This document shows, piece by piece, positions 1-64,000 of a DNA stretch of 64,000 nucleotides. How positions within the stretch are numbered: the first letter of the stretch is position 1; each line of letters starts with the position of its first letter. The notes beneath the pieces were generated by a model, which was given only the letters and a program-made list of their open reading frames with translations, did no database searches and was not told the origin of the DNA. The stretch is from an uncultured Lachnospiraceae bacterium. GTDB lineage: Bacteria; Bacillota; Clostridia; Lachnospirales; Lachnospiraceae. A program made the translations under genes and the position numbers. Location: assembly GCA_947565425.1 (NCBI GenBank), contig CANOFW010000012.1, positions 19,219-83,218 on the forward strand, written 5' to 3'.

Positions 1-1772
1 CCCAAAAAGACTATGTACTTACACAGCTTCGGACGAAGAAAAAGTTTTCAGTCCGATACCAAGTGAAAGATAGTCCCTTCGGGCTGAAACACCTGGAGTT
101 CCATTTTTCCGCCACAGATAAGACCAAGGAGGAGAACTGTGCGATTTTTGCGCAGCGAGATGTCAACGCCGTGGTGGAGCAGGAGGAGAAGTATAAGCAG
201 GAGGCAAGGCAGAGCCTGGAGAATATTCTGGAAGGAGCCAGGACGGGCATTTGGACGATTGAGCTCGAGGAGGGATGTTTGCCGAGAATGTATGCCGACC
301 GCACTATGCGCATTCTCTTGGGCGTTTCGGATGAAATCGGGCCAGAGGAGTGTTACCAGCACTGGTTTGATTGCATTGAGCCGGACTATGTTGAGATGGT
401 GCAGGAAGCGGTGCAAGAAATATTGGAGACAGGGCGTGCCGAGGTGATTTACCCCTGGAATCATCCAACGCTGGGGAAAATCTATGTCCGTTGCGGCGGA
501 GTGCCGGACAAAACATTTGAGAAACCGGGCGTTTGTCTGAATGGCTATCATCAGGACATCACAGAGACGATGATGACGAGGAAGAAACAGGAGCAGTCTA
601 TCCTGGAGCTTTTGGAGCGGGTGAGTCAGGCAAATTCAGCAAAAAGTGAATTTTTATCTCGCATGTCCCATGATTTGCGCACACCGATTAATGGAATTTT
701 GGGAATGCTCACTATTTTGGAGAAAAGTCAAGATGACCAGAAGCGGCAGAGAGAGTGCTGGAAAAAGATACGTGTGTCAACGGAGCATCTAATGTCCTTG
801 GTGACTGATGTGCTAAAGGTAAGCAAACTGGAGAGCGGAAGACCGGCGGACGTGGAAGAACCGTATGACCTTCGCGCTTTGTTGGAAGAATGTATTACGA
901 TTCTCTCTACTTTGGCGGAGGAGCGTGGGATTCAACTGGAACTGGAGGCGTCCAACCTGCGGCATAGCAGGGTGATTGGGAATCCGCTGCACTTGAAACA
1001 AATTATGATGAATGTCATTGACAATGCGCTCAAGTATAACAGGTCCCATGGTTCGGTGTTTGTCCGGGCAGAGGAGACTTCCTTTGGCGATGGAATGGTA
1101 AGCTGTCGTTTTGTGGTCGAAGATACAGGAATTGGCATCGGGGAGGATTTTAAGGAGCATATTTTTGAGCCCTTTACACAGGAGCATCAAGGTGCGAGGA
1201 CCAACTATAACGGTGTTGGGCTTGGCATGTCCATTGTAAAAAAACTAGTAGATCAGATGAAGGGGACAGTTGAGATAGACAGTCAGGTAGGCAAGGGGAG
1301 CGTAATTCAAATCATGCTGCCCATTCGTGTCGATGAGGCATGGAACCAACAGCCTGTGAATGAGGAGCAGGATGAGCAGGGCGATGTTGCGGGAATGCGT
1401 GTTCTGTTGGTGGAGGATAATGAAATTAATTGCGAAATTGTAGAGTACATTCTCAGAGAGGCGGGCGTAGAGGTTGTAACTGCTAACAATGGAAAAGCCG
1501 CCGTAGATGTGTTCACAGAATCTGCTGTAGAGACGTTTGACTGTATACTTATGGATTTGATGATGCCTGTCATGAGTGGATATGAGGCGGCGCGGGTGAT
1601 TCGCGGTCTGGACCGGACTGACGCTAAGACTGTGCCCATTATAGCGCTGTCGGCAAATGCCTTTGAAGAGGACATCGCACTGGCAAAGGATGCCGGCATG
1701 AATGAGCATCTGGCAAAGCCGGTGGATATTCACAAAATATTGCAGACCATGAGCCGGCTAAGGCGTTGTTAG
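1..1772 (+). CDS. Hybrid sensor histidine kinase / response regulator, 5'-truncated by window edge
   Basis: Cytoplasmic part of a hybrid two-component kinase. The reading frame is open from base 3 with no stop, so the GTG at 63 is internal; the in-frame residues before it continue a PAS-like lead-in that ends in the typical 'RDV' segment before a helix. Counting from that GTG, a PAS-like region lies at about 50-170, HisKA has its phospho-acceptor His203 in SRMSHDLRTP, and the ATPase has an N box (NVIDNALKYN) and G boxes (DTGIGIG, GVGLGMS). A C-terminal receiver starts near 447 with phospho-acceptor Asp498 in LMDLMMPVMSG. No membrane segment is visible in the part present. A second hybrid kinase follows 68 nt downstream on the same strand. 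The signal sensed is unknown. Confidence 0.93.
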   Translation, partial: QKDYVLTQLRTKKKFSVRYQVKDSPFGLKHLEFHFSATDKTKEENCAIFAQRDVNAVVEQEEKYKQEARQSLENILEGARTGIWTIELEEGCLPRMYADRTMRILLGVSDEIGPEECYQHWFDCIEPDYVEMVQEAVQEILETGRAEVIYPWNHPTLGKIYVRCGGVPDKTFEKPGVCLNGYHQDITETMMTRKKQEQSILELLERVSQANSAKSEFLSRMSHDLRTPINGILGMLTILEKSQDDQKRQRECWKKIRVSTEHLMSLVTDVLKVSKLESGRPADVEEPYDLRALLEECITILSTLAEERGIQLELEASNLRHSRVIGNPLHLKQIMMNVIDNALKYNRSHGSVFVRAEETSFGDGMVSCRFVVEDTGIGIGEDFKEHIFEPFTQEHQGARTNYNGVGLGMSIVKKLVDQMKGTVEIDSQVGKGSVIQIMLPIRVDEAWNQQPVNEEQDEQGDVAGMRVLLVEDNEINCEIVEYILREAGVEVVTANNGKAAVDVFTESAVETFDCILMDLMMPVMSGYEAARVIRGLDRTDAKTVPIIALSANAFEEDIALAKDAGMNEHLAKPVDIHKILQTMSRLRRC

Positions 1773-1840
1773 AAGCCTGGTACAGATGGCCTCTTACGCT
1801 TGAACAATGTTAATGTTTCAAATTATGGAAAGGGAAAAGT

Positions 1841-4423
1841 ATGAAAAGTAAGACTTTGCCGCGTTCCTTAAAAATCAGCATAGCGGTAATTATTTGTTTA
1901 ACGGTTTTCGTGTTTTTCTTTCTTGGAAGATCTATTCACAAAATGAGTGAAAACACGATAGAGGACATAGGCACTGTTTATATGGAGGGGATGAATGAGC
2001 AGGTGTCTTTACACTTTGAGACAATTATTGAACTCCGTCTGACAATGGCAGAGTCCATAGCGCGCATTGCAGTGGAGGAAGAAAATGCAAGTTATGGCTC
2101 AAAGGAGGAAATAGAATATGGTGCAAAGGCAAGACATTTTTTGTGCGCCGCCCTGTATTCTGCTGATGGAAAAAGTGAGATGATTTATGGTGATTCTGTG
2201 CAGCTCAACCACCCGGAGCCGTTTTTGGAGAGCTTGAGGAATGGAGAGCGCAAGGCGGCGTCCGCCACAGACAGCAACGGAGAGGGGGTCATCTTGTTCG
2301 GCGTCCCCTGTGCGTATCCTATGGCTGACGGGAGCGACAGCCTTGCCATTGTTGTGGGACTTTCTACCAAATACATGAGCGAGGTCCTCTTTCTGGATTC
2401 AGACAGTTCACTGATGTATTCTTCTGTCATACGAGAGGATGGTAGCTATGTCGTTGGCAACGAGGGCGACGTCCATAAAAATTATTTTGACAGGCTTATT
2501 CGTATTTTTGATGGCGAGAACAAGGAAGTAACTTCCCATATTCGGCAGATGCTGGCCGCTATCAATGCGGGCGAGGAATATTCAGTTATCTTGAAAAACG
2601 GTGAATCGCGCTACCACCTGTATTGTACAAATCTCCCCTACTGCGAGTGGTATTTGGTGACGGTTCTTCCTTTTGAGGGCTTGGATTACGCGATTTCAGA
2701 CATGGGCAGGCATTGGCTAGCCATTGTTTATACGGCCTCCGCTGCGGTGATTGCCATGCTTCTCTACATATTTTTTAAATATTTAAATTATTTTAAGGTA
2801 CAAGTGGCGGAATTGAAGCGCATGAACACGGAAATAGACGCAGCGCGCAAAGATGCGGAACGGGCGAGAAAGGAAGCGGAATATGCCAATGCAGCTAAAC
2901 AGGATTTTCTTTCCAGCATGAGCCACGATATACGCACTCCTATGAACGCTATTATCGGCATGACTTCATTGGCGATGAATAGTTCATACAATCAGGAACA
3001 GGTTCAGGATTACCTGGGTAAGATTGCGCTGTCCAGTAAACATTTGCTGGGTCTCATTAATGACGTATTGGATATATCCAAGATTGAAAGCGGCAAAATG
3101 ACGCTCAATATGGAACAGGTCTCGTTGCGGGAGGTGATGGACAGCATAGTCAATATCATACAGCCTCAGGTCAAGGCGAAAAATCAGCAGTTCGACGCGC
3201 TTGCATACGAAATACTTTCGGAAGAGGTGTGTTGTGACAGCGTGCGCTTGAATCAAGTATTGATTAACCTGCTGGGGAATGCGGTCAAATTTACGCCGGA
3301 ACAGGGCTCTGTTCAAGTGGCTGTATATCAGGAGGAGCTGACGGAGGACGTCTCCTGTGTGCGCACCCATTTCTTAGTGAGTGATACAGGTATTGGGATG
3401 TCAGAAGAATACCAGAAGAAGATATTTGAGTCTTTCAGCAGGGAAGACAACACACGTGTACAGAAAACAGAGGGGTCCGGGCTGGGCATGGCGATTACCA
3501 AGTATATTGTGGACGTGATGGGCGGTACTATTTCTGTTCGCAGCGAACAGGGCAAGGGCAGTGAGTTCCATGTTGTTCTTGATTTGAAAAAAGTGGCGGA
3601 ACGGGAAAATGATATGTCGCTTCCCGACTGGAATGTGCTGGTGGTGGATGACGATGAGCGCTTATGTAACAGTATGGTCCATTCCTTAAAGTCAATGGGT
3701 ATCTGTGCAGAATGGTGTCTGAGCTCCGAACGGGCAAGGGAACTGATTGCAAAGCGCCATCATCAAGACAACGGTTATCAGATGGTTCTTTTAGGCTGGA
3801 AACTGTCAGACATGAATGGAATTGAGGCTGCCCGGGCCATTCGAGCTGCTTATGGAGAGGACAGTCCGGCTCTGCTGCTCTCGTCCTGTGATTGGAGTGA
3901 GATTGAGGCAGAGGCAAAAGAAGCGGGAATTTGCAGAGTGATTTCCAGGCCGTTGTTTAAGTCTGCGTTGTTTGACGCCTTGAAGAAGTTTACCGGCGCC
4001 AGCGATGAAGAAGCTGTAGTTGACGAAAAAGAGGTTGCGTTGGAGCTTCGTGGGAAACACATTTTATTGGCGGAGGATAATGAGCTCAATTGGGAGGTTG
4101 CAAAGGAAATTCTTTCTGTTTTTGAAATGGAATTGGATTGGGCTGAAAATGGGCAAATCTGTGTTGCGAAATTTGAGGAATCCCCAGTCGGGTATTATGA
4201 CGCAATTATTATGGATGTGCGTATGCCAATTATGGACGGTTATGAAGCGACCACGACGATCCGGGGGCTGGAACGTGAGGACGCCAATATTCCTATTATT
4301 GCTATGACGGCCGATGCGTTTTCGGAAGATATTCAAAGGTGTTTAGAGTGCGGTATGAATGACCATTTAGCAAAGCCGATTGACATTCAGGTGATGGAAC
4401 AGAAGTTAAAAAAATATCTGTAA
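1841..4423 (+). CDS. Membrane hybrid sensor histidine kinase with one degenerate and one intact receiver
   Basis: 860 residues. Two membrane segments (about 14-32 and 290-312) flank an extracellular sensor of roughly 255 residues, probably Cache-like. A coiled coil (about 320-350) leads to HisKA with His362 (SSMSHDIRTP) and an ATPase with DTGIGMS and GSGLGMA. Two receiver domains follow. The first (about 605-720) has the acidic pocket (VVDDDE) but glycine at 652, in LLGWKLSDMNG, where the phospho-acceptor Asp normally stands. The second has the normal Asp792 (MDVRMPIMDG). The start follows a GGAAAGGG ribosome site. Predicted phosphotransfer is His362 to Asp792, with the first receiver acting structurally or as a decoy. 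Role and partner are unknown; the tandem arrangement with the upstream kinase suggests a shared signalling system. Confidence 0.93.
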   Translation: MKSKTLPRSLKISIAVIICLTVFVFFFLGRSIHKMSENTIEDIGTVYMEGMNEQVSLHFETIIELRLTMAESIARIAVEEENASYGSKEEIEYGAKARHFLCAALYSADGKSEMIYGDSVQLNHPEPFLESLRNGERKAASATDSNGEGVILFGVPCAYPMADGSDSLAIVVGLSTKYMSEVLFLDSDSSLMYSSVIREDGSYVVGNEGDVHKNYFDRLIRIFDGENKEVTSHIRQMLAAINAGEEYSVILKNGESRYHLYCTNLPYCEWYLVTVLPFEGLDYAISDMGRHWLAIVYTASAAVIAMLLYIFFKYLNYFKVQVAELKRMNTEIDAARKDAERARKEAEYANAAKQDFLSSMSHDIRTPMNAIIGMTSLAMNSSYNQEQVQDYLGKIALSSKHLLGLINDVLDISKIESGKMTLNMEQVSLREVMDSIVNIIQPQVKAKNQQFDALAYEILSEEVCCDSVRLNQVLINLLGNAVKFTPEQGSVQVAVYQEELTEDVSCVRTHFLVSDTGIGMSEEYQKKIFESFSREDNTRVQKTEGSGLGMAITKYIVDVMGGTISVRSEQGKGSEFHVVLDLKKVAERENDMSLPDWNVLVVDDDERLCNSMVHSLKSMGICAEWCLSSERARELIAKRHHQDNGYQMVLLGWKLSDMNGIEAARAIRAAYGEDSPALLLSSCDWSEIEAEAKEAGICRVISRPLFKSALFDALKKFTGASDEEAVVDEKEVALELRGKHILLAEDNELNWEVAKEILSVFEMELDWAENGQICVAKFEESPVGYYDAIIMDVRMPIMDGYEATTTIRGLEREDANIPIIAMTADAFSEDIQRCLECGMNDHLAKPIDIQVMEQKLKKYL

Positions 4424-4430
4424 TAAATGA

Positions 4431-4470
4431 AGTGCAAGGTCTTTTTGTGTGAAGGCTTTGCACTTTTTTT
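4431..4470 (+). terminator. Intrinsic terminator after the kinase pair
   Basis: The arms AGTGCAAG and CTTTGCACT flank a ~16 nt loop and are followed directly by a run of seven T. It lies 7 nt after the stop codon and would end the kinase transcript. Confidence 0.8.
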
Positions 4471-4521
4471 ATCTTCGTTAGAGGATTGTTCTTAGGGTTC
4501 AATTATCATGTGATTTTGTTA

Positions 4522-4550
4522 TTGCCAATGGGTACTTGATGGGATAAAAT
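4522..4550 (+). promoter_or_regulatory. Sigma-A type promoter
   Basis: TTGCCA at 4522-4527, a 17 nt spacer and TAAAAT at 4545-4550. It stands about 45 nt ahead of the start of the small gene at 4595 and just after the kinase terminator. Confidence 0.5.
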
Positions 4551-4594
4551 AAATAGCGGTAGCGTATAGTTGCTGTCAAAGAAGGAGAACCGCT

Positions 4595-5008
4595 ATGAAC
4601 GTATTCATCTGTGTGGATGACAACAATGGAATGCTGTTTAACGGCAGAAGGCAAAGTAGAGATGAAGCTATTGTCAAGGACATCTTAGAGTTTGCAGGGA
4701 ATGATAAAATATGGATGAGTTCTTATTCGTCCAAACTCTTCCTCGCAAGTCCCGATAGAATCCTAATAGAAGACAATTTCTTGAAAGACACTTTGAAATA
4801 TGGAAACTGTTTTTTAGAAAATGTTCCGCTAAAATCATATGAAGACAGGATAGAAAATTTGATTGTTTATGGTTGGAATCGGGTGTATCCCGCAGATACC
4901 TATCTGGATGTAGATTTAATTACAGATTGGGAAATGATTGATACAAAAGAGTTTGGAGGAAAATCACATGAGAAGATTACACGAAAAATATACAGGCGCA
5001 AAATGTAG
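4595..5008 (+). CDS. Conserved hypothetical protein upstream of a secreted nuclease
   Basis: 137 residues, soluble, no signal peptide, start behind GAAGGAGAA. It is acidic in the middle and basic at the C terminus (KITRKIYRRK). The opening segment (VFICVDDNNGMLFNGRRQS) and the WNRVYP motif near 95 resemble a small Clostridia family that, from memory, is often labelled 'ribonuclease Z' in public genomes. No metallo-beta-lactamase histidine motif is visible, so that name is not supported here. Its last 41 nt overlap the next gene in another frame, so translation of the two is probably coupled. A role linked to the nuclease, for instance immunity or regulation, is only a guess. Confidence 0.75.
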   Translation: MNVFICVDDNNGMLFNGRRQSRDEAIVKDILEFAGNDKIWMSSYSSKLFLASPDRILIEDNFLKDTLKYGNCFLENVPLKSYEDRIENLIVYGWNRVYPADTYLDVDLITDWEMIDTKEFGGKSHEKITRKIYRRKM

Positions 5009-6122
5009 GAAAGCGGCATTTCTGCTGCTATTTGTTTTGACGATGGTGTTCTCTGCTTCAGCCTGCGGTGAACCGTCCAGTGCAGATACAAATCCCGCGG
5101 CGCAAATAGAGGACCATGTACAGGCAATAGAGCAGGATGAACCGCCTGCGGAACAACAGGAACAAATACTGGAAAAGGAGGAGCCATCCGCGGAGGAACA
5201 GGCAAAAGACGTTCTGTCCGTGGAGGAGATTGTGGACAGTTTTGAATCACAACCCACGGAAGTTCCAGCGTATACTGGCGATACGTATGTGGTAGTGAAC
5301 GATAATAATCCTTTCTTTACAAAGTCAAATCTGCCAACAACATCTTTTGAGTACTATTCGGAATTGGATGGATTGGGACGCTGCGGGATTGCCTGCGCCA
5401 ACATCGGACAGGATATTATGCCGACGAAAGAGCGGGAGAGTATTGGGCAGGTAAAACCCAGCGGATGGCAGACTGTCAAGTATGATCATGTGGATGGCAA
5501 GTATTTATACAACAGGTGTCATTTGATTGGTTATCAGTTGTCTGCGGAAAATGCCAACGAAAAGAATCTGATTACAGGGACAAGATATTTAAATGTCCAG
5601 GGTATGTTGCCATTTGAAAATATGGTGGCCGACTATGTAAAAGAAACGGGAAATCATGTTTTATATAGGGTGAATCCATACTTTCAGGGTGATAATCTCT
5701 TAGCCAGTGGCGTTTTCTTGGAAGGATGGTCTGTGGAAGATAACGGCGAGGGAATCTGTTTTAATGTATTTGTCTTTAATGTACAGCCAGATATTGTGAT
5801 CGATTATAAAAATGGCGACAGCTATTCGGAAGACAGCATAACAGCGGTCAAGCAACCGGCGTCAGCAGAAGCATCCGACAAAGTTTCTGGTGTGCAGGAA
5901 GATAACGAATCTGATGTACCGGTCTCCAAAGAGGTTACAGAACAGTCAGAACCCGCGCCTGTCGGTACGGATTACATATTAAATACGAATACCCATAAAT
6001 TCCATATTCCTAGTTGTGGCAGTGTAAAACAGATGTCAGAGGCCAATAAAAAGGCATACACTGGAAACAGGGATGATGTGATTGCGATGGGATATGATCC
6101 TTGTAAGAAATGCAATCCGTAG
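4968..6122 (+). CDS. Lipoprotein DNA/RNA non-specific endonuclease (Endonuclease_NS_2 type)
   Basis: I chose the ATG at 4968 over the in-frame ATG at 4938 because GGAGGA lies 8 nt ahead of it and the signal sequence then begins normally (384 residues). The leader ends FSASAC, a plausible lipobox, followed by an acidic Glu/Gln-rich linker to about 100. The nuclease core (about 105-280) has the NRCH version of the His-containing catalytic motif (YLYNRCHLIGYQLS), as in the EndA/NucA group, with later asparagines (KNLITGTRYLN). The last ~50 residues hold a Cys/His module (FHIPSCGSVKQM, DPCKKCNP) that recurs at the C terminus of such surface nucleases. It probably degrades extracellular nucleic acid; DNA uptake or nutrient use are possible roles. 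Confidence 0.9.
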   Translation: MRRLHEKYTGAKCRKAAFLLLFVLTMVFSASACGEPSSADTNPAAQIEDHVQAIEQDEPPAEQQEQILEKEEPSAEEQAKDVLSVEEIVDSFESQPTEVPAYTGDTYVVVNDNNPFFTKSNLPTTSFEYYSELDGLGRCGIACANIGQDIMPTKERESIGQVKPSGWQTVKYDHVDGKYLYNRCHLIGYQLSAENANEKNLITGTRYLNVQGMLPFENMVADYVKETGNHVLYRVNPYFQGDNLLASGVFLEGWSVEDNGEGICFNVFVFNVQPDIVIDYKNGDSYSEDSITAVKQPASAEASDKVSGVQEDNESDVPVSKEVTEQSEPAPVGTDYILNTNTHKFHIPSCGSVKQMSEANKKAYTGNRDDVIAMGYDPCKKCNP

Positions 6123-6162
6123 AAAGTGTGGTAATGTTTTGCCTAAAAAATGTATGAAGGGC

Positions 6163-6191
6163 TTTACACCTTGATGGTAGATAGTTATAAT
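6163..6191 (+). promoter_or_regulatory. pyrE promoter
   Basis: TTTACA at 6163-6168, a 17 nt spacer and a perfect TATAAT at 6186-6191. It predicts a leader of roughly 110 nt before pyrE. No PyrR-type anti-antiterminator or terminator hairpin was recognised in that leader. Confidence 0.75.
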
Positions 6192-6310
6192 GAAGTACAA
6201 GCAATGGATTTCAGAAAAGTGGGTGATGATATGCCAAACAGTGCAGAAATTACAACAGTCATATCCCCAGAGCGTAAGATTTTATTGAAGATTAAGGAGA
6301 ATCAGAATCT

Positions 6311-6985
6311 ATGGAAAGCTACAAACAGGAATTTATAGAATTTATGGTAGACTGCCAGGTCTTGAAATTTGGTGAATTTGTATTGAAGAGTGGGAGAAAA
6401 TCTCCGTTTTTCATGAATGCAGGAGCATATGTGACAGGCGCGCAATTACGCAAATTAGGGGAATATTACGCAAAAGCAATTCATGCGCATTATGGAGATG
6501 ATTTTGATGTGCTGTTCGGGCCAGCTTATAAGGGAATTCCGTTGAGTGTTGCCACTACAATTGCCTTCAGCGAGCTCTATGGCAAGGAAATTCGCTATTG
6601 TTCCAACCGCAAGGAAGTCAAAGACCATGGCGATACCGGAATCCTTCTGGGTAGTAAGTTGCAAAATGGCGATAAAGTGGTGGTGATCGAGGATGTGACG
6701 ACTTCCGGCAAATCAATGGAAGAGACAGTGCCCATCATTCGTGCACAGGCGGACATCGAGATCGTGGGATTAATTGTGTCTTTAAATCGTATGGAACGGG
6801 GCAAAGGCGAAAAGAGCGCGTTGGAAGAAATTAAGGATTTGTATGGATTTGAGACCAATGCGATTGTAACAATGGAAGATGTAACCGATTATTTGTATAA
6901 TAAACCATATAAAGGAAATATATATATTAATGATGAAATGAAAGCGGCTATTGATAGTTACTATGCCCAATATGGAGTGAAATAG
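6311..6985 (+). CDS. pyrE: Orotate phosphoribosyltransferase
   Basis: 224 residues, the usual length for the clostridial enzyme. It joins orotate and PRPP to form OMP in de novo pyrimidine synthesis. The PRPP-binding loop is clear at about 123-136 (VVVIEDVTTSGKS), and the N-terminal SGRKSPFFMNAG is characteristic of this family. The start is set by AAGGAGAA 8-9 nt upstream. No other pyr genes are adjacent. It has its own strong promoter at 6163-6191, and the genes for small membrane proteins behind it are probably co-transcribed. Confidence 0.97.
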   Translation: MESYKQEFIEFMVDCQVLKFGEFVLKSGRKSPFFMNAGAYVTGAQLRKLGEYYAKAIHAHYGDDFDVLFGPAYKGIPLSVATTIAFSELYGKEIRYCSNRKEVKDHGDTGILLGSKLQNGDKVVVIEDVTTSGKSMEETVPIIRAQADIEIVGLIVSLNRMERGKGEKSALEEIKDLYGFETNAIVTMEDVTDYLYNKPYKGNIYINDEMKAAIDSYYAQYGVK

Positions 6986-6994
6986 GAGACAGAT

Positions 6995-7147
6995 ATGAAT
7001 GAAAAGACGTATAAGGCTATGACTGTTGCAGGAGGCGGGAATATTGCAATTGGTGTTGTCGTGTTAGTGTGCGGCGTTGTCTGCGGAATTCTTGCGATCA
7101 TAAATGGAGCTGCCATGTTGAGAAGAAAATCAGATATTATTTTTTAA
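6995..7147 (+). CDS. Small membrane protein (50 aa)
   Basis: A short gene 9 nt after pyrE with a good ribosome site (AGGAGA). It encodes 50 residues: a charged start (MNEKTYKAM), one long hydrophobic segment of about 28 residues from roughly residue 15 to 42, and a basic tail (LRRKSD). Codon use and the ribosome site look genuine, and its stop lies 11 nt before the next start. It looks like one of the small conserved membrane proteins found beside pyrE in Lachnospiraceae; the function is unknown. Confidence 0.7.
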   Translation: MNEKTYKAMTVAGGGNIAIGVVVLVCGVVCGILAIINGAAMLRRKSDIIF

Positions 7148-7158
7148 AGGAAGAAGAA

Positions 7159-7638
7159 TTGAAGAACGATTACAGAAAAATACTCCGAATATGCAGCAAA
7201 GTCATGTTCGGAGTGTATATTATTTTCTTAACATACTTTTTATTTTTTGCAGAGAGCACGGGACGTACGTTTGAGAGCAGATCTTACCATTATAATCTGG
7301 AGCTGTTCAAGGAAATCGGACGTTTTATCAAATATCGCCATATGCTTGGCACTAAGGCGGTGCTGTTGAATCTTGTGGGGAACGTTGTCGCATTCATTCC
7401 CTTTGGATTTTTTTTGCCGATTTTGCATACGAAGTGCAGGTCTTTTCTGTTCACAGTCTTTTTGAGTTTTGAATTTAGTCTGATGGTGGAGACGATTCAG
7501 CTCGTGTCCAAGGTGGGCAGCTTTGATGTGGACGACCTTTTGCTCAACACCATCGGCGGGGCTTTGGGATGTCTGATTTTTCTATACATGAATCGGATAA
7601 GGAGAACGTATGAGACGAAAGAGAAAGAACGCATATAA
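7159..7638 (+). CDS. VanZ-like family membrane protein
   Basis: About 159 residues from a TTG start at 7159, preferred because AAAGGAAG sits just upstream. A frame open back to 7069 would overlap the preceding small gene and adds residues that are not membrane-like. Several hydrophobic segments are present (about 12-30, 58-80, 88-105, 125-142). The C-terminal half has the VanZ signature: acidic residues in VETIQL and GSFDVDDLLLNTIGG. VanZ itself gives low-level teicoplanin resistance, but most chromosomal members have no defined role. The gene overlaps the next one by 29 nt. Confidence 0.8.
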   Translation: MKNDYRKILRICSKVMFGVYIIFLTYFLFFAESTGRTFESRSYHYNLELFKEIGRFIKYRHMLGTKAVLLNLVGNVVAFIPFGFFLPILHTKCRSFLFTVFLSFEFSLMVETIQLVSKVGSFDVDDLLLNTIGGALGCLIFLYMNRIRRTYETKEKERI

Positions 7639-7936
7639 ATTTGGAGATAAGAAACATTCCAGGCGGGGGAAAATTTCACTGTTGTTAGCTGTGCTTTCGC
7701 TGTTGGCTGGTATCGGTATGATTGCCGTTTCTATCCAGAGTGGCGGCAATGCCAGTCCGTATATTGGATGCGCGGGAGTATTTACTTTAATGATTTCTAT
7801 TGTGTCCGTGATTGTAGGGCTTGTGAGCCTTGGGGAAGACAGTTATAAATTATTTCCTGTTCTGGGAAGCATCTGTGCAGGCTTGGCGCTTGCAGGCTGG
7901 GTGGCGGTCTATGTGTTAGGGTTTTATACTTTATAA
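7610..7936 (+). CDS. DUF6142-type small membrane protein
   Basis: 108 residues with a very basic N terminus (MRRKRKNAYKFGDKKHSRRGK), then three hydrophobic segments (about 23-41, 54-72, 82-106). The pattern matches the DUF6142 family of Clostridia. It starts inside the VanZ-like gene behind AAGGAG, so the two are translationally coupled. Function unknown. Confidence 0.8.
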   Translation: MRRKRKNAYKFGDKKHSRRGKISLLLAVLSLLAGIGMIAVSIQSGGNASPYIGCAGVFTLMISIVSVIVGLVSLGEDSYKLFPVLGSICAGLALAGWVAVYVLGFYTL

Positions 7937-7977
7937 TACGGCATCCGTGGTTATATAAATAGAAGCGAGGTTATGTT

Positions 7978-10050
7978 ATGGGATATCGGGAATTTTGGCA
8001 TTCCTACCGGGAGGAAGTGAAAGAGCGTTTTCCTCTGGTAAAGGAACGTTTGAAGCAGATAGTGACGGAGGAGACAGTGGCAAGTCGCTGGCGGGAGTAT
8101 TTTCAGAGTACTGCCGCTTTTTTGGACAGATTGTGTGCACTGGAAGCAGAAATTTATGTGGGAAATTATTTCAAGAAGAGTCTGGAGCAGTTGCAAGTGG
8201 AGAATGATGCACTCTATGAGGACATTTTACCGAAGAATTATGCGAAGAGTTATGCGAATCCTGCATATGCCGCAGAGCAGTTGGGAGAAGCGTATGGTAA
8301 GCTTTTGGGTATGCTGTATGCGGATTTGCGTGCATTAATTCCCTATGTATTTGAGGGGCGCAAGTATGAACTGACAATCTTTGGCGAATTGTTTATCGAA
8401 ATATATAATTGTTTCGAGCAAGAAGAGTGTCCCAAGGAACAGCAAATCCAGCAGATTATTTACTGGTTTTACCATGATTACAGCGAGATTTTTACAGAAA
8501 TCAGCGTGCTTGCGCAGAGCAGCCCTGAGCTGGATTTCTATGTGCGCATGATTATGGACAGCGATTTAGAGGATTTGCGCTATTTGTATCGGTATGGCGC
8601 TTATATTTCGCCAAATGAAATCAAGATAGCAGAGTTTTTAAACGGTATGCCAAAGCAGGAAATTCAGGCCATGGCGGACACTTATACCGAAGGATATCGC
8701 ATTGGCTTTGAAGTTACCGGCAAGGATTTATCGAAGAAGAAATTTGTGGATTTGCGTTATCCCATAGGGTTTGAGCGCATGATGCGCGCGGCGGTAAGTA
8801 ATTTTCAGGAAATGGGTCTTGCGCCTGTGGTTTCAAGAATTGCCGAGACATCTTTTTCAGGAAGAGGCGTTGGAAGCCCTGCCGTGACAGGTACTTCCCC
8901 TAATCGTCAATATGAATACGACCATAAATTCGACCGAGCGGTCTATTTGGATAAGGCATTTGTAGAACGGCGGCTTGAGGGATTGCGCACAGCGTATGAG
9001 GGAAGAGGAGAAACAGCCGCACTCTATGCTGGCCCGGCAGTTGTGGAGACGTTTGGTGAGGAAGGCTTTGCGCCTGCCGCTTGTTCTTCGGCCTGTCGGT
9101 TTGATGACAAACAACAGAAGCTAAACGTCTATTTGTCCAGCCAGTCCACGCAGATTACCAACCAATATATCAGAGGGGAGGAGCGCAGTTTTACGATTAT
9201 CGCGTATCCAATCCCGGAAATTGGAGATAAATTTGAAGAAATATTTGCCAGGACAGTGGAGGTCAATACGCTCAACTATAAGCTATATCAAAAGATGCAG
9301 CAGAAAATCATAGACGTTCTGGATGAGGGGGCGTTTGTCCAGGTGACCGGTAAGGGCGCGAACACAACAGATTTAACGATAGCATTACACGCTTTGGAGA
9401 ATCCGCAGGAGCAGACGAACTTTGAAAACTGTGTGGCGGACGTCAATATTCCGGTGGGCGAGGTCTTTACCTCTCCTGTGCTCAAGGGGACCAACGGGCA
9501 TCTTCATGTGACGCAGGTGTATTTGAACGGCATGAAATATCTTGATTTGGAACTGGATTTTGCGGATGGTATGATTGTGCAATATTCTTGCCGCAATTTT
9601 GCCACGGAGGAGGAAAACCGCGCGTTTCTCAAAGAGAACCTGTTAAAACATCATCATACGCTTCCGTTGGGGGAATTTGCCATCGGCACCAACACTATAG
9701 CTTATAAGATGGGCAGAGACTATCAGATCCAAGATAAATTGCCAATTCTTATTGCAGAAAAAACAGGTCCGCATTTTGCTGTGGGCGATACCTGCTATAG
9801 TTGGGCGGAAGATACCGCGGTTTACAACCCGGACGGTAAGGAGATCGTGGCGAGGGATAATGAGGTGTCTGCGCTCAGAAAAGAAGATCCTCAAAAGGCT
9901 TACTACAATTGTCATACGGACATCACAATTCCTTATGATGAGCTGGACCGGATTACCGTCATCCGGCGAGATGAAAGCCGGATAGATGTCATCCGGGATG
10001 GTAAATTTGTCGTACCGGGGACGGAACCTTTGAATGAACCCTTATGTTAG
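7978..10050 (+). CDS. M29-type (thermophilic) metallo-aminopeptidase with N-terminal extension
   Basis: 690 residues. The C-terminal ~340 residues look like the M29/AmpS aminopeptidase fold: GEVFTSPV with the candidate metal-binding Glu near 497, then EFAIGTN and the HFAVGDTCYSWAED stretch carrying the usual His and Asp ligands. The first ~330 residues are a separate, mainly helical acidic region without a recognised domain. No signal peptide, so it is probably cytosolic and releases N-terminal amino acids from peptides. It stands alone, ending 8 nt from the convergent hydrolase gene. Confidence 0.8.
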   Translation: MGYREFWHSYREEVKERFPLVKERLKQIVTEETVASRWREYFQSTAAFLDRLCALEAEIYVGNYFKKSLEQLQVENDALYEDILPKNYAKSYANPAYAAEQLGEAYGKLLGMLYADLRALIPYVFEGRKYELTIFGELFIEIYNCFEQEECPKEQQIQQIIYWFYHDYSEIFTEISVLAQSSPELDFYVRMIMDSDLEDLRYLYRYGAYISPNEIKIAEFLNGMPKQEIQAMADTYTEGYRIGFEVTGKDLSKKKFVDLRYPIGFERMMRAAVSNFQEMGLAPVVSRIAETSFSGRGVGSPAVTGTSPNRQYEYDHKFDRAVYLDKAFVERRLEGLRTAYEGRGETAALYAGPAVVETFGEEGFAPAACSSACRFDDKQQKLNVYLSSQSTQITNQYIRGEERSFTIIAYPIPEIGDKFEEIFARTVEVNTLNYKLYQKMQQKIIDVLDEGAFVQVTGKGANTTDLTIALHALENPQEQTNFENCVADVNIPVGEVFTSPVLKGTNGHLHVTQVYLNGMKYLDLELDFADGMIVQYSCRNFATEEENRAFLKENLLKHHHTLPLGEFAIGTNTIAYKMGRDYQIQDKLPILIAEKTGPHFAVGDTCYSWAEDTAVYNPDGKEIVARDNEVSALRKEDPQKAYYNCHTDITIPYDELDRITVIRRDESRIDVIRDGKFVVPGTEPLNEPLC

Positions 10051-10058
10051 CGTTTGTC

Positions 10059-11189
10059 TCAACGAATCGTAAATGTGTCATCTAACAATAACCAGTTTGC
10101 GCGGAAGAGCTGCATAATTTGCCAATAGCTCATACCGCGGAGCTGGTATTCTTTTACCAGATTGAATTTTGCCGTGAGGCTGCGCACATCTTCAAACCAC
10201 ACTTCATGCGTCTGGTTGTCTTGTACATAGTTGAAATATGGAGATTGCGCCGTCTCGTCAAAGAAGATGGAGGCGCCATGGGCAACGGCAATTTGTACAG
10301 CTTCCACATTGCCGATGGTAACCGCCTTGGAAGAACCTTTGACATACGGAAGCGTCCAGTCATAACCGTAGTTGGGAATGCCAAGGTGAATTTTTTCCGG
10401 TGGGATTTTTGTCAGTGCATATTCGACAACCTGGCGAACTTTGTTGATTGGCGCGACTGCCATGGCTGGACCATAGGTATATCCCCACTCGTAGGTCATA
10501 AGCAGTACATAATCGGCTGCCTCACCCAACAAGCCATAATCTTTTCCTTCATAGAGAAGCCCGGTCTGTGTGTCGGAAGTCTTGGGCGCTAGCGCGACAG
10601 AGACCGGGAAGCCCAGTGCATTCACGGCGGTGCGCACTTCATGTACAAAATCGGCAAAGGCAAATTTGTCTTCGGGAAGGATGTATTCAAAGTCAATGTC
10701 TACGCCCGCAAAGCCGCGTTCCTCAATCTGGGCAGTGAGTTCTTTGATAAGTTGTTGTTTTGCCGTTTCGCTGTTTACTACGCGGGAGATTAAATAATTG
10801 CTGAATTGTCCGTCCGGTCCGAACGGCGTCAGCGTAAGAATGGGCGCCACGTCAAATTCCTTTGCCATGGCAATCATAAAGGTGTCGTCCAATAGCGGGG
10901 GAATTAACGCACCTTCGGGTGTAAAACCATAAGAAAAAATAAAGAGATCGGAGAGGAATGGAAGCGTCTGTTCCAGTACCCAGCGGCTGATGAAAGGATA
11001 GGCGTAGCCGCCCACATAAGCGGAATAGCCGTCAGCGCCGGCAGTATCAGATAGAAGAAGTGCCTGCCCAATGGCAAGCGCATAAGGGTATACGAGCTGG
11101 TTGTCATAGATGATGGATTGTGCGGGAACATTTTGGGAGGCGGCAATTGTATCTACACTGTCACCGGGCTGAACTACATATATTCTCAT
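10059..11189 (-). CDS. LysM plus glycoside hydrolase family 18 protein (SleL/YaaH-like)
   Basis: 376 residues. An N-terminal LysM repeat (about 2-47, beginning MRIYVVQPGDSVDTIA) binds peptidoglycan. The rest is a GH18 barrel with the catalytic DxDxE motif at 164-168 (GVDIDFEYI), Glu168 being the predicted acid. There is no signal peptide. The same architecture is found in spore cortex-lytic or coat-associated N-acetylglucosaminidases such as SleL/YaaH, so a role in spore cortex breakdown is likely if the organism sporulates. The ribosome site is weak (AAAGGAT about 13 nt away). It converges with the aminopeptidase gene. Confidence 0.88.
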   Translation of the reverse strand: MRIYVVQPGDSVDTIAASQNVPAQSIIYDNQLVYPYALAIGQALLLSDTAGADGYSAYVGGYAYPFISRWVLEQTLPFLSDLFIFSYGFTPEGALIPPLLDDTFMIAMAKEFDVAPILTLTPFGPDGQFSNYLISRVVNSETAKQQLIKELTAQIEERGFAGVDIDFEYILPEDKFAFADFVHEVRTAVNALGFPVSVALAPKTSDTQTGLLYEGKDYGLLGEAADYVLLMTYEWGYTYGPAMAVAPINKVRQVVEYALTKIPPEKIHLGIPNYGYDWTLPYVKGSSKAVTIGNVEAVQIAVAHGASIFFDETAQSPYFNYVQDNQTHEVWFEDVRSLTAKFNLVKEYQLRGMSYWQIMQLFRANWLLLDDTFTIR

Positions 11190-11278
11190 AGAAATAGTGG
11201 AATCCTTTTTTAATAAAATATGTATAAAGAAAGGAAAGCGTTACAGCTCAGTTATATTTGTGAAAATTTAGACGGCTC

Positions 11279-11308
11279 TTGTAGATTTTTCATGCAAAAC
11301 ATGATAAA
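11279..11308 (+). promoter_or_regulatory. Possible promoter of the chemoreceptor gene
   Basis: TTGTAG at 11279-11284 and GATAAA at 11303-11308 with an 18 nt spacer, a moderate fit to the housekeeping consensus. No flagellar sigma factor (GCCGATAA-type) box was found. Confidence 0.35.
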
Positions 11309-11346
11309 CTAAGCATAATTAGGAATAATCAGGAAAGGGGACATCA

Positions 11347-13434
11347 ATGAAAAGCATCAAGACAAAAATTGTATTGGTAGTTTTAATGTGTTCGCTGATT
11401 TCTACCGTTATCTGCGGCAGCATCAGCATCGTAGAAAGTTCGCGGGCGGCGAAAGAGAATTCTGGAGACAGAATGAAGCTTCTTTGTGAAAATCAAGGAC
11501 AGAAGCTTAACGGCATGATGCAGCAAGTCTCACAGTCCGTAGATACTTTGTATGACCTTGCAGTTTCTGAACTTGGAGATTTTGAGAAGTTTAAGACAGA
11601 TGCATCCTATGTCGATGAATATTCGCAGCGGATTGCGCCTATGCTTGAGCAGACGGCGGTACATACTCAGGGAGCTATGAGCGTATATATTCGCTATAAT
11701 CCGCAGTTTACGGAGCCTACCAGCGGCCTATTTTATACCAGGGATTCCGCTGACAGTGAATTCAAAGAGATAGAGCCGACGGACTTTTCTATGTTTGAAC
11801 CGGATGATTTGGAACATGTGGGCTGGTATTATATACCGGTGGGCAATGGGCAGCCTACCTGGATGGAGCCTTATTTAAATTCTAATATCAACGTTTATAT
11901 GATCTCTTATGTTGTACCAATTTTTGTGGATGGGGAATCTGTGGGAATTATTGGCATGGATATTGATTTCAGCGCGTTTACAAATGTGCTGGAGACATCT
12001 GGGATATTTGATACGGGCTATGCGTTTCTTGCCAATGAGCAGGGAAATATTATGCACCACAAGGAGCTGGAGACCGGCAGCAGTATGGCGGAGGCAGGGT
12101 TAGAAGCGATTGCGGCGAGTCTGGCGCTTCCAGATCAGGAAATGGCAATCCAGCAATATACCTGGCAGGGAGTGAAGAAGAGCATGTGCTATATGTCTCT
12201 GGTAAATGGTATGAGATTTATTCTCACGGCGCCCACGTCGGAGTTTGCGGCACAGGCTAAGACCATGCGTATGTTTATTTTACTGGGAGCATTGATTGCC
12301 ATGGCTGTGGCAGTTGTGGTTGGATTTCTCATCAGTATTTCTCTGACGAAGCCGATTCGCCAGATTAACGCAATTGTGGGTGAGACGGCGAAATTTAACT
12401 TCACCCATTATAAATCTAGTGAGAGCCTTTATAAGAAAAAAGACGAGACGGCAAGTATGGCGCATTCACTGCATGATATGCGGGATAGCCTACGGGGAAT
12501 GGTTGAGAACATCCGGCAGGCATATATGGAGATGGCGGACAGTATGGACCGTCTTTCGGAAACGACAGAGAAAGTCAACCATATGAGTGCAGATAATTCC
12601 GCAACTACACAGGAATTGGCGGCAGCTATGCAGGAGACAGCGGATACCATGGACACGGTTAATAGCACGCTTGCAGAGATTCGCGGCAGGGCAGAGGAAA
12701 TCCGCGGCCGTTCCGATGCCGGTAAGAGTAATTCTGTAGAAATTCGCGGCAGGGCGGAGAAGTTGAAAGGAAGCACGAGAAGCGCCAGTGAACGTACACA
12801 GGAAATGTACGCCAGTGTGCAGGAGAAGACGAAACAGGCGATGGAGCAGGCGAAGGCGGTATCTCATATCAACGAGCTGACCCAGGCAATTTTAGATATA
12901 TCTTCTCAAACCAATTTGCTTGCCCTCAATGCTTCTATTGAGGCGGCAAGAGCCGGAGAAGCGGGAAGAGGCTTCGCTGTGGTAGCTGGAGAAATCGGAG
13001 CTTTGGCGGATCAGACGTCCGATGCAGTTGGCGATATCAATGGAATTATCGCGGAAGTCAATCAGGCTGTGAGCAACATGACCTCATGCTTAGATGAGAG
13101 CATGAATTTCCTGGAAGACACCGTGCTCAAAGATTACGGAGACTTTATGGAAGTGGCGGAGCAGTACACGATTGATGCAGCAGGCGTGGAAGGTAATATG
13201 GGAGATATTAACAGCCAGATAGAGACGCTTCTGACGGCTATTGTAAATATTGCAGATGCAGTGGAACATGTGAGCCAAACGACGATGGAGGCAGCCGAGG
13301 GCATCACTGAAATTGCCGGCAAGACACAGGAAATGGCAGGAGTAGTGGGGACGAACAGCGACCTCATCGAGCATAACCAGAGCCATATTGATAAATTAAA
13401 AGAGATTGTAGCGCGTTTCCGCATGCAGGAGTAA
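11347..13434 (+). CDS. Methyl-accepting chemotaxis protein with periplasmic-type Cache sensor
   Basis: 695 residues. TM1 at about 8-28, an extracellular region to about 305 with a double-Cache-like pattern, TM2 at about 308-328, then HAMP and a long cytoplasmic coiled coil. The conserved signalling tip is plain ([18 protein letters not shown], then [12 protein letters not shown]). It would relay ligand binding to CheA/CheW. AGGAAAGGGG precedes the ATG. No che genes are close by, so it is an orphan receptor. A bidirectional terminator separates it from pta. Confidence 0.95.
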
Positions 13435-13437
13435 TAT

Positions 13438-13480
13438 AAAAATCACTTTGAGAAACTGGATTCTCAAAGTGATTTTTATA
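13438..13480. terminator. Bidirectional intrinsic terminator
   Basis: A perfect 14 bp stem (AATCACTTTGAGAA with its complement) flanked by A-rich sequence on the left and T-rich sequence on the right. It serves both the chemoreceptor gene and the convergent pta gene. Confidence 0.9.
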
Positions 13481-13502
13481 TTAGACCATAATTGTCTGTA
13501 AA

Positions 13503-14513
13503 TTATTCTAGTTCTTCGTCGACGAGTGCGGCAGTAATAATTGCCATGGAATACACCTCGTCGGCGTTACAACCTCTGGATAAGTCATTGATGGGAGAAT
13601 TCAATCCTAAAAGAATCGGCCCATAAGCCTCAAAATTACCCATACGCTGTGCGATCTTGTAACCGATATTTCCGGCGTTGATGTCCGGGAAAATAAATAC
13701 GTTGGCATGTCCGGCAACCGGATCGTCGGGACACTTTGTACGCGCAACACGTGGGGAAACGGCAGCGTCAAACTGCATTTCACCGGAAATGGGGAGATTG
13801 GGATTCAGCGCTTTTGCCTTGAGTGCAGCATTGTGCATTTTGTCCACATCTTCACCAGCGCCGGAACCAAGCGTAGAATAGCTGAGGAATGCAACCTTGG
13901 GATCAATGCCGAATAATTGTCCGCATTTGGCAGCTTCAATTGCAATCTCTGCAAGTTCGTCTTCGTTCGGCTTGATATTGATGGCACAGTCTGCCATTGC
14001 AAGTACTTCGTTCTCGCCGGTAGCGGAAGGACGTACGAGAATGAAGCAGGATGATACGATGTTGTGTCCGGGTTTTGCTTTGATCAATTGCAGCGCCGGG
14101 CGAATGGTGTCTGCTGTGGTATAGGTAGCGCCGCCCAGAAGGGAATCAGCATAGCCCATTTTTACCAGCATTGTGCCAAAATAATTGCCCTGAAGCAGTA
14201 TTTCCCGCGCTCGTTCCGGTTGTAGGTTCTTGCTTTTTCTCAGTTCGCAAAGCATTTCTACCATCTCGTCTATCTTTTCAAATTTCGCAGGGTCAATAAT
14301 CTGCGCTCCGCGGATATTGTAACCGTATTCCTCTGCGGCCTCCTCCACTTCTTCCTGGGTGCCGACCAGCAGCGGTGTCAGGAAATTAGAAGCCAAAAGC
14401 CGGGAAGCTGCTTCTAAGATACGTGGGTCGCTTCCTTCTGTGAAGACAATTTTTTTGGGGCTCTGTTTTAGTTTTTTAATCATTGCGCCAAAGCCGTGCA
14501 TATTCCTGCTCAT
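13503..14513 (-). CDS. pta: Phosphate acetyltransferase
   Basis: 336 residues, normal for the short, single-domain Pta. It interconverts acetyl-CoA and acetyl phosphate, the first step from acetyl-CoA to acetate and ATP in fermentation. Family hallmarks are the N-terminal KIVFTEGSDPRILEAA, the central SATGENEVLAMADCAI, and the C-terminal CPDDPVAGHANVFIFPDINAGNIGYK. The ATG is preceded 9 nt upstream by AAGGAGG. The usual partner ackA is not adjacent; the next gene on this strand is far away, so the two are probably unlinked in this genome. Confidence 0.96.
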   Translation of the reverse strand: MSRNMHGFGAMIKKLKQSPKKIVFTEGSDPRILEAASRLLASNFLTPLLVGTQEEVEEAAEEYGYNIRGAQIIDPAKFEKIDEMVEMLCELRKSKNLQPERAREILLQGNYFGTMLVKMGYADSLLGGATYTTADTIRPALQLIKAKPGHNIVSSCFILVRPSATGENEVLAMADCAINIKPNEDELAEIAIEAAKCGQLFGIDPKVAFLSYSTLGSGAGEDVDKMHNAALKAKALNPNLPISGEMQFDAAVSPRVARTKCPDDPVAGHANVFIFPDINAGNIGYKIAQRMGNFEAYGPILLGLNSPINDLSRGCNADEVYSMAIITAALVDEELE

Positions 14514-14582
14514 ATTATAAATCCTCCTTAAAAATATCTGATGTGATCAGTTATTAATTATTTTTGGTAATTCTCTAAATAT

Positions 14583-14610
14583 AATGTACCACTTTTGGGA
14601 GATTTTTCAA
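14583..14610 (-). promoter_or_regulatory. Possible pta promoter
   Basis: On the minus strand TTGAAA (14605-14610) and TACATT (14583-14588) with a 16 nt spacer, about 65 nt ahead of the start codon. Confidence 0.4.
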
Positions 14611-14692
14611 CTGATTTTTGCCGTTCCTTGCCGCATTTTTACAATTTTGAGGCTTGATAAGCGCGGTTTATTAAAATTTTATACTTTCTTTC

Positions 14693-14721
14693 TTGTTTTT
14701 TATAGGAAATCTTTTTATAAT
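14693..14721 (+). promoter_or_regulatory. Promoter of the RND exporter gene
   Basis: TTGTTT at 14693-14698, a 17 nt spacer and a perfect TATAAT at 14716-14721, about 50 nt ahead of the ATG. The -10 box is strong and the -35 moderate. Confidence 0.7.
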
Positions 14722-14775
14722 GAAGTCTGAAAACTTATTCGTCAACGAAAGTGAAAATGCACAGGAGGAAAACAA

Positions 14776-17700
14776 ATGCTGTCAAAATTCAGTGTTAAAA
14801 AGCCTTACACCGTAATTGTGGGTATCATACTGGTAGTTATTTTGGGTGTGGTTTCTCTGACTAAGATGAGCACCGATCTTCTGCCCAGCATGAATCTGCC
14901 ATATGCAATCGTGGTTACTTCTTATGCGGGGGCGAGTCCGGAACAGGTGGAGAGTGCGGTGACGCAGCCGATTGAGGCGGCCATGGCAAGTACCTCTAAT
15001 ATTAAGAATATCAGTTCAACCTCGTCAAATAATATGTCTATGGTCGTGCTGGAATTTGAGCAGACCGCCAATATGGATTCGGTGACCGTGGAGATGCGCG
15101 AGAGCCTCGATCAGATTAGCGGCTACTGGCCCGAGGCGGTAGGCAACCCAATTATCATGAAGTTGAATCCAGATATGTTGCCGATTATGATCGCTGCGGT
15201 GGAAGCAGAGGATATGGACAATCTGGAAATCAGCGATTATACGGAGAAAGACTTGATTCCTGAGATTGAGAGCGTGGAAGGCGTTGCCTCTGTGACGGGT
15301 ACGGGGTTGATTAAGGAATCCGTACAGGTGACACTCAGCCAGAAGAAGATTGACGAAATCAATGATAAGGTCAAAGAGTCCTTGGATGCGAAGTTTGCCG
15401 ATGCCGAGAGTGAAATGTCGGATGCCGAGGAGGAAATCAGCAGCGGCAAAGATGAATTGAGCAGCGGTCAGAGTTCGATGGCAAATCAAATCAGCGATGC
15501 TCAGAATCAGTTGAACGATAAGAAAATTGAGCTATTTCAGACGGAGACGGATTTAAATAATAAACTAGCAGAATTAAAGGAGACAAAGAGTCAGACAGAA
15601 GCGGGAATTGCCTCGCTGACAGAGTTGCAGTCTCAGGTGCAGCAGCTTGTGGAGTCTAAGGCGAAATTGACAGAAGCCATTGAGAAGATAAAGGCGCTGA
15701 TGAATAATCCCATTCCATCAGATCCTTCCCAAATGGATCCTTCTCAGATGGACCCCTCTCAAATGGATCCTTCCCAGTTAGCGCAGATGCAGGAGCAGCT
15801 TGAACAAGCGAAAGCGCAGCTTACGCAGCTAGAATCACAACTTGCGCAGGTGGAAGCAGGGCTTGCCGAGATCAAATCACAGCTTGCTGCGCAGGAAGGA
15901 AGTACGCTCAAAGCAGACGCTTCGGATAAAAAATTGATTTCTTACATAGCACAGTCGATTACGAAAGCGGAGCAGGGATTGGTGCAGATCAATGGCGGTA
16001 TTGCGGCCATTGAGTCGGGACTTGCGAGCGTGGCGGAAGGCAAGACGACCATTAATTCTACACTTGCTACGTTAAACCAGAGTCAGATTGCAGGTTCAGT
16101 GGAGATGGGCAGCGCGTCAGCGCAGCTTGCCAGTGGTGAGGAAAAATTACAGCAGGCAAAGGACGAATTTGAAAATACGAAGCAGGAAGCTTATGATGCT
16201 TCCGATTTGAATAAGATACTTACCATGGAGACATTGAAGAATATCTTGACAGCGCAGAACTTTTCTATGCCGGCGGGGTATATTACGGATGCAGGTGAGA
16301 GCTACATGGTGCGCGTCGGAGACGCCATAGACAGCGTCGACGCTTTGAAGGATATGGTATTGATGGATCTTGGCATGGATGGCGTGGAAACCATTCATTT
16401 ATCTGATGTAGCGGACATTGTAGTGAATGATAATGCCAAGGAATCTTATGCGCGTTTGAATGGCAGGCCCGGCGTGATGCTCTCCATAGAGAAACAGACT
16501 GGATATTCCACCGGAGATGTGACAAAGCGTGTTTATAAGAAATTTGAAAGTCTCAAGAAAAATGACGAGAATTTACAGGTATCAGTCATGATGGATCAGG
16601 GAATTTATATAGATATGATTGTAGATTCTGTGCTCAACAATATGATTGTCGGCGCAATCCTTGCCATCATAATCCTCCTAATTTTTCTTAAAGATATTAA
16701 GCCCACCCTGGTTATTGCATGTTCTATTCCGGTCTCCGTTATTTTTGCCGTAGTGCTCATGTATTTTAGCGGTGTTACCTTGAATATGATTTCTTTGTCT
16801 GGGCTTGCTCTGGGAATTGGTATGCTGGTGGATAACTCCATTGTTGTGATTGAAAATGTTTATCGTATGCGCGGCGAGGGGTTGTCGGCAAGGAAAGCGG
16901 CGGTAGAGGGCGCAAAACAGGTGGGTGGTGCGATTACGGCCTCTACGCTGACGACTGTTTGTGTATTTGCACCGATTGTATTCGTTGAGGGTATTACGCG
17001 CCAGCTCTTCGTAGATATGGGGCTGACGATTGCTTACACGCTGCTTGCGAGCCTTCTGATTGCATTGACGTTCGTGCCAATGATGGGGGCAAGAATGCTG
17101 CGTAAGACAAAGGACATCCGCCATCCCTGGTTTGATAAGGTACAGGAAGTATATGGTGTGGTTCTCAGTAAACTGTTGCGAGTTAAGCTGTTGGTTTTGT
17201 TGGTGATGGTGGCGCTTCTTGTAGCGAGCGTGTGGGCCTCTCTCTCGAAAGGAACGGAATTTATGCCGGATATGGAGAGTACGCAGATGACGGTTACCGT
17301 TACGCCGCCGGAGGATGCAGATTTTGAAGAAGCCTGTGAATTGGCTGATGAAGTTACAGAGCAGGTTATGAGTATTTCTGATGTCGAATCGGTAGGCGCC
17401 ATGGCTGGCGGAAGCGGAATGGCTTCCGGGCTGATGGGTGGCAGTAATGGAAATGATATAACGCTTTATATTCTTGTGAAAGAGGATAAAGAGCTTACGA
17501 ATGATGAGATTGCTGAGGAGATTAAGGATTTGACAAAGGACTTGGAGGCGGAGATTAGCGTAAGCACTTCCGAGATGGACATGGGCGCCATGGCTGGTGA
17601 AGGATTGACCGTGCAGATTCGGGGACGTGATTTGGATAAATTACAGACGATGGCGGAAGATATTACAGAGATTGTTGAACGAGTGGAGGGTACTACAGAT

Positions 17701-18699
17701 GTGGCGTCCAATGCGCAGGAGACGGAGAAAGAGTTTCGTATTACTGTGGATAAGGAGAAGGCCGCCAAATATGGCATGACGGTAGCGCAGATTTACCAGA
17801 TTGTTGGCGAGCGTATGGCCGATGAAACGTCAGACGATACGATTTCTACAGATATAAAGGATTATGAAATTTATCTGGAGAGCGTGGAACAGAGCGAGGC
17901 TACAATTGACAGCCTGAAAAATATCACATTCACCTATACAGATAAAGAAAGCGGGGATGAGGAAGAGATTAAGCTTTCGCAGGTAGCAGATTTTGAAGAG
18001 CTGGAGAGTTTGACTTCTATCTCGCGTGAGGGTCAGGAGCGTTATGTGCAGGTGACAGCGGCGATTGACAAGGGGTACAATGTAGGACTTGTCGGCGATA
18101 AGGTACAGAAGGCGGTGCGGGATTATGAACTGCCGGAAGGATATTCTGTGGAGATGACGGGAGAAGATGAGAGCATTAATGAGGCTATGGAACAGTTAGT
18201 GTTGATGCTGATACTTGCGCTTGCTTTTATTTATCTGATTATGGTAGCGCAGTTTCAATCCCTGCGCGCACCCTTTATTATTCTCTTTACCGTACCTCTT
18301 GCGATGACGGGCGGATTTGGTGCGCTGCTGATTACTGGTAATGTGCTCAGTATTATTTCCATGATTGGCTTTATCATGCTGGTGGGTATCATCGTAAATA
18401 ATGGTATTGTGATGGTAGAATATATCAATCAGCTTAGAAAAGAGGGCATAGAGAAGCGCGAGGCGATTGTGACGGCAGGCAAGACCCGTCTGCGTCCCAT
18501 TCTAATGACGGCGATGACAACAATTTTTGCAATGTCTACGATGGCGTTTGGTTCCGATATGGGTTCTGATATGGGAAGGCCGATGGCGATTGTCACGATT
18601 GGCGGTATGATTTATGGAACGCTGATGACATTGGTGGTAGTGCCTTGTATTTATGACTTATTCTATAGCAACAAGAGTATGGTGGAAGAAGAGCTGTGA
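14776..18699 (+). CDS. RND-superfamily efflux transporter with a long coiled-coil insert
   Basis: 1307 residues against about 1040 for AcrB/MexB-type pumps. TM1 (about 12-30) and the first porter segment match HAE1-type RND proteins, including the SxxNMSMVVLEFE segment. The transmembrane core has GLALGIGMLVDNSIVVIENV near 677 with the proton-relay Asp, and the second half repeats the pattern (LVGIIVNNGIVMVEYIN). The extra length lies at about 193-475: a Gln/Glu/Ala/Lys-rich coiled coil broken by four DPSQM repeats. It probably exports amphiphilic compounds or moves envelope lipids using proton force. No membrane-fusion adaptor or outer-membrane channel gene is adjacent, as expected for a monoderm. 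Neighbouring valS has its own promoter. Confidence 0.92.
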   Translation: MLSKFSVKKPYTVIVGIILVVILGVVSLTKMSTDLLPSMNLPYAIVVTSYAGASPEQVESAVTQPIEAAMASTSNIKNISSTSSNNMSMVVLEFEQTANMDSVTVEMRESLDQISGYWPEAVGNPIIMKLNPDMLPIMIAAVEAEDMDNLEISDYTEKDLIPEIESVEGVASVTGTGLIKESVQVTLSQKKIDEINDKVKESLDAKFADAESEMSDAEEEISSGKDELSSGQSSMANQISDAQNQLNDKKIELFQTETDLNNKLAELKETKSQTEAGIASLTELQSQVQQLVESKAKLTEAIEKIKALMNNPIPSDPSQMDPSQMDPSQMDPSQLAQMQEQLEQAKAQLTQLESQLAQVEAGLAEIKSQLAAQEGSTLKADASDKKLISYIAQSITKAEQGLVQINGGIAAIESGLASVAEGKTTINSTLATLNQSQIAGSVEMGSASAQLASGEEKLQQAKDEFENTKQEAYDASDLNKILTMETLKNILTAQNFSMPAGYITDAGESYMVRVGDAIDSVDALKDMVLMDLGMDGVETIHLSDVADIVVNDNAKESYARLNGRPGVMLSIEKQTGYSTGDVTKRVYKKFESLKKNDENLQVSVMMDQGIYIDMIVDSVLNNMIVGAILAIIILLIFLKDIKPTLVIACSIPVSVIFAVVLMYFSGVTLNMISLSGLALGIGMLVDNSIVVIENVYRMRGEGLSARKAAVEGAKQVGGAITASTLTTVCVFAPIVFVEGITRQLFVDMGLTIAYTLLASLLIALTFVPMMGARMLRKTKDIRHPWFDKVQEVYGVVLSKLLRVKLLVLLVMVALLVASVWASLSKGTEFMPDMESTQMTVTVTPPEDADFEEACELADEVTEQVMSISDVESVGAMAGGSGMASGLMGGSNGNDITLYILVKEDKELTNDEIAEEIKDLTKDLEAEISVSTSEMDMGAMAGEGLTVQIRGRDLDKLQTMAEDITEIVERVEGTTDVASNAQETEKEFRITVDKEKAAKYGMTVAQIYQIVGERMADETSDDTISTDIKDYEIYLESVEQSEATIDSLKNITFTYTDKESGDEEEIKLSQVADFEELESLTSISREGQERYVQVTAAIDKGYNVGLVGDKVQKAVRDYELPEGYSVEMTGEDESINEAMEQLVLMLILALAFIYLIMVAQFQSLRAPFIILFTVPLAMTGGFGALLITGNVLSIISMIGFIMLVGIIVNNGIVMVEYINQLRKEGIEKREAIVTAGKTRLRPILMTAMTTIFAMSTMAFGSDMGSDMGRPMAIVTIGGMIYGTLMTLVVVPCIYDLFYSNKSMVEEEL
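15721..15780 (+). repeat. 15 bp tandem repeat (four units) inside the RND gene
   Basis: Four in-frame 15 bp units encode DPSQM, DPSQM, DPSQM, DPSQL. The third codon positions vary between units (TCC/TCT, GAT/GAC), so the array is not brand new. It forms a proline-bearing hinge between two coiled-coil arms. Confidence 0.9.
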
Positions 18700-18789
18700 C
18701 GATTACGGTAATGGCACTTAGCATGATTTACCTATAATATTGGCGATGGCTGAACTGTGACTATTACTAAAATTTTACAAAAATATTAC

Positions 18790-18818
18790 TTGACATTTTT
18801 TCATTTAACTTATAAGAT
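18790..18818 (+). promoter_or_regulatory. valS promoter
   Basis: A perfect TTGACA at 18790-18795 and TAAGAT at 18813-18818 with a 17 nt spacer. TATAAG at 18811 is an alternative -10 with a short spacer. Transcription would start near 18825, giving a leader of about 80 nt. Confidence 0.7.
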
Positions 18819-18853
18819 GAAAAGATAAGTAACGAGCATACCGTGAAGATACG

Positions 18854-18885
18854 CCCTTTACCGGCTTCCGGTAAAGGGTATTTTT
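18854..18885 (+). promoter_or_regulatory. Terminator-like hairpin (attenuator candidate) in the valS leader
   Basis: The arms CCCTTTACCGG and CCGGTAAAGGG form a perfect 11 bp stem with a 3 nt loop and are followed by TATTTTT. It stands between the valS promoter and the valS ribosome site (AAGGAG at 18889-18894), the position of an intrinsic attenuator. The T-box consensus (AGGGTGGNACCGCG) is absent and the leader is too short for a normal T-box. Confidence 0.6.
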
Positions 18886-18903
18886 AATAAGGAGAAATTT
18901 ACT

Positions 18904-21552
18904 ATGAGTAAAGAACTTGCGAAAACATATGACCCCAAGGACATCGAGGACCGACTTTACCAGAAATGGGAGGAGAATAAATATTTCCATGCAGAGCCAG
19001 ACAGGAGTAAAAAACCCTTTACGATTGTGATGCCGCCGCCCAATATTACCGGGCAGCTTCATATGGGACATGCCCTGGACAACACGATGCAGGATATCCT
19101 GATTCGTTATAAACGTATGCAGGGTTACAATGCTTTGTGGCAGCCGGGCACGGATCATGCTTCTATTTCTACAGAAGTTAAGGTAATAGAGTCCTTGAAG
19201 GAACAGGGCATAGATAAGAATGATCTGGGACGTGAAGGATTCCTTGAGAAAGTGTGGGAATGGAGAGAAGAGTATGGCGGCCGCATCATCCGTCAGCTCA
19301 AGAAAATGGGTTCCTCCGCGGATTGGGACAGGGAACGTTTCACGATGGACGAGGGCTGTTCCAAGGCAGTACAGGATGTATTTATCAAATTGTATGAGAA
19401 AGGCTTGATTTATAAAGGTTCGCGGATTGTCAATTGGTGTCCGGTTTGTCAGACGTCTATTTCAGACGCAGAGGTGGAGCATGAAGAACAGGATGGATGC
19501 TTCTGGCATATCAATTATCCGGTAAAAGGCGAGGAAGGAAGATTTGTGGAGATCGCCACGACCAGGCCGGAGACACTTTTGGGTGATACGGCGGTTGCTG
19601 TCAACCCGGAAGATGAGCGTTACCAAGATATTGTCGGCAAAACGCTAATTTTGCCTCTGGTAGGCCGGGAGATTCCGGTAGTAGCGGACCATTATGTTGA
19701 TAAGGAATTTGGGACAGGCTGCGTGAAGATCACGCCTGCGCATGACCCAAACGATTTTGAGGTGGGCAAACGTCACAATTTGCCGGAGATCAATGTACTC
19801 AATGATGATGCAACCATCAATGCCAATGGCGGTAAATATCAGGGCATGGATCGCTATGAAGCGAGAAAGCAGATGGTGCAGGAATTAGAAGAGCAAGGAC
19901 TTTTGGTAAAGGTAGTGCCTCATTCACACAATGTGGGCACGCATGACCGTTGCAGCGCGACCGTGGAACCGATGGTGAAGCAGCAGTGGTTCGTAAAGAT
20001 GGACGAGTTGATTAAGCCGGCGGTAGAGGCAGTGAAAAATGGCGAGATTAAGCTGTTGCCCGAACGCATGGATAAGACATATTTCAATTGGACGGACAAT
20101 ATTAGGGATTGGTGTATCTCCCGGCAGCTCTGGTGGGGACATCGGATTCCCGCTTATTACTGTGCAGATTGCGGGGAATTTGTGGTAGCAAGAGAGAATC
20201 CCGGTAAGTGTCCCAAATGTGGGTGTGCGCATATGACGCAGGATGAGGATACCTTAGATACCTGGTTTTCCTCCGCGTTGTGGCCATTCTCTACATTGGG
20301 GTGGCCTGAGAAGACGGAAGACCTTGATTATTTCTATCCCAATGACGTGTTGGTAACTGGGTATGATATCATTTTCTTCTGGGTTATCCGCATGATTTTC
20401 TCCGGCTATGAGCAGATGGGGGAGGCTCCCTTCCACACCGTATTGTTCCATGGTCTGGTGCGGGATTCACAGGGGCGCAAGATGAGCAAATCTCTTGGCA
20501 ACGGTATTGATCCTCTGGAAGTTATTGATAAGTATGGCGCAGATGCATTGCGGCTGACGCTGATTACTGGTAATGCGCCGGGAAATGACATGCGTTTCTA
20601 TTGGGAGCGCGTGGAGTCGGCAAGAAATTTTGCCAATAAGGTATGGAACGCTTCGCGTTTCATTATGATGAATATTGTTGAGGGAGAGATTACAGAGCCG
20701 TCGCTGGAACAGCTTAGGATTGGAGACAAGTGGATTCTCTCCAAGGTCAACACGCTGGCCCAAGACGTTACCGAGAACATGGATAAGTTTGAGCTGGGGA
20801 TTGCCGTGCAGAAAGTTTATGATTTCATCTGGGATGAATTCTGCGACTGGTACATTGAGATTGCCAAAGCCAGGATGTCCAGGAAAGAGGAAGATCCGGA
20901 ATCAGCAAAAGTTGCTATGTGGACGTTGAAGACAGTGCTGGTTCAGGCATTGAAGCTGCTCCATCCCTATATGCCGTTTATTACGGAAGAGATTTTTTGT
21001 ACGTTGCAGGCTGAGGAGCCGACAATTATGCTATCTAAATGGCCGGAGTACCGCGAGGAGTACCATTTTGCTGCGGAGGAGGAAGCCGTGGAGCATGTTA
21101 AGGACCTGATTAAAGGAGTCCGCAATACGAGAGCGGAGATGAATGTCCCGCCCAGCAGGAAAGCCAAACTGTATATTGTGACGGAGGATACAGGGCTGCA
21201 ACATACGTTTAAGACTATGAAGAGTGCATACATGCGGCTTGCCAGCGCCAGTGAGGTGCTGGTGCAGGCGGATAAATCAGGTATCGGCGAGGATGCCGTA
21301 TCGGTAGTGATCCCGGGCGCGGTAATTTACCTTCCGCTCGAGGATCTTGTGGACCTTGAAAAAGAAAAAGAGCGTCTTCTGAAAGAGAAGGATAAGCTGT
21401 CAAAAGAACTATCACGTTCTAAGGGTATGCTTTCCAATGAGAAGTTCTTAAACCGCGCGCCGGAGGAAAAGGTCCGGGAAGAGCGGGACAAACTTGCGAA
21501 ATACGAACAGATGATGGCGCAGGTGGAAGAACGTCTGGAGCAGATGAAGTAG
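18904..21552 (+). CDS. valS: Valyl-tRNA synthetase
   Basis: 882 residues, normal for a bacterial ValRS. It charges tRNA-Val with valine and edits threonine. Class I signatures are present: HMGH in [15 protein letters not shown] near 45-58 and KMSKS in [10 protein letters not shown] near 525. The editing domain ([17 protein letters not shown]) lies at about 215-235, zinc-type cysteine pairs occur near 420-440 (CADCGE, CPKCGC), and a C-terminal coiled coil (about 815-882) is the tRNA-binding arm. Expression may be controlled by the hairpin in its leader. The LCP gene follows after 22 nt. Confidence 0.98.
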
Positions 21553-21574
21553 ACAAACCAAGGAGGGAACCGCA

Positions 21575-22648
21575 ATGGATAAGGATATGCAAAAAAAGCA
21601 TAAGAAAGGGAAGACCAACAGGAAGAAACGGCAGACACGCAAGATTATTGTGGTTGCGGTGGTTGTTCTGTTAGCGCTTATTATGATACCTGTGGCATTT
21701 TCCTGGAGTAAATATGACAAAATGGGGAAGGTCGTCATCCATGACAAAGAGGTTAAGATCAACGAATTGACGCCGGAGACGAAGAAAGTAATGAAGAGTT
21801 ATACGAGTATCGCTTTGTTTGGCCTTGACAACCGTTCAATGGGCAGTCTGGAGAGAGGTAACAGCGATACGATCATAGTTGTCAGCATCAACAAAGACAC
21901 CGGGGAAATTAAGATGGCTTCCGTTTATCGTGATACGTATTTGGATATAGATGAAAATAAGTTTCGTAAGGCGAATGCGGCATATGCCAACGGAGGCCCT
22001 AAGCAGGCGATTGATATGCTCAATAAGAATCTGGATTTGGATATCACAGATTATGTCAGCGTAGATTTTAGCGCGTTGGTGGAGGCAGTGGATCTCCTTG
22101 GTGGTATTGATATTGATAAATTGGAGGCAGACGAAGCGAAATGGCTCAATGCGTATGTCTCGGACACGATTAAGAATACAGGGTATGAAGAATATGTAGA
22201 TTCTGTTTCTGCCGGAGAGAACGTACATTTAAATGGCATACAGGCGACCGCTTATGCGCGTATCCGTTATGTGGGCCTTGATTATGGACGTACCGAGCGT
22301 CAGAGAACGGTGATTACCAAGATGTTCGAGAAGGCAAAGCAGTGTGATTTAATGACCTTAAATAAGATGATGGACGAGATGCTGCCGCAGATTTCCACGA
22401 GTTTAAGTCCAACAGAACTGCTCGGTCTTGCTTCCGGCGTAGCTAAGTACCATATGGGTGAGAATACGGGATTCCCATTTGACAAGGAATCCGGCGATGT
22501 GGGAAGTTTAGGAGATATGGTAATTCCGCTGGATTTGGAGCAGAATGTAATCCAATTGCATAAATTTTTATTCTCAAATGAGGAGTATACGCCTTCCCAG
22601 ACGGTAAAAGATCTAAGTGCGACGATTCATGCAAATACCGGCTATTAA
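21575..22648 (+). CDS. LytR-CpsA-Psr (LCP) family glycopolymer ligase
   Basis: 357 residues. A very basic cytoplasmic start, one membrane anchor (about 24-43), then the extracellular LCP domain: FGLDNR, GNSDTIIVVSIN, MASVYRDTYL and the RIRYVGLDYGRTERQR run that supplies the pyrophosphate-binding arginines. LCP enzymes move glycopolymers from undecaprenyl carriers to peptidoglycan. The start follows AGGAGGG. A second LCP gene at 36527 has the same pattern, so the cell probably attaches at least two polymers or uses redundant ligases. Confidence 0.93.
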   Translation: MDKDMQKKHKKGKTNRKKRQTRKIIVVAVVVLLALIMIPVAFSWSKYDKMGKVVIHDKEVKINELTPETKKVMKSYTSIALFGLDNRSMGSLERGNSDTIIVVSINKDTGEIKMASVYRDTYLDIDENKFRKANAAYANGGPKQAIDMLNKNLDLDITDYVSVDFSALVEAVDLLGGIDIDKLEADEAKWLNAYVSDTIKNTGYEEYVDSVSAGENVHLNGIQATAYARIRYVGLDYGRTERQRTVITKMFEKAKQCDLMTLNKMMDEMLPQISTSLSPTELLGLASGVAKYHMGENTGFPFDKESGDVGSLGDMVIPLDLEQNVIQLHKFLFSNEEYTPSQTVKDLSATIHANTGY

Positions 22649-22655
22649 AATTCAG

Positions 22656-22685
22656 TTGACAAGGGCTTCTGTGTAAGCGTATGAT
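22656..22685 (+). promoter_or_regulatory. Promoter of the FN3 protein gene
   Basis: A perfect TTGACA at 22656-22661 and TATGAT at 22680-22685 with an 18 nt spacer, about 55 nt ahead of the start. Confidence 0.65.
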
Positions 22686-22744
22686 GTAATTATAAGGTAT
22701 CAATTTCCATATTCATATGTTTATAAGAGAAGAGGAGGATTTTA

Positions 22745-23977
22745 ATGAGAGAAGTATGGAAGTATTTAAAAGTGTGCGCGTTAGCAGTTGTCTGCGTAGT
22801 GTTGTTGGGCGTGAGCGTGAAGACTCAGGCAGCGCCGGCACAGGTGCAGGGATTGAAACAGACAAACAACAGCGCCAGTTCTGTAACTGTAAGTTGGGAT
22901 GTTTTGGTTGCGGATGGAATTCGTTATAAGGTTGAGTTATCAGCGGACAAATCGTTTTCCAGTGTGAAGACGGAGGAAACTACCGGCGCGACAGAGTATT
23001 TTTATGGACTTTCCGCAGGTAAGAAATACTATGTGAGGGTAATTGCATACGAGAAGTCTACAGGGATTCTTGGCAGATATTCCGAGATACTAGAGGTTGT
23101 GACAAAGCCGGACAATGCAAAGCGTAACCTTCGGCAGACAGCAGCAAGCACGACGAGTATTTCTCTGAAGTGGGACAAAAATGCGGGCGCAAATGCGTAC
23201 CAGTTGGAGTATTATAAGGATGGAGCGTCAAACGTTAAGAAAGTTGTTAATCTGGGTGATGTTCAGAGTTACACGTGCAATAAGCTCAGCCAGAATTCCA
23301 ATTATGTCTTTCGGCTGTATCCGGTTATGAAAAGCGCCAGCGGTTATACAGCGGTTGGTTATACCAGTGACACTATTTATAACTGTCCGGTTCTGCCAGG
23401 GAAGGTGTCGGGGTTCACAGCTTCATTTTCCAGCCCGACGACAAAATATCTCGAGCTATCCTGGGATAAACGTAACAGTGCAAACGGCTATCAATATGAA
23501 GTTTATTCTCTTGCCAGCAAGAAAGCGAAGAAATTGCTTTCTGGAAAGAAGACGTATAATGGCACGGCACATTCCATTTCCAGTAACAAGCTGGTGAAAG
23601 CGCCGTTTCTGAAGGTGAGGATTCGCGCCTATGTGACGTTGAGCACCGGAACGAAGTATGGCGCGTGGTCTACATGGACCTATACGGCAAAGCAGCCGGA
23701 AATTAAAATTTCCAATGTCAGAGGTGGACAGAAACTTACCTGGAAAAAGATCAGCGGAGCCGATAGTTATACGCTTTTTGTTTCCACGAAGAGAGAGAAC
23801 GGTTATAAAAAAGTCGGGACGGTCTCTAAGAATTCTCTGGTTGTTAAAAAATGTGGAAAAAAGGCTTTGAAATCTGGTAAGTCGTATTATTATACAATTG
23901 TAGCAAATAAGAAAATTGGCAAGAAAACGTATAAGGGGTGCAAGACTCATTGCTATAGCCGTCCATATTACAATTAA
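22745..23977 (+). CDS. Secreted fibronectin type III repeat protein
   Basis: 410 residues with a signal peptide (cleavage near 28-29 after KTQA) and then only FN3-like beta-sandwich repeats, about four of them, each with the pattern W-D-x(n)-Y-x-V or Y-Y-V/I near its end (for example GKKYYVRVIAY and GKSYYYTIVA). The C-terminal repeats are rich in lysine. No catalytic domain and no sorting motif are visible. The same repeat type forms the tails of the two autolysins at 25371 and 28139, so it probably binds the wall or extracellular polymers in the same place. It has its own promoter. Confidence 0.85.
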   Translation: MREVWKYLKVCALAVVCVVLLGVSVKTQAAPAQVQGLKQTNNSASSVTVSWDVLVADGIRYKVELSADKSFSSVKTEETTGATEYFYGLSAGKKYYVRVIAYEKSTGILGRYSEILEVVTKPDNAKRNLRQTAASTTSISLKWDKNAGANAYQLEYYKDGASNVKKVVNLGDVQSYTCNKLSQNSNYVFRLYPVMKSASGYTAVGYTSDTIYNCPVLPGKVSGFTASFSSPTTKYLELSWDKRNSANGYQYEVYSLASKKAKKLLSGKKTYNGTAHSISSNKLVKAPFLKVRIRAYVTLSTGTKYGAWSTWTYTAKQPEIKISNVRGGQKLTWKKISGADSYTLFVSTKRENGYKKVGTVSKNSLVVKKCGKKALKSGKSYYYTIVANKKIGKKTYKGCKTHCYSRPYYN

Positions 23978-24012
23978 GTATGTGAGGATGGGAAGAGCAT
24001 AAGGCAGGACAA

Positions 24013-25101
24013 ATGAAAGAAAAGCTGGTACGGAAATTTAAATGGATGGGCGAGAAAAATATGGACGACAGGGCGCGGTACTGTTTCCTGGCAGTCTTTT
24101 TGGGGTGTGTACATTTACTTTTGGCAGGGGTTGGCATTTTGTTGATGTGCCTGCCTCTGGTCATTTCCAATTTATTAGTCGCATGTTTGGATTTCCTCAG
24201 TATATATAAGGCGAAGGAAAACAGCAAGTATTTCCTGCGCATTAGCATACTTTATTTTGCGACGTGTGCCCAGTCGCTTTATGCCAGTGTTTTGCTGGGA
24301 TGGAGCTATGATTTTTCCGTATATAATCTAGTGATGATTCCTGTGATGCTTTCTATGGTATATCTTGTAGAACATGGAGAGAACTGTAGCAGGTATACAA
24401 TTCCATATACCTTAGTGAACTTTATTTCTACGATGATTTTTTGTGGTTTTTTGTATAGAGGCAACCCGCTTTACTATTATCCAGTACCCACGGATCTGAG
24501 AGTTTCCTTTTTTAATAACGTTATGGGCTTTTTGCTTCTTTCCTGTTTCTGTGTGTTGTTTATTCTTGAGCTGACTGCGAATCGTAAGAAGTTACAGGCA
24601 CGCAATCGGGAACTGGCTCACTTGGCGAATTACGATGAGCTGACGCAGTTAAGGAACCGCCGAAGCATTCTCAGTAAATGGAAGTGCTTGGAGCGCGACG
24701 ACTACTGTGTGGTTATGGGGGATGTGGATAATTTTAAGAAAATTAATGATACATATGGACATGAACAGGGAGATGAGGTTCTGAAACTGATTGCCGACAG
24801 TATGTCCGGTGCAGCATCCGCGGCTGACTATGTGAGCCGCTGGGGTGGAGAAGAGTTTCTGATGATTGTTTTTGGAAACATTGCTTACGCCCTCAAGGTT
24901 GTGAAAGGTATTCAACAGAGATTGCGAGAGGCGAATGTGTGGGCGAACGGACATAAGTTGACTGTGACCATGACGTTTGGTGTCTGTGAGCGTTCGGAGG
25001 TTTTGGACGGGAATATTGATGAGATTATTCGCCGTGCAGATCAGAGACTTTATCTGGGAAAGGCAGGCGGCAAGAATTGTATCAAGACTTGTGACGAATG
25101 A
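24013..25101 (+). CDS. Membrane GGDEF diguanylate cyclase
   Basis: 362 residues. Five or six hydrophobic segments fill about 15-195, then a GGDEF domain with the active-site GGEEF at 278-282 and the preceding substrate-site residues in MGDVDNFKKINDTYGHEQGD. The RxxD inhibitory site expected a few residues before GGEEF is absent (SAADYVSRW), so product inhibition there is unlikely. It should make c-di-GMP from GTP at the membrane. Its place between FN3 proteins and autolysins suggests control of surface functions, but no c-di-GMP riboswitch or PilZ protein was seen here. Confidence 0.92.
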   Translation: MKEKLVRKFKWMGEKNMDDRARYCFLAVFLGCVHLLLAGVGILLMCLPLVISNLLVACLDFLSIYKAKENSKYFLRISILYFATCAQSLYASVLLGWSYDFSVYNLVMIPVMLSMVYLVEHGENCSRYTIPYTLVNFISTMIFCGFLYRGNPLYYYPVPTDLRVSFFNNVMGFLLLSCFCVLFILELTANRKKLQARNRELAHLANYDELTQLRNRRSILSKWKCLERDDYCVVMGDVDNFKKINDTYGHEQGDEVLKLIADSMSGAASAADYVSRWGGEEFLMIVFGNIAYALKVVKGIQQRLREANVWANGHKLTVTMTFGVCERSEVLDGNIDEIIRRADQRLYLGKAGGKNCIKTCDE

Positions 25102-25202
25102 TTGCTTTCTGTTTTCTTGTCTGGGGCTAAGGTTATAGCGTCTAAGGACGTTTAGAAAATGTAAAAAAAATCTTAAAAATGCTGTTGCAAATGATGGCTT
25201 CC

Positions 25203-25249
25203 TACAATATATGGTATATGATTTTTTCGGTAATGGAACATATATTGTA
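25203..25249. repeat. Perfect 11 bp inverted repeat between the GGDEF and amidase genes
   Basis: TACAATATATG at 25203-25213 is matched by its exact complement at 25239-25249, with a 25 nt loop. It precedes the terminator hairpin at 25253. It could be part of the RNA end structure or a protein-binding site. Confidence 0.6.
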
Positions 25250-25252
25250 TGC

Positions 25253-25282
25253 AGGCTGTTTTGGGCAACAGCCTTTCTTTTC
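25253..25282 (+). terminator. Intrinsic terminator after the GGDEF gene
   Basis: AGGCTGTT and AACAGCCT form a perfect 8 bp stem with a 6 nt loop, followed by TTCTTTT. It lies about 150 nt after the stop of the cyclase gene. Confidence 0.8.
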
Positions 25283-25298
25283 CAGTTATTTCTGTAGG

Positions 25299-25327
25299 TT
25301 GTTTTTCAAAATAAAGTGTGTTAGAAT
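25299..25327 (+). promoter_or_regulatory. Promoter of the amidase gene
   Basis: TTGTTT at 25299-25304, a 17 nt spacer and TAGAAT at 25322-25327, just after the preceding terminator and about 45 nt before the start. Confidence 0.6.
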
Positions 25328-25370
25328 TAACGCGAATTATGAAAACCAATGTTGAAATGGAGTGAGAAGA

Positions 25371-28121
25371 GTGGGATCGATTAGAAAATGGCTCGCTGCT
25401 TTCCTGACGGTATGTGTGGCTGTTACATCAGCAGGGATCCATGTACAGGCACAGAGCATTACTAGGGATATGCCGGCGGAAGAGCAGGAGTTTGGGACGG
25501 ATGTAGAGGAGTTTGTAGAAGAAGAGGATAGCGAGAAGGGAAAAGAGGGAAATAGCGAGAAGGGGGCAAAAGCAGGAATATTGAATTTTCTTATGATGGA
25601 AACTGCATCTGTTCAGACACCCGGTGTGCAGAATATTGCAATTAGTCTTGGGCAGGAGCGCGCGCTGGTAGAATGTGCAGAGCTTACATATCGCAGAGTG
25701 TCTGATGGGAAGGTGTTTACCGTGGAGGCGCTGGATATTGTCGATAATATGGTAAAATTTTCCATTGAATATACGGATGAATCACAAGCAGGCGTCTATG
25801 AGCTTACGAGTGTTAATTATCAGGTAACGGGTGCAACTTATGAGCTATTGTTTGATGATTTGGGAATGGATGTAAGTTTTGGCGTCAACCAGGAGATTGA
25901 TACTGAGCCGGATGAAATGTTAGTGGATGAACAAATGTTGGAAGAAGTGGAAGCCAATGTGGTAACCATGGATGAAAATGGCAACACAGTCTCAGAGCAA
26001 TCCGTGAAGGACGTACTGCAAGAGGCGCAGTCTGTCAATGCAAAGACACGCGCTGGAAGAGCTACCACCAATGCCTTGGAGAAGATGGTGATTGTGTTAG
26101 ATCCGGGACATGACAGTACCCATGCAGGCGCGCGGGGGAATGGATGTAAAGAAGAGGAATTGGTGTTAAAGATTGCGCAGTATTGTAAGACAGAATTGCA
26201 GAAATATTCTGGCATTAGCGTTTATATGACTAGAAGCAGCAATACTTGCCCTAATGGTGGATACACGGTGGATTCCGGTACTTGTAATGCCAAAAGGGTG
26301 TCATTTGCGGTGTCCAAAAAGGCGGATGTGTATGTAAGCTTTCATTTGAACTCGAATGCGAATACGGAGCCAAGAGGTGTGGGCGTCTATTATCCGAATA
26401 ACAATTATCGTCCTCAGATTGGCCAGGAGGGAAAAGGGCTTGCCACTAGTATCTATAAAAAACTGAGCGCCTTGGGGCTTTCCACTTGGGCGGGCGGAAC
26501 TTTGATACATAATTCAGAAACGAATACACGCTATCCCGACGGTTCGCTTGCCGATTATTTGGGCGTGATAAGAAGAAGCAAAGAAGCCGGAATTCCGGCG
26601 GTACTCATTGAACACGCTTTTCTCAGCAATGCGGCGGATGTCAGTCAATTTTTGAACTCCAATGCGAAATTAAAAAAACTTGGCATTGCGGATGCGCAGG
26701 CGATTGCCAGTTTTTACGGGCTGTCTGAAAAGGGAGGGGTTCCGGTCATTGATTGGATTCAGGCAAAGAATAGCAATACCTTACGTGTGAATTGGGAAGA
26801 GGCAGCAGGCGCCGTTTCCTATCAGGTGTATAGAAGTATTTCGGCGGATGGAAAATACACACAGATTGCCGATGTCAATCAGTGTCAGTATGATGATAAG
26901 ACGGCAAAGGCAGGGATGACGCACTACTATAAAGTGTGCGCTGTATTTGAGGATGGAAGCAAATCTTCTTTCTCCAAAGCATATTCCGCTGTTGCCTTGG
27001 CAAAGCCCAAAATTACCAGCATTTTGTCCAAAGCCGGAGGGAAATTGAGGATTAATTGGGGTGCTGTCAATGGGGCGTCTCTGTTTGAAATTTGGCGATG
27101 CGAGGAGCGCGATGGTAAGTATCAGAAAATTGCGACTACCACAAATACATTTTATGTAGATAAAAAGATTGACATGCAAAAGGAATATTTTTATAAAGTT
27201 CGCGCCCGCGGTGGGGATAAGAACGGCTGCGGTAGTTGTTCCGATATTTTATCCGGCTGGGCGGTGCAAAAGACGGCTATCCGTAATGTCAGTTCGGCAG
27301 ATAGTACGTCCCTGCGCATCCGCTGGAAAAAGGTAGAGAACGCGTATGTTTATCGCATTCGCAGAAGTACTTCCAAAAAGGGCAAATATGTCACAGTTGC
27401 CAATGTGAAAGGCAGTAAAACATCCTATGTGGATAAGGGATTGCAAGAGAACAAGAAGTACTATTATAAGATTCAGGTGATGAACCTTGTGAATGGCAAT
27501 AAGGGGTACAGCAGTTATTGCAGTGCGGCGGCAGGCAGTACAATCAGCGGCACTTCCCTCGTTTATGTAAAGTCTTATAATAGCAGCAGTATGGAACTGA
27601 AATGGAAGATGCATCCAGATGCGTATGCTTACAGTATCAAACGTAGTACGAAAAAAAAGGGAAATTATGAGAAGATTGCAGAGGTTCGCGACCGCAATAT
27701 CACACAGTATCAGGACAAGAATATTGTCAGTGGAAAACGTTACTATTATGCGGTGGAAGTGATTGTCAAAAAAAAGAAGGTCAAGAATTACAGTGGGAAT
27801 TCCAAGCCAAAATCGGCGTATAATCTATGCAAGGCGAACATTGTTTCCATACGGTCAGTGGCAAAAGGAAATCTATTGAGTTGGGAGGCAGTGGCAGGCG
27901 CTAATTGCTATGAGATTATGCGCAGTAATCAGGAAGCAGGTGGATTTACGGAGATTGCTAAGGTTCAGGGCGCAGATGTCACGAGCTTTACGGATTCGAG
28001 CGCTCAAAAGGGAGTGAAATATTATTACCGGATTCGTGCAATTCGCGAGGGGAAATATCCGGGATATGGAAGCTATGGGAAAGTAGCGGAAAGCGGGGGC
28101 AGTAAAGCAAAACGCAGATAA
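25371..28121 (+). CDS. N-acetylmuramoyl-L-alanine amidase (Amidase_3) with FN3 tail
   Basis: I chose GTG at 25371 because GGAG lies 8 nt upstream; an in-frame GTG at 25362 lacks such a site. 916 residues. A signal peptide ends near VQAQS. About 30-230 is an acidic region with no known domain. Amidase_3 follows (about 237-450) with the zinc ligand His247 in LDPGHDSTHAG, the second His in VSFHLNSN, and the catalytic Glu in LIEHAFLSN. The remaining ~460 residues are five lysine-rich FN3 repeats. It cleaves the MurNAc-L-Ala bond of peptidoglycan, probably in cell separation or wall turnover. The glucosaminidase gene follows after 17 nt, so the two autolysins are co-expressed. Confidence 0.92.
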   Translation: MGSIRKWLAAFLTVCVAVTSAGIHVQAQSITRDMPAEEQEFGTDVEEFVEEEDSEKGKEGNSEKGAKAGILNFLMMETASVQTPGVQNIAISLGQERALVECAELTYRRVSDGKVFTVEALDIVDNMVKFSIEYTDESQAGVYELTSVNYQVTGATYELLFDDLGMDVSFGVNQEIDTEPDEMLVDEQMLEEVEANVVTMDENGNTVSEQSVKDVLQEAQSVNAKTRAGRATTNALEKMVIVLDPGHDSTHAGARGNGCKEEELVLKIAQYCKTELQKYSGISVYMTRSSNTCPNGGYTVDSGTCNAKRVSFAVSKKADVYVSFHLNSNANTEPRGVGVYYPNNNYRPQIGQEGKGLATSIYKKLSALGLSTWAGGTLIHNSETNTRYPDGSLADYLGVIRRSKEAGIPAVLIEHAFLSNAADVSQFLNSNAKLKKLGIADAQAIASFYGLSEKGGVPVIDWIQAKNSNTLRVNWEEAAGAVSYQVYRSISADGKYTQIADVNQCQYDDKTAKAGMTHYYKVCAVFEDGSKSSFSKAYSAVALAKPKITSILSKAGGKLRINWGAVNGASLFEIWRCEERDGKYQKIATTTNTFYVDKKIDMQKEYFYKVRARGGDKNGCGSCSDILSGWAVQKTAIRNVSSADSTSLRIRWKKVENAYVYRIRRSTSKKGKYVTVANVKGSKTSYVDKGLQENKKYYYKIQVMNLVNGNKGYSSYCSAAAGSTISGTSLVYVKSYNSSSMELKWKMHPDAYAYSIKRSTKKKGNYEKIAEVRDRNITQYQDKNIVSGKRYYYAVEVIVKKKKVKNYSGNSKPKSAYNLCKANIVSIRSVAKGNLLSWEAVAGANCYEIMRSNQEAGGFTEIAKVQGADVTSFTDSSAQKGVKYYYRIRAIREGKYPGYGSYGKVAESGGSKAKRR

Positions 28122-28138
28122 ATGGAGGAAAGAGGGAT

Positions 28139-30973
28139 ATGAAGAAGAAAAAAGTGAGGATTGTAGTATGGTTGCTAGCAGCGGTCATTCTTGTGGCAGA
28201 TTGTGGCGGCAGTCGGTTTACAGCGTTTGCGGCGCAGGAAATTGTAACGGCAGACGACGCCGGGCAGCAGAAAGCCTCAAAGATGGAGAGCGCCTTTTTG
28301 AAGATGCTGCAAGAATATGAGATGTACGGCACGCTCATGGGATCAGAGATTGTCGTTTATCAGCAGCCGTCAGTGGCAGCTCCAGTTGTGCAAAAACTTT
28401 CCAGCGGTTATCAGGTAAGATTTTTGGGGGCTGTGGTGGAGGAAGCAGGCATCTGGTATCAGGTGGCGTTCGGTGTAAATGACCGTGAATATACGGGATT
28501 TGTTCAAGAACATCTTGTTGTAACGCAGGACCAAAGATTGCAGGAATGGAAGCAGCAGTATTTTGGCGACGGTAAATCAAGGGGCGCGGCAGGGACAAAT
28601 GCCGTATCTATGGGGAATACGGATTTAGCAGCATTTCCTTCGAGCTACCGTTCTTATATCAAGAAGTTGCTCGCCGCTCATCCGAATTGGACGTTTGTGC
28701 CTATGAATACCGGGCTCAAGTGGTCGGATGTTATTGAAAATGAAATGAAGGACGCCGTAAACCTGGTGGATATCAATGCACCGTTTACCTGGAAATCTAC
28801 AGCGGCCAAAGATTATAATATGGCTACTGGGTCGTGGGTGATCAAAAATGGTACGACCTGGGTGCAGGCTTCGGAGTCCGTAGTAAAATATTATATCGAC
28901 CCGCGCAATTCGCTCAACGAGGAATCGGTTTTCCAGTTTGAGCAGTTGACATACAACCAATCTTATCATACGGAAGCAGGCGTGGAGAAAATTTTAAGTA
29001 ACACGTTTATGAGCAATAAAAAGTTAGAGGACGGCTCCGGTGGTGGAATTACTTATGCCCAGGCATTTATGAAGATTGGTAAAGAGCTTAAAGTAAGCCC
29101 CTATTTTCTTGCCAGCCGTATTCGGCAGGAACAGGGAGTGAATGGAACTTCGGCGTTGATTTCCGGTACGTATCCAGGCTACAAAGGGTATTATAATTAT
29201 TTCAATATCCAGGCGACGGGCATTGGCGAACAGGTGATTATCAGTGGTCTTGAGGAGGCAAAGAAGGCAGGCTGGACGACAAGATACGCGGCGTTGCGCG
29301 GTGGTGCGGCAAAGACAGCGGAGAATTATATTTCCAAGGGGCAGGACACATTTTATTTGCAGAAATTTGACGTGGACGCCTCTTATAATGGCCTGTATTG
29401 GCACCAGTATATGCAAAATCTCTTGGCCGCGAATAATGAAAGCAAGAACGTTCGTAACAGTTATACGTCTATGGGCGTTATCAATAACAATTTTGTTTTT
29501 AAGGTTCCAGTCTATTTGAATATGCCGTCATCGGCATGTCCCTATCCGGGAGAGAAATTGAGCAAGCCGACAATGAATCTGGAAAAGACGGCATCAGGAA
29601 CGGTGAAACTTTCCTGGAATGAAATTGCCGGAGCAGCCGGTTATGGGTTGTATCGCAAAGAAGGAAAAGACGGCAAATTTGTACAGCTCAAGAAGTTGAA
29701 TGGTTTGACGAAAACGTCATATGAGGATAAAACGGTCGTTCCGGGAGAAACATACGAATATAAAGTGCGGGCGTTCCTTAAATTGAGTTCCGGCTACCAG
29801 CGTTCGGCGTATTCTAATGTGAAGACGGTAGACTTTGCAGTGCCTGCTACCAAATGGAATAAACTTACGGTTACCGATTACACAACGGTACAGCTTTCCT
29901 GGAAGAAGGCAGACGTCACAGGTTACCGCATTTACAGAAAAACTGACTCTGGCAAATATACTTGTATTAAGAAGATAAGCAGCAATAAAACGGTAAGCTA
30001 TAAAGATACCAAAGTAGTGCCGGGGCACACCTATACGTATCGCATCCGCAGTTATCAGACAGTCAATGGTAAAACGTATTATTCTACTTATACGAATGTC
30101 ATGAAGGCGGAGATAAAAATGTCGGCGCCCAGGCTGAAAAGCGCGTCTGTTACCAGCAGTTCTAAAATTAGGCTTACCTGGCAGAAGGATTTACAGGCGG
30201 ACGGCTATTATATCTACCGTTCCACGACAAAGAAGGGCGGTTATAAAAAAGTAAGGACGGTCACAAAGAGCGCGTCTTCCAGGTGGATAGACAGCGGCGT
30301 TAAGTCAGGGACAACTTATTACTACAAAATGAAAGCGTATGTGGAGAGCGCTTCTGGAAAGAAGACGTCCGCTTATTCAAGGATTCTGATGGTGAAGATG
30401 AATAAGAAAACGCCTGCCATTGCGCAGGTAACTTCGACTGCCGCAGGAATTAAGCTAAAGTGGACGAAAGCTGCGAATGCCGCCGGCTATCAGATAAGCC
30501 GCGCGACAGATATCAATGGTAAATATGAAGTTCTGACAAATGTCACGGGTAATTCTACCGTGACATTTACGGATAAAAAGATAACTCTTGGACAAACCTA
30601 CTATTATAGAGTAAGATCGTACCGCAAGAGTAAAACAAAAGCGAAATATTCCTCATGGTCAGCCGCCGCAGGAGGCCAACCGAAATTGGCAGCCACGCAG
30701 TTGGCGGGGGTTTCCGGCGTCAAGTCGAAAAGTGTGACATTGAAGTGGCAGAAAGTTTCCGAGGCGGGAGGCTATAAATTGTATCGCAAGACAGGTAAAA
30801 GTGGGAAATACAAAGCGGTACGAAGCTTTTCCGGTGCAAATGCTACAAGTGTGACGGATAGTGGATTGAAAGCTAAAACAACGTATTATTATAAGATGCG
30901 CGCCTATAAAAAAGTGAATGGAAAGGTACGTTATTCTGCCTACTCGGGAGAGTGGAGCGTCAAGACTGTATAA
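28139..30973 (+). CDS. Surface beta-N-acetylglucosaminidase with SH3-like and FN3 domains
   Basis: 944 residues. Signal peptide to about 30, an SH3-like domain (about 65-128), and a glucosaminidase domain (about 160-440) with the family pattern SPYFLASRIRQEQG, including the candidate catalytic Glu, and GYYNYFNIQATG. About five FN3 repeats follow to the C terminus, each ending in a YYYK(V/M)(R/K)A-type strand. It should cut the glycan backbone and complement the amidase encoded upstream. The next gene, a glycosyltransferase, starts 12 nt later, which places wall lysis and polymer synthesis in one transcript. Confidence 0.9.
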   Translation: MKKKKVRIVVWLLAAVILVADCGGSRFTAFAAQEIVTADDAGQQKASKMESAFLKMLQEYEMYGTLMGSEIVVYQQPSVAAPVVQKLSSGYQVRFLGAVVEEAGIWYQVAFGVNDREYTGFVQEHLVVTQDQRLQEWKQQYFGDGKSRGAAGTNAVSMGNTDLAAFPSSYRSYIKKLLAAHPNWTFVPMNTGLKWSDVIENEMKDAVNLVDINAPFTWKSTAAKDYNMATGSWVIKNGTTWVQASESVVKYYIDPRNSLNEESVFQFEQLTYNQSYHTEAGVEKILSNTFMSNKKLEDGSGGGITYAQAFMKIGKELKVSPYFLASRIRQEQGVNGTSALISGTYPGYKGYYNYFNIQATGIGEQVIISGLEEAKKAGWTTRYAALRGGAAKTAENYISKGQDTFYLQKFDVDASYNGLYWHQYMQNLLAANNESKNVRNSYTSMGVINNNFVFKVPVYLNMPSSACPYPGEKLSKPTMNLEKTASGTVKLSWNEIAGAAGYGLYRKEGKDGKFVQLKKLNGLTKTSYEDKTVVPGETYEYKVRAFLKLSSGYQRSAYSNVKTVDFAVPATKWNKLTVTDYTTVQLSWKKADVTGYRIYRKTDSGKYTCIKKISSNKTVSYKDTKVVPGHTYTYRIRSYQTVNGKTYYSTYTNVMKAEIKMSAPRLKSASVTSSSKIRLTWQKDLQADGYYIYRSTTKKGGYKKVRTVTKSASSRWIDSGVKSGTTYYYKMKAYVESASGKKTSAYSRILMVKMNKKTPAIAQVTSTAAGIKLKWTKAANAAGYQISRATDINGKYEVLTNVTGNSTVTFTDKKITLGQTYYYRVRSYRKSKTKAKYSSWSAAAGGQPKLAATQLAGVSGVKSKSVTLKWQKVSEAGGYKLYRKTGKSGKYKAVRSFSGANATSVTDSGLKAKTTYYYKMRAYKKVNGKVRYSAYSGEWSVKTV

Positions 30974-30985
30974 AGGAAGAAGAGT

Positions 30986-32812
30986 ATGAAGATTACGCCA
31001 TACCGATTGAAAAAAGGAATTCGTTATCTGCAACATTATGGGGTCCGCGCATTTGTCAACCGTCTGCGGGATAAGTTGGAGCCGGAGGATGTGCCTTACG
31101 GCCCCTGGTTTGAAAAATATCGGGCGAACAGTGAAACGCTTGCCAAACAGTCTGCGAAGGAGGGGCGGTTTACCTATCGGCCGCTGATTAGTATTGTTGT
31201 CCCCTGTTATCAGACGCCGGAAAAGTATCTTGTAGAAATGATGGATTCTGTGCGTGCGCAATCTTATGGCAATTGGCAGCTCTGCCTTGCTGACGCTACG
31301 CCCACAGATGAGGTAGAAAAGGCGGTGCAAGCTTATTGCAAGACTTATAGGGAGTCGCGGATTTGTTACCGTCATTTACAGGAGAACAAGGGCATTGCAG
31401 GCAATACAAATGAAGGCATTGCGCTGGCAGAGGGAGCGTGGGTTGCGCTGTTGGATCACGATGATCTGTTGGCTCCCGAAGCGCTCTATGAGATGGTTTG
31501 TCTGATGAACCAAAGGCCGCAGGTAGAAGTGATTTATTCCGATGAAGATCAGGTTGAGGAGAGCAAGCAGGGACTTGTGCATAAGAAGCCGCATTTTAAG
31601 CCAGGTTTCAGTCCTGATTTATTGCGTTCCAACAATTACATTACGCATTTTCTCTGTGTAAAACATGAAATTGTCAAACAAATTGGCGGGATGCGTGAAG
31701 GATTTGAAGGCGCACAAGATTATGATTTTATCCTGCGCTGTACAGAGCTTGCTGCTGAGGTGGGACATGTTGCGCGCATTCTCTATCACTGGCGTGTGCA
31801 CAGCAATTCCACGGCAGACAATCCTTTAAGTAAAATGTACGCGTACGATGCCGGGCAGCGTGCCTTGCAGGAACATTTAAAGCGGGTGTGCCAGCCGGGA
31901 GAGGTTAGCCAGCTTCCACATTTTGGTTTCTATCGTGTAAAATATCCGGTTGTGGGTCAGCCGCTTGTCACCATTCTGATACCCAACAAGGATCAAGTGG
32001 AGACGCTTGCGCGCTGTATTGCTTCTTTGCAGAAATCAACTTGGCAGAGTTATGAAGTTATTATCATAGAAAATAACAGCCAGCAGAAGGAAACGTTTCA
32101 ATATTACCAGGAACTTTGCGGGACAGGAACTCTGGAGGGTAAATTATCTGGGGGACAGCATGTGAGGGTAATCGTCTGGAAGGGAGACTTTAACTACTCG
32201 GCAATCAATAATTTTGGCGCGAAATATGCCAGGGGAGAATATTATGTGCTGCTCAACAATGATATAGAGTTGATAACGGAGGGCTGGCTGGAGGAGATGC
32301 TGGGCAACTGTCAGCGGCCGGAGGTCGGCGTTGTCGGCGCAAGGTTGTATTATCCCGACAACACTTACCAGCACGCCGGGATTGTTGTGGGTATTGATGG
32401 GATTGCGGCGAATATGTTTCCGGGATTGCGCCGTGGGCAGGAAGGGTATTATCACAAAGCGGCAATTCAGTTAAATTACAGCGCTGTCACAGCGGCGTGC
32501 CTGATGGTGTCGAAGGAAGTTTTTGAGAAAGTTCAGGGGTTAGAAGAACAGCTTCTGGTTGCCTTTAACGATGTGGATTTTTGTTTGCGCGTTCGGCGCG
32601 AAGGTTATCTTGTGGTTTACGATCCCTATGTGGAGGCGTATCATTACGAATCCAAGTCGCGGGGCAAGGAGGACACAAAAGAGAAAGTGCACCGGTTTGG
32701 TGAGGAAATTGACTTTTTCCGTACGAGGTGGATAGATTTGTTAAAAGCGGGGGATCCATATTATAACCCTAATTTCTCATTAAAGAAATGCAACTATAAG
32801 TTAAAGCCGTAG
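30986..32812 (+). CDS. Bifunctional family 2 glycosyltransferase
   Basis: 608 residues, no membrane segment. After a ~65-residue helical lead, two GT-A domains follow: the first at about 70-290 (PLISIVVPCYQTPEKY, with the DHDD metal motif in ALLDHDDLLAPEAL), the second at about 330-590 (PLVTILIPNKDQ, with NNDIELI). This double GT2 arrangement is typical of rhamnan or O-antigen type polymer assembly in Firmicutes. It would add sugars to a lipid-linked surface polysaccharide at the inner face of the membrane. It is grouped with the PGT and GT2 genes at 33158-36083. Confidence 0.92.
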   Translation: MKITPYRLKKGIRYLQHYGVRAFVNRLRDKLEPEDVPYGPWFEKYRANSETLAKQSAKEGRFTYRPLISIVVPCYQTPEKYLVEMMDSVRAQSYGNWQLCLADATPTDEVEKAVQAYCKTYRESRICYRHLQENKGIAGNTNEGIALAEGAWVALLDHDDLLAPEALYEMVCLMNQRPQVEVIYSDEDQVEESKQGLVHKKPHFKPGFSPDLLRSNNYITHFLCVKHEIVKQIGGMREGFEGAQDYDFILRCTELAAEVGHVARILYHWRVHSNSTADNPLSKMYAYDAGQRALQEHLKRVCQPGEVSQLPHFGFYRVKYPVVGQPLVTILIPNKDQVETLARCIASLQKSTWQSYEVIIIENNSQQKETFQYYQELCGTGTLEGKLSGGQHVRVIVWKGDFNYSAINNFGAKYARGEYYVLLNNDIELITEGWLEEMLGNCQRPEVGVVGARLYYPDNTYQHAGIVVGIDGIAANMFPGLRRGQEGYYHKAAIQLNYSAVTAACLMVSKEVFEKVQGLEEQLLVAFNDVDFCLRVRREGYLVVYDPYVEAYHYESKSRGKEDTKEKVHRFGEEIDFFRTRWIDLLKAGDPYYNPNFSLKKCNYKLKP

Positions 32813-32849
32813 GGGATTAAGAAATATGGAAACTCTGCTTTTCCCATAC

Positions 32850-32878
32850 TTGCCCTTTTTTTGATTCAATGATACAAT
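32850..32878 (+). promoter_or_regulatory. Promoter inside the polysaccharide cluster
   Basis: TTGCCC at 32850-32855, a 17 nt spacer and TACAAT at 32873-32878, about 40 nt before the small zinc-ribbon gene. Confidence 0.6.
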
Positions 32879-32918
32879 ATACAAGTTAAATCATTAATTT
32901 GGATGTAGGAAGAGACAT

Positions 32919-33119
32919 ATGATGAAAGTTTTTATATGCCCAAAATGTGGGAGTATTACAACGGTATCTCGAAGAAAAGAAATTTTTTGCCATAAATGCG
33001 GGGGGACGCAAATGCTGCCCTCTAAGCTTAGTTTTGCCAAATATACGGAGATGGACGAGCAGCAGAGAAGAGATTATTCTGAGAGCTGGCTGTACATACG
33101 GAATCATACTTCTGTATAA
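32919..33119 (+). CDS. Small zinc-ribbon protein
   Basis: 66 residues with two CxxC pairs, CPKC at 8-11 and CHKC at 24-27, spaced as in a rubredoxin-like zinc ribbon, then a polar helix with DEQQRRDYSESW. TAGGAAGAG precedes two ATGs in a row (32919 and 32922); the second is the better spaced. It has its own promoter and lies ahead of the phosphoglycosyl transferase gene. No function can be assigned. Confidence 0.7.
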   Translation: MMKVFICPKCGSITTVSRRKEIFCHKCGGTQMLPSKLSFAKYTEMDEQQRRDYSESWLYIRNHTSV

Positions 33120-33157
33120 AATCCCGCTATTTAGGAATACGTTCTGAGGAATAGATT

Positions 33158-34573
33158 ATGTATAAAAAACAGAAAAAGAGCTGGGTAAAACATCTGGATT
33201 TCTTAATTCTGGATTTGCTTTGCCTGGAAGTTACTTTTTATCTCTCCTGTTTAATCAGGTTGGGCAATCTTCATAGTGAACCAGGAATGAGTGAATATTA
33301 CAATCGTCTGGCGATTGTACTGCTTTTGATGGACGGTTGCGTTGTATTTCTCACGGAGGCTTACACGGGCATCCTGCGCAGGAACAGACTACAGGAATTA
33401 AAAGCCGTGGTTTTTCATTGCAGCACGGTGTTTGCAGTTGTTACCGTCTATGTATGGGGAACGAAGCAGTCGGAAATCTATTCCAGGCAGGTTATTTTGG
33501 TCTTTTGGGCTATGTCGATTGTCGCGGAATACTTTGCGCGCTGTCTGTGGAAGATTTACATCCGTCAGCGCATGATTCGCAAAGAGCGTTATTCTAAGAT
33601 GGTTGTAGTCACGGAAGAACGCTATGCCAGGCAATGTGTTTCTGATTTCCAGCATAACCGCTATAAGGAATTTGAAGTGGTCGGTGTGGTAGTGGTCGAT
33701 GTGGACCAAACAGGCGAAGAAATTTGTGGAGTGCCTGTTGTGGCTACGGCGGATAGTTTCTTAGAGTATGTGCGCCTGAATGTGGTGGATGAGGTATTTA
33801 TCAATGGCAACACCAGGGAGAGCAGCGAGGCGTTAGCAAATGAGCTAATCGAATTGGGACTGACAGTGCATTTCAATCTTGTCCGGGAATCGCAACTGAT
33901 GCCAAATAAGCTTGTGGAACACTGTGGTAAGTATCTGGTGCTGACGACTAGTATGAAGATTGCCACGAACCGCCAGCTTTTCTTAAAACGGTGTCTGGAC
34001 ATTTTGGGTAGTCTGGTAGGGCTTTTTCTGACAGGGATCGCCTTTGTGGTATTTGCGCCCATGATTAAAAAACAGTCGCCGGGACCGGTATTTTACGAGC
34101 AGACCAGGATTGGCAAGAATGGCAGGCGTTTTAAATTTTATAAATTTCGCACGATGGTTGTCGGTGCAGATCATATGAAAAAGGATCTCATGGCCCAAAA
34201 TGAGATGGAAGGTTTGATGTTCAAAATGGAAGAGGACCCCAGGATTTTTGGCGTGGGCAAGTTCATGCGCAAATACTCTATTGATGAGCTGCCGCAGTTT
34301 TGGAATGTGCTCAAAGGAGATATGAGCCTGGTAGGTACGAGGCCACCTACGGAGGATGAGTTTGAACAGTATGAGCTTCACCATAAGGCCAGGCTGGGTA
34401 TTCGTCCAGGGTTGACCGGTATGTGGCAGGTCAGCGGCAGGAGCGACATCAAAGATTTTGAGGAAATTGTTGCGCTTGACACACAGTATATCTCTAACTG
34501 GACGTTGGGGATGGATTTGCGAATACTTTTGCGGACCGTGGGTGTGGTGTTTACAGGAAAAGGTTCATTATGA
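33158..34573 (+). CDS. Polyprenyl-phosphate sugar phosphotransferase (WbaP/EPS initiating type)
   Basis: 471 residues. Four N-terminal membrane segments (about 14-130), a Rossmann-like central region, one membrane hairpin (about 282-304), then the bacterial sugar transferase core: KRCLDILGSLVGL, PGPVFYEQTRIGKNGR, FKFYKFRTMV, DELPQFWNVLKGDMSLVGTRPP and RPGLTGMWQVSGRS. It transfers a sugar-1-phosphate from a UDP-sugar to undecaprenyl phosphate and so starts a surface polysaccharide repeat unit. The sugar cannot be read from sequence. Its stop overlaps the next start (ATGA). Confidence 0.94.
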   Translation: MYKKQKKSWVKHLDFLILDLLCLEVTFYLSCLIRLGNLHSEPGMSEYYNRLAIVLLLMDGCVVFLTEAYTGILRRNRLQELKAVVFHCSTVFAVVTVYVWGTKQSEIYSRQVILVFWAMSIVAEYFARCLWKIYIRQRMIRKERYSKMVVVTEERYARQCVSDFQHNRYKEFEVVGVVVVDVDQTGEEICGVPVVATADSFLEYVRLNVVDEVFINGNTRESSEALANELIELGLTVHFNLVRESQLMPNKLVEHCGKYLVLTTSMKIATNRQLFLKRCLDILGSLVGLFLTGIAFVVFAPMIKKQSPGPVFYEQTRIGKNGRRFKFYKFRTMVVGADHMKKDLMAQNEMEGLMFKMEEDPRIFGVGKFMRKYSIDELPQFWNVLKGDMSLVGTRPPTEDEFEQYELHHKARLGIRPGLTGMWQVSGRSDIKDFEEIVALDTQYISNWTLGMDLRILLRTVGVVFTGKGSL

Positions 34574-35334
34574 CAGATATTTCGATTACGATTGTAGCGT
34601 TTAATGATGAGATAGATGTGAGGAATGCTGTGCGTTCCATTATGGAACACACGAATGGCAAGCTGTCCAAAATCATTTATATTGTAGATAATAGTACTGA
34701 GGCAAATAAGCTGTCTTCGCTGGCAGAAGAATATGAGGATGTTGTTTATCAAAGGCCGGGAAGGAACTTAGGATTCGGCGGTGGGCACAATTATGTGTTG
34801 TCCGAGCTGGATTCTTTGTACCACGCCATTGTCAATCCTGATATTCTGCTGACGGAAGACAGTTTTTCTGTATTGTTGTCCTTTTTGGCATCTTCTAAGG
34901 TGGGGATGGCGGTGCCGCGGCTTCTGGATGAACAGGGGAATTTGCAGGCGGTGTATCGCAGGGAACTGACCGTTTTTGATATGGCGGTGCGTATGTTTTT
35001 TCCTTCACATTTCCAGAAGAGACAGCGTTATCATACGATGCAGGACATGGATTATGGGAAACCGTTTGCGGTTCCGTTTGCTCAGGGCAGTTTCCTTGTT
35101 ATCCGCACGGAGTTGTTTCGTAAGCTGGGTGGGTTTGATGACCGTTATTTTATGTATATGGAGGATGCGGACCTCTGTAAACGGGTGAACAAAGCAAGCA
35201 GCTTGTGGTACTGTCCGGACACGGCGGTGATACACAAGTGGGAGCGCGGCTCCCACAAGGATAAGAAGCTGCTGAGGATTCACATATCGTCCATGTTTCG
35301 CTATTTCAAAAAATGGGGGTGGAAGTTGTGGTAG
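34570..35334 (+). CDS. Family 2 glycosyltransferase (rhamnosyltransferase-like)
   Basis: 254 residues, one GT-A domain. Features are the N-terminal SITIVAFNDE, the donor-site GRNLGFGGGHNYVL that is common in rhamnosyl or galactofuranosyl transferases, NPDILL in the DxD position, and GGFDDRYFMYMEDADLCKRV near the acceptor site. It starts inside the stop of the phosphotransferase gene, so translation is coupled. It probably adds the second or third sugar of the repeat unit. Confidence 0.9.
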   Translation: MTDISITIVAFNDEIDVRNAVRSIMEHTNGKLSKIIYIVDNSTEANKLSSLAEEYEDVVYQRPGRNLGFGGGHNYVLSELDSLYHAIVNPDILLTEDSFSVLLSFLASSKVGMAVPRLLDEQGNLQAVYRRELTVFDMAVRMFFPSHFQKRQRYHTMQDMDYGKPFAVPFAQGSFLVIRTELFRKLGGFDDRYFMYMEDADLCKRVNKASSLWYCPDTAVIHKWERGSHKDKKLLRIHISSMFRYFKKWGWKLW

Positions 35335-36083
35335 CATTTATCCGTATTTCTGTTGTGTTGCCCGCTTACAATGGGGAAGCGTTTATCCGGCAGCAGTTGG
35401 AATCTATTTTGGCGCAAATGGGTGAGAGGGACGAGTTGATTGTCTCGGACGACGGCTCCGCAGATGGCACAGTTTCGATTGTGAAGGCGTATCAGTGCAA
35501 AGACAGCAGGATTCTTTTGCTCAAAGGCCCGGGGCAAGGAATTAAGAAGAATGTGGAGTACGCGCTTCGCCATGCCAGGGGGCGCTATATTTTTCTTGCT
35601 GACCAGGATGATATCTGGTTGGAGAACAAGATAGATTGTGTTCTAAAGGCTTTTGCACAGCAGGGTGCGTGCGTAGTTGTCCATGACGCCCGGGTATTTG
35701 CAGATGAGGATATTACCCAGATACAGATGGAATCGTTTTATGCATTCCGCGGCTCCGGCGCAGGAGTTATCAAAAATATCATTAAGAACAGTTATATCGG
35801 CTGCTGCATGGCGTTTCGCCGGGAATTGTTGGAGGTGATTCTACCGATGCCTGTTCAGATTGAGATGCATGATCAGTGGATTGGCATTCTGGGCGATTAC
35901 TTTGCAGGAAAATCTTGTTTTCTGCCGGAGGCATTGTTGCTATACCGCAGACATGATGCGAATAATTCTTCTATGCAACATTATGGAATTGTGAGGATGC
36001 TGCGCAACCGCCTGGTATTTCTGTGGTGTTTTTGTCGGAGGGTTTGGCGCAATCACCGAAAAAGACGAACTATTCAGCCTTAA
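35313..36083 (+). CDS. Family 2 glycosyltransferase (rhamnosyltransferase-like)
   Basis: Up to 256 residues. GT-A features: RISVVLPAYNGEAFIRQQLES, ELIVSDDGSADGT and FLADQDDIW as the DxD region, then IEMHDQWIGI. The ATG at 35313 overlaps the previous gene by 22 nt and lacks a ribosome site. GTG at 35328, just after GGGGGTGGAAG, is an equally good or better start (251 residues). The C terminus is strongly basic (NHRKRRTIQ). It is the last gene of the polysaccharide group; no flippase or polymerase gene is present in the window. Confidence 0.9.
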   Translation: MGVEVVVAFIRISVVLPAYNGEAFIRQQLESILAQMGERDELIVSDDGSADGTVSIVKAYQCKDSRILLLKGPGQGIKKNVEYALRHARGRYIFLADQDDIWLENKIDCVLKAFAQQGACVVVHDARVFADEDITQIQMESFYAFRGSGAGVIKNIIKNSYIGCCMAFRRELLEVILPMPVQIEMHDQWIGILGDYFAGKSCFLPEALLLYRRHDANNSSMQHYGIVRMLRNRLVFLWCFCRRVWRNHRKRRTIQP

Positions 36084-36090
36084 TTTTTGT

Positions 36091-36391
36091 ACAGCCCTAT
36101 TCCATAGAACTTTTATATTAGTAGGATATAAAAATACTTATGGGAACCATTTGTTTCCAGCAGATTCCCCTTCCATACAGCCACCGGGAAACGTGACTGG
36201 ATTTTTAGCATCCCTAGCTCCGGGGAGGGACGGATTCTATTAATTCCCTTCCATCTCCCGGAGACAAGGGATGCACAAAACCCATCAAATGTTTCCCTTA
36301 TGTCAGTATGGAGGGGAATCTGTAAATAAACATATATTGCCCATAAGTATTTTTGCACAACAGTATAGAAAGTTCTATGGAATAGGGCTGT
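36091..36391. repeat. 301 bp nearly perfect palindromic element (MITE-like or long hairpin RNA)
   Basis: Terminal inverted repeats of 23 bp at 36091-36113 and 36369-36391 are exactly complementary (outer end ACAGCCCTATTCC). Inner arms also pair: 36130-36144 with 36340-36354 (15 bp, perfect), 36161-36180 with 36304-36322, and ATCCCT/CTCCGGG near 36210-36224 with CCCGGAG/AGGGAT near 36257-36272. Almost the whole element therefore folds on itself. No open reading frame of note is inside, and no clear target duplication flanks it. It fills most of the gap between a glycosyltransferase gene and an LCP gene. Confidence 0.85.
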
Positions 36392-36448
36392 CATATAAAA
36401 ATTATGGCTGAATAGATACGAATTCAGTAAATTTTAAGAATTAGGCGG

Positions 36449-36477
36449 TTGATAAATAGGGGGAAATATTATAAGAT
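36449..36477 (+). promoter_or_regulatory. Promoter of the LCP-glmS operon
   Basis: TTGATA at 36449-36454 and TAAGAT at 36472-36477 with a 17 nt spacer, about 50 nt ahead of the LCP start. The -10 context (TTATAAGAT) resembles that of valS. Confidence 0.55.
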
Positions 36478-36526
36478 AAGTCGGTAAGTGTGTCAACAGT
36501 AAACATAGCATAGGCAAGGTGAGGAT

Positions 36527-37651
36527 ATGGCAAAGAAGACAAGCAGCCGTGGAATGAGCCCGGCGGCAAGAAGAGCGATGCGGGCAAAGCGGCGTCGGAG
36601 AAAAGTAATATTGGTTTGTTTGGAGCTGCTGATTTTGGGCGGTGCATTGGCATGGATTTGGACCAATGCTAAGATGGACAAGATTGATACGGATAAGAAT
36701 TTTCAGGCAAAGGATGTTGAAAATGAGGAGTTGTCGGAGGAAACGAAGGATGTGTTGCGCAATTATACGACGATTGCCTTGTTTGGCCTTGACAATCGCG
36801 ACAGTAATTCTTATAGCAGAGGGAATTCCGATGTAATCATGTTGGCGAGAATTGATGATAAGACGAAAGAGGTACGCCTCGTCTCTGTGTACCGTGATAC
36901 ATTCCTCAAAATGGCGGATTTGGACAATACAGAGGCTTATAGCAAGGCGAATGCCGCCTATGCAGTGGGAGGCCCTGAGCAGGCGGTACGTATGCTGAAC
37001 ACGAATCTTGACCTCGATATTGCAGAGTATGTGTCATTTGACTTTAATGCCGTGGCAGAAGCGGTAGATATTTTAGGCGGCGTGGAGATTGAGATTACAG
37101 AAGAAGAGTGTGTACATTTGAACAATTACTGCGTGGAAACTTCCAAGGTGACCGGCAAGAGCTATGACCAGCTTCCGGGGGCAGGTACATATAATTTGAA
37201 CGGTGTGCAGGCAGTCTCTTATGGAAGAATCCGCTATACGGCGGGAGATGATTTCAAACGAACGGAACGTCAACGTCTGGTTGTGAATAAAATGGTAGAA
37301 AAAGCGTTACAATCAGATATAGGAAAAATTAATGATCTGATAGATACTGTCTTTCCGAAAATTAAGACGAGTCTGGGCAAGACGGAGCTGATAAATATGG
37401 CTCTGGACGCTTTTCATTATAAATTGGGAGAGAGCAGGGGATTCCCCTTTGATTTACAAAATAAGGTGATACCCATTTCTTATCAGCAATCAAATGCAGA
37501 CTGCGTGGTGCCTAAAGATTTGGCGTCCAATGTGAAGCAGCTCCACGATTTCTTGTATGGGACGACAGGTTATACTGTGACGGACAGTGTTCAGGGAATC
37601 AGCGATGAGATCATCTACCGTACCGGAGTGGCGGTAGACAGCGGTGAATAG
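36527..37651 (+). CDS. LytR-CpsA-Psr (LCP) family glycopolymer ligase
   Basis: 374 residues. A strongly basic N terminus, one membrane anchor (about 27-47) and an extracellular LCP domain with FGLDNRDSN, SRGNSDVIMLARID, LVSVYRDTFL and GRIRYTAGDDFKRTERQR. It is a clear paralogue of the protein at 21575, sharing segments such as SKANAAYAVGGPEQAVRMLN. It probably attaches the polysaccharide made by the upstream genes to peptidoglycan. glmS follows after 17 nt, so amino-sugar supply is co-expressed. Confidence 0.93.
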   Translation: MAKKTSSRGMSPAARRAMRAKRRRRKVILVCLELLILGGALAWIWTNAKMDKIDTDKNFQAKDVENEELSEETKDVLRNYTTIALFGLDNRDSNSYSRGNSDVIMLARIDDKTKEVRLVSVYRDTFLKMADLDNTEAYSKANAAYAVGGPEQAVRMLNTNLDLDIAEYVSFDFNAVAEAVDILGGVEIEITEEECVHLNNYCVETSKVTGKSYDQLPGAGTYNLNGVQAVSYGRIRYTAGDDFKRTERQRLVVNKMVEKALQSDIGKINDLIDTVFPKIKTSLGKTELINMALDAFHYKLGESRGFPFDLQNKVIPISYQQSNADCVVPKDLASNVKQLHDFLYGTTGYTVTDSVQGISDEIIYRTGVAVDSGE

Positions 37652-37668
37652 CAGGAGGGATTAGTGGT

Positions 37669-39495
37669 ATGTGCGGAATAGTAGGATATGTAGGGAACTC
37701 ACAGGCGGCGCCCATTTTATTGGACGGATTGTCAAAACTGGAATACAGAGGTTATGATTCTGCGGGGATTGCAGTTTATGATGGAGAAAAGATTCATGCG
37801 CAGAAGGCATGTGGGCGACTGAAGGTTCTTAGTGAACTGACGCATGATGGAGCCACGATGCCGGGAACGGCAGGAATTGGGCATACTCGCTGGGCAACCC
37901 ATGGCGCGCCCACAGGCAGCAATGCGCATCCTCATTTTAACCAGGATGAGAGCATAGCGGTTGTGCACAATGGAATTATTGAAAATTATCAGAAATTGAA
38001 AAAATATCTGGAAGGCAAAGGCTTTCAATTTGTATCGGATACCGACACGGAAGTAGTGGCGCATCTATTGGACTATTATTATAAAGAGGACCCGATGGAA
38101 GCTATTTTAAGGGTTATGAACCGTGTAGAAGGCTCTTATGCCTTAGGGATTATGTTTAAATCACACCCAGGCGTGTTATATGCGGTGCGCAAGGACAGCC
38201 CCCTGATTGTGGGGCACGGCGGGGACGGCAACCTGATTGCCTCTGACGTGCCGGCGGTGCTCAAATATACGCGCAATGTTTATTTTATCCAAAATGAAGA
38301 GATTGCAGTGTTATCGGGAGAATCTATTTCCTTTTATAATGTGGATGGCGAGGAGATTGCCAAGGAGCCTTCCACGATTGATTGGGACATCAACGCTGCG
38401 GAAAAAGGCGGTTATGAGCATTTCATGTTAAAGGAAATGTATGAGCAGCCTCAGACCGTACGGGATACGCTTAGTCCGCGGATTAAGGGCGGTATGGTGG
38501 ATATTGAGGAACTTGGCATGTCGGATGAGGAGATCCGCGGAATCGGCAGGCTGCATATCATTGCTTGCGGCTCCGCTTACCACACGGGCATGACAGCGAA
38601 ATATATATTTGAAGGTATGGCGCGCATTCCCGTGGACGTAGACCTTGCGTCGGAGTTTCGTTACCGCAATCCAATCCTTGCAGAAAATGATTTGGTTATT
38701 ATTATCAGTCAGTCCGGGGAAACGGCAGACTCGCTGGCGGCATTGCGTGAGGCGAAGAGCAGGGGCATCAAGACGCTCGGCATTGTCAATGTAGTAGGTA
38801 GTTCTATTGCCAGAGAAGCGGATAAGGTGATGTATACCTGGGCGGGGCCGGAAATTGCCGTGGCGACCACCAAAGCGTACAGCGCGCAGCTCATTGCAGA
38901 ATACTTGCTTGCCATTAAATTTGCGCAGGTGCGAGGAGAGATCACGGAGCAGCAGGTTGTCTCCTACCTCAAGGATTTGCAGAAGCTTCCAGAACAGATA
39001 GAGATGCTCCTCAGTAATAAAGGCAAAATTCAGCATTTTGCCAACCGTTATATTTCGGCAAAAGACGTCTTTTTTGTGGGGCGCGGGATTGACTATGCAA
39101 TTTCTCTGGAGGGTTCCTTAAAACTCAAGGAGATTTCGTATATTCACTCTGAGGCATATGCAGCCGGGGAACTCAAACATGGAACGATTTCGCTGATAGA
39201 AGAAGGAACTTTAGTTGCCTCGGTTTTAACGCAGGAAGAGTTATATAAGAAGACCATCAGCAACATTGTAGAGCTGAAAAGCCGCGGGGCGTTTGTGCTT
39301 GCTGTAACGAATACCGGCAATACGGAGATTGAGAAGGCGGCGGACTATGTAATTTATATTCCGCAGACAAATCGTTGGTTCACAAATTCTCTGGCGATCA
39401 TTCCTTTGCAGTTGTTTAGTTATTACGTAGCCGTAGGCAAGGGCTGTGATGTGGATAAGCCGCGGAACCTGGCAAAGTCCGTGACCGTAGAGTAA
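37669..39495 (+). CDS. glmS: Glutamine-fructose-6-phosphate aminotransferase (isomerizing)
   Basis: 608 residues, the standard length. It makes glucosamine-6-phosphate from fructose-6-phosphate and glutamine, the entry to UDP-GlcNAc and peptidoglycan. Cys2 (MCGIVGYVGN) is the glutaminase nucleophile; two SIS domains follow (about 290-420 and 460-590), with SQSGETADSLAALREAKSRG and SEAYAAGELKHG as sugar-phosphate sites, and the usual end KSVTVE. Only 17 nt separate it from the LCP stop, so there is no room for a glmS ribozyme directly upstream. Confidence 0.98.
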   Translation: MCGIVGYVGNSQAAPILLDGLSKLEYRGYDSAGIAVYDGEKIHAQKACGRLKVLSELTHDGATMPGTAGIGHTRWATHGAPTGSNAHPHFNQDESIAVVHNGIIENYQKLKKYLEGKGFQFVSDTDTEVVAHLLDYYYKEDPMEAILRVMNRVEGSYALGIMFKSHPGVLYAVRKDSPLIVGHGGDGNLIASDVPAVLKYTRNVYFIQNEEIAVLSGESISFYNVDGEEIAKEPSTIDWDINAAEKGGYEHFMLKEMYEQPQTVRDTLSPRIKGGMVDIEELGMSDEEIRGIGRLHIIACGSAYHTGMTAKYIFEGMARIPVDVDLASEFRYRNPILAENDLVIIISQSGETADSLAALREAKSRGIKTLGIVNVVGSSIAREADKVMYTWAGPEIAVATTKAYSAQLIAEYLLAIKFAQVRGEITEQQVVSYLKDLQKLPEQIEMLLSNKGKIQHFANRYISAKDVFFVGRGIDYAISLEGSLKLKEISYIHSEAYAAGELKHGTISLIEEGTLVASVLTQEELYKKTISNIVELKSRGAFVLAVTNTGNTEIEKAADYVIYIPQTNRWFTNSLAIIPLQLFSYYVAVGKGCDVDKPRNLAKSVTVE

Positions 39496-39598
39496 AACAC
39501 TTTTTTTTAAAATATTAGACACAGTTTTATCACAAATATTGCGTAAACTGCTTATTAGAAACAAAGGAAAACGTCAGACGAGAAAGGAGATATTTGTT

Positions 39599-41371
39599 AT
39601 GGAAGGCAATTTTAATAACAATAGCGGAAATGAAAATCGTTTTGGATCTAATGTGGACAGAAGTTTGAACAGCAATATAGAAAACGAGATAAAAAATACA
39701 AGTGAAAATAATGACATGGGCAGCGCCAAGAATGTGGGCGCAGATACACCGCAAAGCAGCACGGGTGCTCAGGGCTCTCTTTATTCTTACAGTTATGTAA
39801 ATCAGGAGAATCAGGAGCGCAACCCCAATTATTATGAGAGAAGAGAGGAAAATAATAGCAGCGCCCAGAGAGTTTATACAGCCGGAACTTATGAGAACAC
39901 CTCAGGCGGCAACGATATGGGTAGTCAAGAGAATGCTCATGGAAGCAACGCCATGGGTGGTCAGGAAAACATTCATGGAAGCAATGCCATGGGTAGTCAG
40001 GAAAATGCTCACGGAAGCAACGCCATGGGTGGCTGGGAGAATGCGTCAGGAAGCCAAGGTACAGGACAGGGAACATTCCAGGGCAATGGAACTTCTGCCA
40101 ATCGGGAGAACTTCTATAAAAAGGAAAAGAAACAGAAGACGCCAAGAACTAAAAAGCAGCATGGTTTTGGTATGACGGTAGCAAAATGTGCGTCGCTTGC
40201 GTTAGTGTTTGGACTTGTATCAAGTACTGTATTTTATGGAACAGGTTTTGCGTTCCGCAAGACCATGGGCGTGGATAAGGTTACACAGGAGGCTACAGCG
40301 GAGACGACAGGCAAGTCATCAGATAAGACGGGCGGCAGTCTTTCGGCCACGAATGTGAGTACAGCGACTACTGTGACGGATGTTTCTGACATTGCGGAAA
40401 ATGTAATGCCGTCTATTGTTTCCATCACAAATATGGGACAGGAGGCGCAGAGGGACTTTTTTGGCAGGACTTATACCCAGGATACCTCGAGTGCGGGCAG
40501 CGGAATTATCATGGGACAGACGGACGATGAAATATATATTGCCACGAATAACCATGTGATTTCTAATTCTACGCAGCTTATGGTGAATTTTATTGACGAC
40601 CAGCAGGTGCAGGCAGAGGTTAAGGGTACAGATGCGAGCACAGACCTTGCAGTATTGTCTGTAAAGACGAAGGATATTCCCAGTGATACCATGGAGAAGA
40701 TTAAAGTGGCAACAGTGGGTAACTCAGAGGGAGTCAAAGTGGGCCAGAGTGTCGTAGCGATCGGAAATGCCTTGGGTTATGGGCAGGCAGTAACGACAGG
40801 CGTAATCAGCGCGGTAGACAGGGAAGTAACCGTACAAGATGAGATGACAGGCGCTGCAATTACGAATGATTTGCTGCAAACAGATGCAGCCATTAATCCT
40901 GGCAACAGCGGTGGTGCATTGCTGAATATGAATGGTGAAGTGATCGGTATCAATTCCGTGAAATACGCGGATACCCAGGTGGAAGGTATGGGTTATGCAA
41001 TCCCCATCTCCGTAGCAGAGCCGATTATTAACAATATGATTTCCAGAGAGCTTGTGGATGAATCAAAATCTGCATATCTGGGCGTGTCCGGACAGGATAT
41101 GTCTTCTGAGCTGGCAGAAAGTTTTGGTATGCCGGAGGGAATCTATATTACGATGGTAACAGAAAACAGCGCAGCAGAGCAGGCAGGAATCCACAAAGGT
41201 GATGTAATCACGAAATTTGACGGCAGGAAGCTATCTTCTATGAATAGCTTGGCGGATGCCATGCAGTATTATGAGGCAGGCAGTCAGGTAGAGGTAACTT
41301 TACAGAGAAATGAAAACGGTGAATGGAGGGAAGAGACGCTCACGGTTACACTTGGTAAGAAGAATGAATGA
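39599..41371 (+). CDS. HtrA/DegP-type membrane serine protease with PDZ domain
   Basis: The start is ATG 39599 after AAAGGAGA (590 residues); the frame runs back to 39539 without a ribosome site. Residues 1-185 are a low-complexity Asn/Gly/Glu/Ser-rich cytoplasmic region holding three copies of a 12-residue repeat. One membrane segment (about 191-213) is followed by a trypsin-like domain with catalytic His319 (TNNHVIS), Asp349 (STDLAVL) and Ser437 (GNSGGALL), and a C-terminal PDZ (about 495-585). It should degrade or refold damaged proteins on the outside. No CssRS-like regulator is adjacent. The long repetitive N-terminal tail is unusual in size. Confidence 0.95.
   Translation: MEGNFNNNSGNENRFGSNVDRSLNSNIENEIKNTSENNDMGSAKNVGADTPQSSTGAQGSLYSYSYVNQENQERNPNYYERREENNSSAQRVYTAGTYENTSGGNDMGSQENAHGSNAMGGQENIHGSNAMGSQENAHGSNAMGGWENASGSQGTGQGTFQGNGTSANRENFYKKEKKQKTPRTKKQHGFGMTVAKCASLALVFGLVSSTVFYGTGFAFRKTMGVDKVTQEATAETTGKSSDKTGGSLSATNVSTATTVTDVSDIAENVMPSIVSITNMGQEAQRDFFGRTYTQDTSSAGSGIIMGQTDDEIYIATNNHVISNSTQLMVNFIDDQQVQAEVKGTDASTDLAVLSVKTKDIPSDTMEKIKVATVGNSEGVKVGQSVVAIGNALGYGQAVTTGVISAVDREVTVQDEMTGAAITNDLLQTDAAINPGNSGGALLNMNGEVIGINSVKYADTQVEGMGYAIPISVAEPIINNMISRELVDESKSAYLGVSGQDMSSELAESFGMPEGIYITMVTENSAAEQAGIHKGDVITKFDGRKLSSMNSLADAMQYYEAGSQVEVTLQRNENGEWREETLTVTLGKKNE
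39929..40036 (+). repeat. Three 36 bp tandem repeats in the HtrA gene
   Basis: Three in-frame units encode EN(A/I)HGSNAMG(G/S)(Q/W), with partial copies on both sides (GGNDMGSQ before, ENASGSQGT after). The copies are highly similar at the DNA level, which points to recent slippage. They lie in the disordered cytoplasmic tail. Confidence 0.9.
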
Positions 41372-41385
41372 TCATAGCTGAAAAT

Positions 41386-41416
41386 TTGCTTTTAATATCA
41401 TGGAAAATGTGATAAT
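41386..41416 (+). promoter_or_regulatory. Possible arcC promoter (extended -10)
   Basis: The extended -10 TGTGATAAT ends at 41416. TTGCTT at 41386-41391 is a weak -35 with a 19 nt spacer. Confidence 0.4.
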
Positions 41417-41431
41417 ATAAGAACAAACTGA

Positions 41432-41463
41432 GACGCCAATCCGCAAATGTCAGGATTGGCGTC
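41432..41463 (+). promoter_or_regulatory. Perfect 11 bp hairpin in the arcC leader
   Basis: GACGCCAATCC and GGATTGGCGTC pair exactly around a 10 nt loop, and the stem ends 10 nt before the GGAGG ribosome site. There is no T run, so it is not a simple terminator; it could stabilise the mRNA or affect translation start. Confidence 0.6.
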
Positions 41464-41485
41464 CTGTGTATATGGAGGTTTTTTC

Positions 41486-42418
41486 ATGAGAAAGAAAAAG
41501 ATTGTAATCGCGTTGGGGCATGATGCCTTGGGAACAACGCTCCCGGAACAGAAGATTGCCACTAAGAAGGCGGCAAAAGCGGTGGTTGATTTAATAAAAG
41601 AGGATTATCAGGTGGTGATTTCTCATAGCAATGGCCCGCAGGTAGGGATGATTCATACGGCGATGGCAGAATTCTGCCGCATTTACCCGGAATACACGGC
41701 AACGCCTATGTCAGTCTGCTCGGCGATGAGCCAGGGATATATCGGTTATGACCTTCAAAATGCCATTCGTACGGAACTCTTGAACCGGGGAATTTATAAA
41801 CCGGTCTCCACGATACTTACGCAGGTGACGGTGGACCCTTATGACGATGCTTTTTACCATCCGTCCAAGGTGATTGGGCGTGTAATGACGGAGGAGGAGT
41901 CCGAGGCAGAAGAGAAAAAGGGCAATCATGTGGTAAAGACAGAGGAAGGCTACCGCAGAATCGTGGCGGCTCCCAAACCGGTGGATGTAATCGAGATTGA
42001 CGCTATCCGTGCGCTTCTCGATGCAGATCAGATTGTGATTGCCTGCGGTGGCGGCGGTATTCCGGTGCTGGCGCAGCATAATAAGCTTCAGGGAGCCAGT
42101 GCAGTGATTGAAAAGGATTCGGCAGCAGGGAGGTTGGCGGAATTGATTGAGGCGGACCGTCTGGTAATTCTTACCGGTGTTGAGAAAGTATGCTTGAACT
42201 TCGGTAAGGAGAATGAGCAGCCGTTGGAGGAGATGACGGTAGCACAGGCCGAGCAGTATATGGAGGAGGGGCAGTTTGAGGAGGGAACCATGCTGCCTAA
42301 GATTGAGGCTGCGCTTGCGTTTATCGGTAATTCCGCCGTGCGCAGCGCTTTGATTACCAAACTGAAGATATCTGAGGAAGAGAGTGTGGAAGTATCCGGT
42401 ACGGTAATCCATAAATAG
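41486..42418 (+). CDS. arcC: Carbamate kinase
   Basis: 310 residues from ATG 41486, chosen because GGAGG stands 7 nt upstream; the frame extends back to 41447 without support. Family features are IVIALGHDAL, the ISHSNGPQVGMI segment, QNAIRTELLNRGIYKPVSTILTQV and ACGGGGIPVL. It makes ATP and carbamate from carbamoyl phosphate and ADP, usually after arginine, agmatine or purine breakdown. No arcA, arcB or transporter is adjacent, so its pathway partner must be elsewhere. Confidence 0.95.
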   Translation: MRKKKIVIALGHDALGTTLPEQKIATKKAAKAVVDLIKEDYQVVISHSNGPQVGMIHTAMAEFCRIYPEYTATPMSVCSAMSQGYIGYDLQNAIRTELLNRGIYKPVSTILTQVTVDPYDDAFYHPSKVIGRVMTEEESEAEEKKGNHVVKTEEGYRRIVAAPKPVDVIEIDAIRALLDADQIVIACGGGGIPVLAQHNKLQGASAVIEKDSAAGRLAELIEADRLVILTGVEKVCLNFGKENEQPLEEMTVAQAEQYMEEGQFEEGTMLPKIEAALAFIGNSAVRSALITKLKISEEESVEVSGTVIHK

Positions 42419-42532
42419 CAGTTATGCGGATTTGTTTTTGTTAGTAAAGCTGACTCGCACCCCGCAGCAAGAATGCCGGCGGTATTCTTAGAATATTAAA
42501 TGAGGTTTAAAATTATTTTAATTAAAAGATTG

Positions 42533-42589
42533 ATAGGTATTTGCAAAATTCATAAATTTAATTAAACTTAAAGATTTGCGAATACCTAT
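42533..42589. repeat. 15 bp inverted repeat upstream of pyk
   Basis: ATAGGTATTTGCAAA at 42533-42547 pairs with TTTGCGAATACCTAT at 42575-42589 (one G-U in RNA) around an AT-rich 27 nt spacer. It ends 31 nt before the pyk start codon. It may be a repressor site or a 5' leader stem. Confidence 0.65.
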
Positions 42590-42619
42590 TAAAAGATGAA
42601 AACTGAAAGGAGAAAATAA

Positions 42620-44053
42620 ATGAAAAATCTAAGAAAAACGAAAATTATTTGTACGTTGGGACCGGCGACTGACCGGGATGACGTGCTGCGGCAGTTGATG
42701 ATAGAGGGTATGAATGTTGCCCGTTTCAATTTCTCTCATGGGAGCCATGAAGAACAGGGAGAACGTCTGAAAAAAGTGCAGGAGCTCAGGGAGGAGTTAA
42801 ATCTCCCCATTGCTACTTTGCTGGACACTAAGGGGCCGGAAATACGCTTGCGTGAACTGGAGGGCGGCAAAGCGGAATTGGTGGCAGGTCAGAAGTTTGT
42901 GCTGACAACCGAGGAGATGATTGGAAACGCACAAAAAGTTTCCATTACATATAAAGAGCTTGTGAAGGACGTACAGCCGGGATCAAGAATTCTCATTGAT
43001 GACGGCCTGATTGCGCTTGACGTGGAAGAAGTGGATGATACGGAAATTTCCTGCCGTGTCATTAACGGCGGCATGATTTCCAACAAGAAGGGCGTCAATG
43101 TGCCGGACGTGGAATTGTCCATGCCTTATATCAGCGAGAAGGATTATCAAGACATCGTATTTGGCATAGAAAATGATTTTGACTTTATTGCGGCTTCTTT
43201 TGTGCGCACGGCAGATGACGTTATGCAGATTCGTAAAATCTTTGCGGAGAAAAACTGCCGCAATGTCAATATTATTTCCAAGATAGAGAATATGCAGGGC
43301 GTGCAGAATATTGATGAAATTATCCAGGTGTCAGACGGCATTATGGTGGCGAGAGGCGATATGGGTGTGGAAATTCCCTTAGAGGACGTGCCTTCCATTC
43401 AGAAAATGATCATCAAGAAGGTAGTCAATGCCGGAAAACAGGTGATTACGGCGACGCAGATGCTTGATTCTATGATGAAGAATCCAAGGCCGACCAGAGC
43501 TGAGGCCACGGATGTGGCAAATGCTATCTACGATGGGACGAGCGCGATTATGCTTTCCGGGGAGACAGCAGCAGGTATGTATCCGGTAGAATCGGTGAAG
43601 ACTATGGTTAAGATTGCCGTTCGCACGGAGCAGGATATTAACTACACAGCACGCTTTAAACAGCGGGAGGCGGAGGCTCCTGATATCACCAACGCCATCT
43701 CCCATGCTACCTGTACGACGGCGATGGATTTGGATGCAGCGGCCATCATTACGGTTACCTGGTCCGGGGAGACGGCGCGCATGATTTCCAAATATCGTCC
43801 TTGTTGCAATATTATCGGCGGCAGCATCAACCAGAAAGTTTGTCGTCAGTTAAATCTTTCCTGGGGTGTGACACCTTTGGAAGTCAAACAGAAGGAAGAT
43901 ACCGATGAACTGTTTTCACATGCCGTAGAGATGGCAGAGCAGGCCGGCTTAGTTTCTGTGGGTGATATCACAGTCATCACAGCCGGGGTTCCCTTGAGCG
44001 TCCCAGGGAACACGAACTTATTAAAAGTACATGTTGTAACTGGAAAAGAATAA
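42620..44053 (+). CDS. pyk: Pyruvate kinase
   Basis: 477 residues, the short form without the extra C-terminal PEP-utilising domain of Bacillus. It converts PEP and ADP to pyruvate and ATP, the last step of glycolysis. Visible motifs are [33 protein letters not shown], the metal and catalytic site [29 protein letters not shown], and [20 protein letters not shown]. Start behind AAAGGAGAA. An inverted repeat at 42533-42589 may regulate it. An amidase gene follows after 17 nt. Confidence 0.98.
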
Positions 44054-44070
44054 GTGGGAAAGGTAAGCGA

Positions 44071-45192
44071 ATGAAGAAATATAATTTTGTTTTAATTTTC
44101 GTTATGCTGTTTGCTCTGCTGCTGGGCGGTTGTGCTGGCAAAGAGGATGCGCCCAAGCAGAAGGAGCCGATTGCGACTGAGAAATATGAGGATAGCGAGA
44201 AAAGGGATAACGCACAGGAACGGACCGAAGAAGAGAGGACTGCCGGGAAAGAAAGCCCGGAGGATGGGAACAATAAGAAAGAGGATGAAGCGCAGACAGA
44301 GGACACAGATTTAGAGAACGAAAGCGCAGTCCCATCTTTAAACGCTGACACGGTAACGTATGCGCAGGAAGAAGTTATGACGACGACTTCCGTCAATGTG
44401 AGAAAATATCCCTCCACAGACAGCGAGGTCTATGAGACTGTGCCCCGCAGAAGCAATTTTACGAGGACAGCGGATGACGGAACCTGGAGCGAGGTACAGA
44501 TAGGTGATAAGGAGTATTATATTGCATCGGAATTTCTGATGCTGGCGTCGGAAGTGACAGACAATGGTTATCTGGTGGTGATAGATGCTGGACACCAGGC
44601 GCAGGGCAACAGCGAGCAGGAGCCTATTGGACCGGGTGCATCCGAGTCAAAGCCTAAGGTTGCCAGCGGCACAACTGGCTGTGCCACTGGGCTGAAAGAA
44701 TATGAGCTTACGCTCCAGGTATCTTTAAAATTACAGGAAGAGTTGGAAGCTAGAGGTTATCAGGTAATGATGGTGCGCACCAGCCATGATGTGAATATCA
44801 GCAATAGCGAGCGGGCGGCGGTTGCCAACAATGCAGGAGCGGACGCATTTATCCGCGTTCACGCTAACGGTTCCGATGACAGCGGGCAAAACGGTGCGCT
44901 GACGATTTGTCCGACTTCGGCTAACCCCTACATGGGCAATCTCTACAGTCAATGCCGCAAGTTGTCTGAATGTGTGCTGGATGGGGTGGTGAATGCTACC
45001 GGAGCGAATAAGCAGAGCATTTGGGAGACGGACAGCATGAGCGGCATTAACTGGTGTACGGTTCCGGTGACGATTATTGAGATGGGGTTTATGACGAATC
45101 CCACAGAAGACGCTAACATGGCGGACGATGGCTACCAACAGAAAATTTCCACCGGGATAGCCGATGGGCTGGACGCTTATTTTGGGATTTAG
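44071..45192 (+). CDS. Lipoprotein N-acetylmuramoyl-L-alanine amidase with SH3 domain
   Basis: 373 residues. The signal sequence ends in LLLGGC (lipid Cys21), then an acidic Lys/Glu linker (about 25-95), an SH3b domain (about 105-155, [18 protein letters not shown]), and an Amidase_3 domain (about 168-372). Zinc ligands are His in VIDAGHQ, Glu in GLKEYELT and His in [11 protein letters not shown]; the catalytic Glu is in [12 protein letters not shown]. It is membrane-anchored, unlike the FN3 amidase at 25371, so it probably works close to the membrane in wall remodelling. The ATPase gene starts 9 nt later, possibly only by proximity. Confidence 0.93.
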
Positions 45193-45201
45193 GAGAGCGG
45201 A

Positions 45202-46545
45202 ATGAAACGAAAATTAATCATTGAAGACTTTGGCAAAATCAAACAGGCTGAGATAGAGATTTCTCCACTGACCTTATTTGTAGGGGACAATAACAGCGGC
45301 AAAAGTTACCTTTTGTCGCTGATTTGGGGGATTTATGGGGCAGGTACGGAGTCTGCTATTTTTTTCGACATGTTGGAATTAATAAAGAACGATTATTCAG
45401 AAACGTATGAGCAAATGTGCGATTTTGCTTTAAAAGCCACAGAAGGGTATGCTCAGGAAATAAAATTATCTTCCAAATTGTTTGCTGAGCTATTAAATAA
45501 GTTGTTGGAATGCAATAAGAATAAGTTTGTGGCAGAGATTTTTAATTCCGAACAGATAACGATTGGAAAATTGGCTGTAGTAATGGAACAGGAATTTGCA
45601 GTGACGATAGAGGGGCAAAAGAAAGAGTATGGGGTAGGCATTTCGTGTAAGGAGGGCTCTTTTGGAATAATATTTCAAAAGAGGCGTATAGAAAATGATT
45701 TGGGATATGTTATTAAAACGGTTTTTGGGGGGATAATGCTTTGGATTTTTGAGGGTAGCACAGAACTTCATAGTAGAAATACCGTCTACCTCCCAGCAGC
45801 GCGTACAGGATTTATGCTGGCGAAAAATGTGATTAACAAAGTAAGCAGGCAGATTGCGTATGATATGACTGGAAGTAAGGAAAGAGAGGAAATCCAACCT
45901 TTTACAAAGCCCATTATTCATTTCTTGAATATGATGGAAGATTTATCACTGGATTATCAGACAGAGTATGGTGAGATTGTCAAATGGATGGAAACTGCTA
46001 TGACGCATGGCAGGCTTCAGTATGGCAATGAGCTGAATGGGCAGGAAATCCGCTATCTGCCTGATGGAAGCGAGAAGAGTTTGCCTTTGCGCGCAACTTC
46101 TGCGGTGGTGACAGAATTGACGCCGTTGCTGCTGCTCCTGAAATATCGACGCAGTTTAGAGGCAATTTGTTATGAAGAGCCGGAAATGTGCCTGCATCCC
46201 AGATTGCAGCAGGAAATGGGGAAATTACTGATACGGCTTGTAAACCACGGACTCTGTATGATAGCAACGACACACAGTGATATACTGGTGCAGCATATCA
46301 ACAATATGTGCCGTTTGAAGGCGTTGGGTTCCCCCGGGGAACTGTTAGAGAAACTGCAACTGACCGAGGAAGATGCGATAGATATACAAAATGTCTCGAT
46401 CTACCAGCTTACAGATATGGGGGAATATTCAACAGTAGAGAAATTGCTGCCGAAGGACGGACAGTTCCAGGTAAAGACATTCTACGATGCGCTGACCGAG
46501 ATATTGGAACAGACTTCACAAGTTCAGGATTTCGAGGGGGAATAA
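45202..46545 (+). CDS. AAA family ATPase (AAA_15/AAA_21, ABC-ATPase-like), first gene of an ATPase-nuclease pair
   Basis: 447 residues, soluble. Walker A is GDNNSGKS at 28-35, following the usual start (KLIIEDFGKIKQAEIEISPLTLFVG) of OLD/RecF-like ABC ATPases. Walker B is ICYEEPEMCLHP (near 325-335), followed by an ATTHSD switch histidine. Between them lies a long variable region of ~250 residues. There is no TOPRIM domain. The gene ends one base before the start of a PD-(D/E)xK-like protein, so the two form a translationally coupled pair of the type seen in anti-phage systems. Target and trigger are unknown. AGGAGAG precedes the ATG. Confidence 0.88.
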   Translation: MKRKLIIEDFGKIKQAEIEISPLTLFVGDNNSGKSYLLSLIWGIYGAGTESAIFFDMLELIKNDYSETYEQMCDFALKATEGYAQEIKLSSKLFAELLNKLLECNKNKFVAEIFNSEQITIGKLAVVMEQEFAVTIEGQKKEYGVGISCKEGSFGIIFQKRRIENDLGYVIKTVFGGIMLWIFEGSTELHSRNTVYLPAARTGFMLAKNVINKVSRQIAYDMTGSKEREEIQPFTKPIIHFLNMMEDLSLDYQTEYGEIVKWMETAMTHGRLQYGNELNGQEIRYLPDGSEKSLPLRATSAVVTELTPLLLLLKYRRSLEAICYEEPEMCLHPRLQQEMGKLLIRLVNHGLCMIATTHSDILVQHINNMCRLKALGSPGELLEKLQLTEEDAIDIQNVSIYQLTDMGEYSTVEKLLPKDGQFQVKTFYDALTEILEQTSQVQDFEGE

Positions 46546-46546
46546 G

Positions 46547-47146
46547 ATGATTCCGGCACACATAGAAGAAAATCTGCGGATGTTTCGCAAAGAAACGTAT
46601 GAAATTTTGGGGGCGAAAGAACACACGGAATTAAAGGAAAAGAAACAAGATGGGAAAGTAAATCTTATCTGCACGGCGCAAGGGGAGCTTTTAATCTTTC
46701 CTTCGCCGGAGGAGCATGTATTGCCTTATTTAGATGGACAGAAGAAAGGGACTAACGCGTGTGCGGATAAGTTTTTGTTTAAGCTGGATCAAGAAAGCGG
46801 AACATGGGACTTGCATATCATGGAGTTCAAAAAGACAATAGATACGTCTGCAATTGGTAAATCCCAGTGGCAGTTTACAATGGGAATTTATAATGCGCGT
46901 GCGATTGCTGGATTTCTGGGAATAGAGGTGCGGGATATCTATCTGTATTCCGGTTTTCGTAACGATAAGCTCACAGGAAATCAATCTTTGATTACCCTGA
47001 GGGTAAGTAACAACAGAGATGCGATTAAGAAAATCCAGCAATGGAAAGAAGATAAATATGTACTGCGGGTTGATGGAGAAAGCAGAGTGTTTCCACATCA
47101 GAAGATACAGTTAGATAATGAAGGAAACGGCAATATTTCAATCTGA
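46547..47146 (+). CDS. Candidate PD-(D/E)xK nuclease, partner of the ATPase
   Basis: 199 residues, no signal peptide. The centre reads as a PD-(D/E)xK core: Asp74 in ACADKFLFKL, a short loop, then Glu93-x-Lys95 in DLHIMEFKKT on a hydrophobic strand, and Gln107/Gln109 in the following helix (KSQWQFTMG). I recognise no named family. It starts one base after the ATPase stop with AGGGGGAA upstream. The likely arrangement is ATPase as sensor or regulator and this protein as effector cutting nucleic acid, but catalysis is inferred only from motif spacing. Confidence 0.75.
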   Translation: MIPAHIEENLRMFRKETYEILGAKEHTELKEKKQDGKVNLICTAQGELLIFPSPEEHVLPYLDGQKKGTNACADKFLFKLDQESGTWDLHIMEFKKTIDTSAIGKSQWQFTMGIYNARAIAGFLGIEVRDIYLYSGFRNDKLTGNQSLITLRVSNNRDAIKKIQQWKEDKYVLRVDGESRVFPHQKIQLDNEGNGNISI

Positions 47147-47166
47147 TTTTCGTTTCAATGTCCGTA
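47145..47166. repeat. Short relic similar to the end of the AlkD-like gene
   Basis: The 22 bp here match 47564-47585, inside the AlkD-like gene, with three C/T differences. In the minus-strand frame both encode R-T-L-(K/R)-R-K, so this may be the remains of a second alkD-like 3' end. Confidence 0.35.
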
Positions 47167-47190
47167 AGACCATCGAACTTAGAGAGCATA

Positions 47191-47219
47191 TTGCATTCTA
47201 TTTTTGCATATGCTATAAT
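47191..47219 (+). promoter_or_regulatory. Promoter of the antisense (antitoxin) RNA
   Basis: TTGCAT at 47191-47196, a 17 nt spacer and a perfect TATAAT at 47214-47219 with an extended -10 TG. This is one of the strongest promoters in the window although no protein gene lies behind it. Confidence 0.75.
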
Positions 47220-47225
47220 GCCTAT

Positions 47226-47294
47226 AGGCAAAGCGAAAGTAGTGTCCTTTGACACAAATTAAAACCCCCGGAATGGCCGTTCCGGGGGTTTTTG
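47226..47294 (+). ncRNA. Predicted antitoxin RNA (RNA II-like) of an Fst/par-type I toxin-antitoxin locus
   Basis: About 69 nt from the predicted start to the terminator, close to the size of par RNA II. It carries AAAGCGAAAGTAG (47230-47242) and TTTGACAC (47248-47255); the same two sequences recur in the same order at 47372-47384 and 47394-47401, over codons 4-8 and the ribosome-site/start junction of the convergent toxin gene. The RNA can therefore pair with the toxin mRNA there and at the shared terminator. A small GTGTC-CTTT-GACAC hairpin lies at 47242-47255. Confidence 0.7.
47261..47294. terminator. Shared bidirectional terminator of the toxin and antitoxin RNAs
   Basis: ACCCCCGGAA and TTCCGGGGGT form a perfect 10 bp stem with a 6 nt loop, T-rich on the right and A-rich on the left. 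It ends the antitoxin RNA on the plus strand and the toxin mRNA on the minus strand. Confidence 0.9.
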
Positions 47295-47297
47295 TGG

Positions 47298-47393
47298 TTA
47301 GTTGTCATTATCGTTACTATCTAACCATTTGATGATGTAGTGGCAAACTACACCACCCACGACAGTAACCAAAAGCGAAAGTAGCAGATCCAT
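47298..47393 (-). CDS. Fst-like type I toxin peptide (31 aa)
   Basis: A 31-residue peptide: a short start (MDLLLS), one hydrophobic segment of about 16 residues (LLVTVVGGVVCHYII), then KWLD and a polar acidic tail (SNDNDN). This matches the layout of Fst/Ldr-type membrane toxins, which damage the membrane when over-produced. A strong ribosome site (GGAGAGGGGG) lies upstream, but the bases next to the start lie in a sequence complementary to the antisense RNA. Promoter at 47440-47468 and terminator at 47261-47294 frame it exactly. Homology to Fst is judged from size, topology and locus layout, not from a search. Confidence 0.75.
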   Translation of the reverse strand: MDLLLSLLVTVVGGVVCHYIIKWLDSNDNDN

Positions 47394-47439
47394 TTTGACA
47401 CCCCCTCTCCGTTGCCGGATTGGGTATGACAACATAGGG

Positions 47440-47468
47440 ATTGTACTATATTCCCATCGCCTGTGCAA
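47440..47468 (-). promoter_or_regulatory. Toxin mRNA promoter
   Basis: On the minus strand TTGCAC (47463-47468) and TACAAT (47440-47445) are separated by 17 nt. They predict a leader of about 40 nt before the toxin start. Confidence 0.7.
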
Positions 47469-47496
47469 AGCAAAAACGATCCTGTGTTAAATTGCA

Positions 47497-48246
47497 CTAC
47501 GGATTCATATCAGTCCTGGAAATTCCCGAGGCAGACATGTCAAAGAATGGGGGATGAGAAACGGATTTCCGTCTCAACGTCCGTATATATTCTTTATCTT
47601 CTCTCGGCACTTTCAGCGATTCCGTAATTTTCTGTAAAGCTTTATTGTGAGTAAAGTCGTCCAGATGATTTTCCTTTAAGAATGGTAGCGTTCTCTCCGG
47701 GAATTCCCGGTAACAGATGGAAACTGCCCACGCCTGTGCCATCTGCACATAATACAATGGCAAATCTACGCTGTCTATGGCTTCCAATACTCGCTCAAGA
47801 TATTCGTCATTTACATAATAATTTAGCATCTGTACCAGCACGAAACGGACATCATATTCCTGGGAGCTGTGCAGATATTCCAATAGAAAATTCCAGAAAG
47901 GCTCCGGCTGTGTTTTTGCCAGTTTGAGTGTGGAACACGTGCTGTCGCAGACGGACCAGTTGTTTATTTTGGGAAGAAATGCGCGCAAAAAAGGCTCTTT
48001 CACCTGTAAATCTCCTTTGGCATAACCGAGAACCATGCCCTGAAGCATGATTTCCTCAAAGCTGTCGTCGCAGGCTGATTGCAGGTATGTTTGCCAGTCT
48101 CCTTTGGCGAGCTGCTTTGCCATTTTCCGCAAGGCGGGCAAGCGCACGCCCAGAATATGCGCTACGCCGGGCAGCAGGCTGGCCGTAAATTTTTGAAATT
48201 GCGGTTCTCTCTGTAGTTCAAGTTGTTCTTTGATCCATGAATTCAT
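47497..48246 (-). CDS. AlkD-like DNA alkylation repair protein
   Basis: 249 residues from ATG 48246, chosen because AAAGGAT lies just upstream and because a strong promoter occupies the sequence that a longer frame (to 48306) would need. The all-helical HEAT-like pattern of the AlkD family is clear: LPALRKMAKQLAKGDW, MLQGMVLGYAKG, NNWSVCDSTCSTLK, VRFVLVQMLNYY, YYVQMAQAWAVS and HNKALQKITESLKV. AlkD proteins remove bulky or positively charged alkylated bases. It is monocistronic and divergent from prfB. Confidence 0.93.
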   Translation of the reverse strand: MNSWIKEQLELQREPQFQKFTASLLPGVAHILGVRLPALRKMAKQLAKGDWQTYLQSACDDSFEEIMLQGMVLGYAKGDLQVKEPFLRAFLPKINNWSVCDSTCSTLKLAKTQPEPFWNFLLEYLHSSQEYDVRFVLVQMLNYYVNDEYLERVLEAIDSVDLPLYYVQMAQAWAVSICYREFPERTLPFLKENHLDDFTHNKALQKITESLKVPREDKEYIRTLRRKSVSHPPFFDMSASGISRTDMNP

Positions 48247-48277
48247 AAGAAATATCCTTTCGTACAACATATATACT

Positions 48278-48306
48278 ATAGTATAGCGTATTTGTTCGCT
48301 TGTCAA
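48278..48306 (-). promoter_or_regulatory. Promoter of the AlkD-like gene
   Basis: On the minus strand a perfect TTGACA (48301-48306), a 17 nt spacer and TACTAT (48278-48283), about 32 nt ahead of the start codon. Confidence 0.75.
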
Positions 48307-48314
48307 AGCGGGAA

Positions 48315-48343
48315 TTGTTTTATTCTGCTGGATGTGGTAAAAT
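48315..48343 (+). promoter_or_regulatory. prfB promoter
   Basis: TTGTTT at 48315-48320, a 17 nt spacer and TAAAAT at 48338-48343. Divergent from the AlkD promoter; the two -35 boxes lie 8 nt apart. Confidence 0.65.
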
Positions 48344-48431
48344 ATCGGTGGATATTTTATGCGCCGTAGTACGCATAGGTTACCATGTTTGGCAATATGA
48401 TTTTTATTTCAAAATAGAAAGAGGTGACACG

Positions 48432-49557
48432 ATGGTTGAATTAGACCAGTTCAAGACGACCTTGAACACATACAAAGAACCGTTAGTGGAAGTGAGGGAT
48501 TCACTTTAACTTAGCAAATAAAGAGCAGCGTGTCCAGGAATTAGAGCGGGAGATGGAAGCGCCTGATTTTTGGGATGACACGGAAGTTTCCCAGGCGAAA
48601 ATGAAAGAACTCAAGAGCCTCAAGGATGATATCGAGACGTATCATCATCTGGAAGGGCAGTACGATGATATCGAGACGCTTCTGGAAATGGGTTATGAGG
48701 AGAACGACGCTTCGCTTATCCCGGAAATTGAGGAGGCGCTCTCAGAGTTTGAACAGACGTTTGAAAATATCCGTATTAAGACGCTTTTGTCTGGTGAATA
48801 TGATGGAGAAAACGCTATCATTTCTCTTCATGCAGGAGCCGGGGGAACGGAGTCTTGTGACTGGAACAGTATGTTGTACCGCATGTACAAACGCTGGGCA
48901 GATGATAAAGGCTTTGCGGTAGAGGTGTTAGATTCTCTTGACGGCGAGGAGGCTGGAATTAAGTCGATTACCTTTGAGGTGCGTGGAGAGAATGCATATG
49001 GTTATCTGAAATCAGAAAAAGGCGTGCACCGTCTGGTACGGATTTCACCGTTTAATGCGGCCGGCAAGCGGCAGACTTCCTTTGCGTCCTGCGACGTGAT
49101 GCCGGATATTGAAAAAGACCTCGATATTGAAGTCAAAGACGACGAGCTGCGCATTGACACTTACCGTTCCAGCGGAGCCGGCGGACAGCACATTAACAAG
49201 ACTTCTTCGGCAATCCGCATTACGCACCTTCCCACAGGCATCGTGGTACAGTGCCAGAATGAGCGTTCCCAGCACATGAATAAGGATAAGGCGATGCAGA
49301 TGTTAAAGGCCAAGCTCTATCTCTTAAAGCAGGAGGAAAATGAGAAAAAGGCGGCGGATATCCGCGGGGAGGTCACGGAGATTGGCTGGGGCAACCAGAT
49401 TCGCTCCTATGTTATGCAGCCGTATACCATGGTGAAGGATCACCGCACCAATGCGGAGACCGGTAATGTGGATAGCGTGATGGATGGAAATCTTGATTTG
49501 TTTATCAATGCATACTTGAAATGGAAGAGCTTGTCTAGTACAACGAATATGGAATAA
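48432..49557 (+). CDS. prfB: Peptide chain release factor 2, expressed by programmed +1 frameshift
   Basis: Two frames joined: 48432-48506 (25 codons) and 48508-49557, giving 374 residues, normal for RF2. The first frame stops at TAA 48507-48509 directly after CTT; skipping one base gives RDSL-NLANKEQRVQELE, which lines up with the usual RDSL-DLANKE of RF2. The protein has the SPF stop-codon tripeptide (RISPFNAAGKRQTSF) and the catalytic GGQ (GAGGQHINKTSS). RF2 ends translation at UGA and UAA. GAGGTGA precedes the ATG. The shift-site stop is UAA instead of the usual UGA, discussed separately. Confidence 0.96.
48494..48510 (+). promoter_or_regulatory. Programmed +1 frameshift site of prfB
   Basis: GAGGG (Shine-Dalgarno-like, 48494-48498), five bases, then CTT TAA C at 48504-48510. 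The ribosome slips from CUU to UUU, and the next codon becomes AAC (Asn) instead of the GAC (Asp) made at UGA-type sites. Confidence 0.9.
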
Positions 49558-49597
49558 TCCATATATTCACTATACTAGATGATAGTTGGAGGTAATT

Positions 49598-50956
49598 ATG
49601 GGAATAATAAAGGCGGCCATACAGTCAGTCTCCGGCGGACTGGCAGATCAATGGCTGGAAGTGATTGAGCCGGACGATATGGGGGAACGCACGGTATTTA
49701 CCAGCGGAATCCTCACACGCAGAGGGCAGAATAAGAAAGGTAGCGACGGTACTGTCAGCAATGGTTCCGTGATCCATGTGTATGACAATCAGTTTATGAT
49801 GCTGGTGGATGGGGGCAGAATTGTTGATTATACGGCGGAGCCGGGGTATTTTAAGGTAGATAATTCTGCGCTGCCTTCCTTATTTAATGGAGAATTAAAA
49901 GATACGATTCGTGAATCCTTTAGCCGCATCAAATTTGGTGGGGAGACGCCGGCAAGACAGAAAGTGTTTTACATTAATTTGCAGGAAATTAAGGGCATTA
50001 AATTTGGCACCAGAAATCCCATTAATTATTTTGATAATTTCTACAATGCAGAATTGTTTCTGCGCACGCATGGAACGTATTCGATTAAGATTACAGACCC
50101 TGTTAAGTTTTATTCAGAAGCCATTCCCCGAAATGTGGCAAAGGTGCAGATTGAGGATATCAACGAACAGTATATGGCGGAGTTCCTTGAGGCTTTGCAG
50201 TCGGCGATTAACCAGATGTCTGCGGACGGCATCCGCATTTCTTACGTGCCTTCTAAGGGACGCGAATTAGGCAAATATATGGCGGATACCTTGGATGAGG
50301 ATTGGCGGCAGATGCGCGGCATGGAAATTCAGGCCGTGGGCATTGCCAGCGTTTCTTATGACGAGAAATCGACAGAATTGATAAATATGCGCAATGAGGG
50401 CGCAATGTTGAGCGACCCGACAGTACGCGAGGGTTATATGCAGGGACACGTGGCGCGCGGGCTGGAAGCCGCAGGCTCTAACGCAGCAGGTGCAATGTCT
50501 GGATTTATGGGCATGGGTATGGGCATGAACGCTATGGGTTCCGCCATGGGCGCGGCGTCCGCCGCCAATATGCAGCAAATGCAGATGCAGCAAAATGCAG
50601 CCATGCAGCAGCAAAATACAGCGACGCAAAACAATGCAAATATGGCGACGCCAAAACCTGGGAATGCAGCGATGCCAGGCAGCGTTCCTGCGGCTGCGCA
50701 GCAGGGGCAAAGCGCTTCCCAGGGCTGGACTTGCGCCTGCGGTGCAGCCAATAGCGGAAAGTTTTGCTCAGAGTGCGGCAATCCCAAACCTCAGGAGCCG
50801 GAGACATGGACATGTGGCTGCGGTCAGGTAAACAGCGGCAAGTTCTGCTCGGAGTGCGGCAAACCCAAGCCGGAAAACAGTGGAGAATGGACATGTGGCT
50901 GCGGTCAGGTAAACAGCGGCAAGTTCTGTTCTCAGTGCGGGAAACCAAGGCAATAA
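49598..50956 (+). CDS. SPFH-domain protein with three C-terminal zinc ribbons (YdjI-like)
   Basis: 452 residues from ATG 49598, preceded by GGAGG; the frame also opens upstream at a TTG without benefit. Residues about 20-290 form an SPFH/band-7-like domain of the YdjI or 'virion core' type. A Gly/Ala/Met/Gln-rich linker (about 295-375) follows, then three near-identical modules WTC(A/G)CG...GKFC(S)(E/Q)CG at about 377-452, each with four cysteines. The last two modules are almost identical in DNA. In B. subtilis the related YdjI recruits a PspA homologue to the membrane (from memory). Here it opens an operon with a zinc-ribbon membrane protein and a TPM protein. Confidence 0.88.
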   Translation: MGIIKAAIQSVSGGLADQWLEVIEPDDMGERTVFTSGILTRRGQNKKGSDGTVSNGSVIHVYDNQFMMLVDGGRIVDYTAEPGYFKVDNSALPSLFNGELKDTIRESFSRIKFGGETPARQKVFYINLQEIKGIKFGTRNPINYFDNFYNAELFLRTHGTYSIKITDPVKFYSEAIPRNVAKVQIEDINEQYMAEFLEALQSAINQMSADGIRISYVPSKGRELGKYMADTLDEDWRQMRGMEIQAVGIASVSYDEKSTELINMRNEGAMLSDPTVREGYMQGHVARGLEAAGSNAAGAMSGFMGMGMGMNAMGSAMGAASAANMQQMQMQQNAAMQQQNTATQNNANMATPKPGNAAMPGSVPAAAQQGQSASQGWTCACGAANSGKFCSECGNPKPQEPETWTCGCGQVNSGKFCSECGKPKPENSGEWTCGCGQVNSGKFCSQCGKPRQ

Positions 50957-50985
50957 ATAGTAGTAGGTATAAAAGGAGATAAGCG

Positions 50986-52101
50986 ATGGCAGTAATCAGT
51001 TATAAATGTCCGAATTGCGATGGTGAACTGGTCTTCCATCCGGCGACGCAGAAGTACAAGTGCGAATACTGTGCTTCTGCGTTTTCGCAGGAAGAGCTTG
51101 CGCAGTTGAAGCCCGCGACGGAGGAAGAGCAAAGAGTGTCTGAATCGCCGCAGGAAGAACAGACGGAGCGTGGGCAAAAGGAAAATGGGAGATATGGAAA
51201 TCGGGAAGCTGGAGAACAACAAAGTCAGGAGGAAGGCGTGATGTACCACTGCCCGAGCTGCGGCGCGCAGATTGTGACAGACCAGACGACGGCAGCCACT
51301 TTTTGTTACTATTGCCATAATCCAGTCGTGCTATCCGGACGTGTTTCCGGGGAGTTTTTGCCGCACAAAATTATTCCCTTTACAATTGATAAGCAGCAGG
51401 CGACCGAGAAATTTCTCGAATATGCACACAGCAAGAAATTTGTGCCCAAGGCGTTTTTTAACAAACAGCAGATTGAGAAAATTTCCGGGGTATATTTCCC
51501 ATATTGGATGGCTGATATGGATATGAGAGGCTCGTTGCAGGCGGAAGGAAAGAACCTTCGCGTATGGCGCAGCGGGGATACGGAATATACGGAGACGAAA
51601 ATTTACCATGTAGAACGCAGGGGAAATATCCATCTGGAAGACATTACAAAGAACGCGCTGAAGAAAAACAGCCTCAAGCTGGCGGAAGGCGTGCTGCCCT
51701 ATGATGTGAGCAAAGTAAAAGGGTTCCATATGGGCTATTTATCTGGATTTTTGGCAGAGAAGCGTGATTTAGACCGCAGTGATTTGCAGGCGGAAGTCGT
51801 GGAGGACGCCAAAGAGTTTGCCGAGAGGCTTTTGCGGGAAACGGCAGGCGGTTACGGCCATTTAAGTGTGAATAGCTGCCAGCTTCAAACGCAGCAGGAG
51901 CATTGGGATTACATTATGCTTCCGGTATGGACGGTTACATATAAGGGGCGCGATGGAAAAATGTACTATTATTCCATGAACGGGCAGAACGGAAAAGTCT
52001 ATGGCGAGCTGCCGGTCGATGGCGCAAAAGTCTGGATTTTGGGGATTGTCATATTTATGGTGGTATTCCTGTTGGGACTGCTGGGAGGATGGATGCTATG
52101 A
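50986..52101 (+). CDS. Zinc-ribbon membrane protein (YdjG-like)
   Basis: 371 residues. Two zinc ribbons: CPNC/CEYC at about 8-28 and CPSC/CYYC at about 88-108, with a charged spacer between. A conserved soluble region follows (KIIPFTIDKQQATEKF, YFPYWMADMDM), and one hydrophobic segment ends the protein (about 347-370). The ribosome site is AAGGAGAT. Its stop overlaps the next start (ATGA). The same trio, SPFH plus zinc ribbon plus TPM, forms an envelope-stress locus in B. subtilis; no pspA is present here. Confidence 0.82.
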   Translation: MAVISYKCPNCDGELVFHPATQKYKCEYCASAFSQEELAQLKPATEEEQRVSESPQEEQTERGQKENGRYGNREAGEQQSQEEGVMYHCPSCGAQIVTDQTTAATFCYYCHNPVVLSGRVSGEFLPHKIIPFTIDKQQATEKFLEYAHSKKFVPKAFFNKQQIEKISGVYFPYWMADMDMRGSLQAEGKNLRVWRSGDTEYTETKIYHVERRGNIHLEDITKNALKKNSLKLAEGVLPYDVSKVKGFHMGYLSGFLAEKRDLDRSDLQAEVVEDAKEFAERLLRETAGGYGHLSVNSCQLQTQQEHWDYIMLPVWTVTYKGRDGKMYYYSMNGQNGKVYGELPVDGAKVWILGIVIFMVVFLLGLLGGWML

Positions 52102-52943
52102 AAATGATAAAGAGATGCTTGACAATAACTTTCTTGCTGTGTATGATAATTTTTTGCATGACGCCTGTACAGGCAGAAGAAAGTGCGCAGCAGGCGGCGG
52201 AAAATATGCAGCTTACAGACCAGGCGGGTTTGTTGTCGGAAACGGAAGCAGAAGAGATTAATCATCGGTTAGCAGAACTGGAGGAGCGCACGGGCTGGGA
52301 GTTTATGGCGCTGACGACAGACGACGCCGGCGGCGAGGATGCAACGTCGTATGCGGAAAGCTGGTTTGACAAATATACGGGCAAAGATGACGGTGTGATC
52401 TGTGCGATTGATATGGATAACCGCGAAATTGTGGTGCGCGCTTTTGGAGAAGCAATGTACTATATTACAGATAACCGCACGGAGAGGATTCTTGACGCCG
52501 GATATGAGGAGATTTCTGAGGAAAAGTATGCCGCCACATTGCAGGCGATGTTAGGGGAAGTGGAGGACGCTTATCAAACGGAAAATGCGGACAGAAATTA
52601 TCTCTATGATGAAGATACAGGGGAAGTGATTCGGCATCCCCGCAAGAAATCCATTACGTTGTCAGAAATCCTCATTGCCCTGGGACTGGCGATTATTGCC
52701 GGGGGAGCGACAGTTTTTGGTATTTTTGGCAAATACCGCCTGAAGTTTGGCGGCTACAAATATCCCATAGAGAAGAATGGGCACGTCAGCTTGACGACGA
52801 AGGAAGACAGACTTGTCAATTCTTTTGTCACAAGGCGGCAGATTCCCAAGCAGACGAGCAGCGGAGGGGGCGGCGGCAGCCGAAGCACCGTTCATACCGG
52901 TTCCGGCGGGCGCAGATCCAGCGGCGGCAGCCGGAAATTTTAG
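52098..52943 (+). CDS. TPM-domain (YgcG/YdjH-like) secreted, membrane-anchored protein
   Basis: 281 residues from ATG 52098, which overlaps the previous stop and has GGGAGG 9 nt upstream. Signal peptide to about 26 (TPVQA), TPM domain at about 38-170 (LTDQAGLLSETEAEEINHRLAELEERTG, DDGVICAIDMDNREIVVRAFGEA), one membrane segment at about 193-215, then a glycine-rich end (SSGGGGGSRS). TPM domains occur in chaperone-like and phosphatase-like envelope proteins. Third gene of the SPFH operon; its role is probably membrane stress, inferred from the neighbourhood. Confidence 0.87.
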   Translation: MKMIKRCLTITFLLCMIIFCMTPVQAEESAQQAAENMQLTDQAGLLSETEAEEINHRLAELEERTGWEFMALTTDDAGGEDATSYAESWFDKYTGKDDGVICAIDMDNREIVVRAFGEAMYYITDNRTERILDAGYEEISEEKYAATLQAMLGEVEDAYQTENADRNYLYDEDTGEVIRHPRKKSITLSEILIALGLAIIAGGATVFGIFGKYRLKFGGYKYPIEKNGHVSLTTKEDRLVNSFVTRRQIPKQTSSGGGGGSRSTVHTGSGGRRSSGGSRKF

Positions 52944-52995
52944 GGTTTTTCAGAATGGTGTGGTTGCGGAAACGATGTTCGCATGGCAAAAGTAC

Positions 52996-53024
52996 TTGCA
53001 ATTGAGGGACAAATATGCTAATAT
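52996..53024 (+). promoter_or_regulatory. Promoter of the ACT-hom operon
   Basis: TTGCAA at 52996-53001, a 17 nt spacer and TAATAT at 53019-53024 with an extended TG, about 50 nt ahead of the ACT protein start. Confidence 0.6.
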
Positions 53025-53074
53025 CTTTGCAGTGAACACAAATGTATTTCACAGGCAAACATACTGGAGGCGTC

Positions 53075-53518
53075 ATGGAGGACAAGACGAAATATTTTGT
53101 TTTAAAGAAGAAAGCCGTTCCAGAGGTATTACTGAAAGTCGTGGAAGCAAAGAAGCTCATAGAATCCGGGCGTGCCGAATCCGTACAGGAGGCAACCGAT
53201 TCCGTGGGAATCAGCCGAAGTTCTTTTTATAAGTATAAGGATGATATTTTCCCATTCCACGACAATGCCAAGGGAAAAACCATCACAATGGTGATACAGA
53301 TGGATGATGAACCGGGGCTTTTGTCCCTGGTGTTACAGATTGTGGCAGATTTCCATGCGAATATTCTCACAATCCATCAGAGTATTCCGGTCAACGGAAT
53401 TGCCTCTCTTACGCTGAGCGTAGACGTACTGCCAGACACAAAGAATGTGTCCTACATGGTAGAGAGCATCGAGCAGCAGGAGGGCGTACATTATTTAAAA
53501 ATATTAGCCAGGGAGTGA
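53075..53518 (+). CDS. ACT domain protein (PheB/UPF0735 family)
   Basis: 147 residues from ATG 53075 behind GGAGG. An N-terminal helix-turn-helix-like part (ESVQEATDSVGISRSSFYKYKDDIFPF) is joined to a C-terminal ACT domain (about 72-145, TMVIQMDDEPGLLSLVLQIVADFHANI). ACT domains bind amino acids. It lies 4 nt ahead of hom, the usual neighbour, so it probably regulates threonine or aspartate-family synthesis in response to an amino acid. DNA binding is possible but unproven. Confidence 0.92.
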   Translation: MEDKTKYFVLKKKAVPEVLLKVVEAKKLIESGRAESVQEATDSVGISRSSFYKYKDDIFPFHDNAKGKTITMVIQMDDEPGLLSLVLQIVADFHANILTIHQSIPVNGIASLTLSVDVLPDTKNVSYMVESIEQQEGVHYLKILARE

Positions 53519-53522
53519 CATT

Positions 53523-54722
53523 ATGATTAAGATAGCAATTTTAGGTTACGGAACGATTGGTTCCGGTGTGGTAGAAGTTTTAAATACCAACAGTGAGAGC
53601 ATCGCCAAGCGCGCAGGTGATGGAATTGAAGTAAAATACATATTGGATTTGCGCGATTTTCCGGGAGATCCTATGGAGGACAAGGTCATACACGATTATG
53701 ATGTGATTGCCAATGACCCGGAGGTTGAAGTGGTCGTGGAAGCAATGGGAGGCGTGGAACCGGCGTATACGTTTGTGAAACGTGCATTGCTTGCGGGTAA
53801 GAATGTTACAACTTCTAACAAGGCGCTGGTGGCAAAGCATGGGGCAGAATTGATTGCCATTGCCAAGGAGCAGAACATCAATTTCTTGTTTGAAGCCAGC
53901 GTAGGCGGCGGCATTCCGATTATCCGTCCCTTGAATTCTTCTCTGACCGCAGATGAGATCGAGGAAATTACAGGAATTTTAAATGGAACTACGAATTATA
54001 TTCTCAGTAAGATGACCTTTGAGGGGCTCGAATTTGCGGATGTGCTCAAAGATGCACAGTCCCGAGGTTATGCGGAGGCAGATCCCACAGCGGACGTGGA
54101 GGGGTACGACGCTTGTAGGAAGATTGCCATTTTGACGTCCCTTGTATGTGGGCAGCAGGTAGATTTTGAGGATATTTATACGGAGGGAATCTCTAAGATT
54201 ACCGCCGATGATATCAAGTACGCCAAAGCGATGGGACTTGTCATTAAGCTTCTTGCCACTAGCAGAAAGACAAAGGAAGGTTACTGCGCGATGGTTGCGC
54301 CGTTTATGCTTTCACAGCAGCATCCTTTGTACAGTGTCAATGATGTGTTCAACGCCATTTTCGTGCATGGCAATGTCTTAGGCGACGCGATGTTCTATGG
54401 CAGCGGCGCCGGTAAGTTGCCGACTGCGAGTGCGGTAGTTGCTGATATTGTGGATATCGCCAAGCATTTGCACAAAAATATTCTCATATCCTGGAGTTCT
54501 AAGAAGATGGACTTGGTAGACAAAGGCAGGAGCGAGAGCCGCTTCTTTGTGCGCAGCGCGGAGGATAAGGAGAAGGTGCAGTCCCTGTTCGGTGAAGTTG
54601 AATTTGTGGAAGTGCCGCAGATAAGCGGCGAAGTTGGTTTCCTGACCGGGAAAATGAGCGAGGAAGAATTTGAAAAGAAAGCAGACGGATTAAATGTGAT
54701 TCAGAGAATCCGTGTAGTATAG
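53523..54722 (+). CDS. hom: Homoserine dehydrogenase
   Basis: 399 residues. It reduces aspartate semialdehyde to homoserine, the branch to threonine and methionine. The Rossmann motif is LGYGTIGSGVVEVL (7-12), and the catalytic region includes TGILNGTTNYILSKM and the AYAEADPTADVEGYDACRK-like run with the catalytic Asp and Lys. The C-terminal ~65 residues form a short ACT-like part, smaller than in the 430-residue forms. It is paired with the ACT protein upstream; a palindromic element and then an ApgM-like gene follow. Confidence 0.96.
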   Translation: MIKIAILGYGTIGSGVVEVLNTNSESIAKRAGDGIEVKYILDLRDFPGDPMEDKVIHDYDVIANDPEVEVVVEAMGGVEPAYTFVKRALLAGKNVTTSNKALVAKHGAELIAIAKEQNINFLFEASVGGGIPIIRPLNSSLTADEIEEITGILNGTTNYILSKMTFEGLEFADVLKDAQSRGYAEADPTADVEGYDACRKIAILTSLVCGQQVDFEDIYTEGISKITADDIKYAKAMGLVIKLLATSRKTKEGYCAMVAPFMLSQQHPLYSVNDVFNAIFVHGNVLGDAMFYGSGAGKLPTASAVVADIVDIAKHLHKNILISWSSKKMDLVDKGRSESRFFVRSAEDKEKVQSLFGEVEFVEVPQISGEVGFLTGKMSEEEFEKKADGLNVIQRIRVV

Positions 54723-54733
54723 AGTGATAAGAA

Positions 54734-55032
54734 TGGGGCTGTCGCACTAATATATTCACTCGTTCAAAAGGTCTTGCCGCTTATGCAGCAAAGACAGAAT
54801 ACACAAAAATCACTCTGAGGGTGTCGCACGAATCTATTTACTTGTTCAAAAGGTCTTGCCGCTTATGCGGCAAAGACAGAATGCAAACCTTTTGAACGAA
54901 TCATAACTTATAATATATATTATTACGACACCCCCCAAGATATTTTTTGTGCGTGTTGTTTACATTGCTCTGCAATGTAAACTTTTTGAACGAATCTAAA
55001 GCTTGTAATTTATATTAGTGCAACAGCCTCAT
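54734..55032. repeat. 299 bp nested palindromic element between hom and the ApgM-like gene
   Basis: Outer inverted ends: GGCTGTCGCACTAATATA at 54737-54754 and its near-exact complement at 55011-55028 (one mismatch). Inside is a second, similar inverted pair (GGGTGTCGCACGAAT at about 54819-54834 with the complement ending in GACACCCCCC near 54936). A 41 bp segment is repeated directly at 54763-54803 and 54845-54885 with two differences; it contains a GCCGC...GCGGC stem. The layout suggests that one copy of a mobile palindrome was inserted into another. It carries no gene and reaches to within 27 nt of the next start codon. Confidence 0.85.
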
Positions 55033-55059
55033 TTTGTTTGGAAAGGTGGAAGGAAAAGA

Positions 55060-56262
55060 ATGAAATATGTGATTGTGCTGGGCGACGGCATGGCAGACCG
55101 CCCGATAGACGAACTGGGAGGCATGACCCCCTTAGAATATGCTAAGACCCCGCAGATGGACGCGCTTGCGGCGGCTGGGGAGATTGGTATGGTGCACACC
55201 ATCCCGGAGGGCATGTCGCCGGGAAGCGATACGGCAAATCTCTCCGTATTAGGGTATGATCCCAAGATTTATTATTCTGGGCGTTCTCCCTTGGAGGCAT
55301 TGAGTATCGGAGTGGATATGAAGCCTACGGACGTCTCTTTGCGCTGTAATATTGTAACGCTCTCAGAAAAGGAAGAGAATTTCGAGGATAAGAAGATTTT
55401 AGATCACAGTTCCGGCGAGATTTCTACGGAGGAAGCGGCCATTCTGATTGACGCTGTCAAAAAAGAACTGGAGACAGATGTTTATAAATTTTATGTGGGC
55501 ACCAGCTACCGCCATCTGCTGATCTGGGACCAGGGGCAGGTTGTAGATTTAACGCCGCCTCATGATGTACTGGGACAGACTGTTGGACAGTATCTGCCCA
55601 AGGACGCCGTGCTCAAGGAGATGATGAAAAAGAGTTACGACATTCTGGTGAATCATCCCATCAATGTAGAGCGGAAAAAGAAAGGCCAGAATCCCGCCAA
55701 CGCCTGTTGGTTTTGGGGCGCGGGTACAAGGCCGTCTTTGTCTTCGTTCCAGGAAAAAACAGGATTAAAAGGCGCCATGATATCGGCGGTCGACCTTTTA
55801 AAAGGAATCGCGGTGGGCGTCTCCATGAAAAATATTTCCGTGGAAGGAGCCAATGGCGGGCTGAATACCAACTATGAAGGCAAAGCACAGGCAGCGGTAG
55901 ATGCGCTGACAAAAGAGGATTGTGATTTTGTCTATGTGCACTTAGAAGCCCCGGATGAGATGGGACATCAGGGCAGCGTGGAACGGAAGGTACAGGCGAT
56001 TGAGAATTTAGATGCGCGTGTGATTGCACCGATTAAGGCGGGACTGGAACAGGCGGGCGCAGAGTTCCGTATGCTTGTGATGCCCGATCATCCCACACCA
56101 ATTTCCCTGCGCACGCATACCGGCGACAGCGTTCCCTATTTGCTCTACGATAGCACGAAAGTGCAGCAGAATTCCTGGAAATATAACGAGCGGGAAGCAG
56201 AACAATCCGGGCACAGCGTGGCCAGAGGCTGCGAGATGATGGATTACCTGATTGGAAAATAG
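55060..56262 (+). CDS. ApgM-family protein: 2,3-bisphosphoglycerate-independent phosphoglycerate mutase or homoserine kinase
   Basis: 400 residues from ATG 55060 (AAGGAAAAGA upstream). Alkaline-phosphatase superfamily, archaeal-type ApgM: KYVIVLGDGMADRP with the first metal Asp, EGMSPGSDTANLSVLGYDP with the nucleophile Ser, VHLEAPDEMGHQG and VMPDHPTPISLRTHTGDSVP with the remaining metal ligands. ApgM interconverts 2- and 3-phosphoglycerate, but close relatives act as the missing homoserine kinase in some bacteria. Position right after hom favours the second role here, or a dual one. No thrB or thrC is visible in the window. Confidence 0.9.
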   Translation: MKYVIVLGDGMADRPIDELGGMTPLEYAKTPQMDALAAAGEIGMVHTIPEGMSPGSDTANLSVLGYDPKIYYSGRSPLEALSIGVDMKPTDVSLRCNIVTLSEKEENFEDKKILDHSSGEISTEEAAILIDAVKKELETDVYKFYVGTSYRHLLIWDQGQVVDLTPPHDVLGQTVGQYLPKDAVLKEMMKKSYDILVNHPINVERKKKGQNPANACWFWGAGTRPSLSSFQEKTGLKGAMISAVDLLKGIAVGVSMKNISVEGANGGLNTNYEGKAQAAVDALTKEDCDFVYVHLEAPDEMGHQGSVERKVQAIENLDARVIAPIKAGLEQAGAEFRMLVMPDHPTPISLRTHTGDSVPYLLYDSTKVQQNSWKYNEREAEQSGHSVARGCEMMDYLIGK

Positions 56263-56304
56263 AAAGTAATCGTGGACGTTGATTTGCCGCTGGAAGTTAA
56301 GCAA

Positions 56305-56745
56305 TCATAGGGTAATCCCTTGCAGCAAGTCAACGTTCCATACCATGAGCAGTATATTTTTTACGATAAAATTTATTATGACAATTCCCAGCGCCGCCCA
56401 GATATATACATCGCGGTATTTCATGCCAACCTTAATCTTGTGCTTAGAAATCCGTTCAATGCTCTGGCTGATTAAGAACCATCCTGCGGTAATGGCGGTG
56501 CATGGGACCAAGGGGTGGCAGATAAACGAGGTCACAATGTGCCCGTGCAGCAGCGCGGACACCGCCCTGGTGCCGCCGCAGCCTGGGCAATAAAGCCCGG
56601 TAACGCTATGGAAAATGCAAGGCGGCATAATCATTTTGAATGGCAGAGGCATAATCTGGTACATAAGCACGAGAATGCCAGATGCAAAGACGAGCGCCCA
56701 TCCGATATAAAATAATGCGGTTTCTTCTTTACTGCGGTTTCTCAA
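56305..56745 (-). CDS. DUF2752 membrane protein
   Basis: 146 residues from a TTG start with GGAGATGA a few bases upstream. Three or four hydrophobic segments (about 10-32, 68-88, 106-130) and the family motif GLYCPGCGGTRAVSALLHG, with paired cysteines. DUF2752 proteins are small membrane proteins of unknown function. It is the last gene of the minus-strand run that starts at 60867, 15 nt after the LanM-like gene, so it is probably in the same transcript. It converges with the ApgM-like gene. Confidence 0.88.
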   Translation of the reverse strand: MRNRSKEETALFYIGWALVFASGILVLMYQIMPLPFKMIMPPCIFHSVTGLYCPGCGGTRAVSALLHGHIVTSFICHPLVPCTAITAGWFLISQSIERISKHKIKVGMKYRDVYIWAALGIVIINFIVKNILLMVWNVDLLQGITL

Positions 56746-56760
56746 TATATCATCTCCGAT

Positions 56761-58395
56761 TTATCTATCTATAAATTGTTTGACAGCTTCCAATGCAGAT
56801 TTCGATTTCAAATATTTAATCTGCGTCTCAAACGCTGCACTCAAATTGTCGAGGGAAGTTACTGCAATCGCCCTCTTGAAAAAGGAAACGCCGTTTATAT
56901 AGCCAGTGTAATAGACAATCCCATCAGATTTTGCTTTAACTTCCATATTCAAAATGGGGATATTTCCATAAAACAAGGAACGATAAATTTCATCCTGAAA
57001 AAATTTGTTTTTTAAACATTGTTCAAACTGCCCTCTGGGCATGCATTCCATAATGTATTGGTACAGACGGTCATAAAGCTGTTTGTATAGCGGTTTCAAT
57101 GAATCCTTTATCTTAGCCGCTGTGGGGCAATCGTTTAAAAAAGAATATATGGTTTCATAGAACTCTTGCGTAGCGACCGGAACAATCCGATAAGAAACGG
57201 ATGTCGTCAATAAATTCCGATAATATTCTATCAGTTGCTGCCTGTGATTGTACAAACACGCTGCCGCCGTTGTAAATCCGTTTATGATTTGCTCCCTGAA
57301 CGCTGCTAAAACTGGAACCTGCCCTTCCACCGAAAAAGTTGCATTCTGCGCCGCTTTGCATGAAAATGCTTGCTTCATCAAACAGAGAGACGGGTCACAT
57401 ATGTCTTCACTGCTAATTGCGCTCGCGCTAAACGCGCATTCCATGTCGATGACGACCGGTCCTTCTAATGTCGCCATAATATTTTCATAATGAAGGTCCC
57501 GGACGCCAAACAGTTTGGAAATACATAACAGCGCGCCCAGTTTCGTAAAATATCTTCCTGCCTGTTCACCGCTCATCTCATCCGTATGGAATGCAAACTG
57601 CACCAGCCCGGTAGTATCTGGCAGCAAACGGATATTTAACGATGGCAATTGCATTTCCTTCTCCAAAAATTGTGAGCAAAAGGCAATCGCCTGCGTTACG
57701 ATCCAGTCAATTCTCATATCCCTCGGTTTATAAACATATTTTCCGTTGTCATAGTCAATGATACAGGGAACCTTTCCGTCACAGTGCATATCGCCGCCGG
57801 TCGGGATCAGCGAGCCGGCATCGTACACCAGCCTTGCAGCAGCCAATTGGCGTTGGATTGTTTCAATTCCCGATAAAAAATTATTGCTGCGCCGCAAAAA
57901 GAAATTGATAAAATTTTCGGGTGGTATATCCGCGCTGGGAGGGCTTACCACAAACCCTCCCAGCCGAAACAGATATTCTAATATATGGTGGGTATGGGAA
58001 GCAAACTTAGCATATATCTCTGACGCCCGTTTCAGCACATCTGCTGTCTTTTGTGGGTTTTGGGATAAAAAATAGAAAAATGTATAAGGGTTTTTCCCAA
58101 TATAGTCTGGCTCAATGGCTTTATCAAATTCTATCAGGAACGATATCAGTTCCCCTTGCAGCATGACCAGTTTCCGATAATCTATCTCATTTCGGATATG
58201 TGAAAGCAAGGATAAAACCCCATTCCTGGTCTCTTCCGTCTGTGGATTCAGATAGAAGCCCGTTAAGGGGCTAAGCTCCTGTAACAGAGCGTTCAATGAC
58301 GGGCGGGTTTGCCAATTGACCGAATAATAGATCCAATTCAGAGAACTCTGATATCGGTCGCAGTCTTTTGCGGTGGCTTTCATAAGGTTACACAT
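56761..58395 (-). CDS. Stand-alone LanM-like dehydratase (DUF4135), without cyclase domain
   Basis: 544 residues from ATG 58395, 5 nt after the previous stop; a GTG at 58431 is an alternative without a ribosome site. The sequence follows the dehydratase half of class II lanthipeptide synthetases: GGDMHCDGK (Asp202, His204), YVYKPRDMRID (Lys223), LFGVRDLHYENIMA (Asp300, His302, Asn305), VVIDME (Asp317), and R-I-V-P-V-A-T-Q with Arg403 and Thr409. Spacing agrees with the kinase-like and elimination residues of CylM as I remember them, so it should phosphorylate and possibly dehydrate Ser/Thr. A full LanM has ~1000 residues; the LanC-like zinc cyclase is missing, and the gene ends normally. No lanthipeptide leader, transporter or protease is nearby. 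Confidence 0.85.
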   Translation of the reverse strand: MCNLMKATAKDCDRYQSSLNWIYYSVNWQTRPSLNALLQELSPLTGFYLNPQTEETRNGVLSLLSHIRNEIDYRKLVMLQGELISFLIEFDKAIEPDYIGKNPYTFFYFLSQNPQKTADVLKRASEIYAKFASHTHHILEYLFRLGGFVVSPPSADIPPENFINFFLRRSNNFLSGIETIQRQLAAARLVYDAGSLIPTGGDMHCDGKVPCIIDYDNGKYVYKPRDMRIDWIVTQAIAFCSQFLEKEMQLPSLNIRLLPDTTGLVQFAFHTDEMSGEQAGRYFTKLGALLCISKLFGVRDLHYENIMATLEGPVVIDMECAFSASAISSEDICDPSLCLMKQAFSCKAAQNATFSVEGQVPVLAAFREQIINGFTTAAACLYNHRQQLIEYYRNLLTTSVSYRIVPVATQEFYETIYSFLNDCPTAAKIKDSLKPLYKQLYDRLYQYIMECMPRGQFEQCLKNKFFQDEIYRSLFYGNIPILNMEVKAKSDGIVYYTGYINGVSFFKRAIAVTSLDNLSAAFETQIKYLKSKSALEAVKQFIDR

Positions 58396-58400
58396 AATTC

Positions 58401-58760
58401 CTACGAAATCTCCTTTCCATCTGACGTACACCAGTTCTTGTGCTTGAGAAAGATTTCCCCGCTGGAAAGTGCGAGATACAGATACTTATAACACTGCATC
58501 ATAAGCTGCAGGAATTCTTCCCTGGAGCCCGCGCCATCACTGCCAATGCCAATGTTGGTATCATTATTGGGCGCATGGAAAGCCATGCCATCCGGCAGAA
58601 TCCCTGGTTTTATCAGCGTTTCAAAATAAGAATCCCAGATTTTTTTATCTGAGTCGGAAAACCTGATAATCTTATCTTTGCCCGCATCCATGAACTGCTG
58701 CGTATATTTGTCCAATAATTGCGTTAAACCTACGACATGGTCAAATTCTATTTTATTCAT
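58401..58760 (-). CDS. Unknown protein of the DUF2589/LanM-like cluster (119 aa)
   Basis: 119 residues from ATG 58760, preceded 7 nt upstream by GGAGGG; a TTG at 58775 in the same frame is less likely. Soluble, no signal peptide, largely helical at both ends. A central GIGSDGAGSREEF run and a C-terminal NWCTSDGKEIS carry Ser, Thr and Cys. I recognise no family. It lies directly before the LanM-like enzyme. It could be an accessory protein or, less likely, the substrate, since the Ser/Thr/Cys-bearing tail recalls precursor peptides. Confidence 0.75.
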   Translation of the reverse strand: MNKIEFDHVVGLTQLLDKYTQQFMDAGKDKIIRFSDSDKKIWDSYFETLIKPGILPDGMAFHAPNNDTNIGIGSDGAGSREEFLQLMMQCYKYLYLALSSGEIFLKHKNWCTSDGKEIS

Positions 58761-58802
58761 ACAGATTCCCTCCAATATCCGTTGCTACGCGTGTAGTGGG
58801 GT

Positions 58803-59342
58803 TCATTCGGTAACGTCTGCAACCGCGCGCTGCAATAAACATTTCATATTAGAATACCCTACCGTGCCAATGGCATTTGTCAGCGCAGCAAACAGTTCTT
58901 CATCCTGTTTCATATGTTCAATTAACTGCTCAGTGCAACCCTCCAAAGACAGGCCTTTGGCTGAGGCGACTGCCGCCACTTTACGCAGCAAAATGCTGCT
59001 TTCCTGAAGCAGCTGGCGCGTCCCTGCAAAGTAATCGTCTGCATAAGCTTTGCCCTGCTGCAAGCCGTTGAGCAGGTATTGCTTCTTGCGTTTCCTTTCG
59101 TATTTGCCGCCGGACCTGTCCCGTCCGTCTATCTCCGGCACATACTGGTACATCTGTGCTTTGAGGACGGCAAGGTCCGAAGCGAATGGGAGATGGTAAT
59201 TTTCGCTCATGGAGACAAGGCCTGCCAGGTATTCGCCTGCTTTTTCCTCCGGAAGGTAATAATCCTTATTAATTGCTTCAATTACCGGGACCATTTTCTC
59301 AAAATATTCTTCAAACTCTTCGATTACTTCTATCGAAAGCAT
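58803..59342 (-). CDS. Unknown helical protein of the DUF2589/LanM-like cluster (179 aa)
   Basis: 179 residues from ATG 59342 (or GTG 59345 one codon earlier) with AGGTTAGG upstream. It is rich in Glu, Lys, Ala and Leu and should be mostly helical: IEVIEEFEEYFEKMVPVIEAI at the start and a basic stretch RSGGKYERKRKKQYLLNG in the middle. No signal peptide, no membrane segment, no recognised motif. It begins 8 nt after the stop of the preceding gene, so it belongs to the operon. Confidence 0.75.
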   Translation of the reverse strand: MLSIEVIEEFEEYFEKMVPVIEAINKDYYLPEEKAGEYLAGLVSMSENYHLPFASDLAVLKAQMYQYVPEIDGRDRSGGKYERKRKKQYLLNGLQQGKAYADDYFAGTRQLLQESSILLRKVAAVASAKGLSLEGCTEQLIEHMKQDEELFAALTNAIGTVGYSNMKCLLQRAVADVTE

Positions 59343-59350
59343 CACATCAC

Positions 59351-60205
59351 CTAACCTAAGGTCAGAAAGCGCTTGGTCTCTCCGCTGTTCTCATCTTTAT
59401 CAACCACAAAGCTCACATCCTGTTCCCGGATCTTAAGTTTCACCCGCATCAACTGCTCCGGTGTGCAATTGCTTTCCATTTTGCCGGTTTCCGGCAGTAT
59501 GAGGATGCCGTCTTTTTGGTCAAAGATTTCCTTGAATTCAAAAAACATCGTGTTGCCGATGATTTGGCACATTTTTTTCAATGAAGATTTGTCAATAAAC
59601 GGCGTTTGCGTATCGGGATAAGAACCGAATTCCTGCTTACAGGCGTTTTTTAATGTGGAAACAAAGGCGTCCGTAAAGTCCAGCAGTTTCATTTCGCCTA
59701 TGTTATTTTCCTCTACATAGGTGTTCATATATGTATTCATTGAAGTGCAAATTGTCGCCACAGATGATTTATAACATGCTTTTAACTGTGGCTCCTCGCT
59801 TAATCGTATTACTCTTGGCTGTTCGGCCTGTTCCAGGTCAGGGTTCAGCGAAACCCCAATTTGCTCCGCCTCCACAGCGCCGTTTTTCAGCCAAACATTA
59901 TGCTCCTGCTTCTCATAATAGCTGTTTTTGATATTCCGGTACAGCAACGTGGGGAGGTTCCGTTCAATTATTACCAGGATTTTTTTCACCATTTCCTGGG
60001 TAATCTCCGTCTTTCGGATACCCATGATTTTCACGGGAACGTCTATTTCAGCTTCGTCAATGGTGTAATGGGGAACCGGCATCCCGCTTAAAATGGGATT
60101 CACATGATACTCTTCCGACAGGGCTGCGCTGTATGAATCGGCAATTTTGCGCGCCTGCAAAAAATCCGTTATCAGTACTCCTGCAAATTCACCAAATGTT
60201 ATCAT
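59351..60205 (-). CDS. DUF2589-related protein (284 aa)
   Basis: 284 residues, soluble. The N-terminal ~75 residues resemble a shortened DUF2589 pattern: a helical start (FAGVLITDFLQARKIADSYSAALSEEYH), then PVPHYTIDEAEIDVPVKIMGIRKTE, which parallels PIPYIRVDDATIDFNVKINSV of the upstream protein. The rest is helical and then ends in beta-type segments (GILILPETGK, RVKLKIREQDVSFVVD). Its start overlaps the upstream stop by 4 nt (ATGA). Function unknown; a hetero-assembly with the upstream protein is plausible. Confidence 0.78.
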   Translation of the reverse strand: MITFGEFAGVLITDFLQARKIADSYSAALSEEYHVNPILSGMPVPHYTIDEAEIDVPVKIMGIRKTEITQEMVKKILVIIERNLPTLLYRNIKNSYYEKQEHNVWLKNGAVEAEQIGVSLNPDLEQAEQPRVIRLSEEPQLKACYKSSVATICTSMNTYMNTYVEENNIGEMKLLDFTDAFVSTLKNACKQEFGSYPDTQTPFIDKSSLKKMCQIIGNTMFFEFKEIFDQKDGILILPETGKMESNCTPEQLMRVKLKIREQDVSFVVDKDENSGETKRFLTLG

Positions 60206-60867
60206 GATTTCTTCTCCTTTACCGTAGAGTTCTCGACCGTCGATGCATCAGAAAGCAAATCCAGTAAACGTTCCACCCCAACCGGCATATCGTCCTGTTT
60301 GGCATGGACATGGACGTTAAGGGAATAGTCCCGTTTCACGGTATCTGATGTGCTGCTCTTTTTCTGGTTGGAAATGGATGCGCTTAATTTGATTCCTGTT
60401 TTAAAGCGGAAGCCGTTATAACTGGCGTGCGCATCCACATTGCCGCCATATGTCAAATCAGTGGATGATTTTGTCTCCTGCACGGAATTGATTTTGACAT
60501 TGAAATCAATTGTCGCGTCGTCCACCCGAATATAAGGGATCGGTATCATAGTAAGAAGCGGTACCTTCAAATTTGTCACCTGTTTGAGGTTCTCTGTCCG
60601 GGAAGGCTTCTGCGTTTCGCCTTCCTCGCCTGATTCAGGCTCCTTCGTGCTCCCTGGTTTTGTCTCCTCGGGCGTAAGCGTCTTCTCATATTGGAAATCG
60701 ACGTATACCGGCTGGCGTTTGCCCTTTTTCCCTTCAAAACCGACCTCGTTAATAAAGTTCACTGTCGTGTGTGCCGCCTGGCTCTGTGCTTCTACAATTG
60801 CGCTCAAAGCGCCGCCTATGATGCTTCCTAAACTGATGGAAGAAATCTCGCTTCCGTAATCTGCCAT
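60202..60867 (-). CDS. DUF2589 family protein
   Basis: 221 residues from ATG 60867, chosen for AAAGGGGAA upstream and because family members start MA-x(2)-GSE. The conserved N terminus (SEISSISLGSIIGGALSAIVEAQSQAAHTTVNFINEVGF) and the LLTMIPIPYIRVDDATIDFNVKINSVQ segment are clear DUF2589 marks. Between them lies a Glu/Pro/Thr-rich linker (about 65-100) rich in Ser and Thr. The C-terminal part repeats Ser/Thr and ends NSTVKEKKS. The first gene of the operon, with a promoter about 75 nt upstream. DUF2589 has no established function that I know of. Confidence 0.88.
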   Translation of the reverse strand: MADYGSEISSISLGSIIGGALSAIVEAQSQAAHTTVNFINEVGFEGKKGKRQPVYVDFQYEKTLTPEETKPGSTKEPESGEEGETQKPSRTENLKQVTNLKVPLLTMIPIPYIRVDDATIDFNVKINSVQETKSSTDLTYGGNVDAHASYNGFRFKTGIKLSASISNQKKSSTSDTVKRDYSLNVHVHAKQDDMPVGVERLLDLLSDASTVENSTVKEKKS

Positions 60868-60942
60868 CTTAAATTCCCCTTTCAACCATTATTCTCATTC
60901 GTTTTGTGATTTATCTTATCGTTTTTAGGTGTCGATTTATAT

Positions 60943-60972
60943 ATTATAATCTATGTCCGGCGCTATTGTCTA
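60943..60972 (-). promoter_or_regulatory. Promoter of the DUF2589/LanM-like operon
   Basis: On the minus strand TAGACA (60967-60972), an 18 nt spacer and a perfect TATAAT (60943-60948). It predicts a leader of ~70 nt. Confidence 0.65.
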
Positions 60973-61019
60973 TCGCGGATTGTGGTTATTGTGGGTTTTC
61001 AAGATGTAAGTAGGTTTTC

Positions 61020-61065
61020 CTTGAGATAATGTGAGGTCGCTTCACATTATCTCAAGAAGTTTTTT
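61020..61065 (+). terminator. Strong orphan intrinsic terminator
   Basis: A perfect 15 bp stem (CTTGAGATAATGTGA with its complement), a 7 nt loop, then AAG and six T on the plus strand. No plus-strand gene precedes it between 60868 and 61020, so what it terminates is unclear. The rest of this ~260 nt gap holds the two divergent promoters. Confidence 0.8.
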
Positions 61066-61067
61066 AT

Positions 61068-61096
61068 TTGTCAAAAAGAAGATTATGTGCTACACT
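61068..61096 (+). promoter_or_regulatory. Promoter of the SprA-like gene
   Basis: TTGTCA at 61068-61073, a 17 nt spacer and TACACT at 61091-61096, directly after the orphan terminator. Confidence 0.65.
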
Positions 61097-61126
61097 AAAA
61101 TATAGTTTAGGGAAGGGGATGGAAGC

Positions 61127-61798
61127 ATGGCAGGTTTTATGGTAGGAATCAACACATCTTATAATGGTATACATCCGGCCGAGAAACAGATGGATGCGCC
61201 AGGCAGTCCACAGAACAACAAGGAGGCAGAGGAAGCTGGGAAGATTTCTAAGGGAGAGAGAGAACCCAGAGAAGAGCGTTTGCCGTGGGCGGATAAGACG
61301 CAGAAGGAAGAGAAGGGGCCGCAAGACGGTTTTAGACGCAAAGAGCCGGGCGAAGAGTGCCAGACTTGTAAGAACCGCAAGTATAAGGACGGTTCAGATG
61401 AGAATGTGTCCTTTAAGGCGGCAGCGCATATTTCCCCAGAGGCGGCAGCCGGTAGAGTGCGTGCCCATGAAGGAGAACATGTGGCAAATGCTTATAGTAA
61501 GGCGGCACAGAAGGGCGGAGAAGTGATGTCAGTTTCCGTGCGTATTGAGACGGCGATTTGCCCGGAATGCGGAAAGAATTATGTGTCCGGCGGTACAACT
61601 TCAACCAAGATCAGATATCCGGCGGATTCTGAGAAGGCGAAGGAGAAGAGCTCGCCGACAGATGACAAAGGCGCTCAGCGGCAGAATGTGAATCCCTACG
61701 CGGCCAATCAAAGGCAGAGTCAGGCAAATGCAGTGCGGGGTATGGGGTTTGATTATGCGACCAGGCCCTTAGAAGAATTTGAAATGGAGCGTTATTAA
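61127..61798 (+). CDS. SprA-related protein with HExxH motif
   Basis: 223 residues, no signal peptide. A charged, disordered N terminus (about 20-75) leads to a conserved core: CQTCKNRKYKDGSDENVSF, then RVRAHEGEHVANAYSKAAQ with HExxH at 114-118, then CPECGKNYVSGGTTSTKI. Four cysteines and the HExxH suggest a zinc-dependent fold; the family is known from SprA-like proteins of unclear role in many Gram-positives. The C terminus is Gln/Asn-rich. AAGGGG precedes the ATG. The DUF975 gene follows after 2 nt, so they are co-translated. Confidence 0.8.
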   Translation: MAGFMVGINTSYNGIHPAEKQMDAPGSPQNNKEAEEAGKISKGEREPREERLPWADKTQKEEKGPQDGFRRKEPGEECQTCKNRKYKDGSDENVSFKAAAHISPEAAAGRVRAHEGEHVANAYSKAAQKGGEVMSVSVRIETAICPECGKNYVSGGTTSTKIRYPADSEKAKEKSSPTDDKGAQRQNVNPYAANQRQSQANAVRGMGFDYATRPLEEFEMERY

Positions 61799-61800
61799 AT

Positions 61801-62571
61801 ATGAGACATACATCGGCAGAGTTAAAACGATTAGCAAGGGAACAGTTAAATGGGCACTGGGGGCTTGCCATTGGAGCCAACCTGTTAGTGCAGATGATAG
61901 TGTCAGGCTTATTGACGCCATTCTATTTTCTGCTTATCATTACCGGCAGCGGAACGGTGCAGTATATTACATATATGGTGGCGGCGATCATTATTTCAGC
62001 AGTCTCTATGGTATTACAGTGTGGGATTTTGAGAATGTATTTCGGATTTGCCAGGAAGCAGGAAGTCAGCGTAGGCATGATTTTTGGGGAATTTACCAGA
62101 AGACCGGACCGTTATATTCTGGGGTATGTGCTGATATTTGTTGTTGAGATAATGTGTATGCTGCCGGGGGCAATCTGTCTGGTAGTGGGGATTGTTGCTG
62201 ACACGGTGCTGGCAATCATGATAGGAGGAGCCTTGTATATTATCGGCTTTGTGGTTGTGATTTATGTATCGCTTCGCCTGTCGCAGATATTTTATCTGCT
62301 GGTGGAGCACGGTGATATGTCTGTTATTGAAGCGTTCCGCACCAGTTCGCAGATGATGGAAGGTAATATGGGCAGGTTTTTCTATATTTATGTGAGTTTT
62401 ATCGGCTGGTCGCTGCTGGGGCTTCTTTCTTGTGGCATAGGTATGTTGTGGGTGACGCCCTATATGATGCAGACGAACGTGAATTTCTATCGGGATTTGA
62501 TTGGGGAATTGGATGTGAATGAGGAAGTTGGTAAAGACAACGAGTGGGATAACCAGTTGTTTACTCCATGA
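61801..62571 (+). CDS. DUF975 integral membrane protein
   Basis: 256 residues, with the DUF975 start (AELKRLAREQLNGHWGLAIGANLLV) and five or six membrane segments (about 22-48, 52-78, 105-130, 135-160, 195-225). No enzymatic motif. Such proteins are common in Firmicutes and of unknown function. It starts 2 nt after the SprA-like stop and is probably co-transcribed from the promoter at 61068. Confidence 0.88.
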   Translation: MRHTSAELKRLAREQLNGHWGLAIGANLLVQMIVSGLLTPFYFLLIITGSGTVQYITYMVAAIIISAVSMVLQCGILRMYFGFARKQEVSVGMIFGEFTRRPDRYILGYVLIFVVEIMCMLPGAICLVVGIVADTVLAIMIGGALYIIGFVVVIYVSLRLSQIFYLLVEHGDMSVIEAFRTSSQMMEGNMGRFFYIYVSFIGWSLLGLLSCGIGMLWVTPYMMQTNVNFYRDLIGELDVNEEVGKDNEWDNQLFTP

Positions 62572-62750
62572 GTTCATATGGAATGTGTGCCAGGTATAAG
62601 GGTAGGTAACGAAGCCGTGTTATAATGTATAAACGAGTAATCAAATGAAGTGTATATTTTTTATCCTGAATTGCAAAGCGAGATTCCCGCTCAAGGGGGA
62701 AAGTAAAATACAAATAGAATAACAGAAGCCTGAGAAAGTGGCAATACAAA

Positions 62751-62780
62751 GACAGATGGAACAAAATCCACCTGTCTTTT
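62751..62780 (+). terminator. Possible intrinsic terminator
   Basis: GACAGATGG and CCACCTGTC pair with one mismatch around an 8 nt loop, followed by TTTT. It may end the DUF975 transcript about 180 nt downstream. Confidence 0.45.
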
Positions 62781-62863
62781 CTGTTATGGTAGAAAGAGCC
62801 GGCGGGGAAAGGCTTGGAAGGGACAGGACTACCATCACCAAGGAAGTGAGGAACTATTTTTGA
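62756..62863 (+). pseudogene. Probable IS30-type transposase N-terminal fragment
   Basis: A 35-codon frame whose last 15 residues, GRDRTTITKEVRNYF, match the helix-turn-helix recognition region of IS30-family transposases (pattern LGRDRTTIxKEV/I). Sequence before and after does not continue the family, and a stop follows at once. No terminal repeats or target duplication were found. It is a small remnant in the 62572-63080 gap. The rest of that gap holds only an extended -10-like box near 62618, a weak hairpin and the downstream promoter. Confidence 0.4.
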
Positions 62864-63011
62864 ATGTCGCTTGCAAAAGGTGAAATTCGGGTACAAAACG
62901 GGAAGGTCGGTTTGCTATCGGCCATAAATATCGGGATGGAAAAATATATATAACAAATTATACCAAAAAAAATGCAAATCATCCCATACCCACTAAAGCA
63001 AAATTCTTATC

Positions 63012-63020
63012 TGCTATAAT
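63012..63020 (+). promoter_or_regulatory. Extended -10 promoter of the solute-binding protein gene
   Basis: TGCTATAAT ends at 63020, a full extended -10; no good -35 is present. A small hairpin (CTCTGT...ACAGAG, 63034-63051) follows in the leader. Confidence 0.5.
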
Positions 63021-63080
63021 TACAATATAAAATCTCTGTGCCGCGACAGAGGGCTCATGTCAGACGAAAGGTGAGGAAAA

Positions 63081-64000
63081 ATGGTTTTACAAAAAAGAAT
63101 AGCGCTTTTCACACTTGCCCTTTTAGGGATACTTTGTCTTGGGGGATGTGGAAGGGAAGAAAATGAAAAAATCACTTTCATAGAACAGCTCAACAATCCG
63201 GCCTATACGATTGGTGTTCCGGAAGGCGGGGCAGGCATGTATATGGCGGAAAAATATCTGCCGGAGGCGGAGCATAAAACATTTTCCGGCAACTCTTCGG
63301 GGTATCTTGCCATTTCTCAGGGAAAATTGGACGGGTTTGTTTATGACCGGGTAATGATGGAATTTGCTATTGCCAGCGGTCTTGAGAATGTGGAGATTTT
63401 AGAGGAAAACCTGGGAGAAAGTATGGATGTGGCTGTGGGGATTTCACCCAAAAGCCAGGTTGAAAATTTAAAGGATAAAGTGAACCAGTTTCTGTCGGAA
63501 GCAAGAGCCGAGGGGACGCTGGATGATATGTATGACCGCTGGGTAAGCAGGGCGGAGGGAACCATGCCGGAAATACAGGCGTCACAGATGCCGGATTGTA
63601 AGCTTAAGGTGGGAACCACAGGGATGGTTCAGCCTTTCAGCTACTATGAGGGGACGACTCTTACCGGATATGATGTGGAGCTGATTTACCGTTTTGGAGC
63701 GTGGCTAAATGCGGAAGTGGAAATTAAAATTTACGACTATGACGGAATTATTGCCGCGGCCCAGGCCGGTGACATTGATTGTATTATGGCGAATTTAAAT
63801 GCCACCGAGGAAAGGCGCAGGCATATTGAATTTTCCGATTGTGTTTATCCTTCGGTGACTGCCGTTATGGTAAGGTCAAAACAGAAAGACAGCACGGAGA
63901 AAAAATACGAGACACTTTCGGATTTTGCCGGAGCAAGGTTTGCAGCATTAAGCGGAGGGGTTTACGATAAACTTTTACAGGAAGTAATTGCGGATGCAAA
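63081..64000 (+). CDS. Lipoprotein with tandem solute-binding domains (SBP_bac_3), truncated by right edge
   Basis: The frame is open to the end of the window (306 codons visible). The signal sequence ends ILCLGGC, a good lipobox. A first, divergent type 3 solute-binding domain lies at about 35-160 (YTIGVPEGGAGMYMAEKYLP, KLDGFVYDRVMM), and a second starts near 175 (CKLKVGTTGMVQPFSYYEGTTLTGYDVELIYRFG, then CIMANLNATEERRRHIEFSD). Such proteins bind amino acids. Two binding domains on one lipoprotein are often followed by an ABC permease or by a sensor kinase or GGDEF domain in the same chain; which of these applies lies outside the window. Confidence 0.88.
   Translation, partial: MVLQKRIALFTLALLGILCLGGCGREENEKITFIEQLNNPAYTIGVPEGGAGMYMAEKYLPEAEHKTFSGNSSGYLAISQGKLDGFVYDRVMMEFAIASGLENVEILEENLGESMDVAVGISPKSQVENLKDKVNQFLSEARAEGTLDDMYDRWVSRAEGTMPEIQASQMPDCKLKVGTTGMVQPFSYYEGTTLTGYDVELIYRFGAWLNAEVEIKIYDYDGIIAAAQAGDIDCIMANLNATEERRRHIEFSDCVYPSVTAVMVRSKQKDSTEKKYETLSDFAGARFAALSGGVYDKLLQEVIADA

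Follow-up and report, generated by a model that had tools for sequence, protein, structure and literature searches.

What does a LanM-type dehydratase domain do in an operon of DUF2589 genes, without a LanC cyclase? LanM dehydratases are known for tailoring peptides. The window analyzed here, a 64,000-nucleotide stretch from an uncultured Lachnospiraceae bacterium, carries such a domain as the last of five minus-strand genes, A–E, and the original prediction was that this protein, E, modifies a protein of its own cluster. The five genes were present as earlier described, and the coordinates bore out their order, common strand and tight packing. A and B overlap by ATGA and the gaps are about 5–8 nt (B–C), 42 nt (C–D) and 5 nt (D–E), in agreement with the predicted overlap and 5–42 nt spacing; an alternative GTG start at 59345 is possible for C. 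The features are as follows.

56305..56745, minus strand: DUF2752 gene (PF10825), resident flank outside the cassette
56758..61056, minus strand: mobile cassette A–E with promoter, ends approximate, from empty-site comparison
56761..58395, minus strand: E, 544 aa, DUF4135 LanM-type dehydratase domain without LanC, catalytic residues intact by alignment
58401..58760, minus strand: D, 119 aa, without known family, restricted to the A-B-C-D-E form
58803..59342, minus strand: C, 179 aa, third gene of the core, also in the E-lacking loci L080 and L140
59351..60205, minus strand: B, 284 aa, weakly A-like by sequence similarity, in the A-B-C core
60202..60867, minus strand: A, DUF2589 protein, 221 aa (PF11655, 4e-29)
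60943..60972, minus strand: promoter-like TAGACA-N18-TATAAT of the operon, kept in 4/4 aligned upstream regions
61020..61056, no strand: 15-bp perfect inverted repeat, terminator-like, right end of the insert

The limits of the unit were set by comparison with A–E-free sites. Similarity between the window and two such sites (G004 and G016) ended at 56757–56765 and restarted at 61057–61110; the empty site was also seen in G003. G016 carries the A–E unit at a different place from the window's site, with its locus split over two contigs by a break inside B. A–E, about 4.3 kb long, is a mobile cassette moving between gut bacteria. The DUF2752 gene earlier noted behind E is a resident chromosomal gene found at the same place without A–E in stretches of six genomes (G002, G003, G004, G012, G016 and G021), and was rejected as a system member. 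Carriage of E by phage was rejected, no relative being confirmed in viral_contigs, as was carriage by plasmid: none of 154 records had a match covering 80% of E, and the 20 E-like plasmid matches listed were all LanM. A single operon promoter had been proposed; a candidate site persists in all four aligned upstream regions, but the promoter scan was barely above chance (16 found against 10.4 expected, sd 3.3). The intact form of the inverted repeat is missing from the other three of these regions.

A is a clear DUF2589 member, as predicted (PF11655, 102.4 bits against a Pfam cut-off of 23). The relationship of B to A is present but weak (32% over 37 aa, 2e-5), B having no PF11655 match in Pfam, and no Pfam family was found for B, C or D. 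The AlphaFold model of A is of low confidence (pLDDT 44), with beta strands after a long N-terminal helix. By sequence, no significant solved relative was found for A-type DUF2589 proteins, for a second DUF2589 type or for C, whose best solved-structure match was a coiled-coil design (0.01). Since the A model is poor and neither DUF2589 type has a solved relative, the DUF2589 core formed by A, B and C can only be guessed to act as carrier, sensor or regulator. PADLOC gave no match for A, C, D or E, and that of B to KwaA (0.013 over 51 aa) was taken as chance; a PHROGs scan was uninformative. Almost nothing on DUF2589 function was found in the literature searched, which held few subscription papers; there only PMC3949148 names the family, in one sentence.

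Assignment of E as LanM-like was upheld by its DUF4135 domain (PF13575, 1e-33, 117.5 bits against a cut-off of 29). The LanM model TIGR03897 is matched by E over its front part, with 98 bits, short of its cut-off of 304. Numbered from the ATG at 58395, the residues D202, H204, K223, D300, H302, N305, D317, R403 and T409 lie where they had been placed and are invariant in 9/9 E-type proteins, E included. The alignment of these proteins holds 42 invariant positions of 544, giving a chance of 4e-11 that all nine named positions fall among them. The first five align with CylM D252/H254/K274/D347/H349 and the remaining four with N352/D364/R506/T512, the alignment being weak over the R506/T512 stretch (−0.2 bits as a separate domain). 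Residue roles in CylM, including those required for elimination, the counterparts of E R403/T409, are given in PMC4550811. Judged by this alignment, E keeps the phosphorylation and elimination residues. Its predicted fold resembles the CylM and LicM2 dehydratase domain and ends where that of CylM ends; superposition on LicM2 and CylM leaves the first 58–73 residues of E uncovered. DUF4135 is also named in PMC9758233 and PMC12715929.

E shares with CylM and LicM2 the DUF4135 domain and catalytic residues, but is a stand-alone, DUF2589-linked protein of 544 aa without LanC. The predicted lack of a cyclase held within and beyond the protein: LanC was found in 0/9 E-type proteins, DUF4135 being the sole domain detected in E and its eight relatives, and PF05147 was found in trans in 0/6 E-bearing genomes (G016 82% and G116 61% complete). 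A class III-type cyclase domain was likewise absent from E and these relatives, and no YcaO partner was found among the six window proteins scanned. No precursor or C39-type transporter was noticed among ORFs of at least 50 aa at 54–64 kb around E. An ordinary lanthipeptide system is unlikely, and E probably phosphorylates or dehydrates a different protein instead of producing an antibiotic.

These features bear on an unrecognised RiPP or lanthipeptide pathway, where a short precursor from another place in the genome would be dehydrated by E, acting alone or together with radical SAM enzymes. In its favor, E belongs genuinely to DUF4135 and is followed in G016 by radical SAM/SPASM genes and a Cys-rich, precursor-like ORF of 75 aa. 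However, an apgM 3' remnant intervenes between E and this cluster, which was rejected as an E pathway on that ground, and none like it was seen next to E at the remaining six loci (L030 being a 5.7-kb contig). With gaps of at most 42 nt in the cassette, no precursor-like ORF of at least 20 aa standing out upstream of A and LanC in none of six genomes, we consider such a pathway improbable.

Two other LanM-related systems can be compared. CcaM, a LanMbC enzyme of dehydrazole biosynthesis, is a divergent DUF4135 protein that dehydrates without forming lanthionine rings; its activity depends on a class III-type cyclase domain fused to it, and it acts on a peptide alongside YcaO (PMC10676384). E differs from CcaM as there described in having no such fused domain. 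CA_C0082 of C. acetobutylicum is LanM-like, lies outside lanthipeptide clusters, has a cellular role and is agr-linked; its cyclase-like part is kept and its catalytic residues are lost (PMC10301443). On that account E is the reverse, with residues kept and cyclase missing, and is linked to DUF2589 rather than to agr.

Full-length E-type proteins were found in Lachnospiraceae only, as nine genes at seven loci in two genera. At all seven loci E clusters with DUF2589 genes, which come in two distinct arrangements (the G016 locus lies over two contigs), so the co-occurrence looked for in other genomes was found. Tests of it as first computed took in the window's own genome; without it they gave p = 0.002 and 0.02. 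DUF2589 itself occurred in 2/398 genomes of the phylum, the window's genome counted. The reverse does not hold: no E-type protein was found in the 17 DUF2589-positive genomes searched (G544 gave two LanM-size matches), and the core can therefore do without E.

The originally predicted maturase would phosphorylate or dehydrate a protein of its own cassette to yield a modified or crosslinked DUF2589 assembly. Much of its basis stood, namely the DUF2589 linkage, intact residues, fold and absence of LanC, and linkage in 7/7 loci over two DUF2589 types fits a DUF2589-fold substrate. The substrates it named found no support. The Ser/Thr-bearing linker of A is nearly absent from the E-bearing loci of G022 and G025. 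D, with its Ser/Thr/Cys tail, occurs in 4/7 E loci, all of the A-B-C-D-E form, and is missing from 3/7; the other three forms have Y, Y and D at the position of the tail cysteine, and in L030 a cysteine adjoins the last residue. Both were rejected as conserved substrates, neither being kept across E loci. We also compared alignment columns kept in E-bearing loci, counting those lost in all E-lacking rows. Ser/Thr columns were lost slightly more often than others (16/40 versus 94/318 for A, B and C pooled; A 5/20 versus 21/111, B 8/15 versus 49/153, C 3/5 versus 24/54), a difference within chance (p = 0.20). Weighed together with the 17 DUF2589-positive genomes without E, this leaves maturation of a cassette protein doubtful. 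At L030 a longer antisense ORF covers C and D; both were read by eye, and D reads as intact.

Among E-lacking DUF2589 loci, enzyme- or toxin-like genes adjoin the core in 8/27, the neighbors having been picked by eye for Pfam scanning without a background control; none was noticed by eye in the other 19. The neighbors include a C39-like protease, nuclease folds, lysozymes and a ricin-type lectin, the C39_2 (L075) and GIY-YIG (L136) matches falling below the curated cut-off. Because such proteins adjoin some other DUF2589 cores, we tentatively take an exchangeable effector to be the likeliest role of E. E may thus be the effector enzyme of a DUF2589 cassette, acting in trans on a protein. It would bind ATP and phosphorylate Ser/Thr of that protein, and probably dehydrate them too, with D202, H204, R403 and T409 eliminating the phosphate to leave dehydroalanine or dehydrobutyrine. 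Without LanC, the product would be a phosphorylated or dehydrated protein with no lanthionine ring. The target would lie outside the cassette and belong to a competitor, a phage or the host. Phosphothreonine lyase effectors and effector kinases change Ser/Thr on a target protein, like the outcome proposed for E; by comparison, E would perform phosphorylation and elimination in one active site. The dN/dS of E exceeded those of A, B and C in 6/6 pairs compared, which were drawn from four loci and are non-independent, many with dS >1 (L030 D rows, out of frame, were excluded); faster evolution of E is consistent with relaxed constraint too.

In G022 and G025, E is present twice in an operon that also encodes a vWA protein and adjoins TIR and TIR-SLOG genes. 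This conflict-system-like setting would suit E as a Ser/Thr protein kinase only, in signaling or defence, its elimination step being lost or of no consequence. TIR neighbors occur in only 2/7 E loci, PADLOC returned nothing for E and nothing convincing for A–D, and R403/T409 are invariant in 9/9 E-type proteins, and both are also found by motif in the G201 and G293 proteins. A kinase-only function is thus unlikely.

G201 and G293 carry cyclase-less DUF4135 proteins in genomes with eCIS_core. The G201 protein has no DUF2589 nearby, and its N-terminus is unlike its eCIS-core protein (209 of 1000). In a rough tree with long branches, E-type proteins alone did not form one clade but did so with the G201 protein. 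The six E-bearing genomes are without eCIS_core, and eCIS was rejected as carrier of E itself. The cyclase-less protein of G077, a 517-aa open frame, has no DUF2589 nearby and its genome no eCIS_core. A 708-aa DUF4135 frame at L045 is without LanC by Pfam, and further cyclase-less or short frames were seen in L048 (350 aa), G649 (638 aa) and G485:C19 (323 aa).

A broader possibility, speculative and somewhat unlikely, is that DUF2589 cores serve in general as a mobile platform carrying exchangeable enzymes of microbial conflict (protease, nuclease folds, lysozyme, lectin, kinase-dehydratase). E would then be the first seen protein-targeting dehydratase effector, a LanM-type enzyme that inactivates its target by phosphorylating and then dehydrating Ser/Thr, and the G201 and G293 relatives would be eCIS cargo.

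New here are the Lachnospiraceae E loci, the mobile cassette, the neighboring enzymes, the dN/dS of E and the DUF4135 relatives in eCIS genomes. The system offers a small, directly testable set of five genes, one insertion site seen both occupied and empty, and nine naturally occurring variants of E. DUF2589, on which the literature searched holds almost nothing, gains a first functional lead. If the effector role proposed for E is true, LanM dehydratase chemistry would be used on proteins, outside peptide biosynthesis.

All five genes of the predicted set A–E were present at the proposed positions in the window, and the gaps and ATGA overlap between them matched the sequence. Gene A encodes a DUF2589 protein (PF11655, 4e-29) and gene E a DUF4135 protein (PF13575, 1e-33). 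E keeps the catalytic residues and predicted fold of the LanM-type dehydratase domain; its match to the LanM model was confined to the model's leading portion and scored under the cut-off, and no LanC cyclase was found. Searches of Pfam, NCBIfam, PHROG and PADLOC returned no convincing family for B, C or D.

Features of the cassette and its right flank in the window
56761..60867, minus strand: genes A–E
60972-60943: promoter-like site, conserved in 4/4 aligned upstream regions
61020-61056: perfect inverted repeat of 15 bp where the inserted segment ends on the right
61127-61798, plus strand: resident 223-aa protein with a HEGEHV motif, present in 26/29 genus genomes

The cassette is flanked on one side by a DUF2752 gene and by what we take to be homoserine dehydrogenase and phosphoglycerate mutase (apgM) genes, and on the other by genes for the 223-aa protein and a DUF975 protein. 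Seven corresponding stretches from other genomes were compared. The 223-aa gene directly follows DUF2752, with A–E absent, in G003, G004 and G016; other genes lie between the two in G002, G012 and G021, and the G019 stretch has no DUF2752. Nucleotide similarity to the G004 and G016 sites stops at 56757-56765 and restarts at 61057-61110. G016 carries A–E at another place, and some 15 bp or less after it comes a stretch of 149 bp with 85% identity to the 3' end of apgM. The empty sites, breakpoints and relocation together define the moving unit as A–E with its promoter, about 4.3 kb. A DUF2752 gene does stand behind E as originally predicted, but its presence at sites without A–E makes it a bystander rather than a cassette member. 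The inverted repeat is degenerate in G011 and may represent a terminator or an insertion trace. The 223-aa protein matched no Pfam family above its cut-off; from its motif it is possibly a zinc peptidase. Adjoining the relocated G016 cassette, L023:10417-14908 holds a 75-aa Cys-rich precursor-like ORF with three related ORFs after it, of which the two scanned were both radical SAM/SPASM; this is probably a radical-SAM RiPP cluster.

The distribution of E was next compared with that of DUF2589. Within the genus, full-length relatives of E (E-type) occur in 5/29 genomes (G000, the window's own genome, and G011, G016, G022 and G025), all among the eight with DUF2589 (p = 5e-4; 2e-3 without the own genome); the remaining same-genus matches lay in frames of LanM size (925-1078 aa). 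Across 299 genomes sampled from the family (298 genera), both full-length carriers (G000 and G116) fall within the six DUF2589-positive genomes (p = 3e-4; 0.02 without the own genome). In a class sample of 391 genomes, 12 had a match to E, full-length in the own genome only, and 11 had DUF2589, two of these being short pieces with stops only. A genome_contigs scan added one locus, L030, for a total of 7 loci and 9 genes. All 7 full-length loci hold DUF2589, bearing out the anticipated co-occurrence. The order is A-B-C-D-E in the window, G011, L030 and G016 (spanning contigs L083 and L023, both breaking inside B, whose join we infer), E-A-B-C-vWA-E in G022 and G025, and DUF2589-x-x-E-DUF2589 in G116. 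As G116 has DUF2589 genes of another type, E is linked to the DUF2589 family and not to one operon lineage. No E-type protein was found in 17 other DUF2589-positive genomes searched (G544 gave two LanM-size matches), and no E relative was confirmed in the viral contigs searched.

E's enzyme domain is already known; its stand-alone, catalytically intact form within a DUF2589 cassette did not turn up in the literature searches made. Of the closest published cases, CcaM acts on peptides that bear azoles and requires a class III-type cyclase domain fused to it (PMC10676384), and the LanM-like CA_C0082 proteins have lost catalytic residues and are agr-linked (PMC10301443). E differs from CcaM in that fused domain and from CA_C0082 in the lost residues and agr link.

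On the favoured reading, E would work in trans as the enzyme of the mobile cassette, phosphorylating Ser/Thr of a protein at the expense of ATP and then probably eliminating the phosphate. The gene unit, its mobility, the DUF2589 linkage, the residues, the predicted fold and the lack of any LanC hit are shown, while the two reactions, the substrate, the part played by the core and the effector function are inferred. The original prediction gave the A linker or D tail as examples of a substrate. Neither was supported: two E-bearing loci have almost no linker, and D is missing from three, its tail keeping TSDGKE with Cys not in place. Ser/Thr columns of A, B and C were lost in E-lacking loci at 16/40, versus 94/318 for other columns, a direction that favours a maturase but lies within chance (p = 0.20). 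Across four allelic cassettes, dN/dS was 0.25-0.37 for E, 0.07-0.15 for A, 0.04-0.09 for B and 0.12-0.16 for C, with D at 0.12-0.23 (three pairs). E exceeded A, B and C in 6/6 pairs, by 1.6 to 8.5 times.

Cyclase-less DUF4135 proteins with N-terminal extensions were also seen in G201 (613 aa, L155:8571-10412) and G293 (560 aa, L157:8326-10008), with no LanC and no DUF2589 nearby. The G201 protein joins the nine E-type proteins in the tree (support 95/93), paired with G116 E (95/94) on a long branch; placement of the G293 protein is unsure. Both genomes are among the 5/23 with eCIS_core (contractile injection system), together with E-lacking DUF2589 genomes G374, G544 and G606. A contractile injection locus with CIS tube, gp25 and baseplate J genes is present in G201. 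The G293 N-terminus resembles that of its eCIS_core protein (score reached by 5 of 1000 shuffles; 720 of 1000 for the window's E as control), hinting that such proteins may be eCIS cargo. This stays a hint, since the G201 N-terminus showed no such resemblance (209 of 1000), eCIS_core was found in 0/6 E-bearing genomes, and G077 encodes a cyclase-less protein (516 aa, 5e-71, L156:2506-4056) with no DUF2589 nearby and no eCIS_core in the genome. By eye, the gene for the G077 protein lies behind an apparent response regulator and sensor kinase.

DUF2589 cores lacking E were compared at 27 loci (18 from genomes or plasmids and 9 phage-like, some near-copies; L083, which holds the A end of the cassette in G016, would be the 28th and was left out). 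Most DUF2589 loci are of two kinds, A-B-C or small plus large DUF2589, the latter also on Vibrio and deltaproteobacterial plasmids and as a rule with a conserved ~95 aa protein. Exceptions are single DUF2589 genes (L081, L138) and three DUF2589-like genes (L139, L141, L154). The ~95 aa protein was seen in L075, L077, L078, L079, L082, L130, L131, L132, L134, L135 and L147, ranging from Clostridia to the Vibrio and deltaproteobacterial plasmids, and not in L076 or L136; the one member scanned had no Pfam family. Phage-like IMG/VR contigs L148-L153 carry a 130-aa gene before the DUF2589 gene, with small phage-like genes around, and DUF2589 may have a phage role. Among neighbours picked by eye for Pfam scans, an enzyme- or toxin-like gene was noticed in 8/27 loci and none in the other 19.

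Enzyme- or toxin-like Pfam neighbours of E-lacking DUF2589 cores
L075: Peptidase_C39_2 (3.7e-4, under cut-off)
L077: Peptidase_C39_2 (1.5e-5)
L080: ricin-type lectin (1.8e-32)
L134: Exo_endo_phos (5.9e-13)
L136: GIY-YIG (2.6e-4, under cut-off)
L140: GH25 lysozyme; eCIS_core gene on the far side of an integrase gene
L141: muramidase (Pfam)
L147: GH108 (Pfam)

Farther away, Cas6 and Cas7 genes lie 1.3 kb or more from DUF2589 in L137, and AbiE genes about 4 kb from it on Vibrio plasmid pVDT1. In G022 and G025, a vWA gene lies inside the E operon and TIR and TIR-SLOG genes adjoin. There, a TIR protein of 1236 aa and a TIR-SLOG protein that is divergent and STALD/ThsB-like are encoded directly upstream of E-A-B-C-vWA-E (L024:2590-8400 and L026:1037-6814), a possible Thoeris-like conflict locus. 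Taken together, the neighbours of E-lacking and E-bearing cores suggest, short of proof, that the DUF2589 core has an exchangeable effector slot, in which E may be one effector.
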